From: Prochlorococcus sp. AG-402-C09
GTDB lineage: Bacteria > Cyanobacteriota > Cyanobacteriia > PCC-6307 > Cyanobiaceae
Direction: 5' to 3'
DNA length: 64,000 nt
Assembly: GCA_003279565.1 (NCBI GenBank)
Contig: QCHN01000006.1
Span: 1-64,000, forward strand
Part shown: positions 1 through 64,000 of the stretch, in pieces
How the letters are laid out: every line of letters begins with the position of its first letter
Numbering within the stretch: the stretch's first letter is position 1
Position numbers and translations under genes: made by a program
The notes under the pieces: model-generated
What the model was told of the DNA's origin: nothing
Seen by the model: the letters and a program-made list of their open reading frames with translations, nothing else
Database searches by the model: none

Positions 1-93
1 AAAAACTCACTACTAATGATTAATAAATGAACCAAAAGTCATACCAAATTGAATTCAGTAGAGAAGATTTAATAAACTTATCTTTAAATCTAA

Positions 94-546
94 ATGGATA
101 ATGAAAGAGGAAAGTTTTATCAGTCTGGTGATGGCTCATATTTTTATTCAGCTGATGACGCCTCAAAATGGGATCTTCTTGATCGGATAGGTCAACTCAA
201 TCTGCTGCATGTGTTAAAAAAGGAATGGGAGCCTGAAGAGTCAAGTCAAAGTAAATTAAGAAAAGTCCTTCAAGAAATAAATATTGATGAATTCGAAGAT
301 TTCATGGCGGACATACTTGGGATATGTGATTCATTCGAGGATATGGTTTATGAATTTGAGGGTAATATTAATTTAAATCCCGAATATTTAGAGAGGGTTT
401 ACCCAGAAGAAAAAGAAAGTCTAGAAAAGTTAAAATTACAGATAAAAGAACATAAAGAATGGAAAGAGAAACACCAAGCTTCATATCCATTCCTAACTAG
501 AAAACTCCTTGAAAAGAATGAAAAAGACAATAACGAAAATAATTGA
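94..546 (+). CDS. hypothetical acidic protein, 150 aa
   Basis: Unrecognised protein starting at an ATG with no clear ribosome binding site. It is soluble: no signal peptide or membrane segment. The second half is rich in Glu and Lys and looks helical; the first half has many aromatic residues (motif FYQSGDGSYFYS near the N-terminus). The ORF is long for this AT-rich region and its codon use resembles the neighbouring genes, so it is probably real. It opens a cluster of small genes on both strands and has no operon partner. No function is proposed. Confidence 0.6.
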   Translation: MDNERGKFYQSGDGSYFYSADDASKWDLLDRIGQLNLLHVLKKEWEPEESSQSKLRKVLQEINIDEFEDFMADILGICDSFEDMVYEFEGNINLNPEYLERVYPEEKESLEKLKLQIKEHKEWKEKHQASYPFLTRKLLEKNEKDNNENN

Positions 547-607
547 TCGCCTGCTGATAGAAAGATAGATCTCTCTTGAATGATTACTCAATAAAAGAAA
601 ATTAATT

Positions 608-766
608 TTATTTAAAATCCTTATAGAAAACATTATAAAATTTAAGCCATTCTTGATCAAATAAATTAAATTCTCGAAAATGCCAAGCTTCTTCTGGGAG
701 ATTCATTATTTTGACGAGAAACCAAATTAAAGTGATTTTACCTACACAACCTTTAAAAAAATCCAT
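608..766 (-). CDS. small hypothetical protein, 52 aa
   Basis: Short ATG-initiated ORF encoding a 52-residue protein rich in aromatic and basic residues (starts MDFFKGCVGK; C-terminal half carries EEAWHFREFNLFDQEW). The composition looks more like a real protein than random AT-rich translation, with many Trp, Phe and Glu. One weak hydrophobic stretch lies at residues 10-20. No family is recognised and no Shine-Dalgarno sequence is obvious. It occupies the otherwise empty 547-930 gap; the rest of that gap shows nothing. Confidence 0.35.
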   Translation of the reverse strand: MDFFKGCVGKITLIWFLVKIMNLPEEAWHFREFNLFDQEWLKFYNVFYKDFK

Positions 767-930
767 TATAGTCTTAACAAATATTTACATTCATCTCCCC
801 CTCCTCTGCTCACAACTTCAAATGAAGCTAGTGGGTATGTAGGAGTCTAACCAAAGAAATTTATCCCTCAAATTAAATTTAAGGAAAAAATTTCTTTATT
901 AATTTCAAAGCATCAAATCTACATCAAAAA

Positions 931-1107
931 ATGACTTCTACTAATCCAAAATCAACAAATTTGATAAATAGAGATGATGTAAATGAAATGATAGAGAATG
1001 CGATAAGAAGACACAACAGAAGGTCAACAATAATTTCAGCAATACTCGGATGGATACTCATTGGAAGCTATTCATTTGGCCTATTTCATGTGGTACAAAG
1101 TATTTAA
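931..1107 (+). CDS. small single-span membrane protein, 58 aa
   Basis: ATG-initiated 58-residue protein. Residues 1-33 are polar, ending in a basic patch (IRRHNRR), and are followed by one hydrophobic segment (about residues 35-56, ISAILGWILIGSYSFGLFHV). This gives a likely cytoplasmic N-terminus and one membrane span. The charge pattern (basic residues just before the span) is typical of genuine small membrane proteins. No family recognised. Confidence 0.5.
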   Translation: MTSTNPKSTNLINRDDVNEMIENAIRRHNRRSTIISAILGWILIGSYSFGLFHVVQSI

Positions 1108-1274
1108 CTTAATAAGTTATGAGGGGCTTCAGTAGAAATTTAAAATTTATCACTCAATATATATCTACTAAATCTTGAATATATATATATTAATTAAACG
1201 TTTATAAAAAAATGTTATTAGTGATATAACAAACTCTACAAAAATAGTCTCAAACAATATAAATATAAAAATCT

Positions 1275-1436
1275 TTACTGACTAATACGGCTCCATTTAT
1301 CTTGGTAAGGAAGTTGATAATCTTCCTTATTCATCGGAATCCAACTCCAATCAATACATATAGATACTTGATAACCAATCACGTACAAAGCAAGCATCGC
1401 ATTAAATAGATTGATATGGGATATAGGTGTTTCCAT
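1275..1436 (-). CDS. small hypothetical protein, 53 aa
   Basis: ATG-initiated 53-residue ORF. The N-terminal half is hydrophobic (FNAMLALYVIGYQVSICI, about residues 11-28). The C-terminal half is polar and tryptophan-rich (DWSWIPMNKEDYQLPYQDKW), a composition unlikely by chance in such AT-rich DNA. It may be a short membrane-associated peptide. No Shine-Dalgarno sequence and no recognised family. Confidence 0.4.
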   Translation of the reverse strand: METPISHINLFNAMLALYVIGYQVSICIDWSWIPMNKEDYQLPYQDKWSRISQ

Positions 1437-1600
1437 TAACTTTAAAAAGAATTTATCAAATTCTAACCAAATTAAGACGTGATCTTAACTTCCAATCAAC
1501 AAAGTGGCCATTAACATATCAACTAATATAAATAAACAAACAATCAATTCTTATTCATATTAATTGATATAGGTTTTTAATATTTTTAATTGGTAAGTAT

Positions 1601-1747
1601 TTACTTACTATTGCTAATTGGCACTGTGGGATGATCAAAAGGATCATCATTCAAAATGGGTGCACAAACTTGTCGACAAGACTGTCCCTGCTCATCTTCA
1701 ATACACACTTCTAAACATTCAAAATATCTATCTTGTGCTGTTTTCAT
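1601..1747 (-). CDS. small cysteine-containing protein, 48 aa
   Basis: ATG-initiated 48-residue acidic protein with four cysteines spaced as C-x(3)-C...C-x(3)-C (ECLEVCIED and QSCRQVCAP). This pairing is suggestive of a metal site, a disulfide hairpin or a CHCH-like helical hairpin. The spacing and lack of low-complexity sequence argue that it is translated. No family is recognised; the metal or disulfide role is inference from the cysteine pattern only. Confidence 0.5.
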   Translation of the reverse strand: MKTAQDRYFECLEVCIEDEQGQSCRQVCAPILNDDPFDHPTVPISNSK

Positions 1748-1836
1748 ATGTTTCAAAAACTATAGTTAATAAATATACTATTGAATAATTAGATTTCTAG
1801 ATAAATTAACAAAACTTTTTTAGGTAAATGCACTTA

Positions 1837-2016
1837 TCAACGGTCTTTTAAATGAAATAGTATCTCTGAAGATTTTTTATTAGCATCACATGCTAATACA
1901 CATTGTGTTAATTCCTTGTTTGCAAGAAGTTGGAGAATCCTAGCCATATCAATAGAAGATAGTTCTCCATCAGAACTCCATTTAAGAGTAGTTTTCCTTT
2001 GTATGGTTTTTTTCAT
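1837..2016 (-). CDS. small hypothetical protein, 59 aa
   Basis: ATG-initiated 59-residue protein with a good Shine-Dalgarno sequence (GGAGG, about 5 bases upstream of the start on the minus strand), which makes translation likely. The N-terminus is basic (MKKTIQRKTTLKW). A helical segment follows (SSIDMARILQLLANKELTQC), then a cysteine-containing tail. The middle resembles small DNA- or protein-binding helical domains but no family can be named. Confidence 0.55.
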   Translation of the reverse strand: MKKTIQRKTTLKWSSDGELSSIDMARILQLLANKELTQCVLACDANKKSSEILFHLKDR

Positions 2017-2261
2017 TTCCCTCCAATGAAACTAAAGTACAATTAGCATAATTTTTCAAAATTCAATTTTTTTTTAGATTGTCTTCACTTTTAACCAAAA
2101 GTATAGGTATAAAACACTAAGTAAAATCCAATAAACCAAAGATTTTGCGTAATAAATATAAGGAGCTAAAAAGATTTTTTATTGATATTTATTTATGTAA
2201 GTTAAAATGAAAATAATTTTTAGACGAAAATTTATTGAAGAAATGTGTTTATAAGCTTGGT

Positions 2262-2384
2262 TTAACCGGCAGATGTGGAACTCAATTCAACTGCTTTAGA
2301 TTTCTCACTCTGATATTTAGATGTTTTAGTTTTTAAGTCTTTGAGAAAAAACTTTGCAAACTGCTGAGTTTCTCTATTCTGCAT
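2262..2384 (-). CDS. small hypothetical protein, 40 aa
   Basis: ATG-initiated 40-residue ORF, highly polar and lysine/serine-rich, with a helical N-terminal half (QQFAKFFLKDLKTKTSKY). It is predicted to be soluble and basic. No ribosome binding site or family recognised. It is listed because it fits the run of tiny minus-strand genes here and has non-repetitive composition. Confidence 0.35.
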   Translation of the reverse strand: MQNRETQQFAKFFLKDLKTKTSKYQSEKSKAVELSSTSAG

Positions 2385-2684
2385 CGATGATAAATGAACA
2401 AAAAGATAGTTCTAAAACTTATATTGAAAGTTTTAGTAAAATAAAGATAGCGAAAAGAAGAGGAAACCGTGCGTGAAAACCGAACATATTTCTTTCAAAG
2501 CAATGCTTTGTTTATCAACTTTGATTTTTTTTGAATTAATTATAAATTTATAGATAAATAAAAATACATTAAGAATGAGAAAATGTTATAAGAAATATTT
2601 AAATATATCTAGTAAAAAATTTATTCCTAAACAATATTCATTCTTAAATCAATAATGTCCTTTATTAAATCTTATATTTTAATT
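2385..2684. other. 300-base non-coding gap with a short palindrome
   Basis: No convincing gene. The only structure seen is a near-perfect 15-base palindrome, CAAAGCAATGCTTTG, at 2496-2510. A 26-codon ORF near 2575 has no supporting signal. The remainder is featureless AT-rich DNA. Confidence 0.4.
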
Positions 2685-2819
2685 CTAGTTAGTTGATCTA
2701 GTCCAACTTTTTCTACCTTTTGATTTTTTATCACCTTTAAAGACAAAAAGCATTAACAGCGGAGCTATCCCCATCAATGGTACGACAAGGTTCATCGCGT
2801 AGTTATGTGTTTCTTCCAT
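2685..2819 (-). CDS. small single-span membrane protein, 44 aa
   Basis: ATG-initiated 44-residue protein with one hydrophobic segment (about residues 8-27, AMNLVVPLMGIAPLLMLFVF), followed by a strongly basic tail (KGDKKSKGRKSWTRS). The positive-inside rule places the tail in the cytoplasm or stroma side of the thylakoid. Size and layout resemble the short one-helix subunits of photosynthetic complexes, but there is no recognisable match to a named Psb, Psa or Pet subunit. Confidence 0.5.
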   Translation of the reverse strand: MEETHNYAMNLVVPLMGIAPLLMLFVFKGDKKSKGRKSWTRSTN

Positions 2820-3004
2820 ATTAAAAAATAATATTACAAATTCTAATTAGATTTTAAAAAGTGTTAATGCGTAAAAATCCTCATTAAAGTGCAATGAACC
2901 ATTTAGAGTCAAGAGAATAAATTCAGGTTTTTTAAAAGCCATATTATTCCTGCATTTATTTTTTTTGTAGATAAAATAGGAGAATAGATTTTGACCTAAT
3001 AGAA

Positions 3005-3217
3005 ATGCACAATAGTTCTTTTAACATTAACTATTTATCCCCAACAGGCTTAATTGGTTTTTGGATACTATTCATAGGGTTAATTTTTACTGGTACGATG
3101 TTCTATTTTGTCTTTTTTAGGCTTAATGAAGACGACGATTCATACAAGGATAGCAAAAGAAAAAACCTAGAAAAAGAAGCCCAAAAACAAAGGATAGCGA
3201 GGCTTTATCCTAAATAA
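3005..3217 (+). CDS. single-span membrane protein, 70 aa
   Basis: ATG-initiated 70-residue protein. Residues 14-37 form one strong transmembrane helix (GLIGFWILFIGLIFTGTMFY). A charged cytoplasmic tail follows: first acidic (NEDDDSYKD), then basic and likely helical (KRKNLEKEAQKQRIARLYPK). The acidic/basic layout is consistent with a genuine small membrane protein. No family recognised; stand-alone gene. Confidence 0.6.
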   Translation: MHNSSFNINYLSPTGLIGFWILFIGLIFTGTMFYFVFFRLNEDDDSYKDSKRKNLEKEAQKQRIARLYPK

Positions 3218-3396
3218 AAAAACCATCCAAATTAATACAATAGGACTAAATCTTTTAATCCCATTTTATAAAAATAGTCAAAGTTTTTATGGAGAATATA
3301 TTAAATAATTAATATTGATTTTTAGTTACCTAATTTTTCCCTAATTAATTAGCAAAAAAATCTAGATTTTATCAAAGGTCGAAAGGAGATCAAACC

Positions 3397-3483
3397 ATGA
3401 GAAATCATCTTTTCAAGCAAAATGAACAAACTTCTATTACATCTCGTTTTTCTTCAGAAGATTTTGTTTTTTTGGGCCAATAA
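3397..3483 (+). CDS. possible 28-aa peptide with a strong ribosome binding site
   Basis: A 28-codon ORF starting at ATG 3397 has an excellent Shine-Dalgarno sequence (AAAGGAG, about 3382-3388), unusually strong for this genome, 8-9 bases upstream. The peptide is polar (starts MRNHLFKQNEQTS). The ribosome binding site is the main reason to list it. It could be a small secreted or regulatory peptide, or a leader for the gene at 3548. Confidence 0.35.
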   Translation: MRNHLFKQNEQTSITSRFSSEDFVFLGQ

Positions 3484-3547
3484 AAAGAGATAATAGGAGG
3501 ACAAAAGAAAGGCTTCTAATCAAAGGGAGTCTAATTTAATTAAACCT

Positions 3548-3898
3548 ATGGCTTCGAATCACGCGAACACTGGCATTAGTCTTAATGAGAAGTCCGCTTT
3601 TTCAACATCCGAGAAGCCAGTCCCCGCAGCTTTAACAATGATGGTCGACTCAATGACCAGTATGGTAGAAAGAGCAAAAATTGATCTAGAGAGTGTTGAT
3701 CAAAGAGCTAGAGCAGACCTTGAAAACATAGATCAAAGAGCAAGAAAAGATGTTGCACTTATAGACCAAAGAGCTAGAGAAGATATTCAAAAAGTTGATC
3801 AAAAAGCCAGAAGAGACGTAGCCATTATTGAGAAAAGAGCAAGAGAAGATCACGAGATACTGCGAAAGGTTCGCAAAGCTAAAACATTAGTCTCTTAA
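3548..3898 (+). CDS. 11-residue (hendecad) repeat protein, 116 aa
   Basis: A 45-residue N-terminal region without membrane segments (two adjacent methionines at 31-32) is followed by six consecutive 11-residue repeats from residue 46 to about 111. Their consensus is D-[LVI]-x-x-[IV]-D-Q-[RK]-A-R-x. Periodicity 11 with two to three hydrophobic positions is typical of a long right-handed or nearly straight coiled coil. The repeats are highly charged, mixing Arg, Lys, Asp and Glu. There is no membrane segment. Start: the only in-frame ATG; a GGAGG lies too far upstream (3496-3500) to assign with certainty. The function is unknown; a scaffold or coiled-coil adaptor is inference. Confidence 0.7.
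   Translation: MASNHANTGISLNEKSAFSTSEKPVPAALTMMVDSMTSMVERAKIDLESVDQRARADLENIDQRARKDVALIDQRAREDIQKVDQKARRDVAIIEKRAREDHEILRKVRKAKTLVS
3683..3880 (+). repeat. in-gene tandem 33-base repeats, six units
   Basis: Six 33-base units encode the hendecad repeats of the 116-aa protein. The first three to five keep the core GATCAAAGAGC(T/A)AGA recognisably; the last is degenerate. Divergence between units is mostly at synonymous and non-core positions, consistent with old internal duplication under protein-level selection. Confidence 0.75.
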
Positions 3899-4004
3899 TT
3901 TCATTTGTTTATTTTATCCAAAGAGGGAAAAAAGATATAAATAATATCAATCTTTAGTTATTTCAAGTTTTCTAATAAATTATTATTTCTATACTTTTTG
4001 CTAA

Positions 4005-4180
4005 TAGTTAGTACCGCTTTGCCGTAAGGCCCAAGAAGCATCGACCTGGAAGAACCAGAGGGGGAGTCAAAGTGAAGCTTCGTTTCCAGAGCAAAACTGG
4101 TATACGTTACTTTCACGACAGCCTCCCCATATCGAAAGAGAGTCAGATCAGAGCACTTTAGAAGGCCTGTACCAACAAAG
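4005..4180 (-). ncRNA. ssaA: 6S RNA (6Sa RNA)
   Basis: A GC-richer island in AT-rich DNA, directly downstream of purK on the same strand; cyanobacterial 6S RNA genes are known to lie behind purK. The segment folds into the long irregular hairpin expected of 6S RNA. A closing stem pairs GTAC 4011-4014 with GTAC 4169-4172 and GGCC 4028-4031 with GGCC 4164-4167. An inner GGGGAG/CTCCCC pairing and an apical CCAG-loop-CTGG hairpin also form. 6S RNA mimics an open promoter and sequesters housekeeping RNA polymerase. Ends are approximate. An overlapping TTG-initiated reading frame is rejected as a gene. Confidence 0.75.
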
Positions 4181-4206
4181 TAGTACTTGAACAATCTAAA
4201 CCAATA

Positions 4207-5355
4207 TCATCCAGAGGAAGGCCAAATCGACCTTATGACTTTTAAAATATCTAATGCTTCTTTTTTTCTAGAGAAAGCATCCCTATTATTCAGAAGATAG
4301 GTAACGTGGCCAAGCTTCCTACCTTGTTTTTCTTCCTCTTTTTCATACCAATGAACATTCACGCCAGGTATACTCCTCAAAGCATCCAACCTCTTATTTA
4401 GTGATATTGGATAATTACTTTGCAAACCAAGCAAGTTTGCCATTAAAGCACCATTGACAAGCATTTCAGGCATAGGAACATCAATACCAGAAGTGATACA
4501 TATTTGTTGATCAAACTGGCTGCTACTACAGGCGTCTATAGAAAAATGACCTGAGTTATGAGTTCTTGGAGCTATTTCATTTACAAGTAATCCCTCATGT
4601 CCATAGAAAAATTCAATAGCAAGGACACCAACATAGTCCAATTCAGCCAGCAAAGAAGATACGATATTTTTCACCATAAGCTCAACGTCATGATTGATAT
4701 CAGCTGGAGCAAGTACCCAGTCGCATACTTGATTAGATTGATAAGTCTCTACGATTGGCAAACTCCGAACAATTCCTTTTGAATCCCTACTAGAAACAAT
4801 TGATAATTCTTTATCGTAAGAGACCCATTTCTCTAACATCCACTGCTCCTTAGTTTTTACCTGAAAAAATTCTTTAAGTTGTTTTGAATTTTTAATAATT
4901 TTAGTTCCTTTACCGTCATATCCACCTTTGGCAGCTTTTGCCATCAATGGGAATCCCCAATCGGCCGGAATTTCAATTCCAGATGTTTTTTCTAAAGGTA
5001 TAGGAAGCCAATCAGGGCAGGGAATATCAAGACTGTTCAATAGCTCTCTTTGAGTTATTTTATTTATCAAAGGTCTTATTGAATGAAGCCTAGGGACAAA
5101 AGATACACCATTATTTTGAAGAGAAAGTAAACCTGGTATATCAACCCATTCATTCTCAAAAGTAATCAAGCGGGACCTTTCCGCAAGAAGTTTTGTACCC
5201 TCTACATCAGTAGGATTATGCAGAACTACCTTCTTTGTCTTTTTGGCCGCGGGATCAGTTGAAGCTGCAGTTTGGACAACGACATCAACATCTCTTCTTT
5301 TTCCAGCTTCAACAAGAAGCATTGCCAGCTGTCCTCCACCCACAACACCAATCAT
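4207..5355 (-). CDS. purK: N5-carboxyaminoimidazole ribonucleotide synthase
   Basis: ATP-dependent carboxylation of AIR to N5-CAIR in de novo purine synthesis (cytosol). The 382 residues have the ATP-grasp layout: N-terminal nucleotide-binding start IGVVGGGQLAMLLVEAGK, central ATP-grasp region with AKAAKGGYDGKGT (about residues 140-152), and the family signature VNEIAPRTHNSGH (about 260). Length is normal for PurK. The ATG start is supported by the immediate glycine-rich motif. It lies upstream of 6S RNA on the same strand, an arrangement typical of cyanobacteria that links purine synthesis with 6S RNA transcription. Confidence 0.95.
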   Translation of the reverse strand: MIGVVGGGQLAMLLVEAGKRRDVDVVVQTAASTDPAAKKTKKVVLHNPTDVEGTKLLAERSRLITFENEWVDIPGLLSLQNNGVSFVPRLHSIRPLINKITQRELLNSLDIPCPDWLPIPLEKTSGIEIPADWGFPLMAKAAKGGYDGKGTKIIKNSKQLKEFFQVKTKEQWMLEKWVSYDKELSIVSSRDSKGIVRSLPIVETYQSNQVCDWVLAPADINHDVELMVKNIVSSLLAELDYVGVLAIEFFYGHEGLLVNEIAPRTHNSGHFSIDACSSSQFDQQICITSGIDVPMPEMLVNGALMANLLGLQSNYPISLNKRLDALRSIPGVNVHWYEKEEEKQGRKLGHVTYLLNNRDAFSRKKEALDILKVIRSIWPSSG

Positions 5356-5642
5356 TTAATTAAATACCTCATTTTTAAAGCTTTGCTCACTTGCAGGCAA
5401 ACAACAAAATCTAGAACAAACAAATAAAAATAGTGTATGAAGTGTGATTTTAATAAAAACATCCTTAATTCACAACCCAAAGAATATTCCACAATGTGAT
5501 TATTTTGATCCAGAAATAAATACTGAACGTATACGAATACATATCATTTGCTTATGAAATGTGTTGGCCAACCATATAATTACTTCTATAATTTTGATGA
5601 TTTAACACAATAAACCATCAAAAATCATTTATACTCACAACT

Positions 5643-6749
5643 GTGATCAAAGAAAACCACCATATTAAAGTTTCTCTAACCAGCAACCCATACGAAATAA
5701 TTATTGGCAAAAGTAGTCTTAAATGCATAGGAGATGAGCTATGTAATATTGGTTTTAGGGAAGGACTAAAAGTATTAGTCGTATCTAATAAAGAAGTCTC
5801 TGATCACTATGCTGATTGCATAATGAAAAGTCTGATTAAAAGTAAATTCAATCCAAAACTTTTAATAATAAAAGCGGGAGAAGACAAAAAAAATCAATCT
5901 TCTATAGATTTAATCCACGATGCAGCATATGAAGCGAGATTAGAAAGAGGATCATTAATGATTGCCCTAGGAGGTGGCGTAATTGGAGACATGACTGGTT
6001 TTGCTGCTGCTACTTGGTTGCGTGGAATTCATGTAGTCCAAATCCCTACAACTTTACTTGCCATGGTTGATGCTTCTATTGGTGGTAAAACGGGTATAAA
6101 TCATTCGAAGGGTAAAAATCTTATAGGTGCTTTTCATCAACCGAAATTAGTATTAATAGACCCTAAAACATTATCTACACTTCCATCACGAGAGTTCAAA
6201 GCAGGTATGGCAGAAATAATAAAGTATGGGGTTATATCAGACCTAGAACTATTCGAACTTCTAGAGAGCCAAGATAATATTTCTGATCTTTCAGACATAA
6301 AAGAGAAACTACTAGTAGAAATAATTAAGCGCTCTGCTAAATCTAAAGCAGAAATTGTTGTAAAAGATGAGAAAGAAAGTGGAGTTAGAGCATTTTTAAA
6401 TTATGGGCACACATTGGGACACGTAATAGAAAATCTTTGTGGTTATGGAAAATGGCTTCATGGTGAGGCAGTAGCAATGGGTATGATTGCAGTTGGTCAG
6501 TTAGCGGTTCAGAGGGGATTATGGAAAGAGATCGATGCAACAAGGCAGAAACGATTAATAGAGAAAGCAGGTTTACCAACTAATTGGCCAAAGCTTGAAA
6601 TAGAAAGTGTTCTAAGCTCACTTCAAGGAGACAAGAAAGTTAAAAACGGCAAAGTGAGTTTCGTTATGCCCTTAAAAATTGGTGATGTAAAATTATTTAA
6701 TAATATCTCTAATAAAGAAATACAGGAATGCTTGCTAAAACTTAGCTAA
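5643..6749 (+). CDS. aroB: 3-dehydroquinate synthase
   Basis: Second step of the shikimate pathway: converts DAHP to 3-dehydroquinate, using NAD+ and a divalent metal. NAD-binding region ALGGGVIGDMTGFAAATW (about residues 108-125) and QIPTTLLAMVDASIGGKTG (about 134-152). Metal ligands are seen in AEIIKYG, NYGHTLGHVIE and LHGEAVAMGM. Full length at 368 aa. The start is GTG at 5643; no ATG fits. It is divergent from purK across a 287-base promoter region, and its 3' end overlaps the convergent methyltransferase gene by 8 bases. Confidence 0.96.
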   Translation: MIKENHHIKVSLTSNPYEIIIGKSSLKCIGDELCNIGFREGLKVLVVSNKEVSDHYADCIMKSLIKSKFNPKLLIIKAGEDKKNQSSIDLIHDAAYEARLERGSLMIALGGGVIGDMTGFAAATWLRGIHVVQIPTTLLAMVDASIGGKTGINHSKGKNLIGAFHQPKLVLIDPKTLSTLPSREFKAGMAEIIKYGVISDLELFELLESQDNISDLSDIKEKLLVEIIKRSAKSKAEIVVKDEKESGVRAFLNYGHTLGHVIENLCGYGKWLHGEAVAMGMIAVGQLAVQRGLWKEIDATRQKRLIEKAGLPTNWPKLEIESVLSSLQGDKKVKNGKVSFVMPLKIGDVKLFNNISNKEIQECLLKLS

Positions 6750-7944
6750 TTGGCTCTTCAAGAAAACGATTCCCAAAAATTAGCTCATCACTATTATTCT
6801 TCTGAAAAGCCAACCACCTAAACTCTCCCAGTCCCATTGGATCAACTAGCCTCAACAATGACTCTCGTCGATTTAATGCGACTGATAGATCATTCCTACT
6901 TGTACTTTGAAGAGAATAAAGAATATTCGAAAGTCCTAGTGCCAAGAGAGCTTGTCCCTGCCTAGTCTCACCCATAAACTTCCATCCATTAGTGAGCGCA
7001 TAATTAATAGTTGATTCGATACATAAATGTGCTGTCAAATCACTCAAGCCAGCATCTTTTAAAACATTAGGACTTGCTTCTTGATTTCTATAAGAAATCA
7101 GAGTACCGTCTTTTCTCATAAGATTGTAGTAGCGCTTCGATTCCATCGCATAGTCGACAACTAACAATGAGCCATTGATTAAAATCTTAGACATTTTCCC
7201 AAACCAGCTCGGCACATCACAATGCCATTCGGTGACCCATCTATTACAAATACCCTTTGGTGGGAACTCAATCTTTAAAATACTTTTAGATTCTCTCAGA
7301 AACTTAATAATCTCATCAGTAGGCTTTAGATCAACAAAATCCAAAAAATATTCATTATTGATTTTTTTTAAAGAGACTCCCTGCCTAAAAACATTATTAT
7401 CATTAAAAATCAACCTCTCTACAGGGAGTGCATCCAAAACTTCATTAGCAATAACCACACCAGTTACTGGACTTAAAATTAGATCCTCGATGTTGCTCCA
7501 GCGATAATTTATCCCCTCCAAATTACTAACTACTTTTTCTTGTCGTCTTCTCATCCCTGCATTTAATTCAACAAGAATAAGCTCAATTTTATTAATTAAA
7601 GCAGGTGCAATTTCAGCAATAGCCAATATCAAGTCTCTTGATAAAGTCCCTTCTCCTGGCCCAATTTCAATAAGAGTAAGCAATTCAGAATCAATTCCTG
7701 ATTTTTCTAGATCGAGAAACCAATCAACAACTTGAATAGCTAATAGGTGAGCAAAATCGTTACCAAGAGACGGTGAGGTGCAAAAGTCTCCATCCTTACC
7801 AATATTCAATTTTCCAGTTGAATAAAACCCATTTTCAGGGTCGTTTAAAACTAAATCCATATATTTGTAAAAACTCATTGAACCTCCACTAGCTCTCATG
7901 CGATCAATCAACCATTTTGGACATCTCGCAGTCGGGTCAATCAT
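6742..7944 (-). CDS. MidA/NDUFAF7-like SAM-dependent methyltransferase
   Basis: COG1565/DUF185 protein. In mitochondria the homologue methylates an arginine of complex I subunit NDUFS2; the cyanobacterial target is not known and could be NDH-1 (inference). The 400 residues start with the family N-terminus (GSMSFYKYMDLVLNDPENGFYS). They contain the SAM-binding motif LIEIGPGEGTLSRDLI near residue 90 and the family segment VVIANEVLDALPVERL near 165. ATG start. It converges on aroB with an 8-base overlap and is divergent from the TPM protein. Confidence 0.85.
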   Translation of the reverse strand: MIDPTARCPKWLIDRMRASGGSMSFYKYMDLVLNDPENGFYSTGKLNIGKDGDFCTSPSLGNDFAHLLAIQVVDWFLDLEKSGIDSELLTLIEIGPGEGTLSRDLILAIAEIAPALINKIELILVELNAGMRRRQEKVVSNLEGINYRWSNIEDLILSPVTGVVIANEVLDALPVERLIFNDNNVFRQGVSLKKINNEYFLDFVDLKPTDEIIKFLRESKSILKIEFPPKGICNRWVTEWHCDVPSWFGKMSKILINGSLLVVDYAMESKRYYNLMRKDGTLISYRNQEASPNVLKDAGLSDLTAHLCIESTINYALTNGWKFMGETRQGQALLALGLSNILYSLQSTSRNDLSVALNRRESLLRLVDPMGLGEFRWLAFQKNNSDELIFGNRFLEEPIS

Positions 7945-7976
7945 GATGGAGAATACGTTCAGAGCAAATCAAGCAC

Positions 7977-8780
7977 ATGCTTAAAAAAACATTTAAGAAA
8001 GCCATAATTATTTGTCTGGGACTAGTAATAATGTTTTCAATGGGAGGGAGCACATTCGCTTACGATAACCCTGAACTATTACCAAAAGAACAAACACCCA
8101 TAATCGATCTTGCAAAAGCTCTGAGTGAGAAACAGAGACTAGATTTGGAGAACTCACTAAATTCTTACGAACAAGAAACTGGGTGGAAAATAAGGGTCTT
8201 GTCGCAATATGAGAAAACCCCTGGTTTAGCAGTCAAAGATTATTGGAATCTTGATGAGACAAGTTTACTTATTATCGCTGATCCAAGAGGTGGAAATTTA
8301 CTGAGTTTTAATGTTGGAGATGCATATTTTGCACTGATGCCCAGAATATTTTGGGTGGAATTACAGACAAGGTTTGGCAACCAGTTTTATGTAAGAGATA
8401 ACGGAGAGGACGGTGCAATCTTAGCCTCAATAAAAGCGGTGGAGACCTGTTTAGACCGTGGAGGTTGTGAAGTTGTACCTGGATTACCTCAAGAACAATG
8501 GCAATGGACTTTATTAACTTCTCTGTTGGGTGGAATAATTGCAGGTTTCGCAGCCTCCCCAAGAAAAGAGAATGAATCATTTTCAATAGGATGGCTTTTG
8601 CTCCTCTCCCCGCTTTGGATAATGCTATTTGGAATTTTTGGCATTGCGCCTGTGGTAACAAGAACTAATGATCTTTTACCTTTAATGAGAAATATTTTGG
8701 GATTCATAGGCACTGCAATTGGTGCTTATTTGATCGCAGAAAGAAAGTTTAAGGATCCTAATTTAAATAAGCAAAGTTGA
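7977..8780 (+). CDS. TPM-domain protein, Psb32/TLP18.3-like
   Basis: The N-terminal signal peptide (residues 1-28, basic MLKKTFKKA then hydrophobic, cleavage near TFA-YD) is followed by a TPM domain (about 30-160; KEQTPIIDLAKALSEKQR). The C-terminal region has two to three membrane helices (about 178-255). Homologues (plant TLP18.3, cyanobacterial Psb32) sit on the lumenal side of the thylakoid and help photosystem II repair and assembly. Psb32 normally has a TPM domain and one C-terminal anchor, so the extra helices may mark a subfamily. Single-gene unit. Confidence 0.8.
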   Translation: MLKKTFKKAIIICLGLVIMFSMGGSTFAYDNPELLPKEQTPIIDLAKALSEKQRLDLENSLNSYEQETGWKIRVLSQYEKTPGLAVKDYWNLDETSLLIIADPRGGNLLSFNVGDAYFALMPRIFWVELQTRFGNQFYVRDNGEDGAILASIKAVETCLDRGGCEVVPGLPQEQWQWTLLTSLLGGIIAGFAASPRKENESFSIGWLLLLSPLWIMLFGIFGIAPVVTRTNDLLPLMRNILGFIGTAIGAYLIAERKFKDPNLNKQS

Positions 8781-8812
8781 AATCAATTGATGATGAAGAT
8801 AATAAAAATCTG

Positions 8813-9709
8813 TTAAATACTAATTTCTTGGTTTAATAAAATCTCTTTATATGCAATTGAGGCATCATTCCTAAACCATCTGTGCGATGCGTGAACAAGC
8901 TTGCCGTTCGAGAACTCAACCCAAGAGAAATGACACAAATTCTCACCTGCAGAATCAATACCTCTTCTTGGAACACACGCTGCATTTAAATAGGAAGTTC
9001 CCCATAGATCTTGAGCAAAAGTTTTTCTAGTTCGATTCCCTCCAATTCTTAATTGATGATGAGTGTGGCCAAAAACGACTAAATCTGGAACCCTAAATTT
9101 ACGAATTTGATCAATTGCTATACCAAGATCTTTATCTCCCCAATCCATTGATGGCAATTTCCAATCTCTTCCACAAAGGCTAGAAGACTCTGAACCAAGA
9201 CCAACTGGCCCCGAATGAGCAAGTATTAATAAAGGATAATCTAATGGTGCAGACTTGGCGGCAGACACAATCCTAAAGACAGATTCATCAAGGCTGACCT
9301 CCCCGAAAACAGACTTAACTTCTGATGTCAGGAAAAACCCTCCCCCACCACTGCAAGGTCTAGCTCCAACAACAGAAAGTTCATTTAGTGCCCATTTTGA
9401 TAAATTCCATGAACAATTCTTTTCACCTAACAAATCCAATTGGGCCTTTAAAACATCGCCAGATCCATCTCTACCTCTATCATGATTTCCAAGTATTACT
9501 GAAGTGGGAATAGAAATTTTATTTATTGCCCGAACAATTCTTAAATCACCATCAGACAAGTCGCCAACAAATAAAACACCATCAGGATTCAGTTCCAAAA
9601 GCAAATCCAGATCATCCTGACTCCATGACCCATGTAAATCCCCAGCGATAGCAATTCGGATATCTGTCAGATTTTTTTGGAAATTACCCTCTATACTGCC
9701 CCAACACAT
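8813..9709 (-). CDS. calcineurin-like metallophosphoesterase (cyanobacterial TIGR04168-type)
   Basis: Dinuclear-metal phosphoesterase with all signature blocks: GDLHG (about residue 23), GDLSDGD (about 50), GNHDRGRDG (about 75) and FGHTHHQ (near 230). No signal peptide, so cytoplasmic. The substrate is unknown. The family is conserved in cyanobacteria and plastids and is often placed near NAD or cofactor genes. The ATG start overlaps the divergent nadA start codon by one base, so the two genes share a very compact promoter arrangement. Confidence 0.85.
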
Positions 9710-10695
9710 TGAAATGGAAACTAATTACTACTGTTTCCTATTACAAGACTGATATATCAGTCTCAAATAAAAGCAAAAATCTCATTGATGAGATCAATTT
9801 TTTGCGTAAAAAAAGAAACGCGATAATTCTTGCTCATTACTACCAAGAGCCTGCGATACAAGATGTTGCGGATTTTATTGGAGATTCACTTGAATTATCC
9901 CGAAAAGCCTCTGAAACAAATGCAGATGTCATTGTTTTTTGTGGCGTTCATTTCATGGCTGAGACAGCAAAGATCTTGTGCCCAAATAAGACTGTTCTTC
10001 TTCCTGATTTTGATGCTGGATGCACACTCGCAGATGATTGCCAACCTGATGACTTCCAACAATTCTTAGACAAACATCCTGATCATTTTGCTATCAGCTA
10101 TATAAATTGCAGTGCAGCGGTAAAAGCAAAAAGTGACCTAATTTGTACAAGTAGTAACGCCGTTGATCTGGTAAACAAATTACCCAAAGATCTACCAATT
10201 TTATTTTCACCAGACAGGAATCTTGGTAGATGGGTTGAACGTCAGAGCGGTCGAAAGTTAACTTTATGGCCTGGGAGATGTTTAGTACATGAGACTTTTA
10301 ATGAAGAATCTCTCATAAAGTTAAAAATAAAGAACCCAACCGCTGAAGTTATTGCCCACCCAGAATGTCAAGAGAATCTATTAGATTTGGCAGATTTCAT
10401 AGGTTCAACAAGTAAATTGCTAAATTATTCTAAAAAGAGTAAAAATAATAAATTTATCGTTCTCACTGAGCCAGGAATAATTCATCAAATGAGATTAACT
10501 GACCCTTTAAAGACATATATCGAAGTACCTGGGCTAGATGGATGTAGTTGCAATGAATGTCCATACATGAGAATGAATACATTAGAAAAAGTGTTAAATT
10601 GTCTTAAGGATATGAATCCAGAGTTACACATGGACGAACAAATTAGATCAATGGCCTACAAGCCACTGAAAAAGATGCTGGATATGAGTAATTAA
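9709..10695 (+). CDS. nadA: quinolinate synthase
   Basis: Condenses iminoaspartate with DHAP to quinolinate in de novo NAD synthesis; carries a 4Fe-4S cluster. The 328 residues include [20 protein letters not shown] (about 40-59). Cysteine ligands are in [16 protein letters not shown] and CSCNECPYM. The initiator is TTG at 9709: no ATG or GTG occurs in frame before the conserved domain, and the TTG overlaps the first base of the divergent phosphoesterase gene. The N-terminus of about 20 residues before the conserved core is not diagnostic, so the exact start is less certain. Confidence 0.95.
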
Positions 10696-10703
10696 CTTAA
10701 CGG

Positions 10704-11258
10704 ATGAAGTTGTCCCTTTTTATTGTTGTATTAGGGGGAAGAAGTTTAAAAAGTAATATAGAAATACACGATGTAAGATGGGTTTTAGGTGAAAAGATAG
10801 AGGATACATATCCTGAACTTAGAAGACAATGGATAGGAAAGAAAAGCGGCCTTCATATTGATAGTTATAAGTGTATTAAATATGTTGATGGATATGAAAT
10901 AGTCTTATCCAAATCAAATAAAAATAGTTTAATTAGTCCTAGAATAGAAGATTTTTCACTTTGGTTTGTTAATTTAGGCGGGTACAATCCAAAAAAAATG
11001 TACGAAGAACACGAATTCAGTCTAATTGTCGCAAAGAAAGCTTTTGAGGCGAAGAAAAAAGCCAAGAAAAATTGGGAATCAAGTTTAAAAAACAAACATA
11101 ATGATGACTATTCAGGTATAAATCATTTGGAACAAGTTGACGATTTGCATCCTATAAAAATAAAGAATTGGGAAATAAATCTAATACCAGATCCAGAACA
11201 AAGGAGTGAAAAACTTATTCCTGATTGGTATGGATATAGGAGAATTGATAAGTTTTAA
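10704..11258 (+). CDS. DUF1543-domain protein
   Basis: A 184-residue protein with two DUF1543-type halves: N-terminal FIVVLGGRSLKSNIEIHDVR and VLGEKIEDTYPELRRQWIG, then a second portion (FSLWFVNLGGYNPKKMYEEHEF). The family is small, soluble and of unknown function. A basic linker (KKAFEAKKKAKKNW) follows. The gene starts 8 bases after nadA on the same strand, so it is probably co-transcribed. Its stop is immediately adjacent to the convergent protease gene. Confidence 0.75.
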   Translation: MKLSLFIVVLGGRSLKSNIEIHDVRWVLGEKIEDTYPELRRQWIGKKSGLHIDSYKCIKYVDGYEIVLSKSNKNSLISPRIEDFSLWFVNLGGYNPKKMYEEHEFSLIVAKKAFEAKKKAKKNWESSLKNKHNDDYSGINHLEQVDDLHPIKIKNWEINLIPDPEQRSEKLIPDWYGYRRIDKF

Positions 11259-12563
11259 CTATTTTGTTAGGGCGTAGCCTAAATTAGATTTTAAGGGGTT
11301 ATAAGAATTCTTATCGCCTTCAACTTTAAACTTTTTAAGTAATATATTTTCAGCCGCAACATATTGACTATCTTTTAAAGTTCCTAAATCTGAATTTGTT
11401 AATCTATTTTTATCATTTAATAAAAGATCTGCTCTAATATCAGGCTCTATGCCATTTTTATTAATATCTCTACCACTTGGTGTTAAATATTTAGCGACTG
11501 TAACTGTTAAACCTGAGCCATCTGAAAGAGACCTGACAGACTGAACTAGTCCTTTACCAAAAGTCTTTTTCCCAACCAATACTCCTCTTTTATTATCTTT
11601 AATGGCTGCAGAAAGAATCTCGCTAGCACTTGCAGATCCCTCATCGATTAAAACTACAACTGGTCTATTAGTTAAAGCTCTACTTTTTGCTTTTCTAACA
11701 TCAGTAATACCATCATTAGTTTTAGTACTAACAATAATTCCTGTATTTATCCATTGTCTAGCTATTTCAATGCTAGCTTCAAGTAAACCACCAGGATTAC
11801 TTCTAAGATCTAATACATAACCAAAAGGTTGTTGTTTTTCTAACTTATTAATCGACAAACTCATTTCTTTTGGAGACTTTGCATTGAATTGTTTCAACCT
11901 TAGATAACCAATTTTTGCACCTAAAACTGTATTATTTATTCGACTATCAACCACATTAATTTCAATTCTATCTCGTATTAATGAGAAATTTAATAACTCA
12001 TCGTCTCTAATTATACCTAGTTCAACTTTTGTTCCTTTTTTACCTCGAATAAGTTTAACGGTACTATCTATACTCAAACCTTCGATAGGATTACCATCTA
12101 TAGATACAATTATATCTTTCGGTTTTATTCCTGCGAGAAAAGCTGGAGTCCCTTCTATTGGTGATACAACAACAATTTTATTAGTAACTTCATCTAGAGA
12201 AATTTGGATACCTACTCCCAACAATTCACCCGTTGTATCTATTCTCATTTCATTAAATTCTTTAGGATCTAAAAATCTTGTATAAGGATCATCCAATCCT
12301 AGCAACATATCCTTTATGGCTGCATATGCATCTTCATTATCAAAATATTTAGTTGATAGAATTTCTTTTCTTAATTTAATCCAATCTTCTGCCTTGTATT
12401 TTCCTGAATAGTCCAAAAAATCGCGATATATAATTTGCCATACTTGATCAATAATCTCCTTTGGATTATTAGTAATCAAAGTAGAAGAATTTGCCTGAAA
12501 GGAAAAAGATGGCGCAGGTAAAACAACTGATAATAAACATATTTTTAAAAATATCTTCAACAT
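11259..12563 (-). CDS. carboxyl-terminal processing protease (S41)
   Basis: Serine/lysine-dyad protease exported to the periplasm or thylakoid lumen. CtpA-type members trim the D1 precursor; which paralogue this is cannot be decided. Signal peptide at residues 1-25 (MLKIFLKICLLSVVLPAPS, cleavage after SFSFQA). PDZ region at about 110-190 (GVGIQISLDEV ... IIVSIDGNPIEGL). S41 core with the catalytic serine in DEGSASASEILSAA and lysine in KKTFGKGLVQ. Start: ATG at 12563; a TTG three codons upstream (12572) is possible but less likely. It meets the DUF1543 gene tail to tail with no gap. Confidence 0.9.
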   Translation of the reverse strand: MLKIFLKICLLSVVLPAPSFSFQANSSTLITNNPKEIIDQVWQIIYRDFLDYSGKYKAEDWIKLRKEILSTKYFDNEDAYAAIKDMLLGLDDPYTRFLDPKEFNEMRIDTTGELLGVGIQISLDEVTNKIVVVSPIEGTPAFLAGIKPKDIIVSIDGNPIEGLSIDSTVKLIRGKKGTKVELGIIRDDELLNFSLIRDRIEINVVDSRINNTVLGAKIGYLRLKQFNAKSPKEMSLSINKLEKQQPFGYVLDLRSNPGGLLEASIEIARQWINTGIIVSTKTNDGITDVRKAKSRALTNRPVVVLIDEGSASASEILSAAIKDNKRGVLVGKKTFGKGLVQSVRSLSDGSGLTVTVAKYLTPSGRDINKNGIEPDIRADLLLNDKNRLTNSDLGTLKDSQYVAAENILLKKFKVEGDKNSYNPLKSNLGYALTK

Positions 12564-12616
12564 AATTATCAAATAATTTTTCTAATAATAAAACAATTAA
12601 AATTTATATTCTGTTT

Positions 12617-13840
12617 TTAAGGGTCTACCCATTTACCATCTTCTTTAATTAAATCAACTAAGGCCTGAACTCCTTCATCCTCAGGTACCCTCTTGATTTC
12701 ATCTCTATTTCTATAAAGCGCAATAGTTCCAACACCTTTACCTACATAACCATAGTCTGCATCTGCCATCTCTCCAGGTCCATTAACGATACAACCCATC
12801 ACTGCTATATCTAGTCCTGTCAAATGGATGGTAGCTGCTCTAACTTTTGCCACAACTTCTTCTAAGTTAAATAATGTTCTACCGCAGCTAGGGCAACTAA
12901 TATATTCGACCATAGTTTTTCTCAGTCCAACTGCTTGAAGAATTGAATAAGCAACCGGTATTTCCTTCTCTGGTGCCTCAGTAAGGGAAACTCGTATTGT
13001 GTCTCCAATCCCCTCTGATAATAATGTTCCGATTCCAGCAGTACTTTTTATTCTCCCATAATCTCCATCACCGGCTTCAGTTACACCCAAATGCAAAGGA
13101 TAATTAAATCCCTCTTTATCCATAGTATCAGCCATCATTCTGTAAGCAGCGAGCATGACAGGAGGTCTAGAAGCCTTCATTGAAACTACAATATTGTGAA
13201 AGTCTAATGAATCACAAATTCGAATAAATTCCATGGCTGATTCAACCATCCCAAAAGGTGTATCTCCATATGCAAATAACATTCTCTCTGCTAATGATCC
13301 ATGATTAACTCCTATCCTAAGTGCCTTATTTTGCTCTTTTAAAGTATTAACAATTGGTTCAAATTTCTGAATAATCTTATCTTTAGTTGCTTTTATTTCC
13401 GCGTCAGTAAATTCTGTTCTATTTGGATCAGGTCTTTCAAAAACAAATAATCCTGGATTGATACGAACTTTATCTACATGCTTAGCAACCTCTAAAGCTA
13501 TTTTCATTCCATTGTGGTGAACATCCGCTACTAATGGAACTGGTTGATAAGTACTAGCTAGAAGTTTTTTTATTTCTCCAACAGCTTTTGCACTTGCAAG
13601 AGTGGGAACCGTTAATCTAACAATCTCACATCCTATTTCATGCAATCTTCTAATTGCGGCAGTTGAACCCTCAATATCCATCGTATCTTCATTAATCATC
13701 GACTGAACACGAACTGGATTATCCCCTCCTATGCCAATATCTCCAACCATTACAGGTCTAGTATCTCTACGAATAATTCTGGTGCTATAACGCTGTGAAA
13801 CATTATTTTCTTTCTTATCTTTTTCCAGGGTCGCAATCAT
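12617..13840 (-). CDS. ispG: 4-hydroxy-3-methylbut-2-enyl diphosphate synthase
   Basis: Penultimate step of the MEP isoprenoid pathway: reduces MEcPP to HMBPP with a 4Fe-4S cluster and ferredoxin as electron source. The 407 residues start with the conserved [23 protein letters not shown]-barrel motifs include [10 protein letters not shown] and [11 protein letters not shown]-terminal cluster ligands are CPSCGRT and [12 protein letters not shown]. Length matches cyanobacterial GcpE. ATG start at 13840. The short gap to the protease gene suggests, but does not prove, co-transcription. Confidence 0.97.
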
Positions 13841-13889
13841 GGGTTAACAATTGAGCCTCTTTAATAAACAAGAATGACATATTTGAGGG

Positions 13890-14456
13890 CTATTTTAAAG
13901 TATCAATTTTTTCTTTGATTTTTAAAAAATCCGATTTAGTTAAACTCATTGGAGATCCTTCCTCTTTTGATTGATTTCTAAGTAAATAAGCTGGATGAAA
14001 AATAGGCATAACAAGTCTTCCATCCCAATTAATCCATTTACCCCTGAGAATGCTTATAGGGGACTTAATTTTCAAAATTGCTTGTAAGGCTGTAGCACCA
14101 ACAAGAAGTATAATTTCTGGATTTACAAGTTTGATTTGTTGATATAACCAGGGAAGATTTTCTTGGATTTCTGTCTTTGTAGGGCGTCTATTTTTTGGAG
14201 GTCTACATTTGACCACGTTGCAAAAATAAACATCTAGGCTGATATCGATTCCTGCATTTTGAAGCAACTTATCAAGTAGCTTTCCAGACCTTCCCACAAA
14301 AGGCTCTCCTAACTCCTCCTCCTTTGCTCCCGGAGCCTCGCCAACAATCATCAACTTAGCAAAAGGGTTTCCACGTGATACAACGATTTTGCTTATGGGA
14401 TTGCCTAAATTAGAAACTTCAGAAAAGTCTTTATCAGGGGCGCTATTTTTTTTCAC
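13890..14456 (-). CDS. family-4-like uracil-DNA glycosylase
   Basis: Base-excision-repair enzyme removing uracil from DNA. The UDG fold motifs are clear: GEAPGAKEEELGEPFVGRSG (about residues 40-59) and HPAYLLRN (about 160). Family 4 normally binds an Fe-S cluster through four cysteines: an N-terminal pair, one before RPP and one 15-20 residues later. Here only VVKCRPP is left; the N-terminal pair and the last ligand are absent. GTG start at 14456 in a GTGA overlap with the upstream VOC gene; no earlier start is available before an in-frame stop. Confidence 0.85.
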   Translation of the reverse strand: MKKNSAPDKDFSEVSNLGNPISKIVVSRGNPFAKLMIVGEAPGAKEEELGEPFVGRSGKLLDKLLQNAGIDISLDVYFCNVVKCRPPKNRRPTKTEIQENLPWLYQQIKLVNPEIILLVGATALQAILKIKSPISILRGKWINWDGRLVMPIFHPAYLLRNQSKEEGSPMSLTKSDFLKIKEKIDTLK

Positions 14457-14866
14457 ATCAGAGCATCCAAATCTGATCCTTTTGAAAGGTACGGCACTAA
14501 AATCAAGAATTTATTACCTTCTGGATCAAGAATCCATTGCTCAGCTCCAAAGTTTGCCAATTTTGTTATGCCCATAACACTACCTCCTATTTTTAATATC
14601 TCAGAAATCCACTTTTCAATCATTTTTGATGGATCTTCAGAAGGTTCACCTTGAAAACATAATGAGGTTGAATTTCCTTTCCTTTGCCATTCATGATTCT
14701 CATTAGGTCGATAAAAATGTATTTTGGATCGATTACTTAACGAAATAAAATAATGAGAAGCGTTAAAACCTTTGCATGCCTTGTCAGAGTTGATTTTGGC
14801 ATAAAATCCAGACAATTCTTTAGGGTTTTTAGAGGCAATTACAAAGTTTATGTTCATCAAAGGCAT
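14453..14866 (-). CDS. VOC-superfamily (glyoxalase/bleomycin-resistance fold) protein
   Basis: A 137-residue single VOC domain. N-terminal beta segment INFVIASKNPKELSGFYAKI and C-terminal half typical of the fold, GAEQWILDPEGNKFLILVP, with a probable metal ligand Glu in the last strand. The substrate is unknown. It is translationally coupled to the UDG gene through the four-base GTGA overlap, which hints that both are expressed together, but no functional link is known. Confidence 0.7.
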   Translation of the reverse strand: MPLMNINFVIASKNPKELSGFYAKINSDKACKGFNASHYFISLSNRSKIHFYRPNENHEWQRKGNSTSLCFQGEPSEDPSKMIEKWISEILKIGGSVMGITKLANFGAEQWILDPEGNKFLILVPYLSKGSDLDALM

Positions 14867-14957
14867 GCAAGTATCTGATTAAGTAGTAAATTTGTAATTA
14901 GATCAATTCACTTTAAAAGTGAATCTAAGAAATACATTTTGAAGTTATGCTTCGAAG

Positions 14958-16136
14958 ATGACTGACAAATCACAGATATCTATAAGAGCTCTCTCAATAA
15001 AACCTTCTCTAACTCTTGAGATCAGCGCAAAAGCTAAGGCTTTGAAAGATGAAGGAAAAAATATTTGTAGTTTAAGCGCAGGGGAACCTGATTTTGATAC
15101 CCCTGAATTTATTATCGATGCAACTCTAAAAGCATTAAAAGATGGGAAAACTCGCTATGGACCAGCCGCTGGAGATCCTGAATTAAGAGAGGCTATTGCG
15201 CAAAAACAATCAACTATTAATAAAGTGCCAACGAAAGCAGACAATGTTTTAGTAACGAATGGAGGGAAACAAGCAATATACAATTTATTTCAAGTAGTTT
15301 TAAATCCAGGAGATGAAGTCCTCATACCTTCACCTTATTGGCTTAGCTATCCTGAAATAACCCTTTTGGCTGGTGCGAAGCCAATTAAAATCAAATCTTC
15401 AACTAAAGATAATTTCAAAATTGATATCAATTCTCTAGAAGAAAAAGTAACTGAAAAAACAAGGTTATTAATTATTAACTCTCCAAGTAATCCAACTGGC
15501 TGTGTTTTAACTGAGCGAGAGATGAAAACTATTTCCGATTTTTTAAGAAGGCATCCAAGAATTTTATTAATGAGTGATGAAATTTATGAATTTCTTATTT
15601 CTCCAAATCAAGTTCATCATAGTTTCGCGAAAATCTCACCAGACTTAAAAAATAGAATTTTCACTGTCAACGGTTTTGCTAAGGCGTGGGCAATGACTGG
15701 TTGGAGGATTGGATACTTAACAGGAAATACAGAGGTAATAAAGAAAGCCATTGCTTTACAAAGTCAAAGTACAAGCAATGTATGTAGTTTTGCTCAAAAA
15801 GGAGCTATTGCAGCACTTCAAGGCTCAAAAGATTGCGTTCATGAAATGGCAGAAATTTATACCAAAAGGAGGTTATTAATAACAGACAGACTAAAAAAAA
15901 TAAAACATATTTCATTTGTCCCTCCCAATGGAGCTTTCTATGTTTTCCCAGAAATTAATCTAGGGGAGATCGATTCAATAAGTTTCTGCAAATTGGCACT
16001 AGAAAAGGTTGGTCTAGCAATAGTTCCAGGGATTGCTTTCGGAGATGACAAATGCATAAGAATCTCATACGCAGCTTCAAATAAAATGATCAACGATGGA
16101 GTTGATAGGTTAGAAAGACTATTAAATGATTTTTAA
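14958..16136 (+). CDS. aspC: aspartate aminotransferase-type PLP enzyme (class I)
   Basis: Transfers amino groups between aspartate and 2-oxoglutarate, or a related pair. The 392 residues carry class I fold signatures: SAGEPDFDTPEF (about 40), SPYWLSYPE (about 125), INSPSNPTGC, MSDEIYE and the PLP-lysine motif GFAKAWAMTGWRIGY (about 235-249). This matches the bacterial/cyanobacterial AspC of the Ig subgroup, where substrate range can include prephenate, so the symbol is tentative. ATG start. The stop codon is close to the phnD start. Confidence 0.88.
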   Translation: MTDKSQISIRALSIKPSLTLEISAKAKALKDEGKNICSLSAGEPDFDTPEFIIDATLKALKDGKTRYGPAAGDPELREAIAQKQSTINKVPTKADNVLVTNGGKQAIYNLFQVVLNPGDEVLIPSPYWLSYPEITLLAGAKPIKIKSSTKDNFKIDINSLEEKVTEKTRLLIINSPSNPTGCVLTEREMKTISDFLRRHPRILLMSDEIYEFLISPNQVHHSFAKISPDLKNRIFTVNGFAKAWAMTGWRIGYLTGNTEVIKKAIALQSQSTSNVCSFAQKGAIAALQGSKDCVHEMAEIYTKRRLLITDRLKKIKHISFVPPNGAFYVFPEINLGEIDSISFCKLALEKVGLAIVPGIAFGDDKCIRISYAASNKMINDGVDRLERLLNDF

Positions 16137-16139
16137 ATT

Positions 16140-16156
16140 AAAAAAAAAAAAAAAAA
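16140..16156 (+). repeat. 17-base poly(A) tract at the phnD start
   Basis: Seventeen consecutive A residues (the last is the A of the phnD ATG). The tract separates the aspC stop from phnD. A run this long is prone to polymerase and transcription slippage, and it occupies the ribosome-binding region of phnD. Confidence 0.9.
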
Positions 16157-17067
16157 TGAATCAAGCGCCAAGATCAATCAAGTTCACGAAAATAACTATT
16201 GCTCTTTTATCAATATTTAATTTATCTAATATTGGTTCATTAAAAGCACAGGAAATACTTCGCATTGGGGCGATACCAGATCAAAACCCAGAGCACCTGA
16301 ATCGTCTATATAAAGTATTATCCTCTGAATTAAGCGAGCAGCTCAATGTTCAAGTCCGTTATAAACCAGTTACTAATTATGCTGCAGCTGTAACAGCTTT
16401 TAGGACCGGGAATTTAGATTTAGTATGGTTCGGTGCTTTAACGGGTGTACAAGCAAGACTTCAAAGCAATGGATCCAAGGTAATAGCTCAAAGAGATATT
16501 GATGAAAAATTCCATAGTATTTTTATTGCAAACAAAAAAAGTTCAATCCAAAAAATAAATAACATAAATGACTTAAAAACACTAAAAGGCAAGCGTTTTA
16601 CTTTTGGCTCTGAAAGTTCAACATCAGGAAGATTGATTCCACAATATTTTTTAAACAAAGCAGGTGTTCAACTTAATGATTTCAAAGGTGCAAGCCCAGG
16701 CTTTAGTGGTAGCCACGATTCAACATTAATGCTTGTGCAAAGTGGTTCATATGAGGCAGGTGCTCTTAGCGAAGAAGTATGGAAGAGAAATCTTGATAAA
16801 GGACGCGTGGACCCCTCAAAAGTCTTTGTGATTTGGAAGACTCCTTCTTATCATAATTATCATTGGCTTGCTCAAGGAAACCTAGATAAAAAGTTCAAAA
16901 AAGGCTTTACGAAAGAGCTTACAAATGTATTTTTACGTTTCAATGAAAAGTCAAAAAAACAAAAACAAATTCTCGAATTATTTAGCGCAAAGAAATTTAT
17001 AATTTCGAAAAATGAGAATTATAATAAAATAGAAAAGGTAGGTAGAAAAATTGGAAAGATTAAGTGA
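16156..17067 (+). CDS. phnD: phosphonate/phosphite ABC transporter substrate-binding protein
   Basis: Periplasmic binding protein for reduced or organic phosphorus. Signal peptide at about residues 1-33 (basic start MNQAPRSIKFTK, hydrophobic ITIALLSIFNLSNI, cleavage near LKA-QE). PhnD-family core follows: LRIGAIPDQNPEHLNRLYK, RTGNLDLVWFGALTGVQAR and SGSYEAGALSEEVWK. Start: ATG 16156 gives a proper signal peptide; an ATG at 16126 would add a lysine-rich stretch made by the poly(A) run. Prochlorococcus homologues have been reported to bind phosphite and some phosphonates; the true substrate cannot be read here. First gene of phnDCE; stop overlaps phnC (GTGA). Confidence 0.9.
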   Translation: MNQAPRSIKFTKITIALLSIFNLSNIGSLKAQEILRIGAIPDQNPEHLNRLYKVLSSELSEQLNVQVRYKPVTNYAAAVTAFRTGNLDLVWFGALTGVQARLQSNGSKVIAQRDIDEKFHSIFIANKKSSIQKINNINDLKTLKGKRFTFGSESSTSGRLIPQYFLNKAGVQLNDFKGASPGFSGSHDSTLMLVQSGSYEAGALSEEVWKRNLDKGRVDPSKVFVIWKTPSYHNYHWLAQGNLDKKFKKGFTKELTNVFLRFNEKSKKQKQILELFSAKKFIISKNENYNKIEKVGRKIGKIK

Positions 17068-17798
17068 CTAAGTTACTAGAATTAAAGAATATAAGCCATA
17101 GCAATAAAGAAAGTATTAGAGTAAAAGGTATTAATTTAACAATAAATCAAGGTGAGAAAATAGCGCTTATTGGCAAAAGTGGCTCTGGCAAAAGTACATT
17201 AATCTCGATCGCGAATGGATCACTAATCCCAAACGAAGGGGATGTAATATGGAAAGGTTCTCACATTAACAATATTTCAAATATTGAGTCGTCAAAGATA
17301 GGAACTATATGGCAGGATTTATCTTTGATAGAAGAGCTAAATGTCGCTCAGAATATAAACTGCGGTGCACTAGGTAAACACAATTTCATATGGGCTTTAA
17401 AAAATCTCCTCGGAGTATTAGATAAAGGTTTATGCCAAGAATGTCTAGCAGCAGTCTCTCTGCCAAAAACAACTATTTATTCCTATATAAATAAACTTTC
17501 TGGTGGGCAAAAGAAAAGAATAGCAATTGCACGTCTTTTAAGACAAGAACCAGAGATTCTTCTTGGAGACGAACCTTTCTCAAATTTAGACCCTCTATTA
17601 TCAAAAAATATCTTAAATTTATTTATTAATCAAAAAAATTATCTTAGAATTAAAATACCTGAGACCATACTTATAAGTCTTCACCAAATTAATTTAATAA
17701 ATAATTTCAATAGAGTTATTGGGTTAAAAGATGGAGAGATTGTAATAGATAGAGAAATTCATAATATCAATCAATCAGAGCTTGATTGGCTATTTTAA
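17064..17798 (+). CDS. phnC: phosphonate/phosphite ABC transporter ATPase
   Basis: ATP-binding subunit of the phn importer. Walker A GKSGSGKST (about residues 35-43), ABC signature LSGGQKKRIAIARLL (about 142) and Walker B ILLGDEPFSNLDP. Length is usual for PhnC. GTG start at 17064 in a four-base overlap with phnD, followed by phnE six bases after its stop, so the three genes form a tight operon. Confidence 0.93.
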   Translation: MTKLLELKNISHSNKESIRVKGINLTINQGEKIALIGKSGSGKSTLISIANGSLIPNEGDVIWKGSHINNISNIESSKIGTIWQDLSLIEELNVAQNINCGALGKHNFIWALKNLLGVLDKGLCQECLAAVSLPKTTIYSYINKLSGGQKKRIAIARLLRQEPEILLGDEPFSNLDPLLSKNILNLFINQKNYLRIKIPETILISLHQINLINNFNRVIGLKDGEIVIDREIHNINQSELDWLF

Positions 17799-17804
17799 TT
17801 CACA

Positions 17805-19355
17805 ATGAAATTAATAAAACCAGTATCAACTTTATTAACATTAATCCCATCAATAGCGTACATTCCCATTCTCATAGAAATCATCAAAGGATTTCATATT
17901 GGGGGTCTAAATATCATATTTCTATTCATAAGCTCAGCAATAAAACCATCGTTCAATCAAGAAGTAGTTAAAAGCGCATGGGAAGGACTTCAAATAACAA
18001 TTGCTACTGCTTTAACTAGCTGGGTTATAAGTATGCTTATTGGAATTCTTTTAGGTGTAATATCTACAGATTTATTTTGGAAAAGTATTCCTAAATTTTC
18101 TTCTTTAGGTAAATTCATAAAATACTCATTAGCAATTCCAAGATCAATACATGAAGTAGTCTGGGGCCTGCTATTTATACAAATTTTAGGTTTGAATATT
18201 TGGGTGGCAATTATATCTATAGTTATTCCCTATTCAGCCTTAACAGCAAGAGTAATTTCAGAGCAACTAGATAGTTTTGACATACAACCTCTAATAGCAA
18301 TTAAGAAAACTGGATCCAATGCTATAAGCTCATTTATAACTATTCTACTACCAAAGTTAATACCTATCGTATCTACATATGGAAGTTACAGATTTGAATG
18401 TGCAATTAGAGGTGTAACATTACTTGGAATATTTGGATTAGGAGGTATAGGAACAGAACTATATTTAACTTTAAAATCCTTTGAGTTCAATGAAATGTGG
18501 ACTTGTTTATGGATGCTTTGGTTAGTTATGATTTTATTAGAGAAATTTATAAGATATTTAAGAAGTTATTTATCTGAAAATATTAGTTTGAAAAATTCTT
18601 TCTTAATTTCAATCTCAATATTTTCACTATCTCTATTGTTAGGTATTAGTTGGCTTTATAATCTAAATTTTGAAATATTTACTCCATTAAACTTTTCGTA
18701 TTTAAATTTACCTTCATTCGTAGATATAAGAAATGGATTTAATACCTTACCTCTTTTTAAACTAATCATTACAACAATTTTAATAACTTTTTTCGCCTCT
18801 GGTATTGCAATAGGGACACCTCCTCTTTTACTAGTATTATTCCCAGGTAAATTCCCTCTAAAAGTTCAAAATCTTATTTGGATCTTCTTTAGATTGATAC
18901 CTCCTCCATTGACCACTATACTTATTCTTCTTTTTACTAATCCTAATATATCTGTAGCCTCATTATCACTAGGAATTACACATATGGGTGTCATGGGAAG
19001 ATTACTTACAGATAATATACTAAATCAAGAAAAAAATATTTATCGAGCAATTAAAAGCAATGGTTCAAGCAAGAAATCAGCAACACTTTATGGAATATTA
19101 GCCCCCCAAAGTAATAGTTACTTAGCTTATGGAGCATATAGAAGTGACGTAATTCTAAAGGAAACAGCAATTATAGGTGCAGTCGGAGGAGTAGGATTAG
19201 GGTGGCAATTACAAGAATCACTAAGCTCATTCGATTGGGCACAAGTCATGATAATAACTGCTACTTTCTCTTTATTAACAATCACAGGAGAATTTTTATT
19301 TAACACTTCTCAAAATTATTGGTTAAAGAATTCAACCAATAATTTCATTAGTTAG
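17805..19355 (+). CDS. phnE: phosphonate/phosphite ABC transporter permease, duplicated fusion
   Basis: A membrane permease of 516 residues, about twice the usual PhnE length of 260-300. Two homologous halves are visible. Half one has a permease signature around residues 110-240 (LAIPRSIHEVVWGLLFIQIL; GIFGLGGIGTELYLTLKSF). Half two repeats it around 360-500 (RLIPPPLTTILILLF; GVGLGWQLQESLSSFDWAQ). The importer may therefore need only one PhnE chain per complex. ATG start; last gene of phnDCE. Confidence 0.9.
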   Translation: MKLIKPVSTLLTLIPSIAYIPILIEIIKGFHIGGLNIIFLFISSAIKPSFNQEVVKSAWEGLQITIATALTSWVISMLIGILLGVISTDLFWKSIPKFSSLGKFIKYSLAIPRSIHEVVWGLLFIQILGLNIWVAIISIVIPYSALTARVISEQLDSFDIQPLIAIKKTGSNAISSFITILLPKLIPIVSTYGSYRFECAIRGVTLLGIFGLGGIGTELYLTLKSFEFNEMWTCLWMLWLVMILLEKFIRYLRSYLSENISLKNSFLISISIFSLSLLLGISWLYNLNFEIFTPLNFSYLNLPSFVDIRNGFNTLPLFKLIITTILITFFASGIAIGTPPLLLVLFPGKFPLKVQNLIWIFFRLIPPPLTTILILLFTNPNISVASLSLGITHMGVMGRLLTDNILNQEKNIYRAIKSNGSSKKSATLYGILAPQSNSYLAYGAYRSDVILKETAIIGAVGGVGLGWQLQESLSSFDWAQVMIITATFSLLTITGEFLFNTSQNYWLKNSTNNFIS

Positions 19356-19379
19356 TTATTTTATTCAACATATCGACTT

Positions 19380-20027
19380 ATGAATAAATATCAGAAAAAA
19401 TTAATCATAATTGGAGATAGTGGAGTTTACGGATGGGGAGATCTAGAGGGAGGGGGATGGTCTGAGAGATTAAGACAAAACTGGTTAAATTTAGATGGTG
19501 CGCCTATCATTTATTCTCTTGGAATAAGAGGAGATGGATTAGAGAAAGTTGCTATCAGATATAAGAATGAGTGGGCATCAAGGGGAGAGTTAAGGAGAAA
19601 AGTTCCTGAAGGTATTTTGCTATCAATTGGATTAAATGATACGGCTAGAATTGGAAGAAAAGATGGCAGACCCCAACTTTCCGAAGATGCTTTTAAATTT
19701 GGCTTAAAACAATTAGTAAACGAAATTAAGAATGAAGTACATATAATGGTTCTTGGATTAACACCTGTTAATGAAGACTCAATGCCTTTTGCAGAATGTC
19801 TTTGGTATTCAAATCAAGCTTGCTCTAAATATGAAAATAAGATTGAAGAAACTTGCTTAGAATTAAATGTTCCGTTTTTATCTATCCATGAGAAAATGAT
19901 CAACCTATTATCATTTAAAGAATTACTCTCAACAGATGGAATACATCTAAATACTAAGGGGCATAAATGGATTTATGACCAAATTAGCGAATGGCCAGCA
20001 CTGAAGAATTGGGCTGATTTAAAATAA
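19380..20027 (+). CDS. SGNH/GDSL-type hydrolase
   Basis: A 215-residue esterase/lipase-like hydrolase of the SGNH fold. Block I IIGDSGVYGWGD (catalytic Ser near residue 13), block III GLNDTAR and block V STDGIHLNTKGH (catalytic Asp and His) are all present. No signal peptide, so cytoplasmic. The natural substrate is unknown. It follows phnE by 24 bases on the same strand and could be part of the phn operon, perhaps for release of ester-bound groups, but that is speculation. Confidence 0.8.
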   Translation: MNKYQKKLIIIGDSGVYGWGDLEGGGWSERLRQNWLNLDGAPIIYSLGIRGDGLEKVAIRYKNEWASRGELRRKVPEGILLSIGLNDTARIGRKDGRPQLSEDAFKFGLKQLVNEIKNEVHIMVLGLTPVNEDSMPFAECLWYSNQACSKYENKIEETCLELNVPFLSIHEKMINLLSFKELLSTDGIHLNTKGHKWIYDQISEWPALKNWADLK

Positions 20028-20032
20028 ACATT

Positions 20033-20776
20033 TCAAACAAACTTCAAATATAAAAAGATAGAAATAATAGCGGCTATAGATGTCTGGATAGAATTAACTA
20101 ATTCATTAGTCATCCAATCAATCTTATTTTGAACTACTGCTCCAATATAACTTTCCAAAAATGTTGCTAAATAACCAGAGAAGAAGACTATCAATGCAAC
20201 ATCTAGTCCAGAGATGATAGATAGATTAAGCATAAAAACAGTCATGATAAAACTTCCTAACAAACCAGCCATTGAACCTTCGATACTTATTGCCCCCTCT
20301 GTTCCTGGTGATACTGACTTTAAAGTCGTAATTAGAAAAGTTCTTTTACCAAATCTTTTGCCAATTTCACTTGAAAAAGTATCGGAAAGTTTTGCACTGA
20401 AACTAGAAGCAAAACCTACCATGAATAAATTTAAAAAATTTGGCCAAAGACAACTTAATAAGGCGAGTGAGCAACCTGTTGCTGCAGACCCCCAAACATT
20501 TTCAGGGCCACGTTGACCACCTCTTGCTTCAGCAATCCCTCGGGAAGCCTTATTTTTGTATCCAATTTTTGTAACTAAAGTTCCCAACAAGAGATATACA
20601 CAAACTGATATCCAACCATTCCAACCAATAGATCCTAATAAAAGTGTTCCAAGTATTCCAGCATGAATCCAACCTTTCTTAGTTAAAAATGGAAGCCTCT
20701 GTCCCACAAATATCAACAAGAAATTAATCAAAAAAGCATTAATCCAAATACCGCTTATAGAAGAGAAGTTAGCCAT
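20033..20776 (-). CDS. DUF92/TIGR00297 membrane protein (VTE6-like)
   Basis: A polytopic membrane protein, 247 residues, with about six hydrophobic segments. Family motifs are KASRGIAEARGGQRGPENVW (about 75-94), ASSFSAKLSDTFSSEIGK and SPGTEGAISIEGS. Plant VTE6 of this family phosphorylates phytyl phosphate to phytyl diphosphate for tocopherol and chlorophyll recycling. In Prochlorococcus a phytyl-phosphate kinase role is plausible by homology but not shown here. ATG start. Confidence 0.85.
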   Translation of the reverse strand: MANFSSISGIWINAFLINFLLIFVGQRLPFLTKKGWIHAGILGTLLLGSIGWNGWISVCVYLLLGTLVTKIGYKNKASRGIAEARGGQRGPENVWGSAATGCSLALLSCLWPNFLNLFMVGFASSFSAKLSDTFSSEIGKRFGKRTFLITTLKSVSPGTEGAISIEGSMAGLLGSFIMTVFMLNLSIISGLDVALIVFFSGYLATFLESYIGAVVQNKIDWMTNELVNSIQTSIAAIISIFLYLKFV

Positions 20777-20839
20777 CGTTCCTTACCAGCATGCCTATTT
20801 CTAAACAATAGACGGTTTTATGATCAAAAATATTCAATC

Positions 20840-21604
20840 TTAAAGGGATGATTTAAGTCTTCTCCATGAAGTCATTAACTGACAGGCACTTACGGCAGCT
20901 GTTGATGTCCTCAAAATAGTTTCTCCCATAGATACCCCAGACAAGCCAGAGTCAAAAGCTAATGCCTCTTCATCTCTATTCCAGCCTCCTTCTGGGCCAA
21001 CTACCACCCAAACTTGATTGACTTTATGAGGTGTTTCTTTTAACCAATTCACACAATCTTGCAAGTTTTGAATGCGTGTTGTGGCAAATCCTATTTGAGC
21101 TTCGGAAGGTAAATCATTTATCCAATTAGGGAATGTCAAGACCTGCATTAGTTTTGGACTCCAGAGTCTTTCAGATTGCTCAATGGCTTCATGAATAATT
21201 TTTTGAAATCTAATAATTTTTTCGTTACTACATTCTTTAACTACTGATCGTTTTGAAATTAATGGTTGAATAATGTCAACTCCTATCTCACAACTCATTT
21301 GCAAAAAGTTTTCAAACCCCTTTTTAGGAATAACTACAGCAATGCCTATTAATGGTCTCTCTCTTGGAACGACTTGAAGAGGTTTATCAAAAGCATTGGT
21401 AAGTTTTATGGCTTTTTTTTTAACAATTTTGGCATTCCAAAGATGACCTTTTCCATCAATAACCTCTAAAAGATCTTCCGACCTCATCCTCATAACCCTT
21501 GATAAATAATGTGATTCATTAGAGGTCAATATCAACTCTCCATTTGAATCGATTTCATCATTTAATCGATTTGGATTTATAAATAATCTTCTTTTCTCAG
21601 CCAT
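20840..21604 (-). CDS. rsmE: 16S rRNA (uracil(1498)-N3)-methyltransferase
   Basis: SPOUT-fold methyltransferase acting on helix 44 of 16S rRNA. The C-terminal knot motifs are unmistakable: VVGPEGGWNRDEEA and MGETILRTSTAAVSA (about residues 200-243). The N-terminal PUA-like region contains SHYLSRVMRMR. ATG start at 21604. The gene begins 6 bases after the stop of the DUF3531 gene on the same strand, so the two are likely co-transcribed. Confidence 0.95.
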   Translation of the reverse strand: MAEKRRLFINPNRLNDEIDSNGELILTSNESHYLSRVMRMRSEDLLEVIDGKGHLWNAKIVKKKAIKLTNAFDKPLQVVPRERPLIGIAVVIPKKGFENFLQMSCEIGVDIIQPLISKRSVVKECSNEKIIRFQKIIHEAIEQSERLWSPKLMQVLTFPNWINDLPSEAQIGFATTRIQNLQDCVNWLKETPHKVNQVWVVVGPEGGWNRDEEALAFDSGLSGVSMGETILRTSTAAVSACQLMTSWRRLKSSL

Positions 21605-21610
21605 AGAAAA

Positions 21611-22060
21611 TTAATCGGTTGAAGAAAAAATTGCATCAGGATGTTCTTCTACTGGCCAATCTTGATTTACTCCTCCAATAATTAGTTCCTCTATCTTCAC
21701 AACATCAACGTCCATTTGTTTTAGTACATTTATCAAAACATCAATTGCGATGAAGTCAGAAGTACCTAAATCGACCCAACATCTAGCCCAACACTCATTA
21801 AATTCAAATTCTCCAAGATTATGCATTAATGATGGAAGACTAGAGGAGATATCCTCATTTTCATAGCTCATCCAACTGACATCAGAACCCATTTCATGTG
21901 TTTGCAAATTTTCAGAATTAAATCCCCCAAGTCTGCCTAGCACATACCAAGAATCAAAAATACCATCGACGTATTCTTTCTCTCCCTTACTTGGGACATC
22001 TGAATACCTAAGCCATATCCAACAATTGAAAGGATCAACTTCACGAAATCGAACTTCCAT
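21611..22060 (-). CDS. DUF3531 family protein
   Basis: A soluble 149-residue protein of the cyanobacterial/plastid DUF3531 type, recognised by the N-terminus MEVRFREVDPFNCWIWLR and the acidic, Trp-rich body. Function unknown. Start: the ATG at 22060 begins the conserved motif directly; a TTG two codons upstream is less likely. Just upstream of rsmE in the same direction. Confidence 0.75.
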   Translation of the reverse strand: MEVRFREVDPFNCWIWLRYSDVPSKGEKEYVDGIFDSWYVLGRLGGFNSENLQTHEMGSDVSWMSYENEDISSSLPSLMHNLGEFEFNECWARCWVDLGTSDFIAIDVLINVLKQMDVDVVKIEELIIGGVNQDWPVEEHPDAIFSSTD

Positions 22061-22175
22061 AAACAATAGATCTTGAAAAAGAAAAACTAAAAGATATAAA
22101 ACATAATCTAATGTAAATTGATAAAAGAAAATTGAAAAATCTTTATTTAATTGATCAAAGCCTCAATAAAAAAGA

Positions 22176-22802
22176 ATGCTTAGTTTAAAAAATATTTATT
22201 ACCATCCCTCAACAGCAGAGAAACCAATCCTTAGAGATTTGTGTTTAAAATCAAATACTGGAAAAATCACAATAATTAGAGGAGCCAGTGGAAGTGGAAA
22301 AACTACGTTGGTAGAAGTCATTAGCGGTCTATCGGGATATCAAAAAGGAGAGATAACATGGTTCAACAAAACTCTAAATGCACGTCAGCGCAGGTGGTTA
22401 TGTGGATTGGTTTTTCAATTTCCAGAAAGATATTTTCTTGGTTTATCAATAGCTCAAGAATTACGTCTTGGACATAAAAGGTTAACGACTGATGAACAAA
22501 TTTCAGCTCTCACAAAAGTGGGGTTAATCAACTTAGATTTAAAGAAGCCGCCAGAATCTCTTAGTGGAGGGCAACAACGACGACTAGCTATTGCTGTTCA
22601 ACTATTAAGGAGTCCAAAAGTACTTTTATTGGACGAGCCAACAGCAGGTTTAGATTGGTCAGTGAGAAACGGAATTATAGAATTACTCGCAAAACTTAAA
22701 GACAAGCAAACTATTCTAATAGTTACTCATGAACCCGAACTTTTTAGAAATTTGAATACCGCCAATTATGAGTTAAACCATGGTCAACTTATCCCTGAGT
22801 AA
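22176..22802 (+). CDS. ECF/CbiO-like ABC transporter ATPase
   Basis: A 208-residue stand-alone ATPase. Walker A GASGSGKTT (about residues 36-44), a Q-loop in VFQFPERYFLG, signature LSGGQQRRLAIAVQLL and Walker B VLLLDEPTAGLD. The Q-loop FPE pattern and overall layout match ECF-type ATPases and the plastid ABCI11 (NAP14) lineage, which is implicated in metal handling. No membrane partner is next to it. Hsp33 follows after 16 bases. Confidence 0.85.
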   Translation: MLSLKNIYYHPSTAEKPILRDLCLKSNTGKITIIRGASGSGKTTLVEVISGLSGYQKGEITWFNKTLNARQRRWLCGLVFQFPERYFLGLSIAQELRLGHKRLTTDEQISALTKVGLINLDLKKPPESLSGGQQRRLAIAVQLLRSPKVLLLDEPTAGLDWSVRNGIIELLAKLKDKQTILIVTHEPELFRNLNTANYELNHGQLIPE

Positions 22803-22818
22803 TTAATTCAACTAATCA

Positions 22819-23718
22819 ATGACAGATTTACTAGTTAGAGCAACTGCTGCGAAAGGAGGAATCAGGCTAGTCGCCGTATCAACAACTGAGTCAACAAAGG
22901 AAGCAAAAGAAAGACATTCTCTTTCATATTTAACTTCTGCAATTGTAGGAAGGGCGATGAGTGCAAGCCTCTTGCTTGCAAGCTCAATGAAGGTAAATCA
23001 CGGAAGGGTGACTTTAAGGGTAAGCTCAAATGGACCACTAAAGGGATTAACTATTGATGCTGGTAGAGATGGAAGTGTGAGAGGTTACGTTGGCGATCCA
23101 AGTCTTGAATTAGACCTAATTAAAAATAAAAGCAATCACTATACATTTGATTTTAAAAAAGCTACAGGTATTGGCTATCTTCACGTTATTAGAGATGATG
23201 GGAAAGGTGAGCCACACAACAGCACAGTTGAATTAATTAATGGAGGTATAGGCGAAGACATAGCTTCCTATTTATTGCATTCTGAACAAACTCCATCAGC
23301 TGTGTTTGTTGGAGAAAGAATTAATCAGGATGGAATAGTTTGCAGCGGAGGACTGTTAGCACAAATACTACCTAAAGCAGAACGAGACTATTCATTGATA
23401 GCCCTACTTGAAGATCGATGTAAAGAAATTAACTCTTTTAGTGAGTTATTAAACAAAAAAGGGACTAACCTTATTTCTCTAATTGAAGAAATTTTTCCTG
23501 ATCTAGATCAATCACATTCAGATATTATTAGCACATCACAAGAAGTTCATTTTAAATGTAGATGTTCAAGAGAAAGAAGCCTATCAGCATTAAAGATATT
23601 GGGGGAAACAGAACTTCGGGAAATGATAAAGGAGGATGGGAAAGCGGAACTTACCTGTCAATTCTGCAAAAATGTTTATCTTGTTAACGAGGATGAATTG
23701 ATATCTTTAATCGATTAG
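22819..23718 (+). CDS. hslO: redox-regulated chaperone Hsp33
   Basis: Cytosolic holdase chaperone activated by oxidation of a C-terminal zinc site. The 299 residues begin with the family motif [16 protein letters not shown]. The zinc/thiol switch is [10 protein letters not shown] and CQFCKNVY, so the four cysteines in C-x-C and C-x2-C order are intact. Length is normal. ATG start; probably co-transcribed with the ABC ATPase upstream. Confidence 0.95.
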
Positions 23719-23722
23719 AGGA

Positions 23723-24412
23723 TTAATCAAGAAAAATCACTCCTAACCAAAGTAAAAATACTGCGGGTATAGCCTCAAATCTGTCCGAAGACAATGATCC
23801 AGCGTTATCAATAAATGATTGAGCGCCACCCAAAAGTAAGGCACCAGATAGAAGTCCAATACTTAGAAGAAGAATGCACCAAAGAATAGAGGAAAAGAAA
23901 GGCCTACCTCTACGAGACTGACTAATGAATAAGCCTATTGTTGAGAATGAAAGTATTAATTCAACACTTTCAGAGGGCACAATTAAAACAAGTAAAAAAG
24001 CCAATATTGCAAGAGAAATCCTTATACTTAATTCTTGTCCAGAGGGCAACTCTAAGCTTGGTAAAAAATTAGATTTTGATGCCTCGTATGTAGGAAGATT
24101 TAAATTTTTCAACCTAGTGAGAAGAGAACCAGGTCCCATATCACCAAGTTTCTTTACTTCATTTTCTTTCTTTGAAGCAGTTATTGCCTCGTTACTTGCA
24201 TTACCAAGTTGTCTTGACTTAAGACTTACCATTAGCAACGAGTCAAAAGCAGCTTCGATTTTAGCTTTAGTGATTTGGTCATCTCCAGCATCAATTAACT
24301 TTTTGTCCCTTGCTTCTTGAATAGCATCAAAACTTGCGCCCTCATTTATTCCAAGTATCAAATATGGATCTTGTGAGTTTGCATTTGATTGTGAATTAGT
24401 ACCAGGATCCAT
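23723..24412 (-). CDS. CPP1-like (DUF3353) J-like membrane protein
   Basis: N-terminal J-like region without the HPD motif (DPYLILGINEGASFDAIQEA, about residues 16-35), followed by three to four C-terminal membrane helices (about 132-227). Plant CPP1 of this family is a chaperone that stabilises light-dependent protochlorophyllide oxidoreductase. A similar chlorophyll-related role in cyanobacteria is inference. ATG start; lies between convergent hslO and prfC. Confidence 0.8.
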   Translation of the reverse strand: MDPGTNSQSNANSQDPYLILGINEGASFDAIQEARDKKLIDAGDDQITKAKIEAAFDSLLMVSLKSRQLGNASNEAITASKKENEVKKLGDMGPGSLLTRLKNLNLPTYEASKSNFLPSLELPSGQELSIRISLAILAFLLVLIVPSESVELILSFSTIGLFISQSRRGRPFFSSILWCILLLSIGLLSGALLLGGAQSFIDNAGSLSSDRFEAIPAVFLLWLGVIFLD

Positions 24413-24468
24413 AGATTTTTCAAAAAAAGATTTATGAACTCTCTTTATTAATTAGATATTAATCTAAT

Positions 24469-26136
24469 TTAGAGAGAAACAGGATCAACACCACTGACAA
24501 CCGGAGCAACTGAGTTTAATTCCATTTCAGGATGATCTTCTTTTAACTGATTTAGATTCCATTCATTTTTAAAAAGAAGTACTGGTCTAAGCCAAGCATC
24601 CTGAACCGTTTTGCAATTAAAAATTCTTCCAATCTCCTCTAAAGCCGGCCAGCCCCCTTTTACCCATCTAGCGACTTGATATCCCATTGGTTCAAGCCTG
24701 GTTTCCACTCCATATTCACTAGCAAGTCGATGTTGTACTACCTCAAGCTGAAGCTGACCAACTGCGGCCAAAATTGGATCTCTTTTGCTTTGATCTTTAT
24801 CGTAAAGAATTTGGACTGCTCCCTCCTCTCTTAATTCATTGACACCTTTTCTAAAGTTCTTAAAAGCTGAAGGATTTGGATTTCTTAACCAGCTAAATAT
24901 CTCGGGGCTAAAACATGGAATCCCCTCAAATTCAACTCTAGGTCCAATAAATAATGTATCTCCAATCGAAAACATCCCTGGATTATTCAAACCAATAACA
25001 TCCCCAGGGTAAGCATCATCAACAACGGCCCTATCTTGACCAAAAATCTTTTGAGGCCTTGAGAGTCTGATTTGTTTACCCGTCCTAGCGTGTTGAACTG
25101 TCATATCTTTTTTGAACCTCCCACTACATACCCGCACGAAGGCAACTCTATCTCTATGTTTTGGATCCATATTTGCTTGTAATTTAAATACAAATCCACT
25201 AAATGATTCTCTTGTAGGAACGATTGGTCCATCAAAGCTATTTCGAGCAACTGGTCCCTGAGATAGCTCAAGAAAATTATCTAAAAATGGCCTAACCCCG
25301 AAGTTGGTCATTGCAGATCCAAAAAACACAGGAGTTAATTCACCAGATAATATTAATTCTTGATTTAAGTCACAACCAGCCTCATCAAGAATTTCAATCT
25401 CTTCAAGTGCTTTTTTCAATAATTCTTCTTCTACTAAATTTTTAAGCTCCGGATCATTGATTTTCAACCTTATTTCACTAGATTGCTTCCCTCTTTCCGC
25501 TCGAGAAAATAAAACAACTTCTTTAGTTGCACGCTCAACAACACCTCTAAAAAGCTCACCACTTCCTATGGGCCAATTGACTGCAAAGGTTGATAATCCT
25601 AATTCAGACTCAATTTCATCTAATAATTCCAGCGGTTCTTGGCCTGGCCTATCCATCTTATTAATGAACGTAAAAATTGGTATTTGACGCATTCTGCAAA
25701 CCTCAAAAAGCTTTCTTGTTTGAGGTTCAAGTCCTTTCGCTGCATCCTCAAGCATTACAGCATTATCAGCCGCGGCAAGTGTCCTATAAGTATCTTCTGA
25801 AAAATCTTGGTGCCCAGGAGTATCTAATAAATTTATGGTCTTATCTTTATAAGCAAATTGCAACACAGTTGATGTGATTGATATGCCTCTTTGTTTTTCA
25901 AGCTCCATCCAGTCAGAAGTAACTTTTCTCTGTTCTCCTCTTGCTTTTACCGCTCCTGCTTGTTGAATAGCTCCTCCATAAAGTAATAGTTTTTCTGTCA
26001 GAGTGGTTTTCCCTGCATCAGGGTGGGAAATAATCGCAAAATTTCTTCTTTTACCAACCTCCGTACTTAAGGATATAGCTAATTCTTCTTCTAAACTTGG
26101 ATCTAAATTAGTTTTGTCTTGAGGAGTTGATTTCAT
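24469..26136 (-). CDS. prfC: peptide chain release factor 3
   Basis: GTPase that recycles RF1/RF2 from the ribosome after termination. The 555 residues carry G1 [16 protein letters not shown]3 [16 protein letters not shown] and G4 NKMDRPG. The switch region [20 protein letters not shown] and the family end [16 protein letters not shown] are also present. Slightly longer than E. coli RF3 with an N-terminal extension of about 25 residues. ATG start. The methyltransferase gene lies upstream on the same strand (37-base gap). Confidence 0.96.
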
Positions 26137-26172
26137 TATTGTTTTTGGTTGTTCAATTGTTCAGGGAAAAGA

Positions 26173-26856
26173 TTAAATACACCCAATAATCTCAAAATAA
26201 AGCTCATCGACTTGAAAAACCTCTAATTGAGCTAACCCTGCATTGACTAACTGTTGAGATACTTCCTCAACTGTAAATGATGCCTTGAGAGATGCATAAA
26301 AATCCTTTTTTAGAATTTCAGGAGAATTTGAAAGATGTTTTTCTTTTAGCTCAAATGCTTTTTCAACAGAAGCAGGCCTTATTAAATCACGATGAATATG
26401 AATACACTTTGTTTTACCAAGTTTTTTTAATGCACCCCAAAAACAAAAAGGATCGTGAAAATGATGCAAGGCACTATTACTGACTAGGACATCCGCACTA
26501 AAAGGAAAATGTATATCACCCAAGGCTATCGAATTAATATCAATCAATTCATAAGAAAGATTCTTCGTAAGGTTGCCTGAAAGTTTGCTTTCTGCTTCAT
26601 TCAACATTTCCTTTGAGCCATCAATTCCTACAACATTTACTAAAGGCCAATGTTTGGCAATTCTCTCTGCAATATTTCCTGGCCCACATGCCATATCAAA
26701 AATTAAATCATTTTTATTAAGAGTTCTTCCTGCTTTTATTAAAAATTTTTCAAGCGATTTAACAACCATAGAATCGCTCCTAGAAAAATCCGCATCCGCA
26801 TAAGCCCTTACCTGAGAAGGGATTTGCATAAGTTCTGGTTCCGGTGTTCTCTTCAT
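26173..26856 (-). CDS. class I SAM-dependent methyltransferase
   Basis: A 227-residue Rossmann-fold methyltransferase. Motif I FDMACGPGNIAERIA (about residues 48-62), motif II VVGIDGSKEML and VSNSALHHFHDP. The substrate is unknown; it resembles small-molecule methyltransferases of the UbiE/SmtA type. No membrane segment. ATG start; same direction as prfC. Confidence 0.8.
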   Translation of the reverse strand: MKRTPEPELMQIPSQVRAYADADFSRSDSMVVKSLEKFLIKAGRTLNKNDLIFDMACGPGNIAERIAKHWPLVNVVGIDGSKEMLNEAESKLSGNLTKNLSYELIDINSIALGDIHFPFSADVLVSNSALHHFHDPFCFWGALKKLGKTKCIHIHRDLIRPASVEKAFELKEKHLSNSPEILKKDFYASLKASFTVEEVSQQLVNAGLAQLEVFQVDELYFEIIGCI

Positions 26857-26889
26857 TACTAAAAGAAAAAATTTGTTTTTTTCTTTGGA

Positions 26890-26936
26890 GCCCTGTAGAT
26901 GGTGTTAAAAAAACTTGCTAACGCTATACATGGCGT
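26890..26936 (+). promoter_or_regulatory. tandem NrdR-box-like palindromes upstream of nrdJ
   Basis: Two 16-base imperfect palindromes at 26890-26905 (GCCCTGTAGATGGTGT) and 26921-26936 (ACGCTATACATGGCGT) lie 31 bases apart (start to start), just before nrdJ. Both fit the NrdR-box pattern (AC-x-CtATA-x-ATgG-x-GT) loosely, and the spacing of about three helical turns is the known arrangement for NrdR, the ATP/dATP-sensing RNR repressor. The second box also makes a hairpin in RNA, but binding of a protein to DNA is the simpler reading. Confidence 0.6.
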
Positions 26937-26969
26937 TACCGTAGTACTTACCCAAGGGATACAAAGATT

Positions 26970-29306
26970 TTGACAATCGCAACAAGCCAGCCCGAAACCA
27001 ATAATTCAGCATCGGGTAAAAAAAATGTTACAACTGATTTTCCATTAACTGCACCTGCAGCTAATCCTGTCTTTTACAGAACTTATAGCAGGAAACTTCC
27101 AGCAGGTCGTGAAAGCTGGGAACAAGTAAATACACGAAACCTCGACGGTCTAAAGAAGCTTGGGGGGTTAAACGAAGCAGAAATAAATTTAATGCAAAGA
27201 ATGCAACAGGAGAAAAAAGCTCTTCCCTCAGGTCGATGGCTTTGGATAGGCGGAACAGAATGGATTGAGAAAGAGAAGAATTTTTCTGGAGCTTACAATT
27301 GCACCTCAACAAATCTTGTTGATTGGCAAGCCTTCGGACTTATGATGGATTTAGCAATGATGGGTTGCGGAACGGGTGCAATAATTGAGCCTCACTTGAT
27401 TAATCAACTGCCAGAGGTTACAAATACAATTAATATTAAAAATGTTTCAGATATTGGATTAACCCCTTCTGAAGAAAGGAATGAAAAGACTACATTCTCT
27501 ATTAAAGATAACAATGTACTAATAAAAGTTGGTGATAGTAGACGTGGATGGGTTGATAGCTATCAAAAAATCCTTGAACTAAGCAGTGACAATAGTTTCA
27601 ATTCTAAAGTTATTAATGTATCTATTGATTTAAAAGATGTAAGGCCAGCGGGTGAATCACTCAAAGGTTTCGGAGGGATGGCAAACCCTGTAAAACTTAA
27701 AGATTTATACCCTCGCATAGCAAATCTTTTAAACAAAGCCGTAGGAAGAAAACTAACTTCAATTGAATGTTGTCTACTCATAGACGAAGCAGCTGTCACA
27801 ATTGTTGCTGGTAATATTAGAAGAAGTGCTGGTATGCGCCAATTTTCTTCGCAAGATACAGAAGCAGCTGGTGCTAAAGAAAATTTATGGAAGCAAGACT
27901 CCGATGGTAATTGGAGTATTGACCCAGGGAAGGATGCATTAAGGATGGCGAACCATACTCGTGTTTACCACACGAAGCCTGAATTAGAGATTCTTGTAGA
28001 TGCCGTTACTAAGCAATTTCATTCAGGTGAGGGGGCTATTCAATTTGCACCAGAAGCAATTGCTCGCTCAAATGCTGACATCCTTTCAACAGTAGAACTC
28101 AGGAATGAATTTATAGATATATATTGTGACCAAGGGAAAGAAGAGGCCTCTAAATGGATTCAATCAAATTACGGTCCCTTTAATGAAAAAGAACTTGTTC
28201 ACAGACTCAGTAGATATGGTCTTAATCCTTGCGGAGAAATTCTAGGTTCAGATTTTCACTGTAATCTTGCAGAAATCCATCTTAATCAAATTGATCCATT
28301 AGATATAAATCAGCAAGAAGATGCTTTCAAAGCAGCAGCTTTGTCAGTTGCCTGTCTCCTTAATCATCGATTCGAAGTAGAGCGATACAGAAAAAGTCGT
28401 GAATGGGATCCCATTGTTGGTGTCAGTTTCACAGGACTTTTTGACTTTTTCGTACATGCCTTTGGGACTCCGTGGTTAAGATGGTGGGAAGATGGACGAC
28501 CTGAGACAAAAGAAGGAAAGGATTTTAAACTCAAAGAAGCTACTTTTTTGAGCCGATGGAGGAAGATCGTCAACGATACAGTATTTGAATATTGTGATAG
28601 ACACAATATTCGTCGTCCAAGTCGTTGTACAACAGTTCAACCTGCGGGTACAAAAAGTCTTCTAACAGGGGCTTCACCAGGTTGGCATCCTCCAAAAGCT
28701 CAGCGTTTTATTAGAAGAATTACTTTTAGGAAGAACGATCCAGTTGCATTAGCTTGCATGGATTATGGATACACAATCGTTCCTTCTCAATCAGATAAAG
28801 ATGAAAATGGTAAATTACTAGACAATCCATTTGATCCAAAATGTACTGAGTGGCTAGTTGAAATACCAACTGAAGTAAGTTGGGCAAACATACCTGGTGC
28901 GGATGAAATAGATATCAATAACTTCTCAGCTCTTGCACAATTTGATTTTTATATGCAAGTTCAAACAAACTACACAGACCACAACACTTCTGCCACAATT
29001 GAATTCAGAGAAAATGAGATAGAGGGTTTAGCTAAAGCCCTTCATAGCTCAATCAAAGAAAACAAAGGTTATATTTCCGCTGCATTGCTTGCAAGATTTG
29101 ATGCAAATGCAACCTTCCCCAGACTTCCTTTTGAACCTATTGACGAAGAATGTTACACAAAACTTCAAGCCGAAGTCATAAAAAGAAGAGAAGAATGTGA
29201 TTTCTTTGATGCTCTTAGTCGATATGATCAAGGGGAACTTACTGAAGCGGGGCCAGCAGGCTGTGATTCTGATAAGTGCTTACTGCCTCTTGCTAAACCC
29301 TCTTAA
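26970..29306 (+). CDS. nrdJ: adenosylcobalamin-dependent (class II) ribonucleotide reductase
   Basis: Reduces ribonucleotides using vitamin B12. A single 778-residue chain similar to monomeric RTPR. Blocks: YNCTSTNLVDW (about 110), VAGNIRRSAGMRQF (about 280), NPCGEILGSDFHCNLAEIHL (about 418-437), QPAGTKSLLTGASPGWHP and a redox-active C-terminal pair, CDSDKC. Start is TTG at 26970 (no in-frame ATG before the conserved region). The upstream NrdR-like boxes suggest control by deoxynucleotide level; no B12 riboswitch is seen in the short upstream gap. Confidence 0.95.
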   Translation: MTIATSQPETNNSASGKKNVTTDFPLTAPAANPVFYRTYSRKLPAGRESWEQVNTRNLDGLKKLGGLNEAEINLMQRMQQEKKALPSGRWLWIGGTEWIEKEKNFSGAYNCTSTNLVDWQAFGLMMDLAMMGCGTGAIIEPHLINQLPEVTNTINIKNVSDIGLTPSEERNEKTTFSIKDNNVLIKVGDSRRGWVDSYQKILELSSDNSFNSKVINVSIDLKDVRPAGESLKGFGGMANPVKLKDLYPRIANLLNKAVGRKLTSIECCLLIDEAAVTIVAGNIRRSAGMRQFSSQDTEAAGAKENLWKQDSDGNWSIDPGKDALRMANHTRVYHTKPELEILVDAVTKQFHSGEGAIQFAPEAIARSNADILSTVELRNEFIDIYCDQGKEEASKWIQSNYGPFNEKELVHRLSRYGLNPCGEILGSDFHCNLAEIHLNQIDPLDINQQEDAFKAAALSVACLLNHRFEVERYRKSREWDPIVGVSFTGLFDFFVHAFGTPWLRWWEDGRPETKEGKDFKLKEATFLSRWRKIVNDTVFEYCDRHNIRRPSRCTTVQPAGTKSLLTGASPGWHPPKAQRFIRRITFRKNDPVALACMDYGYTIVPSQSDKDENGKLLDNPFDPKCTEWLVEIPTEVSWANIPGADEIDINNFSALAQFDFYMQVQTNYTDHNTSATIEFRENEIEGLAKALHSSIKENKGYISAALLARFDANATFPRLPFEPIDEECYTKLQAEVIKRREECDFFDALSRYDQGELTEAGPAGCDSDKCLLPLAKPS

Positions 29307-29470
29307 AAAAACATCCATTAAATCTTAAGCAGCGTATAACTTCATCTCAACCGAAAAGAGTTAGTGAACTAAGAAAATAACTATACTTTCCAAAGAAGTT
29401 TTAAAGATAATTGTCCAAATGAGAAAAGTTGGCTAAGTATTAAATAGGTCTTGTGTTTCTTAAAACCTAA

Positions 29471-29734
29471 ATGACTACGACTAATAAACCATTAAAGATA
29501 AATGGCACAAGTACTAATGATGCACTCATCGATCAACTTAGAGCTTGTCAAAACCCAGAAGAAATTCTTAAGTTTGAAAAATGGTTCAATTCAAATATCG
29601 AATCTGAAAAACTTTATAAAAGAATCTGCGAACTGCTAAAAAGCAGGAGTATATCTAGGGCCTTAGGCTCAAAGTGGCTTTTAACACTAATCGAAGATAG
29701 AGAAAATACAATAAGTAAGTTGAATATTCAATAG
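29471..29734 (+). CDS. hypothetical protein, 87 aa
   Basis: Soluble 87-residue protein, mostly helical, without cysteines beyond two. Segments DALIDQLRACQNPEEILKFE and SRSISRALGSKWLLTLIEDR look like a compact helical domain. ATG start. Single-gene unit between nrdJ and a small membrane protein; function unknown. Confidence 0.6.
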   Translation: MTTTNKPLKINGTSTNDALIDQLRACQNPEEILKFEKWFNSNIESEKLYKRICELLKSRSISRALGSKWLLTLIEDRENTISKLNIQ

Positions 29735-29792
29735 TTCAATAATCTTTTTTTTAATTTTACCAACCCAAAATCAACTGAATCCAAGTCTTCTC

Positions 29793-29987
29793 TTAGAAAG
29801 GAAATGGTCCTGCTGCCCCACTTGAAGCAGTAAAGCCTGACAAAGCCCAAATACCAAAGGAAAACAGTGCACATCCAATAAAAAACATCAAATGAGCTAC
29901 ATAACGGTATTTCTCTTTTTGACTAATTCCCCCCTCCATGGGAAGGTCTCCAAGGAAACGAGATTGAGGGCTCTTGTTGCTTGCCAT
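29793..29987 (-). CDS. small single-span membrane protein, 64 aa
   Basis: A 64-residue protein with a polar N-terminus (MASNKSPQSRFLGDLPMEGG) and one transmembrane helix (about residues 31-51, LMFFIGCALFSFGIWALSGF), ending in a Gly/Ala/Pro tail. It is not a high-light-inducible protein, since the chlorophyll-binding ExxNxR motif is missing. The codon use and the definite polar/hydrophobic pattern support a real gene. Photosynthetic-membrane location is a guess. Confidence 0.6.
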   Translation of the reverse strand: MASNKSPQSRFLGDLPMEGGISQKEKYRYVAHLMFFIGCALFSFGIWALSGFTASSGAAGPFPF

Positions 29988-30189
29988 GAGTGTTATTTAC
30001 CAATGTCAGAAATTATTGCACAAAAAATATCATTGATATTTAAGCGGATAGAGAATCTATAGGTTCTGAAATTTTTAAAGGTCTCGACGATTTTTACTTA
30101 AAACTCAATCTGTAGTAAATAAAGGTTGGAATTTGTTATTTGAGCAATTTATTTAAGCTTTCAGAGGCTAATAAGGTAAAGTTGAAGGT

Positions 30190-30276
30190 GGAGAGTTGGT
30201 CGAGTGGTTTATGGCTCTAGTCTTGAAAACTAGCATGGGGGCAACTCCATCGGGGGTTCGAATCCCCCACTCTCCG
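30190..30276 (+). tRNA. tRNA-Ser(UGA)
   Basis: An 87-base class II tRNA. Acceptor GGAGAGT pairs with ACTCTCC at 30269-30275, discriminator G at 30276. The anticodon stem CTAGT/ACTAG brackets the loop CTTGAAA with anticodon TGA at 30224-30226. A long variable arm is followed by the T arm CGGGGGTTCGAATCCCCC. The 3' CCA is not encoded. Confidence 0.97.
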
Positions 30277-30435
30277 TTCCTAAATGGGGAGTCTGGAGGT
30301 ATTTAATTACACTTTTCCCCCTGGTATATTAAATAACCAAAAATACAGGGTAAATCAAGTAAAAAATTAGAAGATCTTACCAACAACTACAACAATTTTT
30401 TTCAACCTTGGGTCTTTTTGCTTCGAAAGATAGCT

Positions 30436-30531
30436 GAGAACTGTTGTTAACAAACAAATATCTCAATCTTCAAAACTAGCATGGGGTCAACCAAGTAGAA
30501 GTGGGGTGGGAGTCGAAAACCCCACTCTGAG
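30436..30531 (+). pseudogene. decayed copy of tRNA-Ser(UGA)
   Basis: About 245 bases downstream of the functional tRNA, the stretch TCTTCAAAACTAGCATGGGG repeats the anticodon-loop-to-variable-arm sequence nearly exactly (anticodon position now TCA). It is followed by a weakened T arm and an altered acceptor end (ACTCTGA). The 5' half is only recognisable by its spacing. Similarity continues past the tRNA end into the downstream flank, so the unit is a tandem duplication rather than an isolated fragment. It cannot fold into a proper tRNA. Confidence 0.75.
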
Positions 30532-30900
30532 TTTTCATATGGATAGTAGGGGAGCTAATAGTTTTCTCCTTCCTGGTTACTACATTTAATCAACAAAGAA
30601 AAATTTATAGTTTAAAAAAGGAAACTTCTTCTTAGAAATGGTTCAAAAAGAAATATTCTTAAAATTTATTTATTTTCAAGACTACTAAGTATAAGAAAAT
30701 CAAATATCTAAACTCAACAAGAATTCTATAATACCCATGATTTTTTTATTTTTTCGTTATTGTATTTAATAATTAGGTTTTTTCGATTTTTAAGAAACTG
30801 ATCCAATATCAATCTGAACAACTTAGTAAATTCCAAAAATTTATTCAATTGTTCTTTTTATGAAAATCCTGAAAGCCATACATCACTTAATCAAATCAAA
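30532..30900. other. 369-base gap: flank of tRNA duplication, otherwise empty
   Basis: The first about 60 bases resemble the sequence that follows the functional tRNA (GGGGAG ... TTTTC ... CCTGGT), i.e. the downstream part of the duplicated unit. The rest is AT-rich without a supportable gene; a 14-codon ORF at 30860-30904 overlaps the next start by ATGA and may be a leader. Confidence 0.5.
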
Positions 30901-31071
30901 ATGAGAGAAGAGCGCTACCTAAAAGACAGAGAAGCTATTGTAAGAGCAGATATTTGGAAAGAAATCACCTCATCATGCAAAGGGCTGAGAACTGAGCTTG
31001 GCTATACCAATATTCAAATAGTGGAATTTTTAAAAGAAATAACAAAGACATTTGAAAGAGATCAACTTTAA
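30901..31071 (+). CDS. small hypothetical protein, 56 aa
   Basis: ATG-initiated 56-residue polar, helical protein (MREERYLKDREAIVRADIWK; later LRTELGYTNIQIVEFLKEI). It is well balanced in charge, unlike random AT-rich translation. No strong ribosome binding site; a 14-residue ORF just upstream overlaps its ATG and could couple translation. No family recognised. Confidence 0.45.
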   Translation: MREERYLKDREAIVRADIWKEITSSCKGLRTELGYTNIQIVEFLKEITKTFERDQL

Positions 31072-31400
31072 ATTCTACAAATTTTATTTATATCATTAAT
31101 TTATTGATTATTTTTTCTTCGATCATTTCCAAACATCAAACTAATAATTTGTTTTTTATTTATTAACATCCTCAACTACTAAAGATAATTTCCATAAATT
31201 TTAATGTTCCACATAAAAATATATCAGTACCCATCAGTCTAAGTTTTTTCGAAGCAATCATTCCATCTTCTTCAAGATAACATCTGATTCATAGTACCTA
31301 TTTGATAAGATTTGAATAAGAAATAATTTCCAGTTCTTTATTACTTTTAAAAAATGAATCTAAAATTGGTTATTAATATAAAAGAGAATCAGTAAATTAA
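31072..31400. other. 329-base gap without a clear gene
   Basis: No supportable gene. On the minus strand, about 31185-31290, two overlapping frames read protein-like (for example LRLMGTDIFLCGTLKFMEII) but no frame has a long uninterrupted, well-started ORF, so it may be a broken small gene. No repeats seen. Confidence 0.4.
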
Positions 31401-33245
31401 GTGTTTTCTTTTAGTAAACGAGACTTCGCAAGTCTCATTTTTATAGCATTTGTCGGAATAATCCTTTTCTTTTGGGGGCTAGGGGCTTCTGGATTGATAG
31501 ACGAAACACCTGCAAAATTTGCTGCTGCAGGACGTTCAATGAGTGTTTCGGGTAATTGGTTAACACCCATTTCGAATGGAATACCAAGATTTGATAAGCC
31601 ACCTTTAATTTATTGGTTAATGGGATTGATTTATTCAATACCTTATCAATCCTCATGGGACCCTTTGGGTTCTTTTGCAGCTCGCTTCCCGTCAGCTATT
31701 TCTTCTCTTTTATTGATGACAATATTAGGAGAGACATTGTTGAGATGGCCTCAAAAGAAAAATATTAATCAAAGAAGAACTGCTGTTGTAACCGCACTTG
31801 CTTTTGCTCTTTCTCCTTTTGTCATGATATGGAGTCGTACAGCTGTATCAGATGCTTTACTCTGCGGGACATTTGGTTTAAGTATGCTTTTGCAATGGCG
31901 TTGTTATGTAAAACCCACGCCAAATTCCTGGATTTATGCATGGATAATTTTAGGTTTTTCAATACTTGCAAAAGGTCCAGTCGCAATTGTATTGATGATG
32001 TTTTCACTATTTCTATTTGGACTATTTCAAAATGATTTTGATCGATTAAGACGTCACATAAAGCCTGGTTATGGACTTTTAGTTGCGGTGGGTATAAGTA
32101 TGCCATGGTTCATTATTGAATATATTTTAGAAGGGAATGTGTTTCTGAAAAGTTTTTTTGGTTATCACAACTTTCAGAGATACACAAGTATTGTCAATTC
32201 TCATCAAGAAGGTATATTCTTTTTTGTTTTAATGTTAATAATTGCATCCTTACCTTTTTCTCCTCTATTAATTCTAGGGGTTGTCAAAGGAGTTAAAGAG
32301 ATAATAAGAAATTTTCATAAGAGGACGCTTAAACCATCTAATTCTTTATTGGTTTTCTCAATATCTTGGTTCTTAGCCGTCTTTATATTCTTTACTCTAT
32401 CAGGAACTAAACTTCCAAGTTATTGGCTTCCTGCAATCCCTGCGGCTTCCATAATTATAGGACAGACCGAGAATTTTGAAATCAATCAAGGGAACAATAA
32501 AAGTCAATTATTTAATACCTGCTGGTGGTTATCTATTTTATTTCTATTTCTGATCAGTTTTGTTTTTTTATTACCAATTTTCGTCCCTAATTCATCTTTA
32601 TTGAATAAAATTAATGATAATGAAATGAATAATTTATCAAACCAACTTCTAAGCAGTGGAATATTAAAAAGAGGAGGAATTTGTTTATTAATAGCTGCCC
32701 TTATGGGAATTGCTTCAAAGACATCCTTAAAAATGAATTTATTAAGCCTTCAAATCCCAATTATTTTCTTTCAATTATTAGCTATTAACCCTCTATTTGG
32801 ATTGATCGATATCAATAGGCAATTGCCGCTGAGAGAAGCTTCTAAGTTTATAATTAGTTCAAGGAAACCTAATGAACCAATAGCAATGGTTGGGATAGAA
32901 AAACCATCTATTCACTTTTATACAAATGAAGTAATTTTATACGAATCAAATACAAACGTTAATGTAATTAATTTATCAGAAAGATTGTCTCTTGAAGCAA
33001 GAATAGGATGGGAACCTCAAAAGATTAGCAATCCGCAAGGTTCAAACAGTGTCTTGATTCTAATAGATAATGCTACTTCAAAATTAAATCATTGGAAGTT
33101 ACTTGATCCGAAAAAATTGGGAGAATTTGGCATTTATAATTTATGGCGTGTGGATATATTAAGGTTGCAAGAAATAGCTGATAAGTTTAAAAAAGAATAT
33201 AATCTAAAATCTTCTTGGGGAAAATACGACCCGGAAAGATACTAG
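31401..33245 (+). CDS. ArnT/GT83-family membrane glycosyltransferase
   Basis: A 614-residue polytopic protein with 10-12 hydrophobic segments. The catalytic loop is in the first periplasmic segment (GLIDETPAKFAAAGRSM, Asp/Glu near residue 32), followed by IPRFDKPPLIYWLMG and FPSAISS, the hallmark blocks of the ArnT/PMT superfamily. Such enzymes move a sugar from a polyprenyl-phosphate carrier to lipid A, a protein or another acceptor; the actual acceptor is unknown. GTG start at 31401. The next gene is an LpxB-related protein in the opposite direction. Confidence 0.85.
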   Translation: MFSFSKRDFASLIFIAFVGIILFFWGLGASGLIDETPAKFAAAGRSMSVSGNWLTPISNGIPRFDKPPLIYWLMGLIYSIPYQSSWDPLGSFAARFPSAISSLLLMTILGETLLRWPQKKNINQRRTAVVTALAFALSPFVMIWSRTAVSDALLCGTFGLSMLLQWRCYVKPTPNSWIYAWIILGFSILAKGPVAIVLMMFSLFLFGLFQNDFDRLRRHIKPGYGLLVAVGISMPWFIIEYILEGNVFLKSFFGYHNFQRYTSIVNSHQEGIFFFVLMLIIASLPFSPLLILGVVKGVKEIIRNFHKRTLKPSNSLLVFSISWFLAVFIFFTLSGTKLPSYWLPAIPAASIIIGQTENFEINQGNNKSQLFNTCWWLSILFLFLISFVFLLPIFVPNSSLLNKINDNEMNNLSNQLLSSGILKRGGICLLIAALMGIASKTSLKMNLLSLQIPIIFFQLLAINPLFGLIDINRQLPLREASKFIISSRKPNEPIAMVGIEKPSIHFYTNEVILYESNTNVNVINLSERLSLEARIGWEPQKISNPQGSNSVLILIDNATSKLNHWKLLDPKKLGEFGIYNLWRVDILRLQEIADKFKKEYNLKSSWGKYDPERY

Positions 33246-33302
33246 GAATACAATATTTAAAGTTTTTCCAAACAAGAGAGGAATAATATCAGTAATTATA
33301 GT

Positions 33303-34508
33303 TTAATAGTTGAAAAAAGAATTTATTATTGATTTAGCCATGATTTCTGATATTTTTTGAGAACTATCTCTCTCTAACATTTCTTTATTATTTTTTTTAA
33401 TTGACTTTCCTTCCTCATAACTAGTTTCTAACAAGTTAAGAATCAAATTACAGGTTGAAAGCATATACTTAACCTCTAGAACTGATCCATTAGCACAAAA
33501 AACATTAGAGCCTAATAATCTTCGTTGTGCTTCTGCAAAAGAGGCAGTAAATTGTGGGCCTTTTCCTTCTATTTGAACAATTAACTTTCCAAGTAATGCT
33601 GCTTGTTCGGTAGCAGTTCCAGCCATACTAATTAAAACATTACTGCTTTGAACAACTTTTACAAATGAATCCCTATAGATATTAACAATTGAATGATTTT
33701 TTGTTAATTTTAAAGGATGATCTTTATTAATTGGATAACACAATCTCCATCCATCCGAAGTGATTATTTTTTTTAAAGTATGGTCATCCAATAAAGAGAT
33801 CAGGGCAACATCAAAACTTATATCAGTATATTCATATTTTAAATTCGAAAGATAGTCAACGACACGGAGGATTAGACATAAATTTTCTCCTACCTCGGGC
33901 ATTCTGCTACCAGGCAATATTCCCAAACGCTTATTATGTTTGGGCAACCTTTCAGTCTTAGTTAGGAATGGATCCATAAAAGGGTTGCCGATGAATTCAA
34001 CTTTGCCAAATAATTGATTTTTTAAATCATCCGCAGTAAGTTTATCTCTCGTATAGATTTTCAAAAATTTATTGCTAGATAAACAATTTGAACAAGGCCA
34101 AGGTAATTTTAATTTACCTTCATACTGACTTGAGTATGCTACTAAATAAGTTACAACGGGCAATCGAGTTAACCATGCCAATGTAATGGGGAGAACATCC
34201 CCAACTACAACCAATAAGTCATATTCAGATGAAATCAAAAATAAAAGATAAATTCGATTTAATAAATAAAATATCTGGCCTTGAATTATTTCAAGTAGTC
34301 GACCTTTCAGACTTGTATACCCCATTCCACCTGTACTAAATGATTTGGTCCTCCCAAGGACTTTAACCCCTGCCTTTAGGTAAGATTCACCATTACCAAC
34401 CAAAGGCAAGGCCTTTACTTCATGTCCAAGCTTTTCAAATGCATTGCCCATAAGAGCTCCTGAGAGATCTTCTCCATGACCATTACTTAGAAAAAGGATT
34501 TTTGACAA
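33303..34508 (-). CDS. lipid-A-disaccharide-synthase-related protein (TIGR03492-type)
   Basis: A 401-residue GT-B-like protein. Start MSKILFLSNGHGEDLSGALM, then LGRTKSFSTGGMGYTSL, PGSRMPEVGENL and the C-terminal nucleotide-sugar-binding area SMAGTATEQAALLGKLIVQ. The family is conserved in cyanobacteria and related to LpxB but of unproven function. TTG start at 34508 gives the full glycine-rich N-terminus. Convergent with the GT83 gene; together they point to envelope glycolipid work. Confidence 0.8.
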   Translation of the reverse strand: MSKILFLSNGHGEDLSGALMGNAFEKLGHEVKALPLVGNGESYLKAGVKVLGRTKSFSTGGMGYTSLKGRLLEIIQGQIFYLLNRIYLLFLISSEYDLLVVVGDVLPITLAWLTRLPVVTYLVAYSSQYEGKLKLPWPCSNCLSSNKFLKIYTRDKLTADDLKNQLFGKVEFIGNPFMDPFLTKTERLPKHNKRLGILPGSRMPEVGENLCLILRVVDYLSNLKYEYTDISFDVALISLLDDHTLKKIITSDGWRLCYPINKDHPLKLTKNHSIVNIYRDSFVKVVQSSNVLISMAGTATEQAALLGKLIVQIEGKGPQFTASFAEAQRRLLGSNVFCANGSVLEVKYMLSTCNLILNLLETSYEEGKSIKKNNKEMLERDSSQKISEIMAKSIINSFFNY

Positions 34509-34768
34509 TTAAAACTAGATGTTTGTAAAACTATTAATTCAATATTAGGCTCAAAACAAGTAAAAGAAAGTAAAGTTAAAATTATATATTTAAATTTTCC
34601 AATTGAACATTATTTTTCTAAATTAGTCATAGACTAAAGAAAAAATACAAATTTATAGTGGTAGAAATAAATATTTCTTGTATGTTAATAAATTACAAAT
34701 AAGTTAAATACTCTATAATAGGGATTAAAAATTTATAATAAGGTTTAAAAAATTATCTTCAACCTAAT

Positions 34769-35482
34769 ATGATCTCAGTCCTTAAGTACCTAAATCCATT
34801 CTCTCCTTTCAAGAGGAAAGTCATTTACACAAGTTGGGGAAGTATTGATCCCTCTGTAGATATTTTCCCTATTATTTATCTATTATTTATTTATGGTTTT
34901 ATATATATTTTTCCTTATGGCAGAGACGTAGTAGGGATAAGCTGGTTCGATTGGTTTAGAAGCGAAGATGGACCTTTGGAATGGCTACAGTTTATTGGAT
35001 ATTTTCTAGGTTTTATTTGCTCATGTGTGATTCTTTTTAAACGTAGACGAATAGGAATTAATAAGAAATGGATAGCTTGGTTGATTTTAGCTTTAGCTTG
35101 CTTTTTTATAGCTGGAGAAGAAATCAGTTGGGGAGAACGAATAACGGGAATAGGAATAGATTCTATAAGAGAAATCAATAGTCAAGGAGAAACAAGCATA
35201 CATAATATTCACTTTTTCCATCATTATCTATTAGACCCATCGTTCGAGATTTCCTGTCTATTTCTGGGTTGGATTGGATGGAGAGCTTGGCCTTCTATTG
35301 ATGCCTTTCCCACAAAAAGATATAGTCTATATTTCCTATTCGTAGCATTATTTTATTTCTATTTTGATATATCGCAGGCTTCGACAATAAGCCAAATTCG
35401 TAATGATCAAGAGATTTTTGAAGTACTAATGTCGCTTGGTATATCATCTCATTGCTGGAATAAAGCTTTTCAAAAATCATAG
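34769..35482 (+). CDS. hypothetical polytopic membrane protein, 237 aa
   Basis: Six or so hydrophobic segments (about residues 33-52, 73-92, 102-118, 155-172 and 186-206). A conserved-looking polar motif sits near the membrane, FIAGEEISWGERITG (about 112-126), followed by histidine-rich IHNIHFFHHY (about 145-154). The EEISWGER motif recurs in uncharacterised membrane proteins; His and Glu could bind metal. Single-gene unit, no family name known to me. Confidence 0.7.
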   Translation: MISVLKYLNPFSPFKRKVIYTSWGSIDPSVDIFPIIYLLFIYGFIYIFPYGRDVVGISWFDWFRSEDGPLEWLQFIGYFLGFICSCVILFKRRRIGINKKWIAWLILALACFFIAGEEISWGERITGIGIDSIREINSQGETSIHNIHFFHHYLLDPSFEISCLFLGWIGWRAWPSIDAFPTKRYSLYFLFVALFYFYFDISQASTISQIRNDQEIFEVLMSLGISSHCWNKAFQKS

Positions 35483-35695
35483 ACAAAACTTACAAATCAA
35501 AACGATTAAACTGATTAAATCGTTTAATTCTGAAAAATTTAATAAATTATCTATTATAAATTATAATCTTTTTAAATTTTATATTTTCATTAGATAGATT
35601 AAAAGTATCAAAAGATGATTCAAATAAAAAATAAATTGAGACCTAGAAAATATATTTAGGATAAAATATATGCTTCTTATGAAACATACATTTTA

Positions 35696-36166
35696 TTAAC
35701 AATCCAATGTTTCACTTGTCTTATTATTAGTGACACTATTTATCCCATCTGCGATAATACATAGCTTATTTTTAACATCATTTGCAATCAACACATCAGT
35801 AAAATCGGCACCATCAATGATAACGTTTTCGAATTTAGCATTATATGCAAAAGCACCTTCTAATATACTGTTTGAAAGGTTTGCACCGTTAAGTATAGCC
35901 GCATCCATTGTTACATCTCTCATATTTGTATTACTTAGATTAGCGTTTTCAAGCTTTGCATCAAAAAAGCTAGCACCTTGAAGATCACTTCCTGAAAAGT
36001 CAGCATCTTTCAGATCACTTAAATAGAAAGTGGCTCCTTTTAAATCCGTATTAGAGAAATCAGCGCCTATCAAGGTTTGCTTTCCATAGTCCAAAGCAGC
36101 ATAAGCTGGCAAAGAATAAAAGAAAAACAGTAACGAGCTTACAAAAAGAAGAAATTGTTTAAACAT
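35696..36166 (-). CDS. secreted pentapeptide-repeat protein
   Basis: Signal peptide at residues 1-23 (FLLFVSSLLFFFYSLPAYA). About 18 pentapeptide units of the A(D/N)LXX type follow (residues 33-125, such as GADFSNTDLKGATF and LENANLSNTNMRDV), which form a right-handed beta-helix. A short C-terminal tail with two cysteines may be disulfide-bonded. Thylakoid-lumen or periplasmic; related lumenal pentapeptide proteins occur in cyanobacteria and plants. ATG start; no clear operon. Confidence 0.85.
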   Translation of the reverse strand: MFKQFLLFVSSLLFFFYSLPAYAALDYGKQTLIGADFSNTDLKGATFYLSDLKDADFSGSDLQGASFFDAKLENANLSNTNMRDVTMDAAILNGANLSNSILEGAFAYNAKFENVIIDGADFTDVLIANDVKNKLCIIADGINSVTNNKTSETLDC

Positions 36167-36469
36167 AATTTTCTGATAGCTACTATTGATTATATTTTAA
36201 ATCAAAATTGGGTATAAAAGTTAAATATTCAATTTAATAGATATTAGATTCAATAATATACCACTTTAATATATTTTAAAGCATAGAAAAAAAGTACAAC
36301 ACAAATAGGTTATTTATTTGCTCTGTATTTTTCAAATTAATCTATTCATCTTAATCCCTATATTGTATGATTTATAAAATATATAATAGAAAATCTTCCC
36401 AAGCACACTTTTCAAAGAGAGGAAAATAACGATGTAAATTAATAAAATTTTCTAACTTAATACTAAAAA

Positions 36470-36506
36470 TTCTTATGGTTTAATATATCTTTATAAACCA
36501 TAAGAA
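36470..36506. promoter_or_regulatory. 13-base perfect inverted repeat before the GMC gene
   Basis: TTCTTATGGTTTA (36470-36482) and its exact inverse TAAACCATAAGAA (36494-36506) flank 11 bases. It lies 46 bases upstream of the GMC oxidoreductase ATG in a 386-base gap (36167-36552) that otherwise shows only AT-rich sequence. It may be an operator or an mRNA hairpin. The 13 perfect pairs are unlikely by chance even at this base composition. Confidence 0.55.
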
Positions 36507-36552
36507 ATAACTACCTAAATTCACCAAATCTTAAACATCCAATTTACCAGAA

Positions 36553-38196
36553 ATGATTAACAAGCCATATGAAGTCATAATTGTTGGTTCTGGTGCAACC
36601 GGAGGAATGGCTGCTTTAACGATGGCCAAGGCAGGAGTAAGAGTATTAGTAATTGAAAGAGGTCCTGAACTAGAAATCAAAGAAGCAAACGGAACAGAGC
36701 CTTGCAATATTATTCGAAGACTAATAGGAGTAACAACAGGCAATTATCAAAATCAACCTCAGCATCCAGGGTTCTGGAAATCAAATCCATTATTGTTCGC
36801 AAATAAAAAAGCAAATCCTTACACACACCCTCCAAAAGCTCCATTTATGTGGACTCAAGGCAATCAAGTTGGGGGAAGAAGCCTTACCTGGGGAGGTATA
36901 ACTTTAAGATTAGCCAAAGAAGATTTTGAAGCCTCAAAAGAGAAAGAATACAACCTTGAATGGCCTATTAGTTATAAAGATCTTGAGTCACATTATTCAG
37001 ATATAGAGAATTTCCTGGAAATATACGGCAATAAAGATGACCTAAGTCAACTACCTAATGGTGAATATATTGGAAAAATTCCGTTCACAGAAAGTGAAGA
37101 AACTTTCGCCTCACATATAAAAGATAAATTAAATCTTCCCTTTATTCATTCCAGAGGCTTTGGCGCTAACAAAGACAAAACAAAATGGGCCAAATATAGT
37201 AGCTTAGGCAGCACATTAAAAGAAGCTTTTAGATCAGGAAAAGTAGAATTACTTTCAAATCATATTGTAGAGAAATTAGTATTAAGTAATAATAAAAAGT
37301 CTGCAAAAAGTATTGTTGTAGTTAACCAAAGAAATGGAGAAAGAAGTGAAATAGAAAGTAAATTAATCATATTATGTTCATCAACAATCCAAACAATTAG
37401 AATTCTATTAAGTTCCGAAGAAAGCAATAATCCAAATGGACTAATTGATCCCTCCCAATCACTGGGAAAAAACTTAATGGATCATATTTCAACTTGTAGG
37501 TTTTTCACTGTCCCAATCGACAAGAATTTAACTAACTATTCCAATGGGAATGATAAAAGTCTTTTAACAGGAGCGGGCAGTTTTTTTATTCCCATCGGCA
37601 GGGATAGGTCAAATAAAGATAACTTTGTTGGAGGATATGGAATTTGGGGAGGAATAGATAGATTTGAACCACCAGATTTCCTAAAAAAATACAAAGATAC
37701 AAAAACGGGATTCCTTATTGGTCATGGTGAAGTGCTCCCAAATAATAAAAACACTGTTTCTCTCTCAAAAAGTACAGATCAATACGATATTTCTATTCCA
37801 CACATATCTGTCGTTTGGCGTGAAAATGAAAAACGAATGGTCACAGAAATGAACAGAATGATTGAACTTATTATCAATTCTGGAAACGGAAATATTATTC
37901 CAGCAAATGAGATCCTAAATATTCCATTTGCTAAACATATCCTAAATAAATCTGTCGCTATAAAAAAGGAGGCCCCACCGCCCGGTTATTACATACATGA
38001 GGTAGGAGGAGCACCAATGGGAAAAAGTAAAGAAAAAAGCGTTGTAGACAATTGGAATCGACTATGGGAATGCAGCAATGTGTTGGTGGTTGACGGAGCT
38101 TGCTGGCCAACGTCATCATGGCAAAGCCCAACCTTAACAATGATGGCAATAACGAAAAGAGCTTGTGAGAAGGCAATTATTGACTTGAAAGGTTAA
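36553..38196 (+). CDS. GMC-family FAD oxidoreductase
   Basis: A 547-residue flavoenzyme. N-terminal FAD-binding motif EVIIVGSGATGGMAALTMAK (about residues 6-25) and IERGPELE. WTQGNQVGGRSLTWGGI (about 96-112) is the second signature. The C-terminal part includes HEVGGAPMG and a final FAD segment NVLVVDGACWPTSSWQSP with the active-site region. The substrate (an alcohol or sugar) is unknown. Its C-terminus overlaps the minus-strand DUF2811 gene by 20 bases. Confidence 0.88.
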   Translation: MINKPYEVIIVGSGATGGMAALTMAKAGVRVLVIERGPELEIKEANGTEPCNIIRRLIGVTTGNYQNQPQHPGFWKSNPLLFANKKANPYTHPPKAPFMWTQGNQVGGRSLTWGGITLRLAKEDFEASKEKEYNLEWPISYKDLESHYSDIENFLEIYGNKDDLSQLPNGEYIGKIPFTESEETFASHIKDKLNLPFIHSRGFGANKDKTKWAKYSSLGSTLKEAFRSGKVELLSNHIVEKLVLSNNKKSAKSIVVVNQRNGERSEIESKLIILCSSTIQTIRILLSSEESNNPNGLIDPSQSLGKNLMDHISTCRFFTVPIDKNLTNYSNGNDKSLLTGAGSFFIPIGRDRSNKDNFVGGYGIWGGIDRFEPPDFLKKYKDTKTGFLIGHGEVLPNNKNTVSLSKSTDQYDISIPHISVVWRENEKRMVTEMNRMIELIINSGNGNIIPANEILNIPFAKHILNKSVAIKKEAPPPGYYIHEVGGAPMGKSKEKSVVDNWNRLWECSNVLVVDGACWPTSSWQSPTLTMMAITKRACEKAIIDLKG

Positions 38197-38455
38197 AAAT
38201 ATCATTTAAGTATTTCTCAGTAACAGCTCTGTCATCAGAACCATTTTGAAAAAGGAAATTTGCTATGGCTGAGCTAATGAGCTTGGATTGATCCCACTTT
38301 TCGTTTCCACTAATAAAATCCTTCATGCCAACGTATAGAGCTTCAGGCACCTCAGCTTCAAGACTTATAGACAAAAGGTCCATGTCATTTTCACAACATC
38401 GAACCTCATCGGTTTTAATTTCTTCAATACGAGTTTCAATTTGATTAAACTCCAT
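38177..38455 (-). CDS. DUF2811 family protein
   Basis: A 92-residue soluble protein with the cyanobacterial DUF2811 signature: ISLEAEVPEALYVGMKDFI, WDQSKLISSAIANFLFQNG (about residues 28-72). The N-terminal 27 residues are acidic with a CC pair. The function is unknown; it is probably a small helical protein. ATG start at 38455. It overlaps the GMC gene tail to tail by 20 bases. Confidence 0.75.
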   Translation of the reverse strand: MEFNQIETRIEEIKTDEVRCCENDMDLLSISLEAEVPEALYVGMKDFISGNEKWDQSKLISSAIANFLFQNGSDDRAVTEKYLNDIFNLSSQ

Positions 38456-38535
38456 TACTTTTTAAAAGTTCAAAACCTATGAGATAAGGATCTTAAATTT
38501 TCAATAAAACGTCAAAGATAAAGAAAAGCTATGCA

Positions 38536-38750
38536 AAGAAAACGAGACAGGGATAGACTCGTTTCATATCAAAGCTTCTCGAGGAAGCGACTCAAAAGGA
38601 ATAGATTTACCCTTCCAAGGTCTCTAAGTGTAAATTACTATTAAAATTTCTAATAAATCCCACAAGCCCTTCACTAAAGCTAGGGTTTTAGTCTTTCATA
38701 GTGGAAAACTCTTCACTGGCTGTGGAAATCAGCTGGGGAAAAAAGCTGAA
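38536..38750. other. non-coding stretch with several hairpins, possible ncRNA or 5' leader
   Basis: The 391-base gap 38456-38846 holds no gene but a series of stems: AAACGAG 38540-38546 with CTCGTTT 38558-38564; GCTTC 38574-38578 with GAAGC 38584-38588; GGAA 38598-38601 with TTCC 38613-38616; TCAGCT 38729-38734 with AGCTGA 38744-38749. GC content is higher than in the neighbouring gaps. On the minus strand it would be the leader of the DUF2811 gene; it could also be a separate small RNA. No terminator run of T is obvious. Confidence 0.35.
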
Positions 38751-38846
38751 AGTAAACATTAAAAAAATGTATAAATAACTAGTCCATTGAGTCTCAGTCA
38801 AGAAAGAGACAAATGATTCTTAAATTTAAACCTATTTATTTTAGAT

Positions 38847-39899
38847 TTAACTTTTATTTGAAGAGCGAAGCGTGACAGGTCCTAGAGGATGTTGAGCATG
38901 TGGATAAGGGAAATGTTCATGTGAATGCTCATGTGTTTTATTTTCTAAAAAACTTTCTTCATTATTTTTGCCTTTATCGACATAATCGGGGAAGATGTCT
39001 AGACAACCTTCAACATGATCATGATGACTGATCTGCTCATAACCAACTTCACTTTCAAAACCTAATAAATTAGAGCGGTATTTACATAAGGCACAATTCA
39101 TAAAATTCTCTCCATTCAAGACTTCTTGAATTCTTTCCATAAAAGTATCAATAACTAAATCTTGATCAGATAAGTAACTAGCATTTAAAAACTGCACATC
39201 AGGGTTGTCATTTGAAACTCTTAAAGAATGATTTCTAACACGAGTTACCAAAACTCCAGAAAAAAGAAAATAAGGTAGAAGAATTACTCTTTTAAAACCC
39301 AATTTAAGAGCAAACCTCAAACCAGGGTCAACAAGCGGAAATGTTACTCCTGAAAAAACGGTTTCTCCCCAACCAAAACCAAATCCTTCGACAAGCATCC
39401 TTGTGATTTTACAAACATTTGAATTAGCATCTGGATCTGAAGATCCTCTCCCTGCTACGACAAGCAATGTTTTAGAAAGCGGAAAATTCTTGTTACTTTC
39501 AATTATTTCTTTGAGTCTTGCGCCTGCTGCTCCAATCATCAATGAATTTAAGCCAAGCTCTCTACCGTATTGAATAGGAAGTCCATTTTTTGCAGAGTAT
39601 TTATTTAAAACTGCAGGAATATCATTTTTTGTATGTCCAGCAGCAAATAACATTGCTGGTAAAGCAATTACTCTTTCTACTCCCATATTTCTTAGTTGAT
39701 CTAAGGCCTCGCTTATTATCGGACGGTTAAATTCTAGGAATCCAAATACAACTGGAATATTAGGAGGTAATCTAGATTTTATTTTTTCTACTACATTAAT
39801 AAACTCTTTTACTGCTTTAGGGTCTCTACTTCCATGCCCGCATAAGACAATCCCAATATTAGAGGGATATTTATATTTGATTGAAGCGGAGGAAATCAA
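38847..39899 (-). CDS. cbiX: sirohydrochlorin chelatase CbiX-like protein, long form
   Basis: Inserts cobalt or iron into sirohydrochlorin for cobalamin or siroheme. The 350 residues are two CbiX halves: LCGHGSRDPKAV near residue 18 and VAGRGSSDPDAN near 155, plus LPAMLFAAGHTKNDIP with the metal-binding His. The C-terminal tail has CALCKYR and is very His-rich (HEHSHEHFPYPHAQHP), suggesting metal storage or delivery. TTG start at 39899; no better start was found. The B12 use of nrdJ fits a cobalamin role. Confidence 0.88.
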   Translation of the reverse strand: MISSASIKYKYPSNIGIVLCGHGSRDPKAVKEFINVVEKIKSRLPPNIPVVFGFLEFNRPIISEALDQLRNMGVERVIALPAMLFAAGHTKNDIPAVLNKYSAKNGLPIQYGRELGLNSLMIGAAGARLKEIIESNKNFPLSKTLLVVAGRGSSDPDANSNVCKITRMLVEGFGFGWGETVFSGVTFPLVDPGLRFALKLGFKRVILLPYFLFSGVLVTRVRNHSLRVSNDNPDVQFLNASYLSDQDLVIDTFMERIQEVLNGENFMNCALCKYRSNLLGFESEVGYEQISHHDHVEGCLDIFPDYVDKGKNNEESFLENKTHEHSHEHFPYPHAQHPLGPVTLRSSNKS

Positions 39900-39986
39900 A
39901 ATGCGTTTAGCAAAAATCTACTTTAATTGAATATATTTTTATAAAATATCAACTTAAGAAACTCATTATAGAAAAAGGAGCAAATT

Positions 39987-41252
39987 ATTAAAGATTTAAT
40001 ATCACTACAAAATCAAAACTCCAAGGACAGCAACGTCCTTGGAGTTTTTGAAACTGTCAACGCAGAATTATTCCAATACCTGAAAGCATCTGAAAAAACA
40101 TCCCATCCTTTTTTAGTCTCTAGTGGAGGGACTACAAGTAGAGCTGCAGCAGATAAACATTGGATTTTAGATCTAAGGAAAAACTACCAAAACATTTGTT
40201 TGGATCGAGATAAAAAGCATGTTGAAATTGAAGCTGGGGTAGCGATGGGAGAGTTATCCGATTTTTTAAAAAAGCATAAAAGAAGTTTTCCAATTGGTTT
40301 ATCTGGAATGACAGGAATGGGATATATCTTGACCGGTGGAATAAGTCCACTTAGTAGAAGCAAAGGATTAGCAATTGATCAAATAATTGAAATTAAAGGT
40401 TTTTGGGGAAATGGGAAGGAGTTTCATTTGTTACGTCCAAGCACACAAAAAGGATCTATTTTTGAATGGAAAGCTCTTTGCGGAGCCGCTATATTTCTTG
40501 GCATAATCACAAAAGTAAAGCTAAAGACTCAGCCATTGAGGCCACTATTGAGTTGGACAGCAAACCTTTCATTTTCTCAGCTATCAGAATGCATTAATCA
40601 AGCCGAAAGTTGGCCTAATTCACTTAGCTTGCAATGGATTTGTGGGGATTATATTTTTGCTCATGCAATTGGTGAAGTTATAAATACTGATAATGAGGCC
40701 GTCTTGATGAACTTATTAGAAAAATTGCCATACTCTCGAAATCGAATAATTAATAAAGTCAACGATATGAATTCTTTACCAAATCTAAGCTTAGGAAATA
40801 ATACAAATAAAAATTCAAATCATTCTGAAGTACTTGGGTTGCTAGGTCCTGCTTGGCAAAAGAATAATCCAAAAGTATTAAAAATCATTCAAGATTTAAT
40901 AAATAAAAGACCTAACAAAAGTTGTTATATAGCTTCTCAACAATTAGGAGGTATAACACATTTAAATGATAGACATACTTCATTTATTCATCGTGAAGCT
41001 ATCTGGAAACCTTGGGTTAACGGGGCTTGGGAAGCCTACGATCAATCCAAAAGAATAAGAACCCTCAAATGGATGGAGGAGACTTGGAATAGCCTAGAAT
41101 TCGTTTGCCCTGGTGTGCATCTTGCTCAAATACACCCACATTTACCTTGGCATCAAAGAGAATTATCCTCAGCATTCAATGATTGGCTTCCAAAATTACA
41201 AGAACTAAAAGGCATTCATGATCCAAGAAATTTAATGCCACCTTTGAAATAG
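39987..41252 (+). CDS. FAD-binding oxidase/dehydrogenase, apparent non-canonical ATT start
   Basis: FAD_binding_4 (PCMH-type) oxidoreductase. The frame is open from 39972. The conserved FAD-binding segment (residues VSSGGTTSRAAADKHWILDL, coded at 40116-40175) lies upstream of the first canonical start (TTG 40200), so a TTG start would cut the domain. The only good ribosome binding site is AAGGAG 39975-39980, followed by ATT 39984 or ATT 39987. ATT initiation is the simplest reading; it gives about 421 residues. The C-terminal end LPKLQELKGIHDPRNLMPP is typical. Substrate unknown; glycolate-oxidase-like flavoenzymes share the fold. Confidence 0.7.
   Translation: MKDLISLQNQNSKDSNVLGVFETVNAELFQYLKASEKTSHPFLVSSGGTTSRAAADKHWILDLRKNYQNICLDRDKKHVEIEAGVAMGELSDFLKKHKRSFPIGLSGMTGMGYILTGGISPLSRSKGLAIDQIIEIKGFWGNGKEFHLLRPSTQKGSIFEWKALCGAAIFLGIITKVKLKTQPLRPLLSWTANLSFSQLSECINQAESWPNSLSLQWICGDYIFAHAIGEVINTDNEAVLMNLLEKLPYSRNRIINKVNDMNSLPNLSLGNNTNKNSNHSEVLGLLGPAWQKNNPKVLKIIQDLINKRPNKSCYIASQQLGGITHLNDRHTSFIHREAIWKPWVNGAWEAYDQSKRIRTLKWMEETWNSLEFVCPGVHLAQIHPHLPWHQRELSSAFNDWLPKLQELKGIHDPRNLMPPLK
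40015..40048 (+). terminator. perfect 14-bp terminator-like hairpin inside the 5' coding region
   Basis: AAAACTCCAAGGAC (40015-40028) pairs perfectly with GTCCTTGGAGTTTT (40035-40048) around a 6-base loop AGCAAC, followed by one more T. It looks like an intrinsic terminator or attenuator, about 30 bases after the proposed start of the FAD oxidase. It reads in frame as coding sequence, so it may act as a translation-sensitive attenuator; this is inference. Confidence 0.6.
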
Positions 41253-41305
41253 TTAAATCTTTTTATTGCGGGTAATCAAAGTCATAGCAAACAAATCAAA
41301 TTGAG

Positions 41306-42199
41306 TTAAACACTTAGGCTTACACGTTGATAACAGAACCACAACCATTGTTGAAATAATAAGTTCCTGTGTGATCGCCATGAAGTATTTGATTTAGTCA
41401 AATCAAAATTTTCTGGCGGAGGTACGTCACCTCTTTTTTTATCTCTTTCCATCTCAGATTTCAATCGAGCAACATTATATTCTGGATGACCCAAATGCAT
41501 TAATTGCCTTTGATCAGGGGTTTCAAAAATTGTATAGCCGACTTTCTCACCATGAGCCAATAATCTTAGCTTGCCTTTCTTTTCTGCTTTTTCCATTTCA
41601 ATATCAGGTAAACCAGCATGTCTACTTTGAGGACAAAGGAATTCATCATCTTGTGTTCCCATGAGAGAATGGCCAGGAACAAGACTCCTCATTGGATATA
41701 CACCAAAAAGCTTTTTATTAAAATTATTTTTCTCAACTCCAGCCATATATGCCATTGCGAAACCAGCCCAACATAAACCCAGAGTACTCGCACATTTTAA
41801 TTTTGATTCCTCAATTAAACTTACAAATTCTTTCCAATAATTAACCTCTTCAAACGGGAGATGCTCCACAGGAGCTCCAGTAATAATCAATCCATCGAGA
41901 GGCTTTGGACACATTGCCTCCTCCCAGTGAACATATAAGTTTTTTAGATGTTCTAAATCCCATGTTTTATATGAATGGGATTTTAATCTTATCCAAATAG
42001 GTTCTATTTGAAGAGGCGACAGACCCAAAGGGTGCAATAAATTAAATTCATATTGTTTTCCTAAAGGCATAATATTTAATATCCCAATCCTAAGAGGTCT
42101 AATATCCTGTCTTTCTGCTAATTCAGGCTCAATCCATGAAATATGATTTTTTTCAATTGAGGATATTTTATGATAACTACGAGGAAGTATTAAAGCCAT
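41306..42199 (-). CDS. metA: homoserine O-succinyl/acetyltransferase (MetA family)
   Basis: First committed step of methionine synthesis from homoserine. The 297 residues include RIGILNIMPLGKQYEFNLL (about 37-55), the catalytic cysteine in STLGLCWAGFAMAY (about 142), and the catalytic His/Glu in LGHPEYN (about 236-242). Acyl donor cannot be read; the partner enzyme suggests acetyl-CoA. ATG start. Downstream of metY in the same direction with a 22-base gap, so an operon. Confidence 0.92.
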   Translation of the reverse strand: MALILPRSYHKISSIEKNHISWIEPELAERQDIRPLRIGILNIMPLGKQYEFNLLHPLGLSPLQIEPIWIRLKSHSYKTWDLEHLKNLYVHWEEAMCPKPLDGLIITGAPVEHLPFEEVNYWKEFVSLIEESKLKCASTLGLCWAGFAMAYMAGVEKNNFNKKLFGVYPMRSLVPGHSLMGTQDDEFLCPQSRHAGLPDIEMEKAEKKGKLRLLAHGEKVGYTIFETPDQRQLMHLGHPEYNVARLKSEMERDKKRGDVPPPENFDLTKSNTSWRSHRNLLFQQWLWFCYQRVSLSV

Positions 42200-42221
42200 A
42201 TCGATATAACTACTTGAGAAA

Positions 42222-44296
<2,075 letters not shown>

Positions 44297-44351
44297 AAGA
44301 AAAAATAAATATCAATTTTACTTTAGTGACAAGATGGGGTATATGAAAACC

Positions 44352-45515
44352 CTAAACAATATTTTGTACATCTAAGACAAAAGTTTGGTTTGAAGAAATC
44401 CCAAGGTCATGAAGTAAATTTGACAAAATAGGGATTTGAGTAACGAAACTTGAAAGTAATCTGTATTGAACCTCTGCTCTATATAGATTATGAGTTTGGT
44501 ATTTTATTTTGAAGTACCTATTTGATTGCAAAAAATCGTTCAAAAATCTAATAGTTAATTCAATGATTATCAAATAAATAAATTCAGGAAGGAATTCAAA
44601 ACAGTAATTACCCTTTTGATTTAGTAATGAAAAATAGCCATTAAGAAAATACTTACAAGATTTAATATCAAAGAATACACCCTCTATATTTTCTGGATCA
44701 CCGCCTGCCAGATTACAAATTGAACGGATACAGTCAGCTAAATCAGTAAGCAAATAACCAGAAGAGACAGTATCTAGATCAATTAAAGAAACGACATATT
44801 TTGATTTGATGTCAAAGAGAAAATTACTTAATTTAGGATCACCATGTATAACACTAAAATCTATTAATTTCCCCTCTAAAGATCGTAAAATATATTCAAC
44901 ATACAGTACGTGATTAGATAAACTAAAAATTAAGTTTTGAACCCTTTTATTTACTTCATAATCTAATTTGGAAAAGTTATAATCTTTAAGATTTAGAATA
45001 TATTGATCTAGGTAGTACTTAGTATTATGAAAATTTTTAATACTACTTTCTAATTTTGAAGAATCCAGATCAGAACAATTTATATGAAACTTCGCGAGAC
45101 CAAGACCAGTTTGATAAGCCATTATTTTATCTTCTAAAGTATCTAAGCTAAAAGTATCATCTATATATACCATCGCCCGCCAAAAATCCGAACCAAGTTG
45201 TAACCCAAAAAGGTTATTAGATCTACACTTAATCAAAGATGGAACCTCCCATCTTTGATAATCAAAATCATGACGCTTTACATTAGATTTCTTTCCAATA
45301 TGATCTGTTATTAATTTATGATTAATATTAACTATCTCAGGGGATTCAAATATATCACTAAGACACTGTAAAATGAATTTAGACTTTATTCCATCAATTG
45401 AATGTTGAATTATATAGGTTTTATTTATAAGACCTGAATCTATCAAATCTATCTTTAAAACTTGACTATTATTGAAAAAGTTATGTGTAATCAGTTTTAT
45501 TTTTTCAACATCCAT
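44352..45515 (-). CDS. aminoglycoside/choline-kinase-like phosphotransferase
   Basis: A 387-residue APH-fold kinase. Catalytic loop FSVIHGDPKLSNFLFD (Asp and Asn, about residues 219-234) and metal-binding LIDLDTVSSGYLLTDLADC (about 244-262). These place it in the APH/HSK2/ChoK superfamily, which phosphorylates sugars, choline or amino alcohols; it need not concern antibiotics. Follows the 513-aa gene by 10 bases in the same direction, and the StpA-like phosphatase sits beyond a divergent promoter, hinting at one sugar-phosphate pathway. Confidence 0.75.
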   Translation of the reverse strand: MDVEKIKLITHNFFNNSQVLKIDLIDSGLINKTYIIQHSIDGIKSKFILQCLSDIFESPEIVNINHKLITDHIGKKSNVKRHDFDYQRWEVPSLIKCRSNNLFGLQLGSDFWRAMVYIDDTFSLDTLEDKIMAYQTGLGLAKFHINCSDLDSSKLESSIKNFHNTKYYLDQYILNLKDYNFSKLDYEVNKRVQNLIFSLSNHVLYVEYILRSLEGKLIDFSVIHGDPKLSNFLFDIKSKYVVSLIDLDTVSSGYLLTDLADCIRSICNLAGGDPENIEGVFFDIKSCKYFLNGYFSLLNQKGNYCFEFLPEFIYLIIIELTIRFLNDFLQSNRYFKIKYQTHNLYRAEVQYRLLSSFVTQIPILSNLLHDLGISSNQTFVLDVQNIV

Positions 45516-45525
45516 AGAATTTAGA

Positions 45526-47067
45526 TTATGAATTAGACCTTATTAAATTAGTTTCTATATAATCAATAACCTTATTATAGATTGTCTTTTTTTCTGATTC
45601 TAATGGATTAGACAAATCAATATCATTCAAGTCAAAAGACAATCGATCCTGTTCAGTTAATGACTTAGTTATAAAATCAATAGAAGTTTTCAAATGAAAA
45701 TTATTTAGTGAATCAGATATTTTCTTACTCTTAAATGACTTAACAGATTCTTGACAATAATTAGTTAACTCACGACTCTTTGTCATAACAGTATAAATAT
45801 CTTTTTTAATCCCAGGGGGTGCCATTATACACATATATAGAAGGTTTATCATTGAGGAATTGCTCAAGGGTATTGAATATTTCCTCAAGATATGTGGCCA
45901 ATAATTTAAAGAATTTATCCCTTCTAAAGCCCCTCGTTTAAGACCAGATTTTTCGCACCATTCTATAAACTCATCTACTCCTTTCGGACATCTTTTAAAC
46001 TCAATCATCCTCTCAGCGAGGACTTCACCAGCTTGAAAGTTCCTAGTTGGCTTACCACTTACAGGCAACATCATGCTTCCTCTGACATCAGCAACCATAG
46101 CTGTTAACTGACTAAAAGTATGATCTCTTACCTGTACGAAGTCTCCATCCTTTACGAAGGATGCATCTATACGTTGGACGCTATATCCAAGTTCAGTAAT
46201 AGGAAAAGGTTGATTTGTATATAAATTCTCTCTATCAGTTCGACACATGGAAACATAGCCAGCCTGATCCAAGCATTGATCTAATAAAAGAGTTAATAAA
46301 GTTGGTAGTAATCCAGGATTATTCTTATGAAAAGCATGACCAAAACCCGCCAAAATTGAAGAAATATTTTTAGCAGCTTTTATATATTGACCTTCGACGT
46401 TATGAACACCTGCTGAAACTTGGATATTTGGGGAAATTTTATTTAATAATTTTGCGCCTAATATTGCATTCATAGCATTTGGATGGCAAAAATTAGCAGT
46501 AAAACTATCTAATGGATTCCGAAGAGCACCGTGTCGATGGAAACCAGAAAAGAAGGCTAGGTTATTTAATTTTTCGCATAAAACAAAAGATTCATTCTTT
46601 TCTTGGTCATGACAAAATGATCCAACCAGGCATGCAATTAAAACATTATCTCGATTAAGCTCCTTTCTAAGCTTAAATGCTAAGTCAACGTCACTTATTA
46701 TATGTTTACTATTTGAACTTAAAACAACCAATTCACAGTTAATTATTAGATCTTCAAGAGTATTATATCGTCCGGAATTATCAACATTTGAAATCGCCAT
46801 AGATTCAATTTTAGTTTTTATAGCGTTATCCATTTCTGAAAGATCAATATCAGAAAAAGCTCCAAAAAGTTCTCTACCTTCTCTAGGAGCTAGAAGAATA
46901 TTTAATCCTTGATTATGCAACGCACAATTATAAGCAAGAGAGGCAGGATATAAACCAACACTATAAAATCCAACTCTTCCATTCAAAACCTCTCTAATTC
47001 TTATCGCTATAGGCTCACTTGAATAAGGTTCAGTAAAGAAGCTATTAGTTAAATTCTTTTCAAACAC
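45526..47067 (-). CDS. unrecognised 513-aa protein with possible nucleotide-binding N-terminus
   Basis: The N-terminus resembles a Rossmann start without the full glycine pattern (GFYSVGLYPASLAYNCALHN, about residues 33-52), and the segment ELVVLSSNSKHII (about 111) fits the second half of such a fold. A central region is rich in His and Asn (FHRHGALRNPLDSFTANFCH, about 174-193). Conserved-looking blocks are SAGVHNVEGQYIKAAKNIS and CMAPPGIKKDI-like stretches. No signal peptide. A dehydrogenase or epimerase role is only possible. Operon with the kinase downstream (10-base gap). Confidence 0.65.
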   Translation of the reverse strand: MFEKNLTNSFFTEPYSSEPIAIRIREVLNGRVGFYSVGLYPASLAYNCALHNQGLNILLAPREGRELFGAFSDIDLSEMDNAIKTKIESMAISNVDNSGRYNTLEDLIINCELVVLSSNSKHIISDVDLAFKLRKELNRDNVLIACLVGSFCHDQEKNESFVLCEKLNNLAFFSGFHRHGALRNPLDSFTANFCHPNAMNAILGAKLLNKISPNIQVSAGVHNVEGQYIKAAKNISSILAGFGHAFHKNNPGLLPTLLTLLLDQCLDQAGYVSMCRTDRENLYTNQPFPITELGYSVQRIDASFVKDGDFVQVRDHTFSQLTAMVADVRGSMMLPVSGKPTRNFQAGEVLAERMIEFKRCPKGVDEFIEWCEKSGLKRGALEGINSLNYWPHILRKYSIPLSNSSMINLLYMCIMAPPGIKKDIYTVMTKSRELTNYCQESVKSFKSKKISDSLNNFHLKTSIDFITKSLTEQDRLSFDLNDIDLSNPLESEKKTIYNKVIDYIETNLIRSNS

Positions 47068-47150
47068 AGCTTGTTTGCATTCAATTACATTATATACAAA
47101 AAGAAGAAACTTTAAAAAAGAGTTTTGATAATACTGAATATATATCTATA

Positions 47151-47170
47151 TACTTATTTGAGAATAAGTA
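47151..47170. promoter_or_regulatory. 20-base palindrome in divergent promoter region
   Basis: TACTTATT (47151-47158) and AATAAGTA (47163-47170) flank TGAG, forming an 8-bp perfect inverted repeat in the 163-base gap between the 513-aa gene (minus) and the StpA-like gene (plus). It is placed to control both sides. It could be an operator, but AT-rich sequence makes chance palindromes more common. Confidence 0.4.
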
Positions 47171-47230
47171 CTAACAAGAAAGAGTATATTTATTTGAGAT
47201 AGAGTAAAATTATATTTAAAAGCTTCTTTT

Positions 47231-48430
47231 ATGAAAACCCCTAAAACAAAAGAAGAGATTATCAACAAAATAGTAAATGAAGAAAACATCTTAATAGTTC
47301 AGGATCTTGACGGGGTATGTATACCACTTGTTCAAGACCCACTTACAAGAGAGATTGACAAAAAATACGTGGAGGACGTTTCAAAACTAAGAGATAAGTT
47401 TTCAGTACTAACTTGTGGTGAGCATGAAGGCAGAAGAGGCGTTAATCGTTTAGTAGAGAAGGCACTTAATTCAAGGACAAAAGCCAAAGAGAATGGTTTT
47501 TATCTACCCGGTCTTGCTGCTTGTGGAGTTGAGTTTCAAGATAGATTTAGCAATTTATCCTATCCAGGTCTCAATGATGAAGAGATTAATTTTTTGGCAA
47601 AAGTTCCAAAAATGATGCGATTAATGTTAACTAATGAATTAAAGGAATTCTTTCCAAATCTATCAAATCATGTAAGGAATAAATTAATTGATGTGGCTGT
47701 ATGCGATACACGTTTTACTCCCACACTCAACTTTCATGAAATCTTTGGCTACGTAAAAAATGATTTAAAAAAAATAAAAGTTTTGCAATTAATTATGGAA
47801 AAAATAATGAATAATTTATTAGAAGATTCCAAAAGCCTTGGATTAGAAAACTCTTTTCATTTGCATTTAGTGCCAAATTTAGGTTCGAACAATGGCAGAG
47901 AAATAATGAAATATGCAACTCAAGATGAATTCGGTACAACAGATATTCAGTTTATTATTAATGGTGCCATAAAGGAGGCAGGTCTTTTATTTCTATTAAA
48001 TAAACATATATCAAACAAAACTGGTGTTTATCCTTTTGGTGCAAACTTCAACGTTAGAGAAGCCCCAAAGACACTTAATAAATTAATAGACTTATGCAAA
48101 GATAAAATCCCTCTTGATCAAATGCCACTGCTAATAGGTATTGGGGATACGGTTACATCGGTAAAAGATGATAAAACTAATTCTTGGTTAAGAGGTGGAA
48201 GTGATAGAGGTTTCTTAACCTTGATCCAACGATTAGGAGAGGCGTACAAGAAAGATAATCAAGTTATTTTTGTCAATAGTTGCAATGAGCAAGTATCAAG
48301 GCCAAGAATTAATGGAAGCAATATGAAAGGCATCAGTGATCCCAATGATGATTTAAAATTCAATATGATTATCAATGATGGTCCACCGGAATATATAACG
48401 TGGTTTGAAAAATTAGCTAGCAAATTCTAG
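47231..48430 (+). CDS. stpA: glucosylglycerol-3-phosphate phosphatase-like HAD enzyme
   Basis: A 399-residue protein of the StpA/GgpP family (salt-tolerance phosphatase) which dephosphorylates glucosylglycerol 3-phosphate to the compatible solute glucosylglycerol. The HAD nucleophile motif is ILIVQDLDGVCIPLVQDPLTR (positions about 17-37, Asp-Leu-Asp). LPLLIGIGDTVTSVKDD (about 299) is the C-terminal HAD acid motif. No synthase (ggpS) is in the window. The natural substrate might differ (for example another glycosyl-glycerate phosphate). ATG start. Confidence 0.82.
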   Translation: MKTPKTKEEIINKIVNEENILIVQDLDGVCIPLVQDPLTREIDKKYVEDVSKLRDKFSVLTCGEHEGRRGVNRLVEKALNSRTKAKENGFYLPGLAACGVEFQDRFSNLSYPGLNDEEINFLAKVPKMMRLMLTNELKEFFPNLSNHVRNKLIDVAVCDTRFTPTLNFHEIFGYVKNDLKKIKVLQLIMEKIMNNLLEDSKSLGLENSFHLHLVPNLGSNNGREIMKYATQDEFGTTDIQFIINGAIKEAGLLFLLNKHISNKTGVYPFGANFNVREAPKTLNKLIDLCKDKIPLDQMPLLIGIGDTVTSVKDDKTNSWLRGGSDRGFLTLIQRLGEAYKKDNQVIFVNSCNEQVSRPRINGSNMKGISDPNDDLKFNMIINDGPPEYITWFEKLASKF

Positions 48431-48506
48431 ATTATTAATAAAATATTTTCACGCAAATAGATATTTTAACTATAATGTCTTATAGACATTAATCAGATAT
48501 AGCGAT

Positions 48507-49451
48507 ATGAAAATAACTAGTACAAAGTTTCCAAAAATCAAAAGAGACTATCTCGATACTTTACAAATAAATATAGGTTATAAATGTAATCAAGCTTGTA
48601 GCCATTGTCACGTTGATGCAAGTCCAAGCAGGACAGAAATGATGAATGACAATATTATAAAACTTATACCAAAAGTTATAAAAGCTAATAATATTAAGCT
48701 GTTAGATATTACTGGAGGAGCTCCCGAACTTCATCCTAGATTCAAGCAACTAGTAAAAGAAGTACGTAGTCTTAATGTTGAAGTAATGGACAGATGTAAT
48801 TTAACGATACTTACAGAACCAGGTCATGAAAATTTAGCAAGTTTTCTAGCCTCAAATAAAGTACAAATAACAGCATCCCTTCCTTGTTATCTCGAATTTA
48901 ATGTGGACAATCAAAGGGGGAAAGGCGTTTTTGAAAAAAGTATATTAGCGCTTAAACAACTTAATTATTATGGCTATGGCATAAAAGAAAGTGGTTTGCT
49001 TTTGAACCTAGTTTACAACCCTAACTCTCCACAACTCCCTCCATCACAAAAAGAATTAGAAGATACATATAGACGAGAACTAAAAGAAAGATATGGTATT
49101 TTTTTCTCAAATTTATTTGTTTTAGCAAATATGCCAATTAATAGATACGAAAAGTATTTAAAGGTAATTGGAAAACTAAAAGAATATAATAAATTACTTG
49201 AAGATAATCATAACCCTATAAACCTTAATTCAGTAATGTGTAGATCAACTCTTAGTGTTGATTGGGAAGGCTATCTATATGATTGTGATTTCAACCAACA
49301 ACTTGGAATGAGGAGAGATGGTGACATAAAGCATTTGGATGACCTATTAATTCCACTTGTCTCTTTAAAAAATAATCCTATTTCAATCGGCAATCATTGT
49401 TTTGGCTGTACCGCCGGAGCTGGTTCTAGTTGCGGGGGAGAATTAACTTAA
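48507..49451 (+). CDS. arsS: radical SAM protein, arsenosugar biosynthesis ArsS-type
   Basis: A 314-residue radical SAM enzyme of the ArsS (TIGR04167) type. Cluster motif CNQACSHCHVDASPSR (C-x3-C-x2-C, about residues 27-42), LDITGGAPELHPRF (about 71), MDRCNLTIL, and a cysteine-rich C-terminal end CFGCTAGAGSSCGGELT with auxiliary cluster ligands. In arsenosugar synthesis ArsS modifies methylated arsenic on adenosine; its usual partner arsM is not seen here. ATG start; short distance to convergent Fur gene. Confidence 0.85.
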   Translation: MKITSTKFPKIKRDYLDTLQINIGYKCNQACSHCHVDASPSRTEMMNDNIIKLIPKVIKANNIKLLDITGGAPELHPRFKQLVKEVRSLNVEVMDRCNLTILTEPGHENLASFLASNKVQITASLPCYLEFNVDNQRGKGVFEKSILALKQLNYYGYGIKESGLLLNLVYNPNSPQLPPSQKELEDTYRRELKERYGIFFSNLFVLANMPINRYEKYLKVIGKLKEYNKLLEDNHNPINLNSVMCRSTLSVDWEGYLYDCDFNQQLGMRRDGDIKHLDDLLIPLVSLKNNPISIGNHCFGCTAGAGSSCGGELT

Positions 49452-49461
49452 AAACCAAAGT

Positions 49462-49920
49462 TTATTTATTAAGACACATCGGACATAATGCTCTTACATT
49501 TAACGATGACTCCAATAATTTAAACCCGAATTTTTTAGCTGCTTCTTTACCAGCATTAATAACTTCATTGTTTTCAAACTCTTCTGTTCTACCGCAGCGA
49601 ATACAAATCAAATGATGATGATCTGGATGATCATGACTAAGCAATTCAAATCTATTTCCGCCCTCACTCAAATCAAGTTCATTAAGAAAAGCCATCTTGA
49701 CTAAGAGTCTTAGAGTTCTGTAAATAGTCGCGAGAGAAACTTTCTCACCAGAAATTGTCAACTTGGAATGTACCTCCTCCGCACTGAGATGTATTCCAGA
49801 ACCGATCTCTTCAAATAACGAAAGAACCTTTTTCCGCTGAGGAGTCATTCTTTTGCCATCTGAGCGAAGGCCAGATTCAAAAGGAGAAGAATGAGAACGA
49901 TAGGAAGAGGGAGAAATCAA
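49462..49920 (-). CDS. Fur-family transcriptional regulator
   Basis: A 152-residue metal-responsive repressor. DNA-binding winged helix (about residues 20-85, LRSDGKRMTPQRKKVLSLFE; TIYRTLRLLVKMAFLNE). Metal/dimer half has HDHPDHHHLICIRCG and CPMC, the two structural C-x2-C zinc motifs. Fur, PerR or Zur subtype cannot be decided by eye. TTG start at 49920 gives an N-terminal tail typical of cyanobacterial Fur; ATG at residue 25 would cut the DNA-binding domain. Confidence 0.9.
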   Translation of the reverse strand: MISPSSYRSHSSPFESGLRSDGKRMTPQRKKVLSLFEEIGSGIHLSAEEVHSKLTISGEKVSLATIYRTLRLLVKMAFLNELDLSEGGNRFELLSHDHPDHHHLICIRCGRTEEFENNEVINAGKEAAKKFGFKLLESSLNVRALCPMCLNK

Positions 49921-50059
49921 TATCAGCCTTATTTTCTCAATAGTCTAGCGTAATGAGAAATGCTTGCAACACGAAAGATTGCTTAAGTATTTGAGTTATA
50001 AATGATTTCTAATTTTAATTAAATGATTTATATTTAAATTAGACAAAGAGACCTACGAA

Positions 50060-50668
50060 ATGGATCAATTTTTAAGAAAAAATCTTGCCGAAAAGACTAT
50101 TAATAATAATAGTCAAACAATCTTAGAAGATGAAACATTACTACTTATTGTAGATATGCAACAAAAACTTATAAGCAATATAAAAGGAAATCAACTATTA
50201 GTTTTTAACATACAAAAACTAATCGATACATGCAATTTGCTCAATGTTCGTATCGCTATTACGGAACAAAACCCATATAAACTTGGTATGACTTTAGAAT
50301 CAATTTCAAATAATAATAAATATCCTAAATTCGAAAAGATGGAATTTAGTTGCAGCAACAATAAGAACTTTATAAAGTATATACAGAAATATGATTTTAA
50401 AAATATAATAGTTTGTGGAATTGAGAGTCATATATGTATACTCCAGACATCGATTGGTCTTTTAGAAAAAGGATTAAATATCCTAATACCTAGGGATGCT
50501 ATAGGAAGTAGAAACAATATAGATAATGATACTGCTTTTTTAAGGCTCATATTGTCAGGAGCAGTTGCCTCAACAACAGAAAGTCTAATATGTGAATTAT
50601 GTAAGACCTCTAGTAGAAAAGAATTTAGGGAGGTTAGTAAAATTTTAAAAAATTCATTCTCAAATTAA
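50060..50668 (+). CDS. isochorismatase-like cysteine hydrolase
   Basis: A 202-residue hydrolase with catalytic triad pieces: Asp in LLLIVDMQQKLI (about residues 33-44), Lys in FEKMEFSC (about 95), and Cys in VCGIESHICILQTSIGLLEKG-type stretch (about residues 120-135). No membrane segment. The substrate (isochorismate, nicotinamide or a carbamoyl compound) is unknown. ATG start; stands between the Fur-family gene and mscS. Confidence 0.8.
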   Translation: MDQFLRKNLAEKTINNNSQTILEDETLLLIVDMQQKLISNIKGNQLLVFNIQKLIDTCNLLNVRIAITEQNPYKLGMTLESISNNNKYPKFEKMEFSCSNNKNFIKYIQKYDFKNIIVCGIESHICILQTSIGLLEKGLNILIPRDAIGSRNNIDNDTAFLRLILSGAVASTTESLICELCKTSSRKEFREVSKILKNSFSN

Positions 50669-50734
50669 ATAAAAAGAAATTAACTAGACAAATCATTTTT
50701 TTCAGGCAATCTAAAATAAAAGGAATCTGACATC

Positions 50735-51751
50735 ATGGATGATTTTTATAAAAACATAGTTATTTCATTACTTACTTTTAGTATAAGTTGCATTATTTCC
50801 CTCGTAAGTCCAAAAATTCTAAAAAAGGTATTAAGGAAAATAACCTCTGCCACACAAAGCAAAACAGATGACTACATAGCTACTCTTTTAATTGAGACTA
50901 TTAAGCCTTTAGGATTGATCTTAAGTTTCATTATTGCATGGAAAGTTTTACTAATTGGTGGAATAGTAGATAAGACATTAATTGGTATAAGTAAGTTTCT
51001 TTGCCTTATTTATATAGTCAGATTTGTAAATAGAGTCTTGTTAAAAATAATTCAAAGATGGGCTAGCAAAATCAATGATCAATCCATCAGCGAAATGATT
51101 CGTTCACTTAGTCCAATGGTTGGGGCATCTGTTTGGAGTCTCGGAGTTATTTTTTATCTTCAAAATATGGGTGTACAAATGGCAGCTATTTGGGCTCTAT
51201 TAAGTGCAGGTGGTATAGGGGCAGGACTTGCTTTGAAGGAGCCAGTTCAAGAGTTCTTCGAATACATAACGATCCTCCTTGATAAGCCATTTCAAAGTGG
51301 ACAGTTTATTCATATTGATGGAATTTGGGCAAAGGTTGAAAGTGTAGGTGTTAGATCCACTCGTTTAAGAAGTATTAACGGAGAAGCAATTGTAATGAGT
51401 AATAGCAGACTAACAAATGGAGTTATCTCAAATTATGCTGAGATGAAGAAAAGAAGACTGGTTCATAAGTTAGGAGTGGTATATGAAACTACATATGAAC
51501 AAACCAAAAGCATACCTGAGATGATCAAAACTATCGTTGACAAAACTGAAAATGCGATTTTCGATCGATGTCATTTTATCGAATTCGCAAATAGTAGTCT
51601 TGATTTTGAACTTGTTTATTACATTCCCACAAGTGATTACCTTCAAGCAATGTCAGCCCAACAAGAAATTAATCTAGAAATAATGAAGAAATTCCAAAAA
51701 GAAAATATTAGCTTCGCATACCCAACACAAACAATTCATGTGAACAAATAA
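50735..51751 (+). CDS. MscS-family mechanosensitive channel
   Basis: A 338-residue membrane protein. Three or four N-terminal helices (about residues 7-25, 52-75, 82-104, 126-145), then the pore-lining TM3 with the Gly/Ala pattern AIWALLSAGGIGAGLALKEP (about 150-169). The beta domain follows: DKPFQSGQFIHIDGIWAKVESVG, SNSRLTNGVISNYA. Channels of this type release solutes on hypo-osmotic shock, which pairs well with the nearby StpA-like compatible-solute enzyme, although no operon exists. Confidence 0.88.
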   Translation: MDDFYKNIVISLLTFSISCIISLVSPKILKKVLRKITSATQSKTDDYIATLLIETIKPLGLILSFIIAWKVLLIGGIVDKTLIGISKFLCLIYIVRFVNRVLLKIIQRWASKINDQSISEMIRSLSPMVGASVWSLGVIFYLQNMGVQMAAIWALLSAGGIGAGLALKEPVQEFFEYITILLDKPFQSGQFIHIDGIWAKVESVGVRSTRLRSINGEAIVMSNSRLTNGVISNYAEMKKRRLVHKLGVVYETTYEQTKSIPEMIKTIVDKTENAIFDRCHFIEFANSSLDFELVYYIPTSDYLQAMSAQQEINLEIMKKFQKENISFAYPTQTIHVNK

Positions 51752-51758
51752 AGTATCT

Positions 51759-52781
51759 TTATCTTAGGTTCTTATCAATTATAGATCTAGTTAAATCCCA
51801 TAATTTATTAGATAAATCTTCACTCTGTGCATCATTACTTATATCTGTTTTCTCAAAAACAAATTTTCCTGATGAAATGATTTTATTACTATAGTAATTG
51901 AAACCACGTTTATTATATTTAATTGAGCAAGCTAAATCACTTAGAATTAAACCTGCTTTTTTATTTGACGTAGTTATTCTTAAAATATCTCTGGCTAAAA
52001 AAGCAAATAATACTTGCCCTAATTGATTGTATTTTCTACTATACCTAAAAAAGCCTTGGCTATCTCTAGATATAACTAAGCCTGGTGCCCAAGCTATAAC
52101 AGGGATTGATATGTTTTTTCTTATCAAATTGCTACTTAGCTTTTTCGCGAAAAGAATATTACATAATTTACTATCCTTATATGCTTTATCAGCATTAAAC
52201 TTACTTCCATCAATCATCTCAAACCCTGCTCCTGATTCTAATCCTTCTAAAGTTCCTAAGTTAGCCTTAGATCCTACTCTCCCCCCACCACTCTTAGGAT
52301 TATGAACCTCAGAAGAGGTGATAATTATTTTTGGATCATTGCTTTTATCTATCAAGGGTAAAATCTTTTGTGTCAGATAGAAATGTGATAAATGATTGAC
52401 AGCAAAAGTTAATTCGATTCCCTGAGTTGACCATCTAGGTTTTTTTGACCCTGTATATTGTAGCCCCGCATTCATGATTAAAATATCAATCTTCAGTCGT
52501 CTTTTCTTAATTTCTAAACATATAGAGTCAATACTTTTCAAATCAGATAGATCCATTATAGGAGTATAAATATTCCCTTTTTTAGATAATTGAGCTGGAA
52601 ATTGATTAAAAATATTAGTTAATAATTCATTTGCTCTAGAAGTACTTTTGCATGGTAAAATCATATTATGACCATAAGAAATTAACTTTAAAGCTGCTTG
52701 ATAACCAATTCCTGATGACCCACCTGTTATAAAAATAGTTAAAGGTTTAAACTTTTTTGAATAATCTGATTTTTTTGCCAT
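51759..52781 (-). CDS. short-chain dehydrogenase, protochlorophyllide-reductase-like
   Basis: A 340-residue SDR. Nucleotide-binding FITGGSSGIGYQAALKLISY (about 17-36), NAGLQY, and catalytic YKDSKLCN (about 205), as in light-dependent protochlorophyllide oxidoreductase (POR). The POR-type YKDSKLCN motif and length fit the POR/RDH-like group, but the sequence departs in the substrate region, so it is probably a paralogue rather than POR. ATG start. Divergent from crtL-b. Confidence 0.72.
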   Translation of the reverse strand: MAKKSDYSKKFKPLTIFITGGSSGIGYQAALKLISYGHNMILPCKSTSRANELLTNIFNQFPAQLSKKGNIYTPIMDLSDLKSIDSICLEIKKRRLKIDILIMNAGLQYTGSKKPRWSTQGIELTFAVNHLSHFYLTQKILPLIDKSNDPKIIITSSEVHNPKSGGGRVGSKANLGTLEGLESGAGFEMIDGSKFNADKAYKDSKLCNILFAKKLSSNLIRKNISIPVIAWAPGLVISRDSQGFFRYSRKYNQLGQVLFAFLARDILRITTSNKKAGLILSDLACSIKYNKRGFNYYSNKIISSGKFVFEKTDISNDAQSEDLSNKLWDLTRSIIDKNLR

Positions 52782-53069
52782 AGATTTGTAGTCTTAATAT
52801 TTAAATGATTTTGTAATTAAAATATTTCTTACTTCAATTTTTAATAAAAAAGTCTTCATATATACTTAAAAATAAAATAAAATCATTAAGTTGATAAAAA
52901 ACATTAATACTATTCATTGTTAATGCCATCACGAGCTATTGTTGATTCTATAGGCAGAGGTGATTAAAGTGAAAAATCTGGGAGGCAATCAAATAACTAA
53001 ATATTATCCCAAGAATTTAACTTCCATTTTTCAACTCCAACCAAAAGGAAATGTTCCTCAAGGGGAACT

Positions 53070-54356
53070 ATGAACACTAGTGCATTAAAAGATGCTCTAG
53101 TACTAGGTTCTGGCCCAGGTGCACTATCAATTGCAGCAGCATTGGCAAGTGAAAACTTAAATGTTGAAATCTTATCGGAACAATCCCCTAAGGAACCATG
53201 GCCCTTCACATATGGCATTTGGGGTGAAGAGGTTGACGAACTTGGTCTAAGTCATTTGCTAGAACATCGTTGGATTAACACTATTAGCTATTTTGGGGAG
53301 GGAGACAAGGATCCAAATTCCAGGAAAAATGAAGTTACGAAGCACAATAGAGATTATGGTCTTTTTGATAAAAATAAATTGCAAGCTTATTGGTTACAGC
53401 AATGCAATAAAGCCGCAATAAAATGGCATAAAGGATCAGCAATCAACTTAGAAACCAATCATTTAATCAGCACAGTTAAGACTTCCAATGGTAAAGAACT
53501 TAATGCTCGATTAGTAATTGATGCAACTGGTTACAAACCTGTTTTTATTAAAGCTCCTAACCAAGGGCCAGTAGCAGTTCAAACTTGTTATGGAATTGTA
53601 GGGGAATTCAATGCTCCTCCCGTTGAGAAAGGCCAATTTGTACTAATGGATTATCGTTGTGACCATTTGGATCCAGAAGAAAGAAAAGAAGCTCCAACAT
53701 TTTTGTACGCTATGGATATGGGAGATGGAAAGTTTTTCTTAGAGGAGACATCCCTAGGCCTTTTTCCACCAGTCTCACTTGATGAGTTAAAAAGAAGACT
53801 GGAAAAAAGATTAGAGACTAGAGGTATAAAAATAAAAAGTCTTGAGCATGAAGAACACGGTTCATATCTGCCAATGAATATGCCTATCCCTGACTTAACT
53901 CAACCAGTCCTAGGTTTTGGAGGCTCAGCTGGAATGGTTCATCCCGCATCGGGATATATGGTTGGCAGCCTGTTAAGAAGAGCTCCTAAGGTTGCTAAGG
54001 CCCTTTCATTAGCAATGAAAGATCAAAAAGCATCATCAGCTTCACTTGCTAAGAAAGGCTGGCAAGTCTTATGGCCATCGGAACTTAGAAGAAAACAAGC
54101 TATTTATAAATTTGGATTAGAAAAATTGATGCGATTTGAAGAGAAGTTACTTAGAGGTTTTTTTGTAGAGTTTTTTAGTTTACCTAATAAACAATGGTAT
54201 GGATTCCTTACAAATACACTTAGCCTTAAAGAATTAATATCTGCTATGTGGAAAATGTTTAGGAAATCACCTTGGTCTATCAAGCAGGGCTTAATGAACA
54301 TGCATGGTAGAGAATTGAATTTATTATTTAAAGCATTACTAGTTAATAATAAATGA
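53070..54356 (+). CDS. crtL-b: lycopene beta-cyclase
   Basis: Makes beta-carotene from lycopene. The 428 residues have the flavin-binding start ALVLGSGPGALSIAAALASE, PWPFTYGIWGEEVDELGL (about residues 45-62), VLMDYRCDHLDPEERKEAP and HPASGYMVGSLLRRAP (about 290-305). The YGIWG and DYRCDH motifs favour the beta type over the epsilon-type paralogue that also occurs in Prochlorococcus. ATG start at 53070; a 34-residue ORF upstream overlaps it by ATGA. An SDR gene follows 7 bases later. Confidence 0.92.
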   Translation: MNTSALKDALVLGSGPGALSIAAALASENLNVEILSEQSPKEPWPFTYGIWGEEVDELGLSHLLEHRWINTISYFGEGDKDPNSRKNEVTKHNRDYGLFDKNKLQAYWLQQCNKAAIKWHKGSAINLETNHLISTVKTSNGKELNARLVIDATGYKPVFIKAPNQGPVAVQTCYGIVGEFNAPPVEKGQFVLMDYRCDHLDPEERKEAPTFLYAMDMGDGKFFLEETSLGLFPPVSLDELKRRLEKRLETRGIKIKSLEHEEHGSYLPMNMPIPDLTQPVLGFGGSAGMVHPASGYMVGSLLRRAPKVAKALSLAMKDQKASSASLAKKGWQVLWPSELRRKQAIYKFGLEKLMRFEEKLLRGFFVEFFSLPNKQWYGFLTNTLSLKELISAMWKMFRKSPWSIKQGLMNMHGRELNLLFKALLVNNK

Positions 54357-54363
54357 GAGATAA

Positions 54364-55077
54364 ATGAGAAAAATTCTTATAAGTGGAGCAAGTAGAGGTA
54401 TAGGCAAAGCAATAGCATTAAAACTACTTAAAGAAGGACATTCATTAAGCTTGGGAGTAAGAAAAAAAGAAGATTTAATCAATACTCCTTTAGATCCAAA
54501 GGTTAATAATCCAGATAATTTCTTGGTACATACCTATGATGCAACTGATCAAAATTCATCAAAAAAATGGGTAGACAGCACAGTCAAAATCTTTAAGAAT
54601 ATTGATACTATCATTCATTGCGCTGGAATTTTTAAAAGAACAAATTTAATATTCAATTCGAGTGAACTGAAAGATATTGAAGATCTTTGGAAAGTAAATG
54701 TGATGGGACCTTGGATATTAACAAAAGACGCCTGGAAATATTTAACAATTAATAATTCAGCACGAATTATTGTATTAGTATCGATGAGTGGAAAACGATC
54801 AAAAGGTAAACTTGCTAGCTATTCAATGAGTAAATTCGCTTTAATGAGCTTATGTCAAACCATGAGAAATGAAGGATGGGAACAAGGTATTAGAGTTACG
54901 GCTATTTGCCCAGGATCGGTAAATACAGACATGGCAAAAGAAATAAATCATTTTCCAAAAAAAGATATGACACAGGCAAATGATATTGCTTATATTTGTT
55001 CAAATTTACTTAATTTACCCAACAGTTCTGTACCTTTTGAGATCGCACTTAATTGTCAACTTGAGACAGCCATTTAG
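54364..55077 (+). CDS. SDR-family oxidoreductase
   Basis: A 237-residue classical SDR. LISGASRGIGKAIALKLL (about residues 4-21), IHCAGIFKR, and catalytic YSMSKFALMS (about 158-167), followed by AICPGSVNTDM. Closest in style to 3-ketoacyl-ACP reductase-like proteins, substrate unknown. It starts 7 bases after crtL-b, so it is probably in the same transcript; a carotenoid role is possible but not shown. Confidence 0.82.
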   Translation: MRKILISGASRGIGKAIALKLLKEGHSLSLGVRKKEDLINTPLDPKVNNPDNFLVHTYDATDQNSSKKWVDSTVKIFKNIDTIIHCAGIFKRTNLIFNSSELKDIEDLWKVNVMGPWILTKDAWKYLTINNSARIIVLVSMSGKRSKGKLASYSMSKFALMSLCQTMRNEGWEQGIRVTAICPGSVNTDMAKEINHFPKKDMTQANDIAYICSNLLNLPNSSVPFEIALNCQLETAI

Positions 55078-55096
55078 AAGAAAAAGCTTGTTTTTA

Positions 55097-55351
55097 TTAA
55101 ATTGGATTAGTAGTTTTCTTAAATGTACTCAAAACTCCCAGAATTGCCTTACGGAGATACTTATGAAAATAATTCCTATAAAAACTTCCTATAGCTTTAC
55201 CTACTGAATATGTTCGTTGAATGAGACCAACTATAAAATTAAATAGCCACAAACATAGCAAAACAGTAATAGCCAAAGAAGCGATAGAATATACCTTATT
55301 TAGCTGTTCTTGTATTGGTTCTAAAAATTGAAGGTAATCAGAAATGTTCAT
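55097..55351 (-). CDS. small membrane protein, 84 aa
   Basis: A single strong transmembrane segment (about residues 22-45, SIASLAITVLLCLWLFNFIV), then a basic, amphipathic C-terminal half with many Tyr, Lys and Arg (GKAIGSFYRNYFHKYLRKAI). ATG start. It resembles a membrane-anchored helper but no family is known. Tail-to-tail with the SDR gene. Confidence 0.6.
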   Translation of the reverse strand: MNISDYLQFLEPIQEQLNKVYSIASLAITVLLCLWLFNFIVGLIQRTYSVGKAIGSFYRNYFHKYLRKAILGVLSTFKKTTNPI

Positions 55352-55450
55352 ACTCGCTAAAGGGAATTAGCTATTAAATAGCTTTATAGCCATAAATTAA
55401 TAATCAAGCAAGAAATTATAAATTATATGTATATAAACAAAATAATTAGG

Positions 55451-56011
55451 TCAAAAAGCTATTGAGAAATGGGAAAAAGTATATAGAACATATGAAAATG
55501 AAGTCATAGAAATAGCAATCAAAAAGCCTTTCAATCTGTTAGAGAATGTCGAGAAAAGTGGGAGGTCATCAGCATCATAACCTCCAAAGTTGCCAAGAAT
55601 TGTTAGTGACCACATAGGGAGAGAGGAAAATAATATTGAAAGAAAAAAACTAAATATAAACATCTTATTAATTAGAAATGAAATCAAAAAAGTTATGGAT
55701 GCAAAAAATAAAGATCCATTTAACCCTATTTTTAACTCATCATTTAAGCTTTTTGGTAATTTGCTTTTACCTTCTAAGTGTTTTTTACAATTATTAACTT
55801 CTGATTCGGACAAACGAAAATAGTTAGTATCTGGAATTCTTTTTTTCTTATACAGTTTTAGTAATCTTACCTGAAATGATTTGGGATCATTAGTTTTAAA
55901 AGATGAAATTATTTCCCCTGGTTTCATTTTGCTAGCCTCACTTTTCAAATCAGTGGTACATCCGAGTTTATATAAATCACCATTTTTCATTAAATAAACA
56001 AATTCTGACAT
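55451..56011 (-). CDS. GIY-YIG/T5orf172-like domain protein with C-terminal membrane helices
   Basis: Residues 1-85 fit the T5orf172 (GIY-YIG superfamily) domain: FVYLMKNGDLYKLGCTTDLK, KPGEIISSFKTNDP and YKKKRIPDTNYFRLSESEV. Then three hydrophobic segments (about 100-118, 120-138 and 160-180). A nuclease-like fold joined to a membrane tail is unusual. The first-strand tyrosine block (VYLMKNGDLYKLG) is retained, but catalytic activity cannot be judged. ATG start; single gene. Confidence 0.7.
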   Translation of the reverse strand: MSEFVYLMKNGDLYKLGCTTDLKSEASKMKPGEIISSFKTNDPKSFQVRLLKLYKKKRIPDTNYFRLSESEVNNCKKHLEGKSKLPKSLNDELKIGLNGSLFFASITFLISFLINKMFIFSFFLSILFSSLPMWSLTILGNFGGYDADDLPLFSTFSNRLKGFLIAISMTSFSYVLYTFSHFSIAF

Positions 56012-56162
56012 AATTTAATTTTCTTGAGAAATGAAGCGTTTGGAATATAATTTCAAAGGAATTCGTAAAGAACATACTTATGAAGCATATTATATTTACG
56101 ATTTATAGGATTGACTAATCATATCTAGGCATAGAACACAAGATGATTTTAACAGGAAAGTT

Positions 56163-56831
56163 ATGAAGCACAATGTTCTATATAGCTTTAGACGATGTCC
56201 TTTCGCCATTAGGGCTAGATGGGCTTTATTAAATACAAATCATATGGTGGAGTTAAGAGAGGTCGACCTAAAGAACAAACCTATTGAATTAATTCAAATT
56301 TCCAAGAAGGCAACTGTACCTGTATTAAAAACTAGTTTAAATAAAGTTATTGATGAGAGTTTAGACATAATGATCTGGAGTATTGAAAGATCAAATATGC
56401 ATTCATTGCTTGGTAATAATAATGATAAATCACAAGAAGTCTTTAGTCTTATAGAAACAAATGATAAAATATTTAAATATCATTTAGATCGATTTAAATA
56501 TGCATCCAGATTCAATTTAGAGGAATCAGAAACTCATCGATCTGCTGGCATGAAAATACTTTTATCTTTAAATAACAAATTAAAAGAATATTCAAACGAA
56601 GGAAAACCGTTGTTTCTTATTGATGCAAAAGAAAGCTTAGCTGATTGGGCTATCTGGCCATTTGTCAGGCAATTTAGAATAGCGGACATTAAAAAGTTTG
56701 ATCAAAACCATGAAATCAAATATTTACGAAGTTGGTTGAATTATTTTTTTACGCATGAGAAATATCCAATAGTTATGAAAAAGAATGAACCATGGAGCAA
56801 GCAAAGTAAACCTCTTATGTTCGGACAATAA
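56163..56831 (+). CDS. glutathione S-transferase-like protein
   Basis: A 222-residue GST-fold protein. The N-terminal thioredoxin-like domain begins LYSFRRCPFAIRARWALLNT (active-site region C-P-F-A near residue 12), and the proline-turn segment is KKATVPVLKTS (about 49-59). The C-terminal helical domain (about 90-215) follows. The pattern resembles omega/GrxB-like GSTs with a Cys instead of Tyr/Ser, favouring thiol transfer. ATG start; single gene. Confidence 0.8.
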   Translation: MKHNVLYSFRRCPFAIRARWALLNTNHMVELREVDLKNKPIELIQISKKATVPVLKTSLNKVIDESLDIMIWSIERSNMHSLLGNNNDKSQEVFSLIETNDKIFKYHLDRFKYASRFNLEESETHRSAGMKILLSLNNKLKEYSNEGKPLFLIDAKESLADWAIWPFVRQFRIADIKKFDQNHEIKYLRSWLNYFFTHEKYPIVMKKNEPWSKQSKPLMFGQ

Positions 56832-56840
56832 AGTAAAAAA

Positions 56841-57098
56841 TCATTCTGAAGCCCTTCTTTTATCAATAATTCTTGATAACTCTAAAAAATAACCAGCTGT
56901 ACAAAATTTACCTAGATTTCTATCTCTATTCCCTATATCGCTTCTAAACTCTGCAGTCTCAGCCATGACTAAATCCAACTGATCTTGAGGTAACTCATAG
57001 AGTTCTCTTAATTCAACTTCTTTTCCAAGTAGATGGCTTTTAAACCATTTTTCTTTTAATTCTTGAGGTGGTATATCTTTGTAAATTTGTCGGTTCAT
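56841..57098 (-). CDS. hypothetical protein, 85 aa
   Basis: Soluble, charged 85-residue protein (MNRQIYKDIPPQELKEKWFK; later EFRSDIGNRDRNLGKFCTAG). It looks like a compact helical domain with strong amphipathic helices. ATG start, no clear ribosome binding site. Tail-to-tail with the GST gene. Family unknown. Confidence 0.55.
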   Translation of the reverse strand: MNRQIYKDIPPQELKEKWFKSHLLGKEVELRELYELPQDQLDLVMAETAEFRSDIGNRDRNLGKFCTAGYFLELSRIIDKRRASE

Positions 57099-57169
57099 AT
57101 AAAGGAGGGGAATGGTTTATTAAAACTAATATTTCTATAAATTATAACTTTAGTTAAGTGTTTTAATTG

Positions 57170-58555
57170 TCATGCTGAGGCATTTGTATATTTTGACTGC
57201 AAAGATATTGCTGCTATGCATAAAGACAATGAAATTAATGCACAAAATTCTGTCCACCCTTTAAGCCCAAAATTACTAATAAACAAAGGAGCTATTACAG
57301 TAATTAGGCCTCCAGAAAGAAGTGGTTGTAAAAATAATTGCTTAATAGAAAATACAGGTAACGTATTAGTAGAGTTTCTAGGATCAGCCAATCTCAAAAG
57401 TAATAGTCCACTAGCGGCAACTCCCGTTGAATTTCCAAACTCAGCTATTGCTCTTTCAAACCATTCGTCTCTAAAAAATAATCTAGAGAAAATCAACATC
57501 CCTACAAGATTCCAAATCAATCCACCAATAGCTAAAATAGTTATAGGGACCCAGTAGTTAACCAATAAAGGTAAATTCAATCCTGCCATGGCGGTAATTA
57601 TGAGCAAATCTGTTGAAAGTATGCCAATCTCACGTTGAAAAAGTGATGAGACTAATTTAGTCTTTCCAGTTTTTTCTAATAAAAATCTTACTAAAAATGA
57701 ACCCATCAAAGCCAATGGGAATACTGGAAAAGCTAATATCACTTGCTTACTTATATCACTCAAATAAGTAGAAGATAGCCTTAAACAATAGAGTAAAAAG
57801 ATTCCAACCAATACCGCTAATCCTACAAGAGCAAAATTATATAAAAGCAACTTAAGTTGTTCAATTGGTTTAAATTCCAATTCAATGTCATTTAAATCAT
57901 TTGTGAGTTCTTGTTCAGCAGGTACAAGCCATCCAAAGAACCTACCTAGAACAACCAAACCGCTCCCTAACAAAGTAGAGGCAAGTAACCCTACAGTTGC
58001 CATTGCGAAGCCCAGATCTAATCCCTCAGGGAAGCCTAACTTCATAAAACTATCTCCCATTATTGCCGCAGCTCCATGTCCTCCTTCAAAACCAACTTCG
58101 ATAATGCATCCCATCAGTGGATCTACTCCTAAATAAGGAAGCAGATATGACAAAACAATTATCCCACCAACAACATATTGACCAAAACCTAGCAAAAGTC
58201 CCAACAAGGCCTGCGAAGCAACTGGTTTCCATAAAGCACTAATTCTTGGAATAGGTCTTCCTAACATTAAGGTCGCAAATACCAAAGTAAGCAAAGGAGT
58301 TGGTAATTGCATCCAAGTGTTTAGAACCCTTTCTGGTAATAATGAAAAAGGTCCATATGGACCAATTAAAAAACCTAATGCTCCAACTAAAAGAGCTATG
58401 GGAATACCAAATCTTTCCAACTTCATCGCAGAGTCCAATCTTCTACCAAGAGTTAAAAGAATTCCTATGATTCCAAGCAAACCTAGGGACAGGACTAACG
58501 TTGGGATTGCATTAATTTTATATAGGTCTTCCAAACCTAAGGGAAACAGGCTCAT
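57170..58555 (-). CDS. gltS: sodium/glutamate symporter-like protein (GltS family)
   Basis: A 461-residue membrane transporter with about 10-12 helices, arranged as an inverted repeat. GltS-like signature GFEGGHGAAAIMGDSFMKLGF (two pieces, about residues 155-175) is the re-entrant loop, and a matching second one is EFGNSTGVAASGLLLLRLAD (about 370). Sodium-driven uptake of glutamate or a similar anion is assumed from the family. ATG start. Confidence 0.85.
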   Translation of the reverse strand: MSLFPLGLEDLYKINAIPTLVLSLGLLGIIGILLTLGRRLDSAMKLERFGIPIALLVGALGFLIGPYGPFSLLPERVLNTWMQLPTPLLTLVFATLMLGRPIPRISALWKPVASQALLGLLLGFGQYVVGGIIVLSYLLPYLGVDPLMGCIIEVGFEGGHGAAAIMGDSFMKLGFPEGLDLGFAMATVGLLASTLLGSGLVVLGRFFGWLVPAEQELTNDLNDIELEFKPIEQLKLLLYNFALVGLAVLVGIFLLYCLRLSSTYLSDISKQVILAFPVFPLALMGSFLVRFLLEKTGKTKLVSSLFQREIGILSTDLLIITAMAGLNLPLLVNYWVPITILAIGGLIWNLVGMLIFSRLFFRDEWFERAIAEFGNSTGVAASGLLLLRLADPRNSTNTLPVFSIKQLFLQPLLSGGLITVIAPLFISNFGLKGWTEFCALISLSLCIAAISLQSKYTNASA

Positions 58556-58807
58556 CTATGAACAAGCTTACGGAAGTAAATGAAAATTCCTAAAAAATAA
58601 TATCCCATATGAATATTTAACATCTAAGGTAATTTTGATTCTTATCATATCTCAATCAAAACATTAACTTATCTCTAATTATTAGTAAATATAAGATCAA
58701 TCTATAATTAGTAATTGATTAGATAAATATCTTAAAAAGATCAAACCAATAAGAAATCTAATTAATTCTCATTGATATGACTGAGCTATTGATAAATAGA
58801 ACCCAAT

Positions 58808-58839
58808 AAAAAAAGCCCCATGCATGTGGGGCTTTTTTT
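58808..58839. terminator. strong bidirectional intrinsic terminator
   Basis: AAAAAAAGCCCCA (58808-58820) pairs with TGGGGCTTTTTTT (58827-58839) around TGCATG. GC-rich core with A- and T-runs on both sides, so it works for either strand. It lies 20 bases after the pcb stop and fits the end of a highly expressed transcript. The rest of the 58556-58859 gap shows no gene. Confidence 0.9.
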
Positions 58840-58859
58840 ATTAAGTTAAATTTATTTAA

Positions 58860-59912
58860 CTATTTTAATGATACTGAAGCAGTATCAAGATTACTCAAGG
58901 CACCAGTTACTCGTTTGAAATCGAATCCCATTGCCCTAAGCGCATGCCATAAGTGACCTTGAATAAAGAAGAATCCAAAGTAGTAATGAACATTAGCCAG
59001 CCAAGCACGCGAAGTATGAGCACCATTTGGAAGATCCACAGTATCTATCCAATAAGGAGAGATTCCAAATTTGAGTGCTAATGGTTCTCCGAACCATTCA
59101 ACAGGGTAAACAGTGGTATTTGTTGCACTCCAGAATGCTGCTACAACTGCCATCCAGCCAATACCAGCTAGTGACCAAGAAAGAATAGCTTCTGCAGAAA
59201 GAAGCCCAGCTCCTTTGAACTTCGTATATTCTCCAACTTGCTTAGTAGCGATATGGAAAGCACCACCAGTAATTTCTAAGAAAGCCAAGAAAGCATGACC
59301 TCCCATAACATCTTCCAAACTATCAATAGTTAGGAAGTCAAACTGATGATCCCAAATATGACTCAAATTAAGGTCGTATTCAACCTGACGAATAGCACCA
59401 ATAGCAGGATCGTAGATTCCATGAATTCGCGCCCATTCAACAAACCAAATACATGCAACACCAAAGAAAATCAAATGATGTCCAAGGATGAATGTCTGGT
59501 TATCTGGGTTGTCCCATTCAAGCTTGAATTTTCTGGCCTGTGGCACAGAAGATTCCTGCATGTCACTAGAGAAAAGAAGAGAGTGCATTAATCCACCTGC
59601 CCCATAAGCCATGGATCCAACTAGATGACACACAGCAACTGCAACAACCGCACTTCCACCAACAAAGGCTCCAGTTTCATCGAAACCTATACCCAAAGCT
59701 GCTAAATGAGGAAGCGCAATTAAAGGCTGATGACCCATTGGTACGGAAGGGTCAAATCGAGCCAATTCAAATAACGTGAAGGCACCAGCCCAGAAAGCAA
59801 TCAAACCGGTATGAGCGGCATGAGCAGCAATAAATTTGCCTGAACGGTTGGTGACCCCTGAGTTACCAGCCCACCACCCGTAGGTGACAGCTGAATTTCC
59901 ATAGGTCTGCAT
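58860..59912 (-). CDS. pcb: chlorophyll a/b-binding light-harvesting antenna protein Pcb
   Basis: Six-helix CP43/IsiA-like antenna that binds divinyl chlorophyll a and b in Prochlorococcus. The 350 residues have the start YGNSAVTYGWWAGNSGVTN, histidine ligands in FIAAHAAHTGLIAFWAG, ILGHHLIFFGVA, VMGGHAFLAFLEITGG and VHYYFGFFFIQGHLWHALRA (about residues 305-324), and no large E-loop as in CP43. Subtype (A, B or others) is not decided. ATG start. Transcribed alone, closed by the terminator downstream. Confidence 0.95.
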   Translation of the reverse strand: MQTYGNSAVTYGWWAGNSGVTNRSGKFIAAHAAHTGLIAFWAGAFTLFELARFDPSVPMGHQPLIALPHLAALGIGFDETGAFVGGSAVVAVAVCHLVGSMAYGAGGLMHSLLFSSDMQESSVPQARKFKLEWDNPDNQTFILGHHLIFFGVACIWFVEWARIHGIYDPAIGAIRQVEYDLNLSHIWDHQFDFLTIDSLEDVMGGHAFLAFLEITGGAFHIATKQVGEYTKFKGAGLLSAEAILSWSLAGIGWMAVVAAFWSATNTTVYPVEWFGEPLALKFGISPYWIDTVDLPNGAHTSRAWLANVHYYFGFFFIQGHLWHALRAMGFDFKRVTGALSNLDTASVSLK

Positions 59913-60287
59913 TAGAAGTGCTATTTTTCAAAACCGATCAGAGAATACTGCAATTTCATCGAATACTCATGCAAGAGAAAGAATCTGTAAATTTTTTTTA
60001 TTATTCAAATCCCATAGCAAATAAAAAAATATCAACAAGAGCAGGTTTTAAACAAAAAAACAGACAGCCAATTAAGAGATAACAAACAAAATCAAGCTAA
60101 TTGCCTAACTAAGACTTTTTAATTTAAGAATTAATTGATACATAAAAATAATTTATATCAGGCATTCGAGACCAATCAAGTCTCATAATCCATATAAATA
60201 CACCCAAATATGTAATTAATATAAAAGATCAAATTAGTCTATTTATTTATAACTATTAAATAGTTAAATCCTTTTGGATAATGAATC
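59913..60287. other. 375-base gap: pcb promoter side, no gene
   Basis: Upstream region of pcb (minus strand) and of the small ORF at 60288 (plus strand). AT-rich; a promoter for pcb must lie in the proximal part (for example ATTCT-like elements near 59945-59970) but no clear consensus can be defended. No repeats or hairpins stand out. Confidence 0.4.
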
Positions 60288-60452
60288 ATGAACTTCAATC
60301 GACTTAATACTCTTGAGATGGAGACAGAAGACCACTATAGAAAGAAAGCTAATGTTTATAGAACATCGCCTGAATACGGGAAAATGATTTCTCTTTATCC
60401 AATTCTCGAGACGACCATTAAAGATTGTAAAGGTGAACATCTAGTGGCCTAA
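60288..60452 (+). CDS. small hypothetical protein, 54 aa
   Basis: ATG-initiated 54-residue polar protein (MNFNRLNTLEMETEDHYRKK, then TSPEYGKMISLYPILETTIK, one Cys near the end). No membrane segment. An ATG 7 bases upstream is in another frame and stops quickly. The sequence is non-repetitive and balanced in charge. Family unknown. Confidence 0.45.
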   Translation: MNFNRLNTLEMETEDHYRKKANVYRTSPEYGKMISLYPILETTIKDCKGEHLVA

Positions 60453-60501
60453 GAAAATAATTCTAAAACCTCAAAATATCTAAAGTCTTTTTGTTTTTTC
60501 T

Positions 60502-60744
60502 TTAAGCTGCTTTTTTATCAAAAGAGGCATACTTATCTTTCCAACAATCAACAACTTTTTTACATTCACTTATAAAATAGAAAACTTTTGGCTTCCATGG
60601 TAATTGCTTAGGCTCATTAGAACTTCTCCAGTGAGCTCCTGGCCTTAAACGGCCTCTTTCTCTTAAAAGCTCTAAATATTTTACATCAACTTTTAAAACC
60701 TCACTAGCTTCTTTTTCTGATAACCAAATTGATGATTCTATCAT
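60502..60744 (-). CDS. small helix-turn-helix protein, 80 aa
   Basis: Residues 5-35 form a winged-helix/excisionase-like motif: IWLSEKEASEVLKVDVKYLE, LLRERGRLRPGAHWRSS. Such proteins bind DNA as regulators or as excision factors of mobile elements. The rest is basic with two Cys. Start: ATG at 60744; an upstream start at 60801 would add a hydrophobic stretch unlike the family. It sits among small unknown genes, and no integrase is nearby, so a regulator is more likely. Confidence 0.6.
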   Translation of the reverse strand: MIESSIWLSEKEASEVLKVDVKYLELLRERGRLRPGAHWRSSNEPKQLPWKPKVFYFISECKKVVDCWKDKYASFDKKAA

Positions 60745-60869
60745 CCTTGAAAAAGTCAATATTCTTTTTTTAACGTAAAAAGTCAGCCAAAGGAAGATCA
60801 AGCTTAAAAGTCGATATGTAAGTAATAAAAATACTACACTTAATTTTGTTTAAATCTTAGATCAAAGGA

Positions 60870-61208
60870 TTATTTAATTTTTTTAAACCAAGGTCTAATA
60901 GTGTCTTTACTTATAGGTATTGTCAAGCCAGAATCAATAGATGGATAAGACAATTCAGTGGCTTCAACACTTTTATTATAAACTAATTTAGAAGATTCTA
61001 AATAATTTATTTCATTCCAACCTGATTCCCAATTAGACGAGTCAACTAGTTTTGACCAAGGAACTTTTACCACAACGCCCGAATCAATTACGGACATCAT
61101 TAGGACCCATCTATTTAGTAACTTTCCACCATAATTTATTGCAACAAAATGAACTTGATCTTCAATGCTAAACTTTGTAGTCCAAGCTTTTACTGGAGGC
61201 CAAATCAT
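60870..61208 (-). CDS. hypothetical protein, 112 aa
   Basis: Soluble 112-residue protein with a beta-rich start (IWPPVKAWTTKFSIEDQVHF, then GKLLNRWVLMMSVIDSGVVV) and a tail DSGLTIPISKDTIRPWFKKI. The composition, with many Trp, Val and Ser, is that of a folded small domain. ATG start; separate from neighbours by 60-70 bases. Function unknown. Confidence 0.6.
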   Translation of the reverse strand: MIWPPVKAWTTKFSIEDQVHFVAINYGGKLLNRWVLMMSVIDSGVVVKVPWSKLVDSSNWESGWNEINYLESSKLVYNKSVEATELSYPSIDSGLTIPISKDTIRPWFKKIK

Positions 61209-61279
61209 TAATCTGTATAAGTCATAGTTTGTCTCTTAATAAATTATCTTTTAAAATTTCTTATTTAATTTAATACATA

Positions 61280-61495
61280 TTAATATTCATTATTCTTTTC
61301 TTTTATTTTAATATATTCATCTCTGATAGATTTTAGCAAAGCCTTTTTCTTTATCATTAATTCATGCTTATCTTTAAAGTCTATTTCAAGTCTCTCTTCC
61401 TTGGTTAAGTTCATCCAACTTTTCATATCAATTTTTTTTTCAGGTTTATTCTTAATTTTTTTGTTCTTTCTTTTAAAAAAAAATTTAAAGAGCAT
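61280..61495 (-). CDS. small lysine-rich protein, 71 aa
   Basis: A very basic N-terminus (KRKNKKIKNKPEKKID) precedes a charged helix (TKEERLEIDFKDKHELMIKK; about residues 31-65). ATG start. Probably helical and soluble; might bind nucleic acid, but that is only suggested by charge. Its poly(A)-rich DNA reads as Lys, so some caution is needed. Confidence 0.45.
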   Translation of the reverse strand: MLFKFFFKRKNKKIKNKPEKKIDMKSWMNLTKEERLEIDFKDKHELMIKKKALLKSIRDEYIKIKEKNNEY

Positions 61496-61578
61496 TATCT
61501 TTTGTAAAAATTCAATTAATTAAAAGTTTAAAATCAAATTTGATTTATTTAAGCTAAAAAAAATAGCAATATTATTTT

Positions 61579-62994
61579 TTATGATAACACTTTATCTCCC
61601 TCACCCAACTTCCAAAGATTTAAGCCTGTATTCTCTATTTCTTGTCGATTAACAACTGATCTTGTATCAAAAACCCAAGCTGGTGATCTCATTAAAGAAG
61701 CTAAATAATTCCAATCAAGCCCAAAGAATTCGTCCCATGCAGTAAGAATTAAAACTGCATCAACATTTTTTAATGCATCTGGAATTGAATTGGCCATTTC
61801 CCAAATTCCGTGTTTGTTTAATGAAAATTTTTCGAAATCTTCCTCTATTCTCTCTGATGAGACCTTAGGGTCATATATCGATAGTCGAGCTCCTTCTTCA
61901 AGCAAATCACTGGAAATTTTTATAGCAGGAGATTCACGCGTATCATTAGTATTTGCCTTAAAAGAAAAACCTAATATTGCTATATTTTTTCCATCAACTG
62001 TACCAAAGAGCTTCTCAAGGACAATTTTATAAATTCTATATTGTTGCCAAGTATTGAGTTCCACAACTTGATTCCAGTAATTTGCAACCTCTGGCAAGCC
62101 AAAATATCCACTTAAATAAACCAAGTTCAAAATATCCTTTTTAAAGCAACTCCCTCCAAAACCTGGACCAGCACTGAGAAATTGATTCCCTATCCTCTTA
62201 TCAGTTCCTATTGCTTTTGCAACTTCCTTAATATCAGCTCCGCTAGCTTCACAAAATGCTGAAATAGAATTTATGGAACTAATTCTTTGAGCTAAGAATG
62301 CATTAGCAGCTAATTTTGAAAGCTCGCTACTCCATAAATTTGTACAAATTATCTGTTCATCAGGAACCCAATTCAAATAAATATTAACAAGTGCATTTAT
62401 AGCCTCAGGATCCTCTCCACCAATTAAAACTCTATCAGGGTTTTCCAAGTCATTAATTGCGGTGCCCTCTGCCAAGAACTCAGGATTTGATAAAACAGAA
62501 AAAGTTGGTGAAACTACATTTTTTTGATTCTTTCTATTTGCTGTCTTAAGTATCTCTTTTATTGCTTGCGCAGTACGTACAGGTAAAGTACTTTTTTCTA
62601 TTACGATAGTGTGCCCTTTAGCATATTTAGATACTTTCCTTGCACTAGCTTCTACCCAACTAAGATCACTTGCTTGACCTGCCCCAATCCCTTTTGTTTT
62701 GGTTGGAGTATTAACTGATATAAAAATCATATCAGCATCAGATATTGCCTTTTCCATATCTAAACTAAAGAAGAGGTTTCTACCTCTCGTTCTTGAAATT
62801 ATGCGATCTAATCCAGGTTCAAATATTGGCAATTTATTAAGATCGGAATCATTCCACGCATCAATTCTTTCTTTATTTATATCAACAACATGAATTTCTA
62901 AATCCTTGCATTTATCTGCAATAACAGACATAGTTGGACCACCAACATATCCAGCCCCAATGCAACAAATTTTTTGGATTTTAATAATGCTCAT
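61579..62994 (-). CDS. ugd: UDP-glucose 6-dehydrogenase, eukaryote-like
   Basis: Two-step NAD+-dependent oxidation of UDP-glucose to UDP-glucuronate for polysaccharides. The 471 residues match the animal/plant type length. ICCIGAGYVGGPTMSVIADK (about 9-28), IEKSTLPVRTAQAIKEIL, LSNPEFLAEGTAINDLENPD, and catalytic Cys in GPGFGGSCFKKDILNLVYL (about 265-283). Bacterial Ugd is usually about 390-450 residues, so a eukaryote-like version is noteworthy. ATG start; 16 bases after hisS on the same strand. Confidence 0.93.
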   Translation of the reverse strand: MSIIKIQKICCIGAGYVGGPTMSVIADKCKDLEIHVVDINKERIDAWNDSDLNKLPIFEPGLDRIISRTRGRNLFFSLDMEKAISDADMIFISVNTPTKTKGIGAGQASDLSWVEASARKVSKYAKGHTIVIEKSTLPVRTAQAIKEILKTANRKNQKNVVSPTFSVLSNPEFLAEGTAINDLENPDRVLIGGEDPEAINALVNIYLNWVPDEQIICTNLWSSELSKLAANAFLAQRISSINSISAFCEASGADIKEVAKAIGTDKRIGNQFLSAGPGFGGSCFKKDILNLVYLSGYFGLPEVANYWNQVVELNTWQQYRIYKIVLEKLFGTVDGKNIAILGFSFKANTNDTRESPAIKISSDLLEEGARLSIYDPKVSSERIEEDFEKFSLNKHGIWEMANSIPDALKNVDAVLILTAWDEFFGLDWNYLASLMRSPAWVFDTRSVVNRQEIENTGLNLWKLGEGDKVLS

Positions 62995-63010
62995 TTAAAC
63001 AATCAATTTT

Positions 63011-64000
63011 CTAATTAATTAATTTTTTAATTAACTGATCTAGATCCTCCATTGAAAAAATATATTCCTTCCTCTCCTCATCCTTTTCATTATCTCTTAA
63101 TTTCTTCATCAATAGTTGATCTTTTGATGCCTCATCATCACCTATAACTATGGCCCATTTAGCCCTACTTTTATCTGCTCGCTTGAATTGTTTAGAAAAA
63201 GATGAACCTGAATAGTCTAATTCAACAGTTAAATTAGCTGATCTTAACTGACATGTAATTTTCAAAGCAAGTTGTTCTGCTTTATTACCTCTATGAATTA
63301 CATAAACATCTAGAGATTTTGAATGTAAAATTTTCTCACCAGCAAGAATTGTTAACCTTTCCATCCCAATAGCCCAACCAACAGAAGGAGTTTGAGGCCC
63401 CCCCAATTCGCTTATCAAGCTGTCATAACGTCCTCCTCCACAAACTGTTGCTTGAGAACCTAGGTGATCGCTTGTTATTTCGAAAGCTGTATGAGAATAA
63501 TAATCAAGTCCTCTTACTAAATTATTATTAATTTGGTAAGGGATCTTTATATTTTCAAGTAACTCCTGTAAATAATCAAATCTAGTTTTACTTTCATTAG
63601 ATAAAAAGTCATTTAAAGAAGGAGCTTCTCGTAAAAGTTCTTTTGTAGAATTGTTTTTACTATCTAAGATTCTCAAGGGATTAACATTAATTCTTTTCTG
63701 GGAATCTTCATCTAATAAATCAAATCTATGATTCAGCCAATCTTTTAACTCTTCTTTGAAAAGATTTCGGTCTTCATTACTTCCAAGACTATTAATTTCT
63801 AAAGTCAAATCGACTAGACCAACATCTTTTAAAAAGTCCCAAGCAATTGAAATAACTTCAGCGTCACTCATAGCAGAGGGCAATCCAACAAATTCAACTC
63901 CAATCTGATGAAACTGCCTTTGTCTTCCTGCTTGAGGGCGCTCGTATCGAAACATTGGTCCTCTATACCAAAGCCTTTGAGGCCCATTATTCAATAAACC
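63011..64000 (-). CDS. hisS: histidyl-tRNA synthetase, 5' end cut by the window
   Basis: Charges tRNA-His. Visible part (about 330 residues) begins within motif 2: [20 protein letters not shown], followed by HQIGVEF, the histidine-A site [13 protein letters not shown] and [15 protein letters not shown], motif 3 [10 protein letters not shown], and a C-terminal anticodon-binding domain. The N-terminal about 110 residues and start codon are beyond position 64000. A TTG at 63994 is internal, not the start. Same direction as ugd. Confidence 0.96.

Follow-up and report, generated by a model that had tools for sequence, protein, structure and literature searches.

The window is a 64,000-nucleotide stretch of Prochlorococcus DNA in which the locus studied here comprises three genes and an intergenic region, as follows.

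44352..45515, minus strand: APH-fold kinase gene (Pfam APH match; nearest solved relative N-acetylhexosamine 1-kinase, NahK)
45526..47067, minus strand: p513 gene (open reading frame with a GTG start, 513 aa; AlphaFold model, GPDH top in fold searches)
47068..47230, no strand: p513/StpA divergent promoter region (intergenic alignment of 33 genus loci)
47151..47170, no strand: 20-base palindrome TACTTATT-TGAG-AATAAGTA (sequence and genus intergenic alignment)
47231..48430, plus strand: StpA/GgpP-type phosphatase gene (HAD fold, sugar-phosphatase group; PF09506 555 bits, TIGR02399 530 bits)

All three reading frames are open and their coordinates exact, and the genes lie where the initial annotation had put them. 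The p513-kinase operon it described, with 10 bases between the two genes, is valid within the genus, but the family as a whole does not share it. p513 and StpA are divergently transcribed with 163 bases between them, a spacer that stays at ~160 bp across nearly the whole genus (33 genus loci aligned). The palindrome reported within this short promoter is present; its exact form recurs in a few relatives only, while the core, CTTATT..AATAAG, is mostly conserved in the genus and is a possible regulator site. Purifying selection acts on all three genes, with a median dN/dS over 91 pairs of 0.15 for p513, 0.15 for StpA and 0.28 for the kinase. Anti-phage defence models gave no match, and no Rfam family or tRNA was found in the region.

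In the original interpretation the three genes were a set that could produce an uncommon sugar or glycerol derivative as osmolyte, add phosphate to it and take the phosphate off again. The kinase passes the Pfam APH model PF01636 (33.2 versus 23.2 bits), and its residues H224, D226, N231, D246 and D248, which represent the HGDxxxxN motif and the metal-motif Asp, are invariant. The 10-base gap within the genus and the conservation of the p513-kinase order in many marine loci are consistent with such a pathway. It must be stressed, however, that none of the six high-light genomes tested, all of them complete, has the kinase and that G062 lacks it too, that p513 and StpA nevertheless remain neighbours in G062, in G313 and at further high-light loci, and that freshwater genomes without p513 and StpA have the kinase elsewhere in the genome. 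The kinase also evolves faster than p513, and p513 resembles a glycerol-3-phosphate (G3P) dehydrogenase rather than a new synthase. The kinase was rejected as a pathway member on its distribution, and we regard it as an adjacent gene that serves some unrelated function, outside the conserved p513-StpA unit. Thus, the co-occurrence implied by the original interpretation holds for p513 and StpA but not for the kinase; an osmolyte pathway as an obligate three-gene set is already contradicted, and a single pathway of the three enzymes is scarcely credible.

In agreement with the initial annotation, p513 could be matched to no known sequence family. Searches against Pfam, NCBIfam and PDB sequences, with the p513 profile as well, returned nothing usable, the best NCBIfam score being 14 bits to a lyase model. 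p513 and 25 relatives all fell below the PF01210 and PF07479 cut-offs, the GPDH C-terminal Pfam model matching one of the 25 relatives weakly (best E 0.11), and a profile-profile comparison with GpsA (hhalign) was not significant at a probability of 1.9%. That p513 goes unrecognized by any sequence profile counts against reading it as a G3P dehydrogenase. The AlphaFold model (pLDDT 85, pTM 0.86) has a predicted GPDH fold consisting of a Rossmann domain and a helical C-domain, which bears out an earlier guess of a Rossmann fold. When Foldseek was run with this model the 17 best chains were all GPDHs. Similarly, VIA placed 16 GPDH entries at the top of the search with Z scores of 22.8-28.3, the next other fold reaching 14.3; the comparison with Coxiella GpsA (3k96) gave Z 28.3 and an rmsd of 2.9 Å over 310 residues. 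By fold, therefore, p513 does match a known family, which goes against the initial annotation in part; the family is a related one, however, and not the unrelated family that would have refuted it, as glucosylglycerol synthesis uses G3P as its acceptor. We do not place p513 in the GpsA sequence family and propose only that it may work likewise.

About 100 positions are invariant across the p513 family. Among them is K233-N234, located within a long helix at a place that motif mapping, as distinct from superposition, matches to GpsA K161-N162. R342-N343, invariant in 58 sequences, lies at a helix start and compares with GpsA R225-N226, a pairing also made by hhalign in an alignment that is itself not significant, while motif mapping likens the invariant E382-G383 to GpsA E251-G252. 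In human numbering we take the GpsA residues to be K120 (first lysine), K204-N205 (catalytic) and R269-N270 (phosphate-binding). Motif mapping, which is not residue-level superposition, further indicates that position 148 of p513 is V, A or S where GpsA has the first active-site lysine, K78, and that residues 36-41 read SxGxxP against the classical GxGxxG. With this lysine missing and the loop altered, cofactor binding or substrate may differ. The same two changes would suit a non-catalytic or regulatory GPDH relic acting as a metabolite sensor for the salt response; the invariant positions, the dN/dS of 0.15 and the survival of p513 in streamlined genomes, however, all argue against a relic, which we consider very improbable.

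G3P is the backbone of bacterial glycerolipids, and PlsY, which consumes it, is present in 31 of 31 genomes. The C-domain of GpsA (PF07479) was absent from the 16 genus genomes searched, two of them complete, and had no match for this genus among the genomes listed from the 400-genome set, PF01210 covering a GpsA gene in GpsA genomes only. GlpK was absent from the tested complete Prochlorococcus genomes without ggpS. A 2012 study reported that EC 1.1.1.94, G3P dehydrogenase, had no annotation in either Prochlorococcus or Synechococcus WH7803 (PMC3369817). According to a later one, marine strains have the FAD-dependent GlpA instead (PMC9361551); in contrast, the GlpD/GlpA C-domain, and with it GlpA, was also absent from the tested complete Prochlorococcus genomes lacking ggpS. 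p513 is found in almost all marine picocyanobacteria without canonical GpsA and is retained in genomes that have been streamlined to a mere 1.6-1.8 Mb. Either p513 or GpsA occurs in 345 of the 400 genomes and, among good Cyanobiaceae genomes, p513 or canonical GpsA in 247 of 251 (164 plus 104, less 21 shared). The four good genomes in which both are missing, also by profile (G072, G131, G348 and G412), count against p513 as the stand-in for GpsA but likely reflect draft-assembly gaps. The Leptolyngbya copies of p513 have other neighbour genes and group in the tree with those of euryhaline Synechococcus/Cyanobium, which suggests transfer.

Both p513 and StpA are present in 223 of the 238 genomes that have either, with just one in the other 15 (p513 in 3, StpA in 12) and neither in 162 of the 400, counts for which Fisher values overstate significance as the genomes are phylogenetically non-independent. 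Co-inheritance with a salt-stress phosphatase is not predicted by a pure lipid role for p513 and counts against one. GgpS (TIGR02398) was matched neither by this genome nor by the complete genus genomes, and the reported lack of ggpS is thus confirmed. Within the 145 genomes containing GpsA, p513 tracks GgpS (24 with both, 2 with each alone and 117 with neither), which makes p513 a possible supplier of G3P for glucosylglycerol. CH-040 and ATX 6A2, the two freshwater strains reported to have ggpSP (PMC9361551), both occur among the p513 loci. Once GgpS was lost, the need for lipids may have kept p513 in place. Were p513 a G3P dehydrogenase solely for glucosylglycerol-type solutes, a second enzyme making the lipid G3P of Prochlorococcus, its tracking of GgpS and StpA among GpsA genomes would be accounted for; its persistence in 122 genomes in which neither GpsA nor GgpS was found would not, and we judge so exclusive a role improbable.

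The phosphatase passes the TIGR02399 equivalog cut-off (530 versus 365.5 bits), and the structures nearest to its model (pLDDT 95) are trehalose-6-phosphate phosphatases (Z 22.7). Its DxD/GDT residues D25, D27, G305, D306 and T307 are invariant in the 27 sequences compared. In crown-Prochlorococcus StpA three fixed cysteines, at 62, 98 and 158, replace N, G and L. As a mark of every GgpS loss these cysteines were rejected, since G088 has no GgpS match yet contains N, G and L. Sucrose-6-phosphate has been suggested as a substrate of StpA (PMC11505929). SPS has two domains in NATL strains and lacks the phosphatase domain in high-light strains (table in PMC4390843), and spsA was not found at the ends of complete genomes, the only parts searched.

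It could be proposed that p513, while having the GPDH fold, acts on another phosphorylated ketone, yielding a precursor for some phosphorylated solute not yet described, from which StpA removes the phosphate, and that Prochlorococcus obtains its G3P from elsewhere. The motif mapping, by which p513 lacks both one GPDH lysine and the classical dinucleotide loop, the near-perfect co-occurrence with StpA, the fixed cysteines, and the retention of p513 in 122 genomes without GpsA in which GgpS, the known partner of StpA, was not found either, are consistent with this proposal. The invariance of motifs of the R-N type, which binds phosphate in GPDHs, and of the catalytic K-N type, however, argues against another substrate, which would also leave the source of G3P unexplained although PlsY is universal and GpsA, GlpD and GlpK are absent. 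A different ketone is thus unlikely.

We favour, with a probability of roughly 0.7, the view that p513 represents a strongly diverged G3P dehydrogenase that depends on NAD(P)H, and the candidate for the missing G3P-making enzyme. From the sequences, linkage, distribution and predicted fold we infer its substrate, cofactor, direction and cellular role: p513 would reduce dihydroxyacetone phosphate to sn-glycerol-3-phosphate. Euryhaline strains, which keep canonical GpsA as well, would channel this G3P into the glucosylglycerol pathway (GgpS, then GgpP/StpA), while in marine picocyanobacteria p513 would replace the lost GpsA, feeding PlsY and membrane lipids. After the loss of GgpS in Prochlorococcus, p513 would be left as the sole recognisable source of G3P, StpA remaining beside it as a sugar-phosphatase. 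More tentatively, and at somewhat less than even odds, marine picocyanobacteria may make all their G3P by an unrecognised dehydrogenase lineage that arrived together with the salt response based on glucosylglycerol, ousted GpsA and outlasted glucosylglycerol, the divergently transcribed phosphatase being re-purposed with the three fixed cysteines as the mark. The initial annotation's suspicion of an undescribed piece of metabolism is supported. The most abundant photosynthetic cells of the ocean may rely on p513 to build the backbone of their membrane lipids; the gap in G3P annotation now has a single named candidate, which makes it testable, and p513 would link membrane-lipid supply with the response to salt at the divide between marine and freshwater strains.

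Among known systems, NahK (4wh1, 4ocj) aligns with the kinase over 340 residues (E 1.5e-23) and shares its HGDPKxxN and IDLDT motifs, a putative kinship drawn from sequence comparison, but the kinase lies outside the p513-StpA unit. With GpsA (PF01210/PF07479; Coxiella 3k96, human GPD1) p513 shares the whole predicted fold (some 310-330 aligned residues, with Z reaching 28.3), putatively equivalent K-N, R-N and E-G motifs, and a place in the marine genomes without GpsA that it appears to fill. It differs in falling below every sequence-profile threshold, with an identity of 10-16% across the structural alignments listed, in being about 180-200 residues longer through insertions and a C-terminal extension, in the mapped first active-site lysine and GxGxxG, which are not conserved, and in its tie to StpA. 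The phosphatase resembles the glucosylglycerol-3-phosphate phosphatase GgpP/StpA (TIGR02399) in equivalog score and invariant DxD/GDT motifs; unlike it, the enzyme occurs in a type of Prochlorococcus in which GgpS is missing, and has cysteines for N, G and L at 62, 98 and 158. Glucosylglycerol clusters in other cyanobacteria unite ggpS with glpD, glpK, gpsA and gghA (PMC6753628). As in those clusters, a candidate G3P dehydrogenase gene here adjoins a glucosylglycerol gene, but the putative dehydrogenase is of an unrecognised lineage and stays after ggpS has been lost.

Three adjacent genes had been proposed in the initial annotation to constitute a small pathway for an uncommon sugar or glycerol derivative serving as an osmolyte, and all three were found where it placed them:

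44352-45515, minus strand, APH-fold kinase
45526-47067, minus strand, p513, a protein of 513 residues with a GTG start
47231-48430, plus strand, StpA/GgpP phosphatase

The divergent p513 and StpA genes are separated by 163 bases containing the 20-base palindrome that had also been reported (47151-47170); the intergenic length and the palindrome core are mostly conserved across the genus, and the closest copies of p513 are those of Prochlorococcus. With respect to the flanking genes, a 231-residue protein with no Pfam or NCBIfam match (43601-44296, minus strand) keeps its position between metY and kinase/p513 across marine picocyanobacteria. Immediately downstream of StpA, in a conserved block, lies an ArsS-type radical SAM protein (48507-49451, plus strand; 444 bits against TIGR04167, ArsS-type, arsenosugar biosynthesis), while a paralogue-like short-chain dehydrogenase conserved in the block (51759-52781, minus strand) scores 143 bits against a protochlorophyllide reductase model, far under the cut-off of 331.

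Sequence searches of Pfam, NCBIfam and the PDB returned no model reaching p513. Structure prediction, which the initial annotation had suggested, gave a confident AlphaFold2 model (pLDDT 85, pTM 0.86; input alignment of 58 sequences) with the glycerol-3-phosphate (G3P) dehydrogenase fold on top: the top 17 Foldseek chains and the 16 best VIA-align entries (Z 28.3 to 22.8) are all G3P dehydrogenases, and the next family, ketopantoate reductase, follows at Z 14.3. We consider it probable, at roughly 70%, that p513 catalyses the G3P-forming reduction of dihydroxyacetone phosphate.

An earlier publication remarks that EC 1.1.1.94 is missing in both Prochlorococcus and Synechococcus WH7803 (PMC3369817). 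Among 400 Cyanobiaceae genomes the canonical dehydrogenase GpsA (PF07479) is present in 145 and p513 in 226, the two together in only 26, and at least one in 345. In the 251 genomes of at least 90% completeness and at most 5% contamination, 164 carry p513, 104 GpsA and 21 both (counted from tables), such that 247 have one or the other; a p513 profile search also found none in the remaining four, which likely reflects draft assembly gaps. GpsA, the GlpD/GlpA C-domain and glycerol kinase were each found in none of the complete Prochlorococcus of the window's genus, nor in most high-light Prochlorococcus tested; the G3P consumer PlsY was present in 31 of 31 genomes tested. A later paper assigns FAD-dependent glpA to marine and gpsA to freshwater strains (PMC9361551). 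It should be emphasized, however, that glpA and glpK accompany ggpS and are absent from the tested Prochlorococcus genomes without ggpS, and are therefore ruled out as the G3P source there. In the 122 genomes that contain p513 and in which neither GpsA nor the glucosylglycerol synthase GgpS was found, p513 is the only recognisable G3P-forming candidate.

Of the 400 genomes, 223 carry both p513 and StpA, 3 only p513, 12 only StpA and 162 neither; among the 145 with GpsA, p513 tracks GgpS (both in 24, each without the other in 2, neither in 117). These are raw counts that ignore kinship, although the same pattern reappears in several genera, and their totals match the tallies of the searches. 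Co-occurrence, another check proposed initially, thus upholds the pairing of p513 with StpA but not the inclusion of the kinase, which six complete high-light genomes and a further genome, G062, lack, and which lies at other positions in freshwater genomes without p513 and StpA. The kinase, related to NahK (E 1.5e-23), retains its catalytic motifs, evolves faster than p513 and StpA, and is treated here as a neighbour. In many marine lineages, high-light Prochlorococcus included, the p513 and StpA genes are divergent neighbours; in euryhaline strains (for example genomes G082, G113, G134 and G246) both are present but separated. The two reported freshwater carriers of ggpSP, CH-040 and ATX 6A2 (PMC9361551), are both among the p513 loci. 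Since glucosylglycerol synthesis uses G3P as its acceptor (PMC6753628), a G3P-supplying dehydrogenase fits the company of these genes.

A glucosylglycerol island occupies contig 1, approximately 1417899-1433945 (locus L199), of G386, the only ggpS carrier of its high-light Prochlorococcus genus in the set, with glpK and glpD at most 16 kb from ggpS. Distant from StpA, p513 also occurs in two Leptolyngbyaceae contigs (8989-10515 in locus L120; 293-1804 in L132, adjoining a transporter-like gene); these copies branch with those of euryhaline Synechococcus/Cyanobium, and acquisition by horizontal transfer is suggested.

StpA persists after the loss of GgpS, and it and p513 are equally constrained (median dN/dS 0.15 each). 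Strain MIT 9303 contains ggpP but not ggpS and makes no glucosylglycerol, and Prochlorococcus ggpP has been suggested to have acquired sucrose-phosphate phosphatase activity (PMC11505929). In contrast with this picture, glucosylglycerol is listed among potential osmolytes in Prochlorococcus cells (PMC9298688). StpA is modelled as a HAD phosphatase whose nearest structures are trehalose-6-phosphate phosphatases, a likeness that does not decide the substrate. StpA was compared in the window and 122 other loci, with some genomes represented twice: cysteines occupy positions 62, 98 and 158 in the 74 crown Prochlorococcus loci, the other 49 picocyanobacterial loci carry N, G and L/I/F there, and no intermediates occur. 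The three cysteines, one within the LT(N/C)GEH motif, are a clade mark of crown Prochlorococcus and a hint at altered function.

Whereas the genes, their linkage, their distribution and the predicted fold are demonstrated by the analysis, we infer the reaction, cofactor, direction and physiological role of p513 as follows. p513 would use NAD(P)H to reduce dihydroxyacetone phosphate from carbon fixation, yielding G3P, which in marine strains would pass through PlsY to lipids. Where GgpS exists the G3P would also supply this enzyme, StpA then releasing glucosylglycerol.

Coxiella GpsA superimposes on the p513 model with an rmsd of 2.9 A over 310 residues (VIA-align). K233-N234 and R342-N343, both invariant in p513, and E382-G383 resemble GpsA motifs. 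Motif mapping, however, shows that the first active-site lysine is absent (V/A/S at 148) and that S-x-G-x-x-P replaces the GxGxxG loop; profile comparison with GpsA is not significant, its sole local match aligning R-N with R-N. Thus, on present evidence, p513 would appear to work like GpsA, yet is not placed in the GpsA sequence family.
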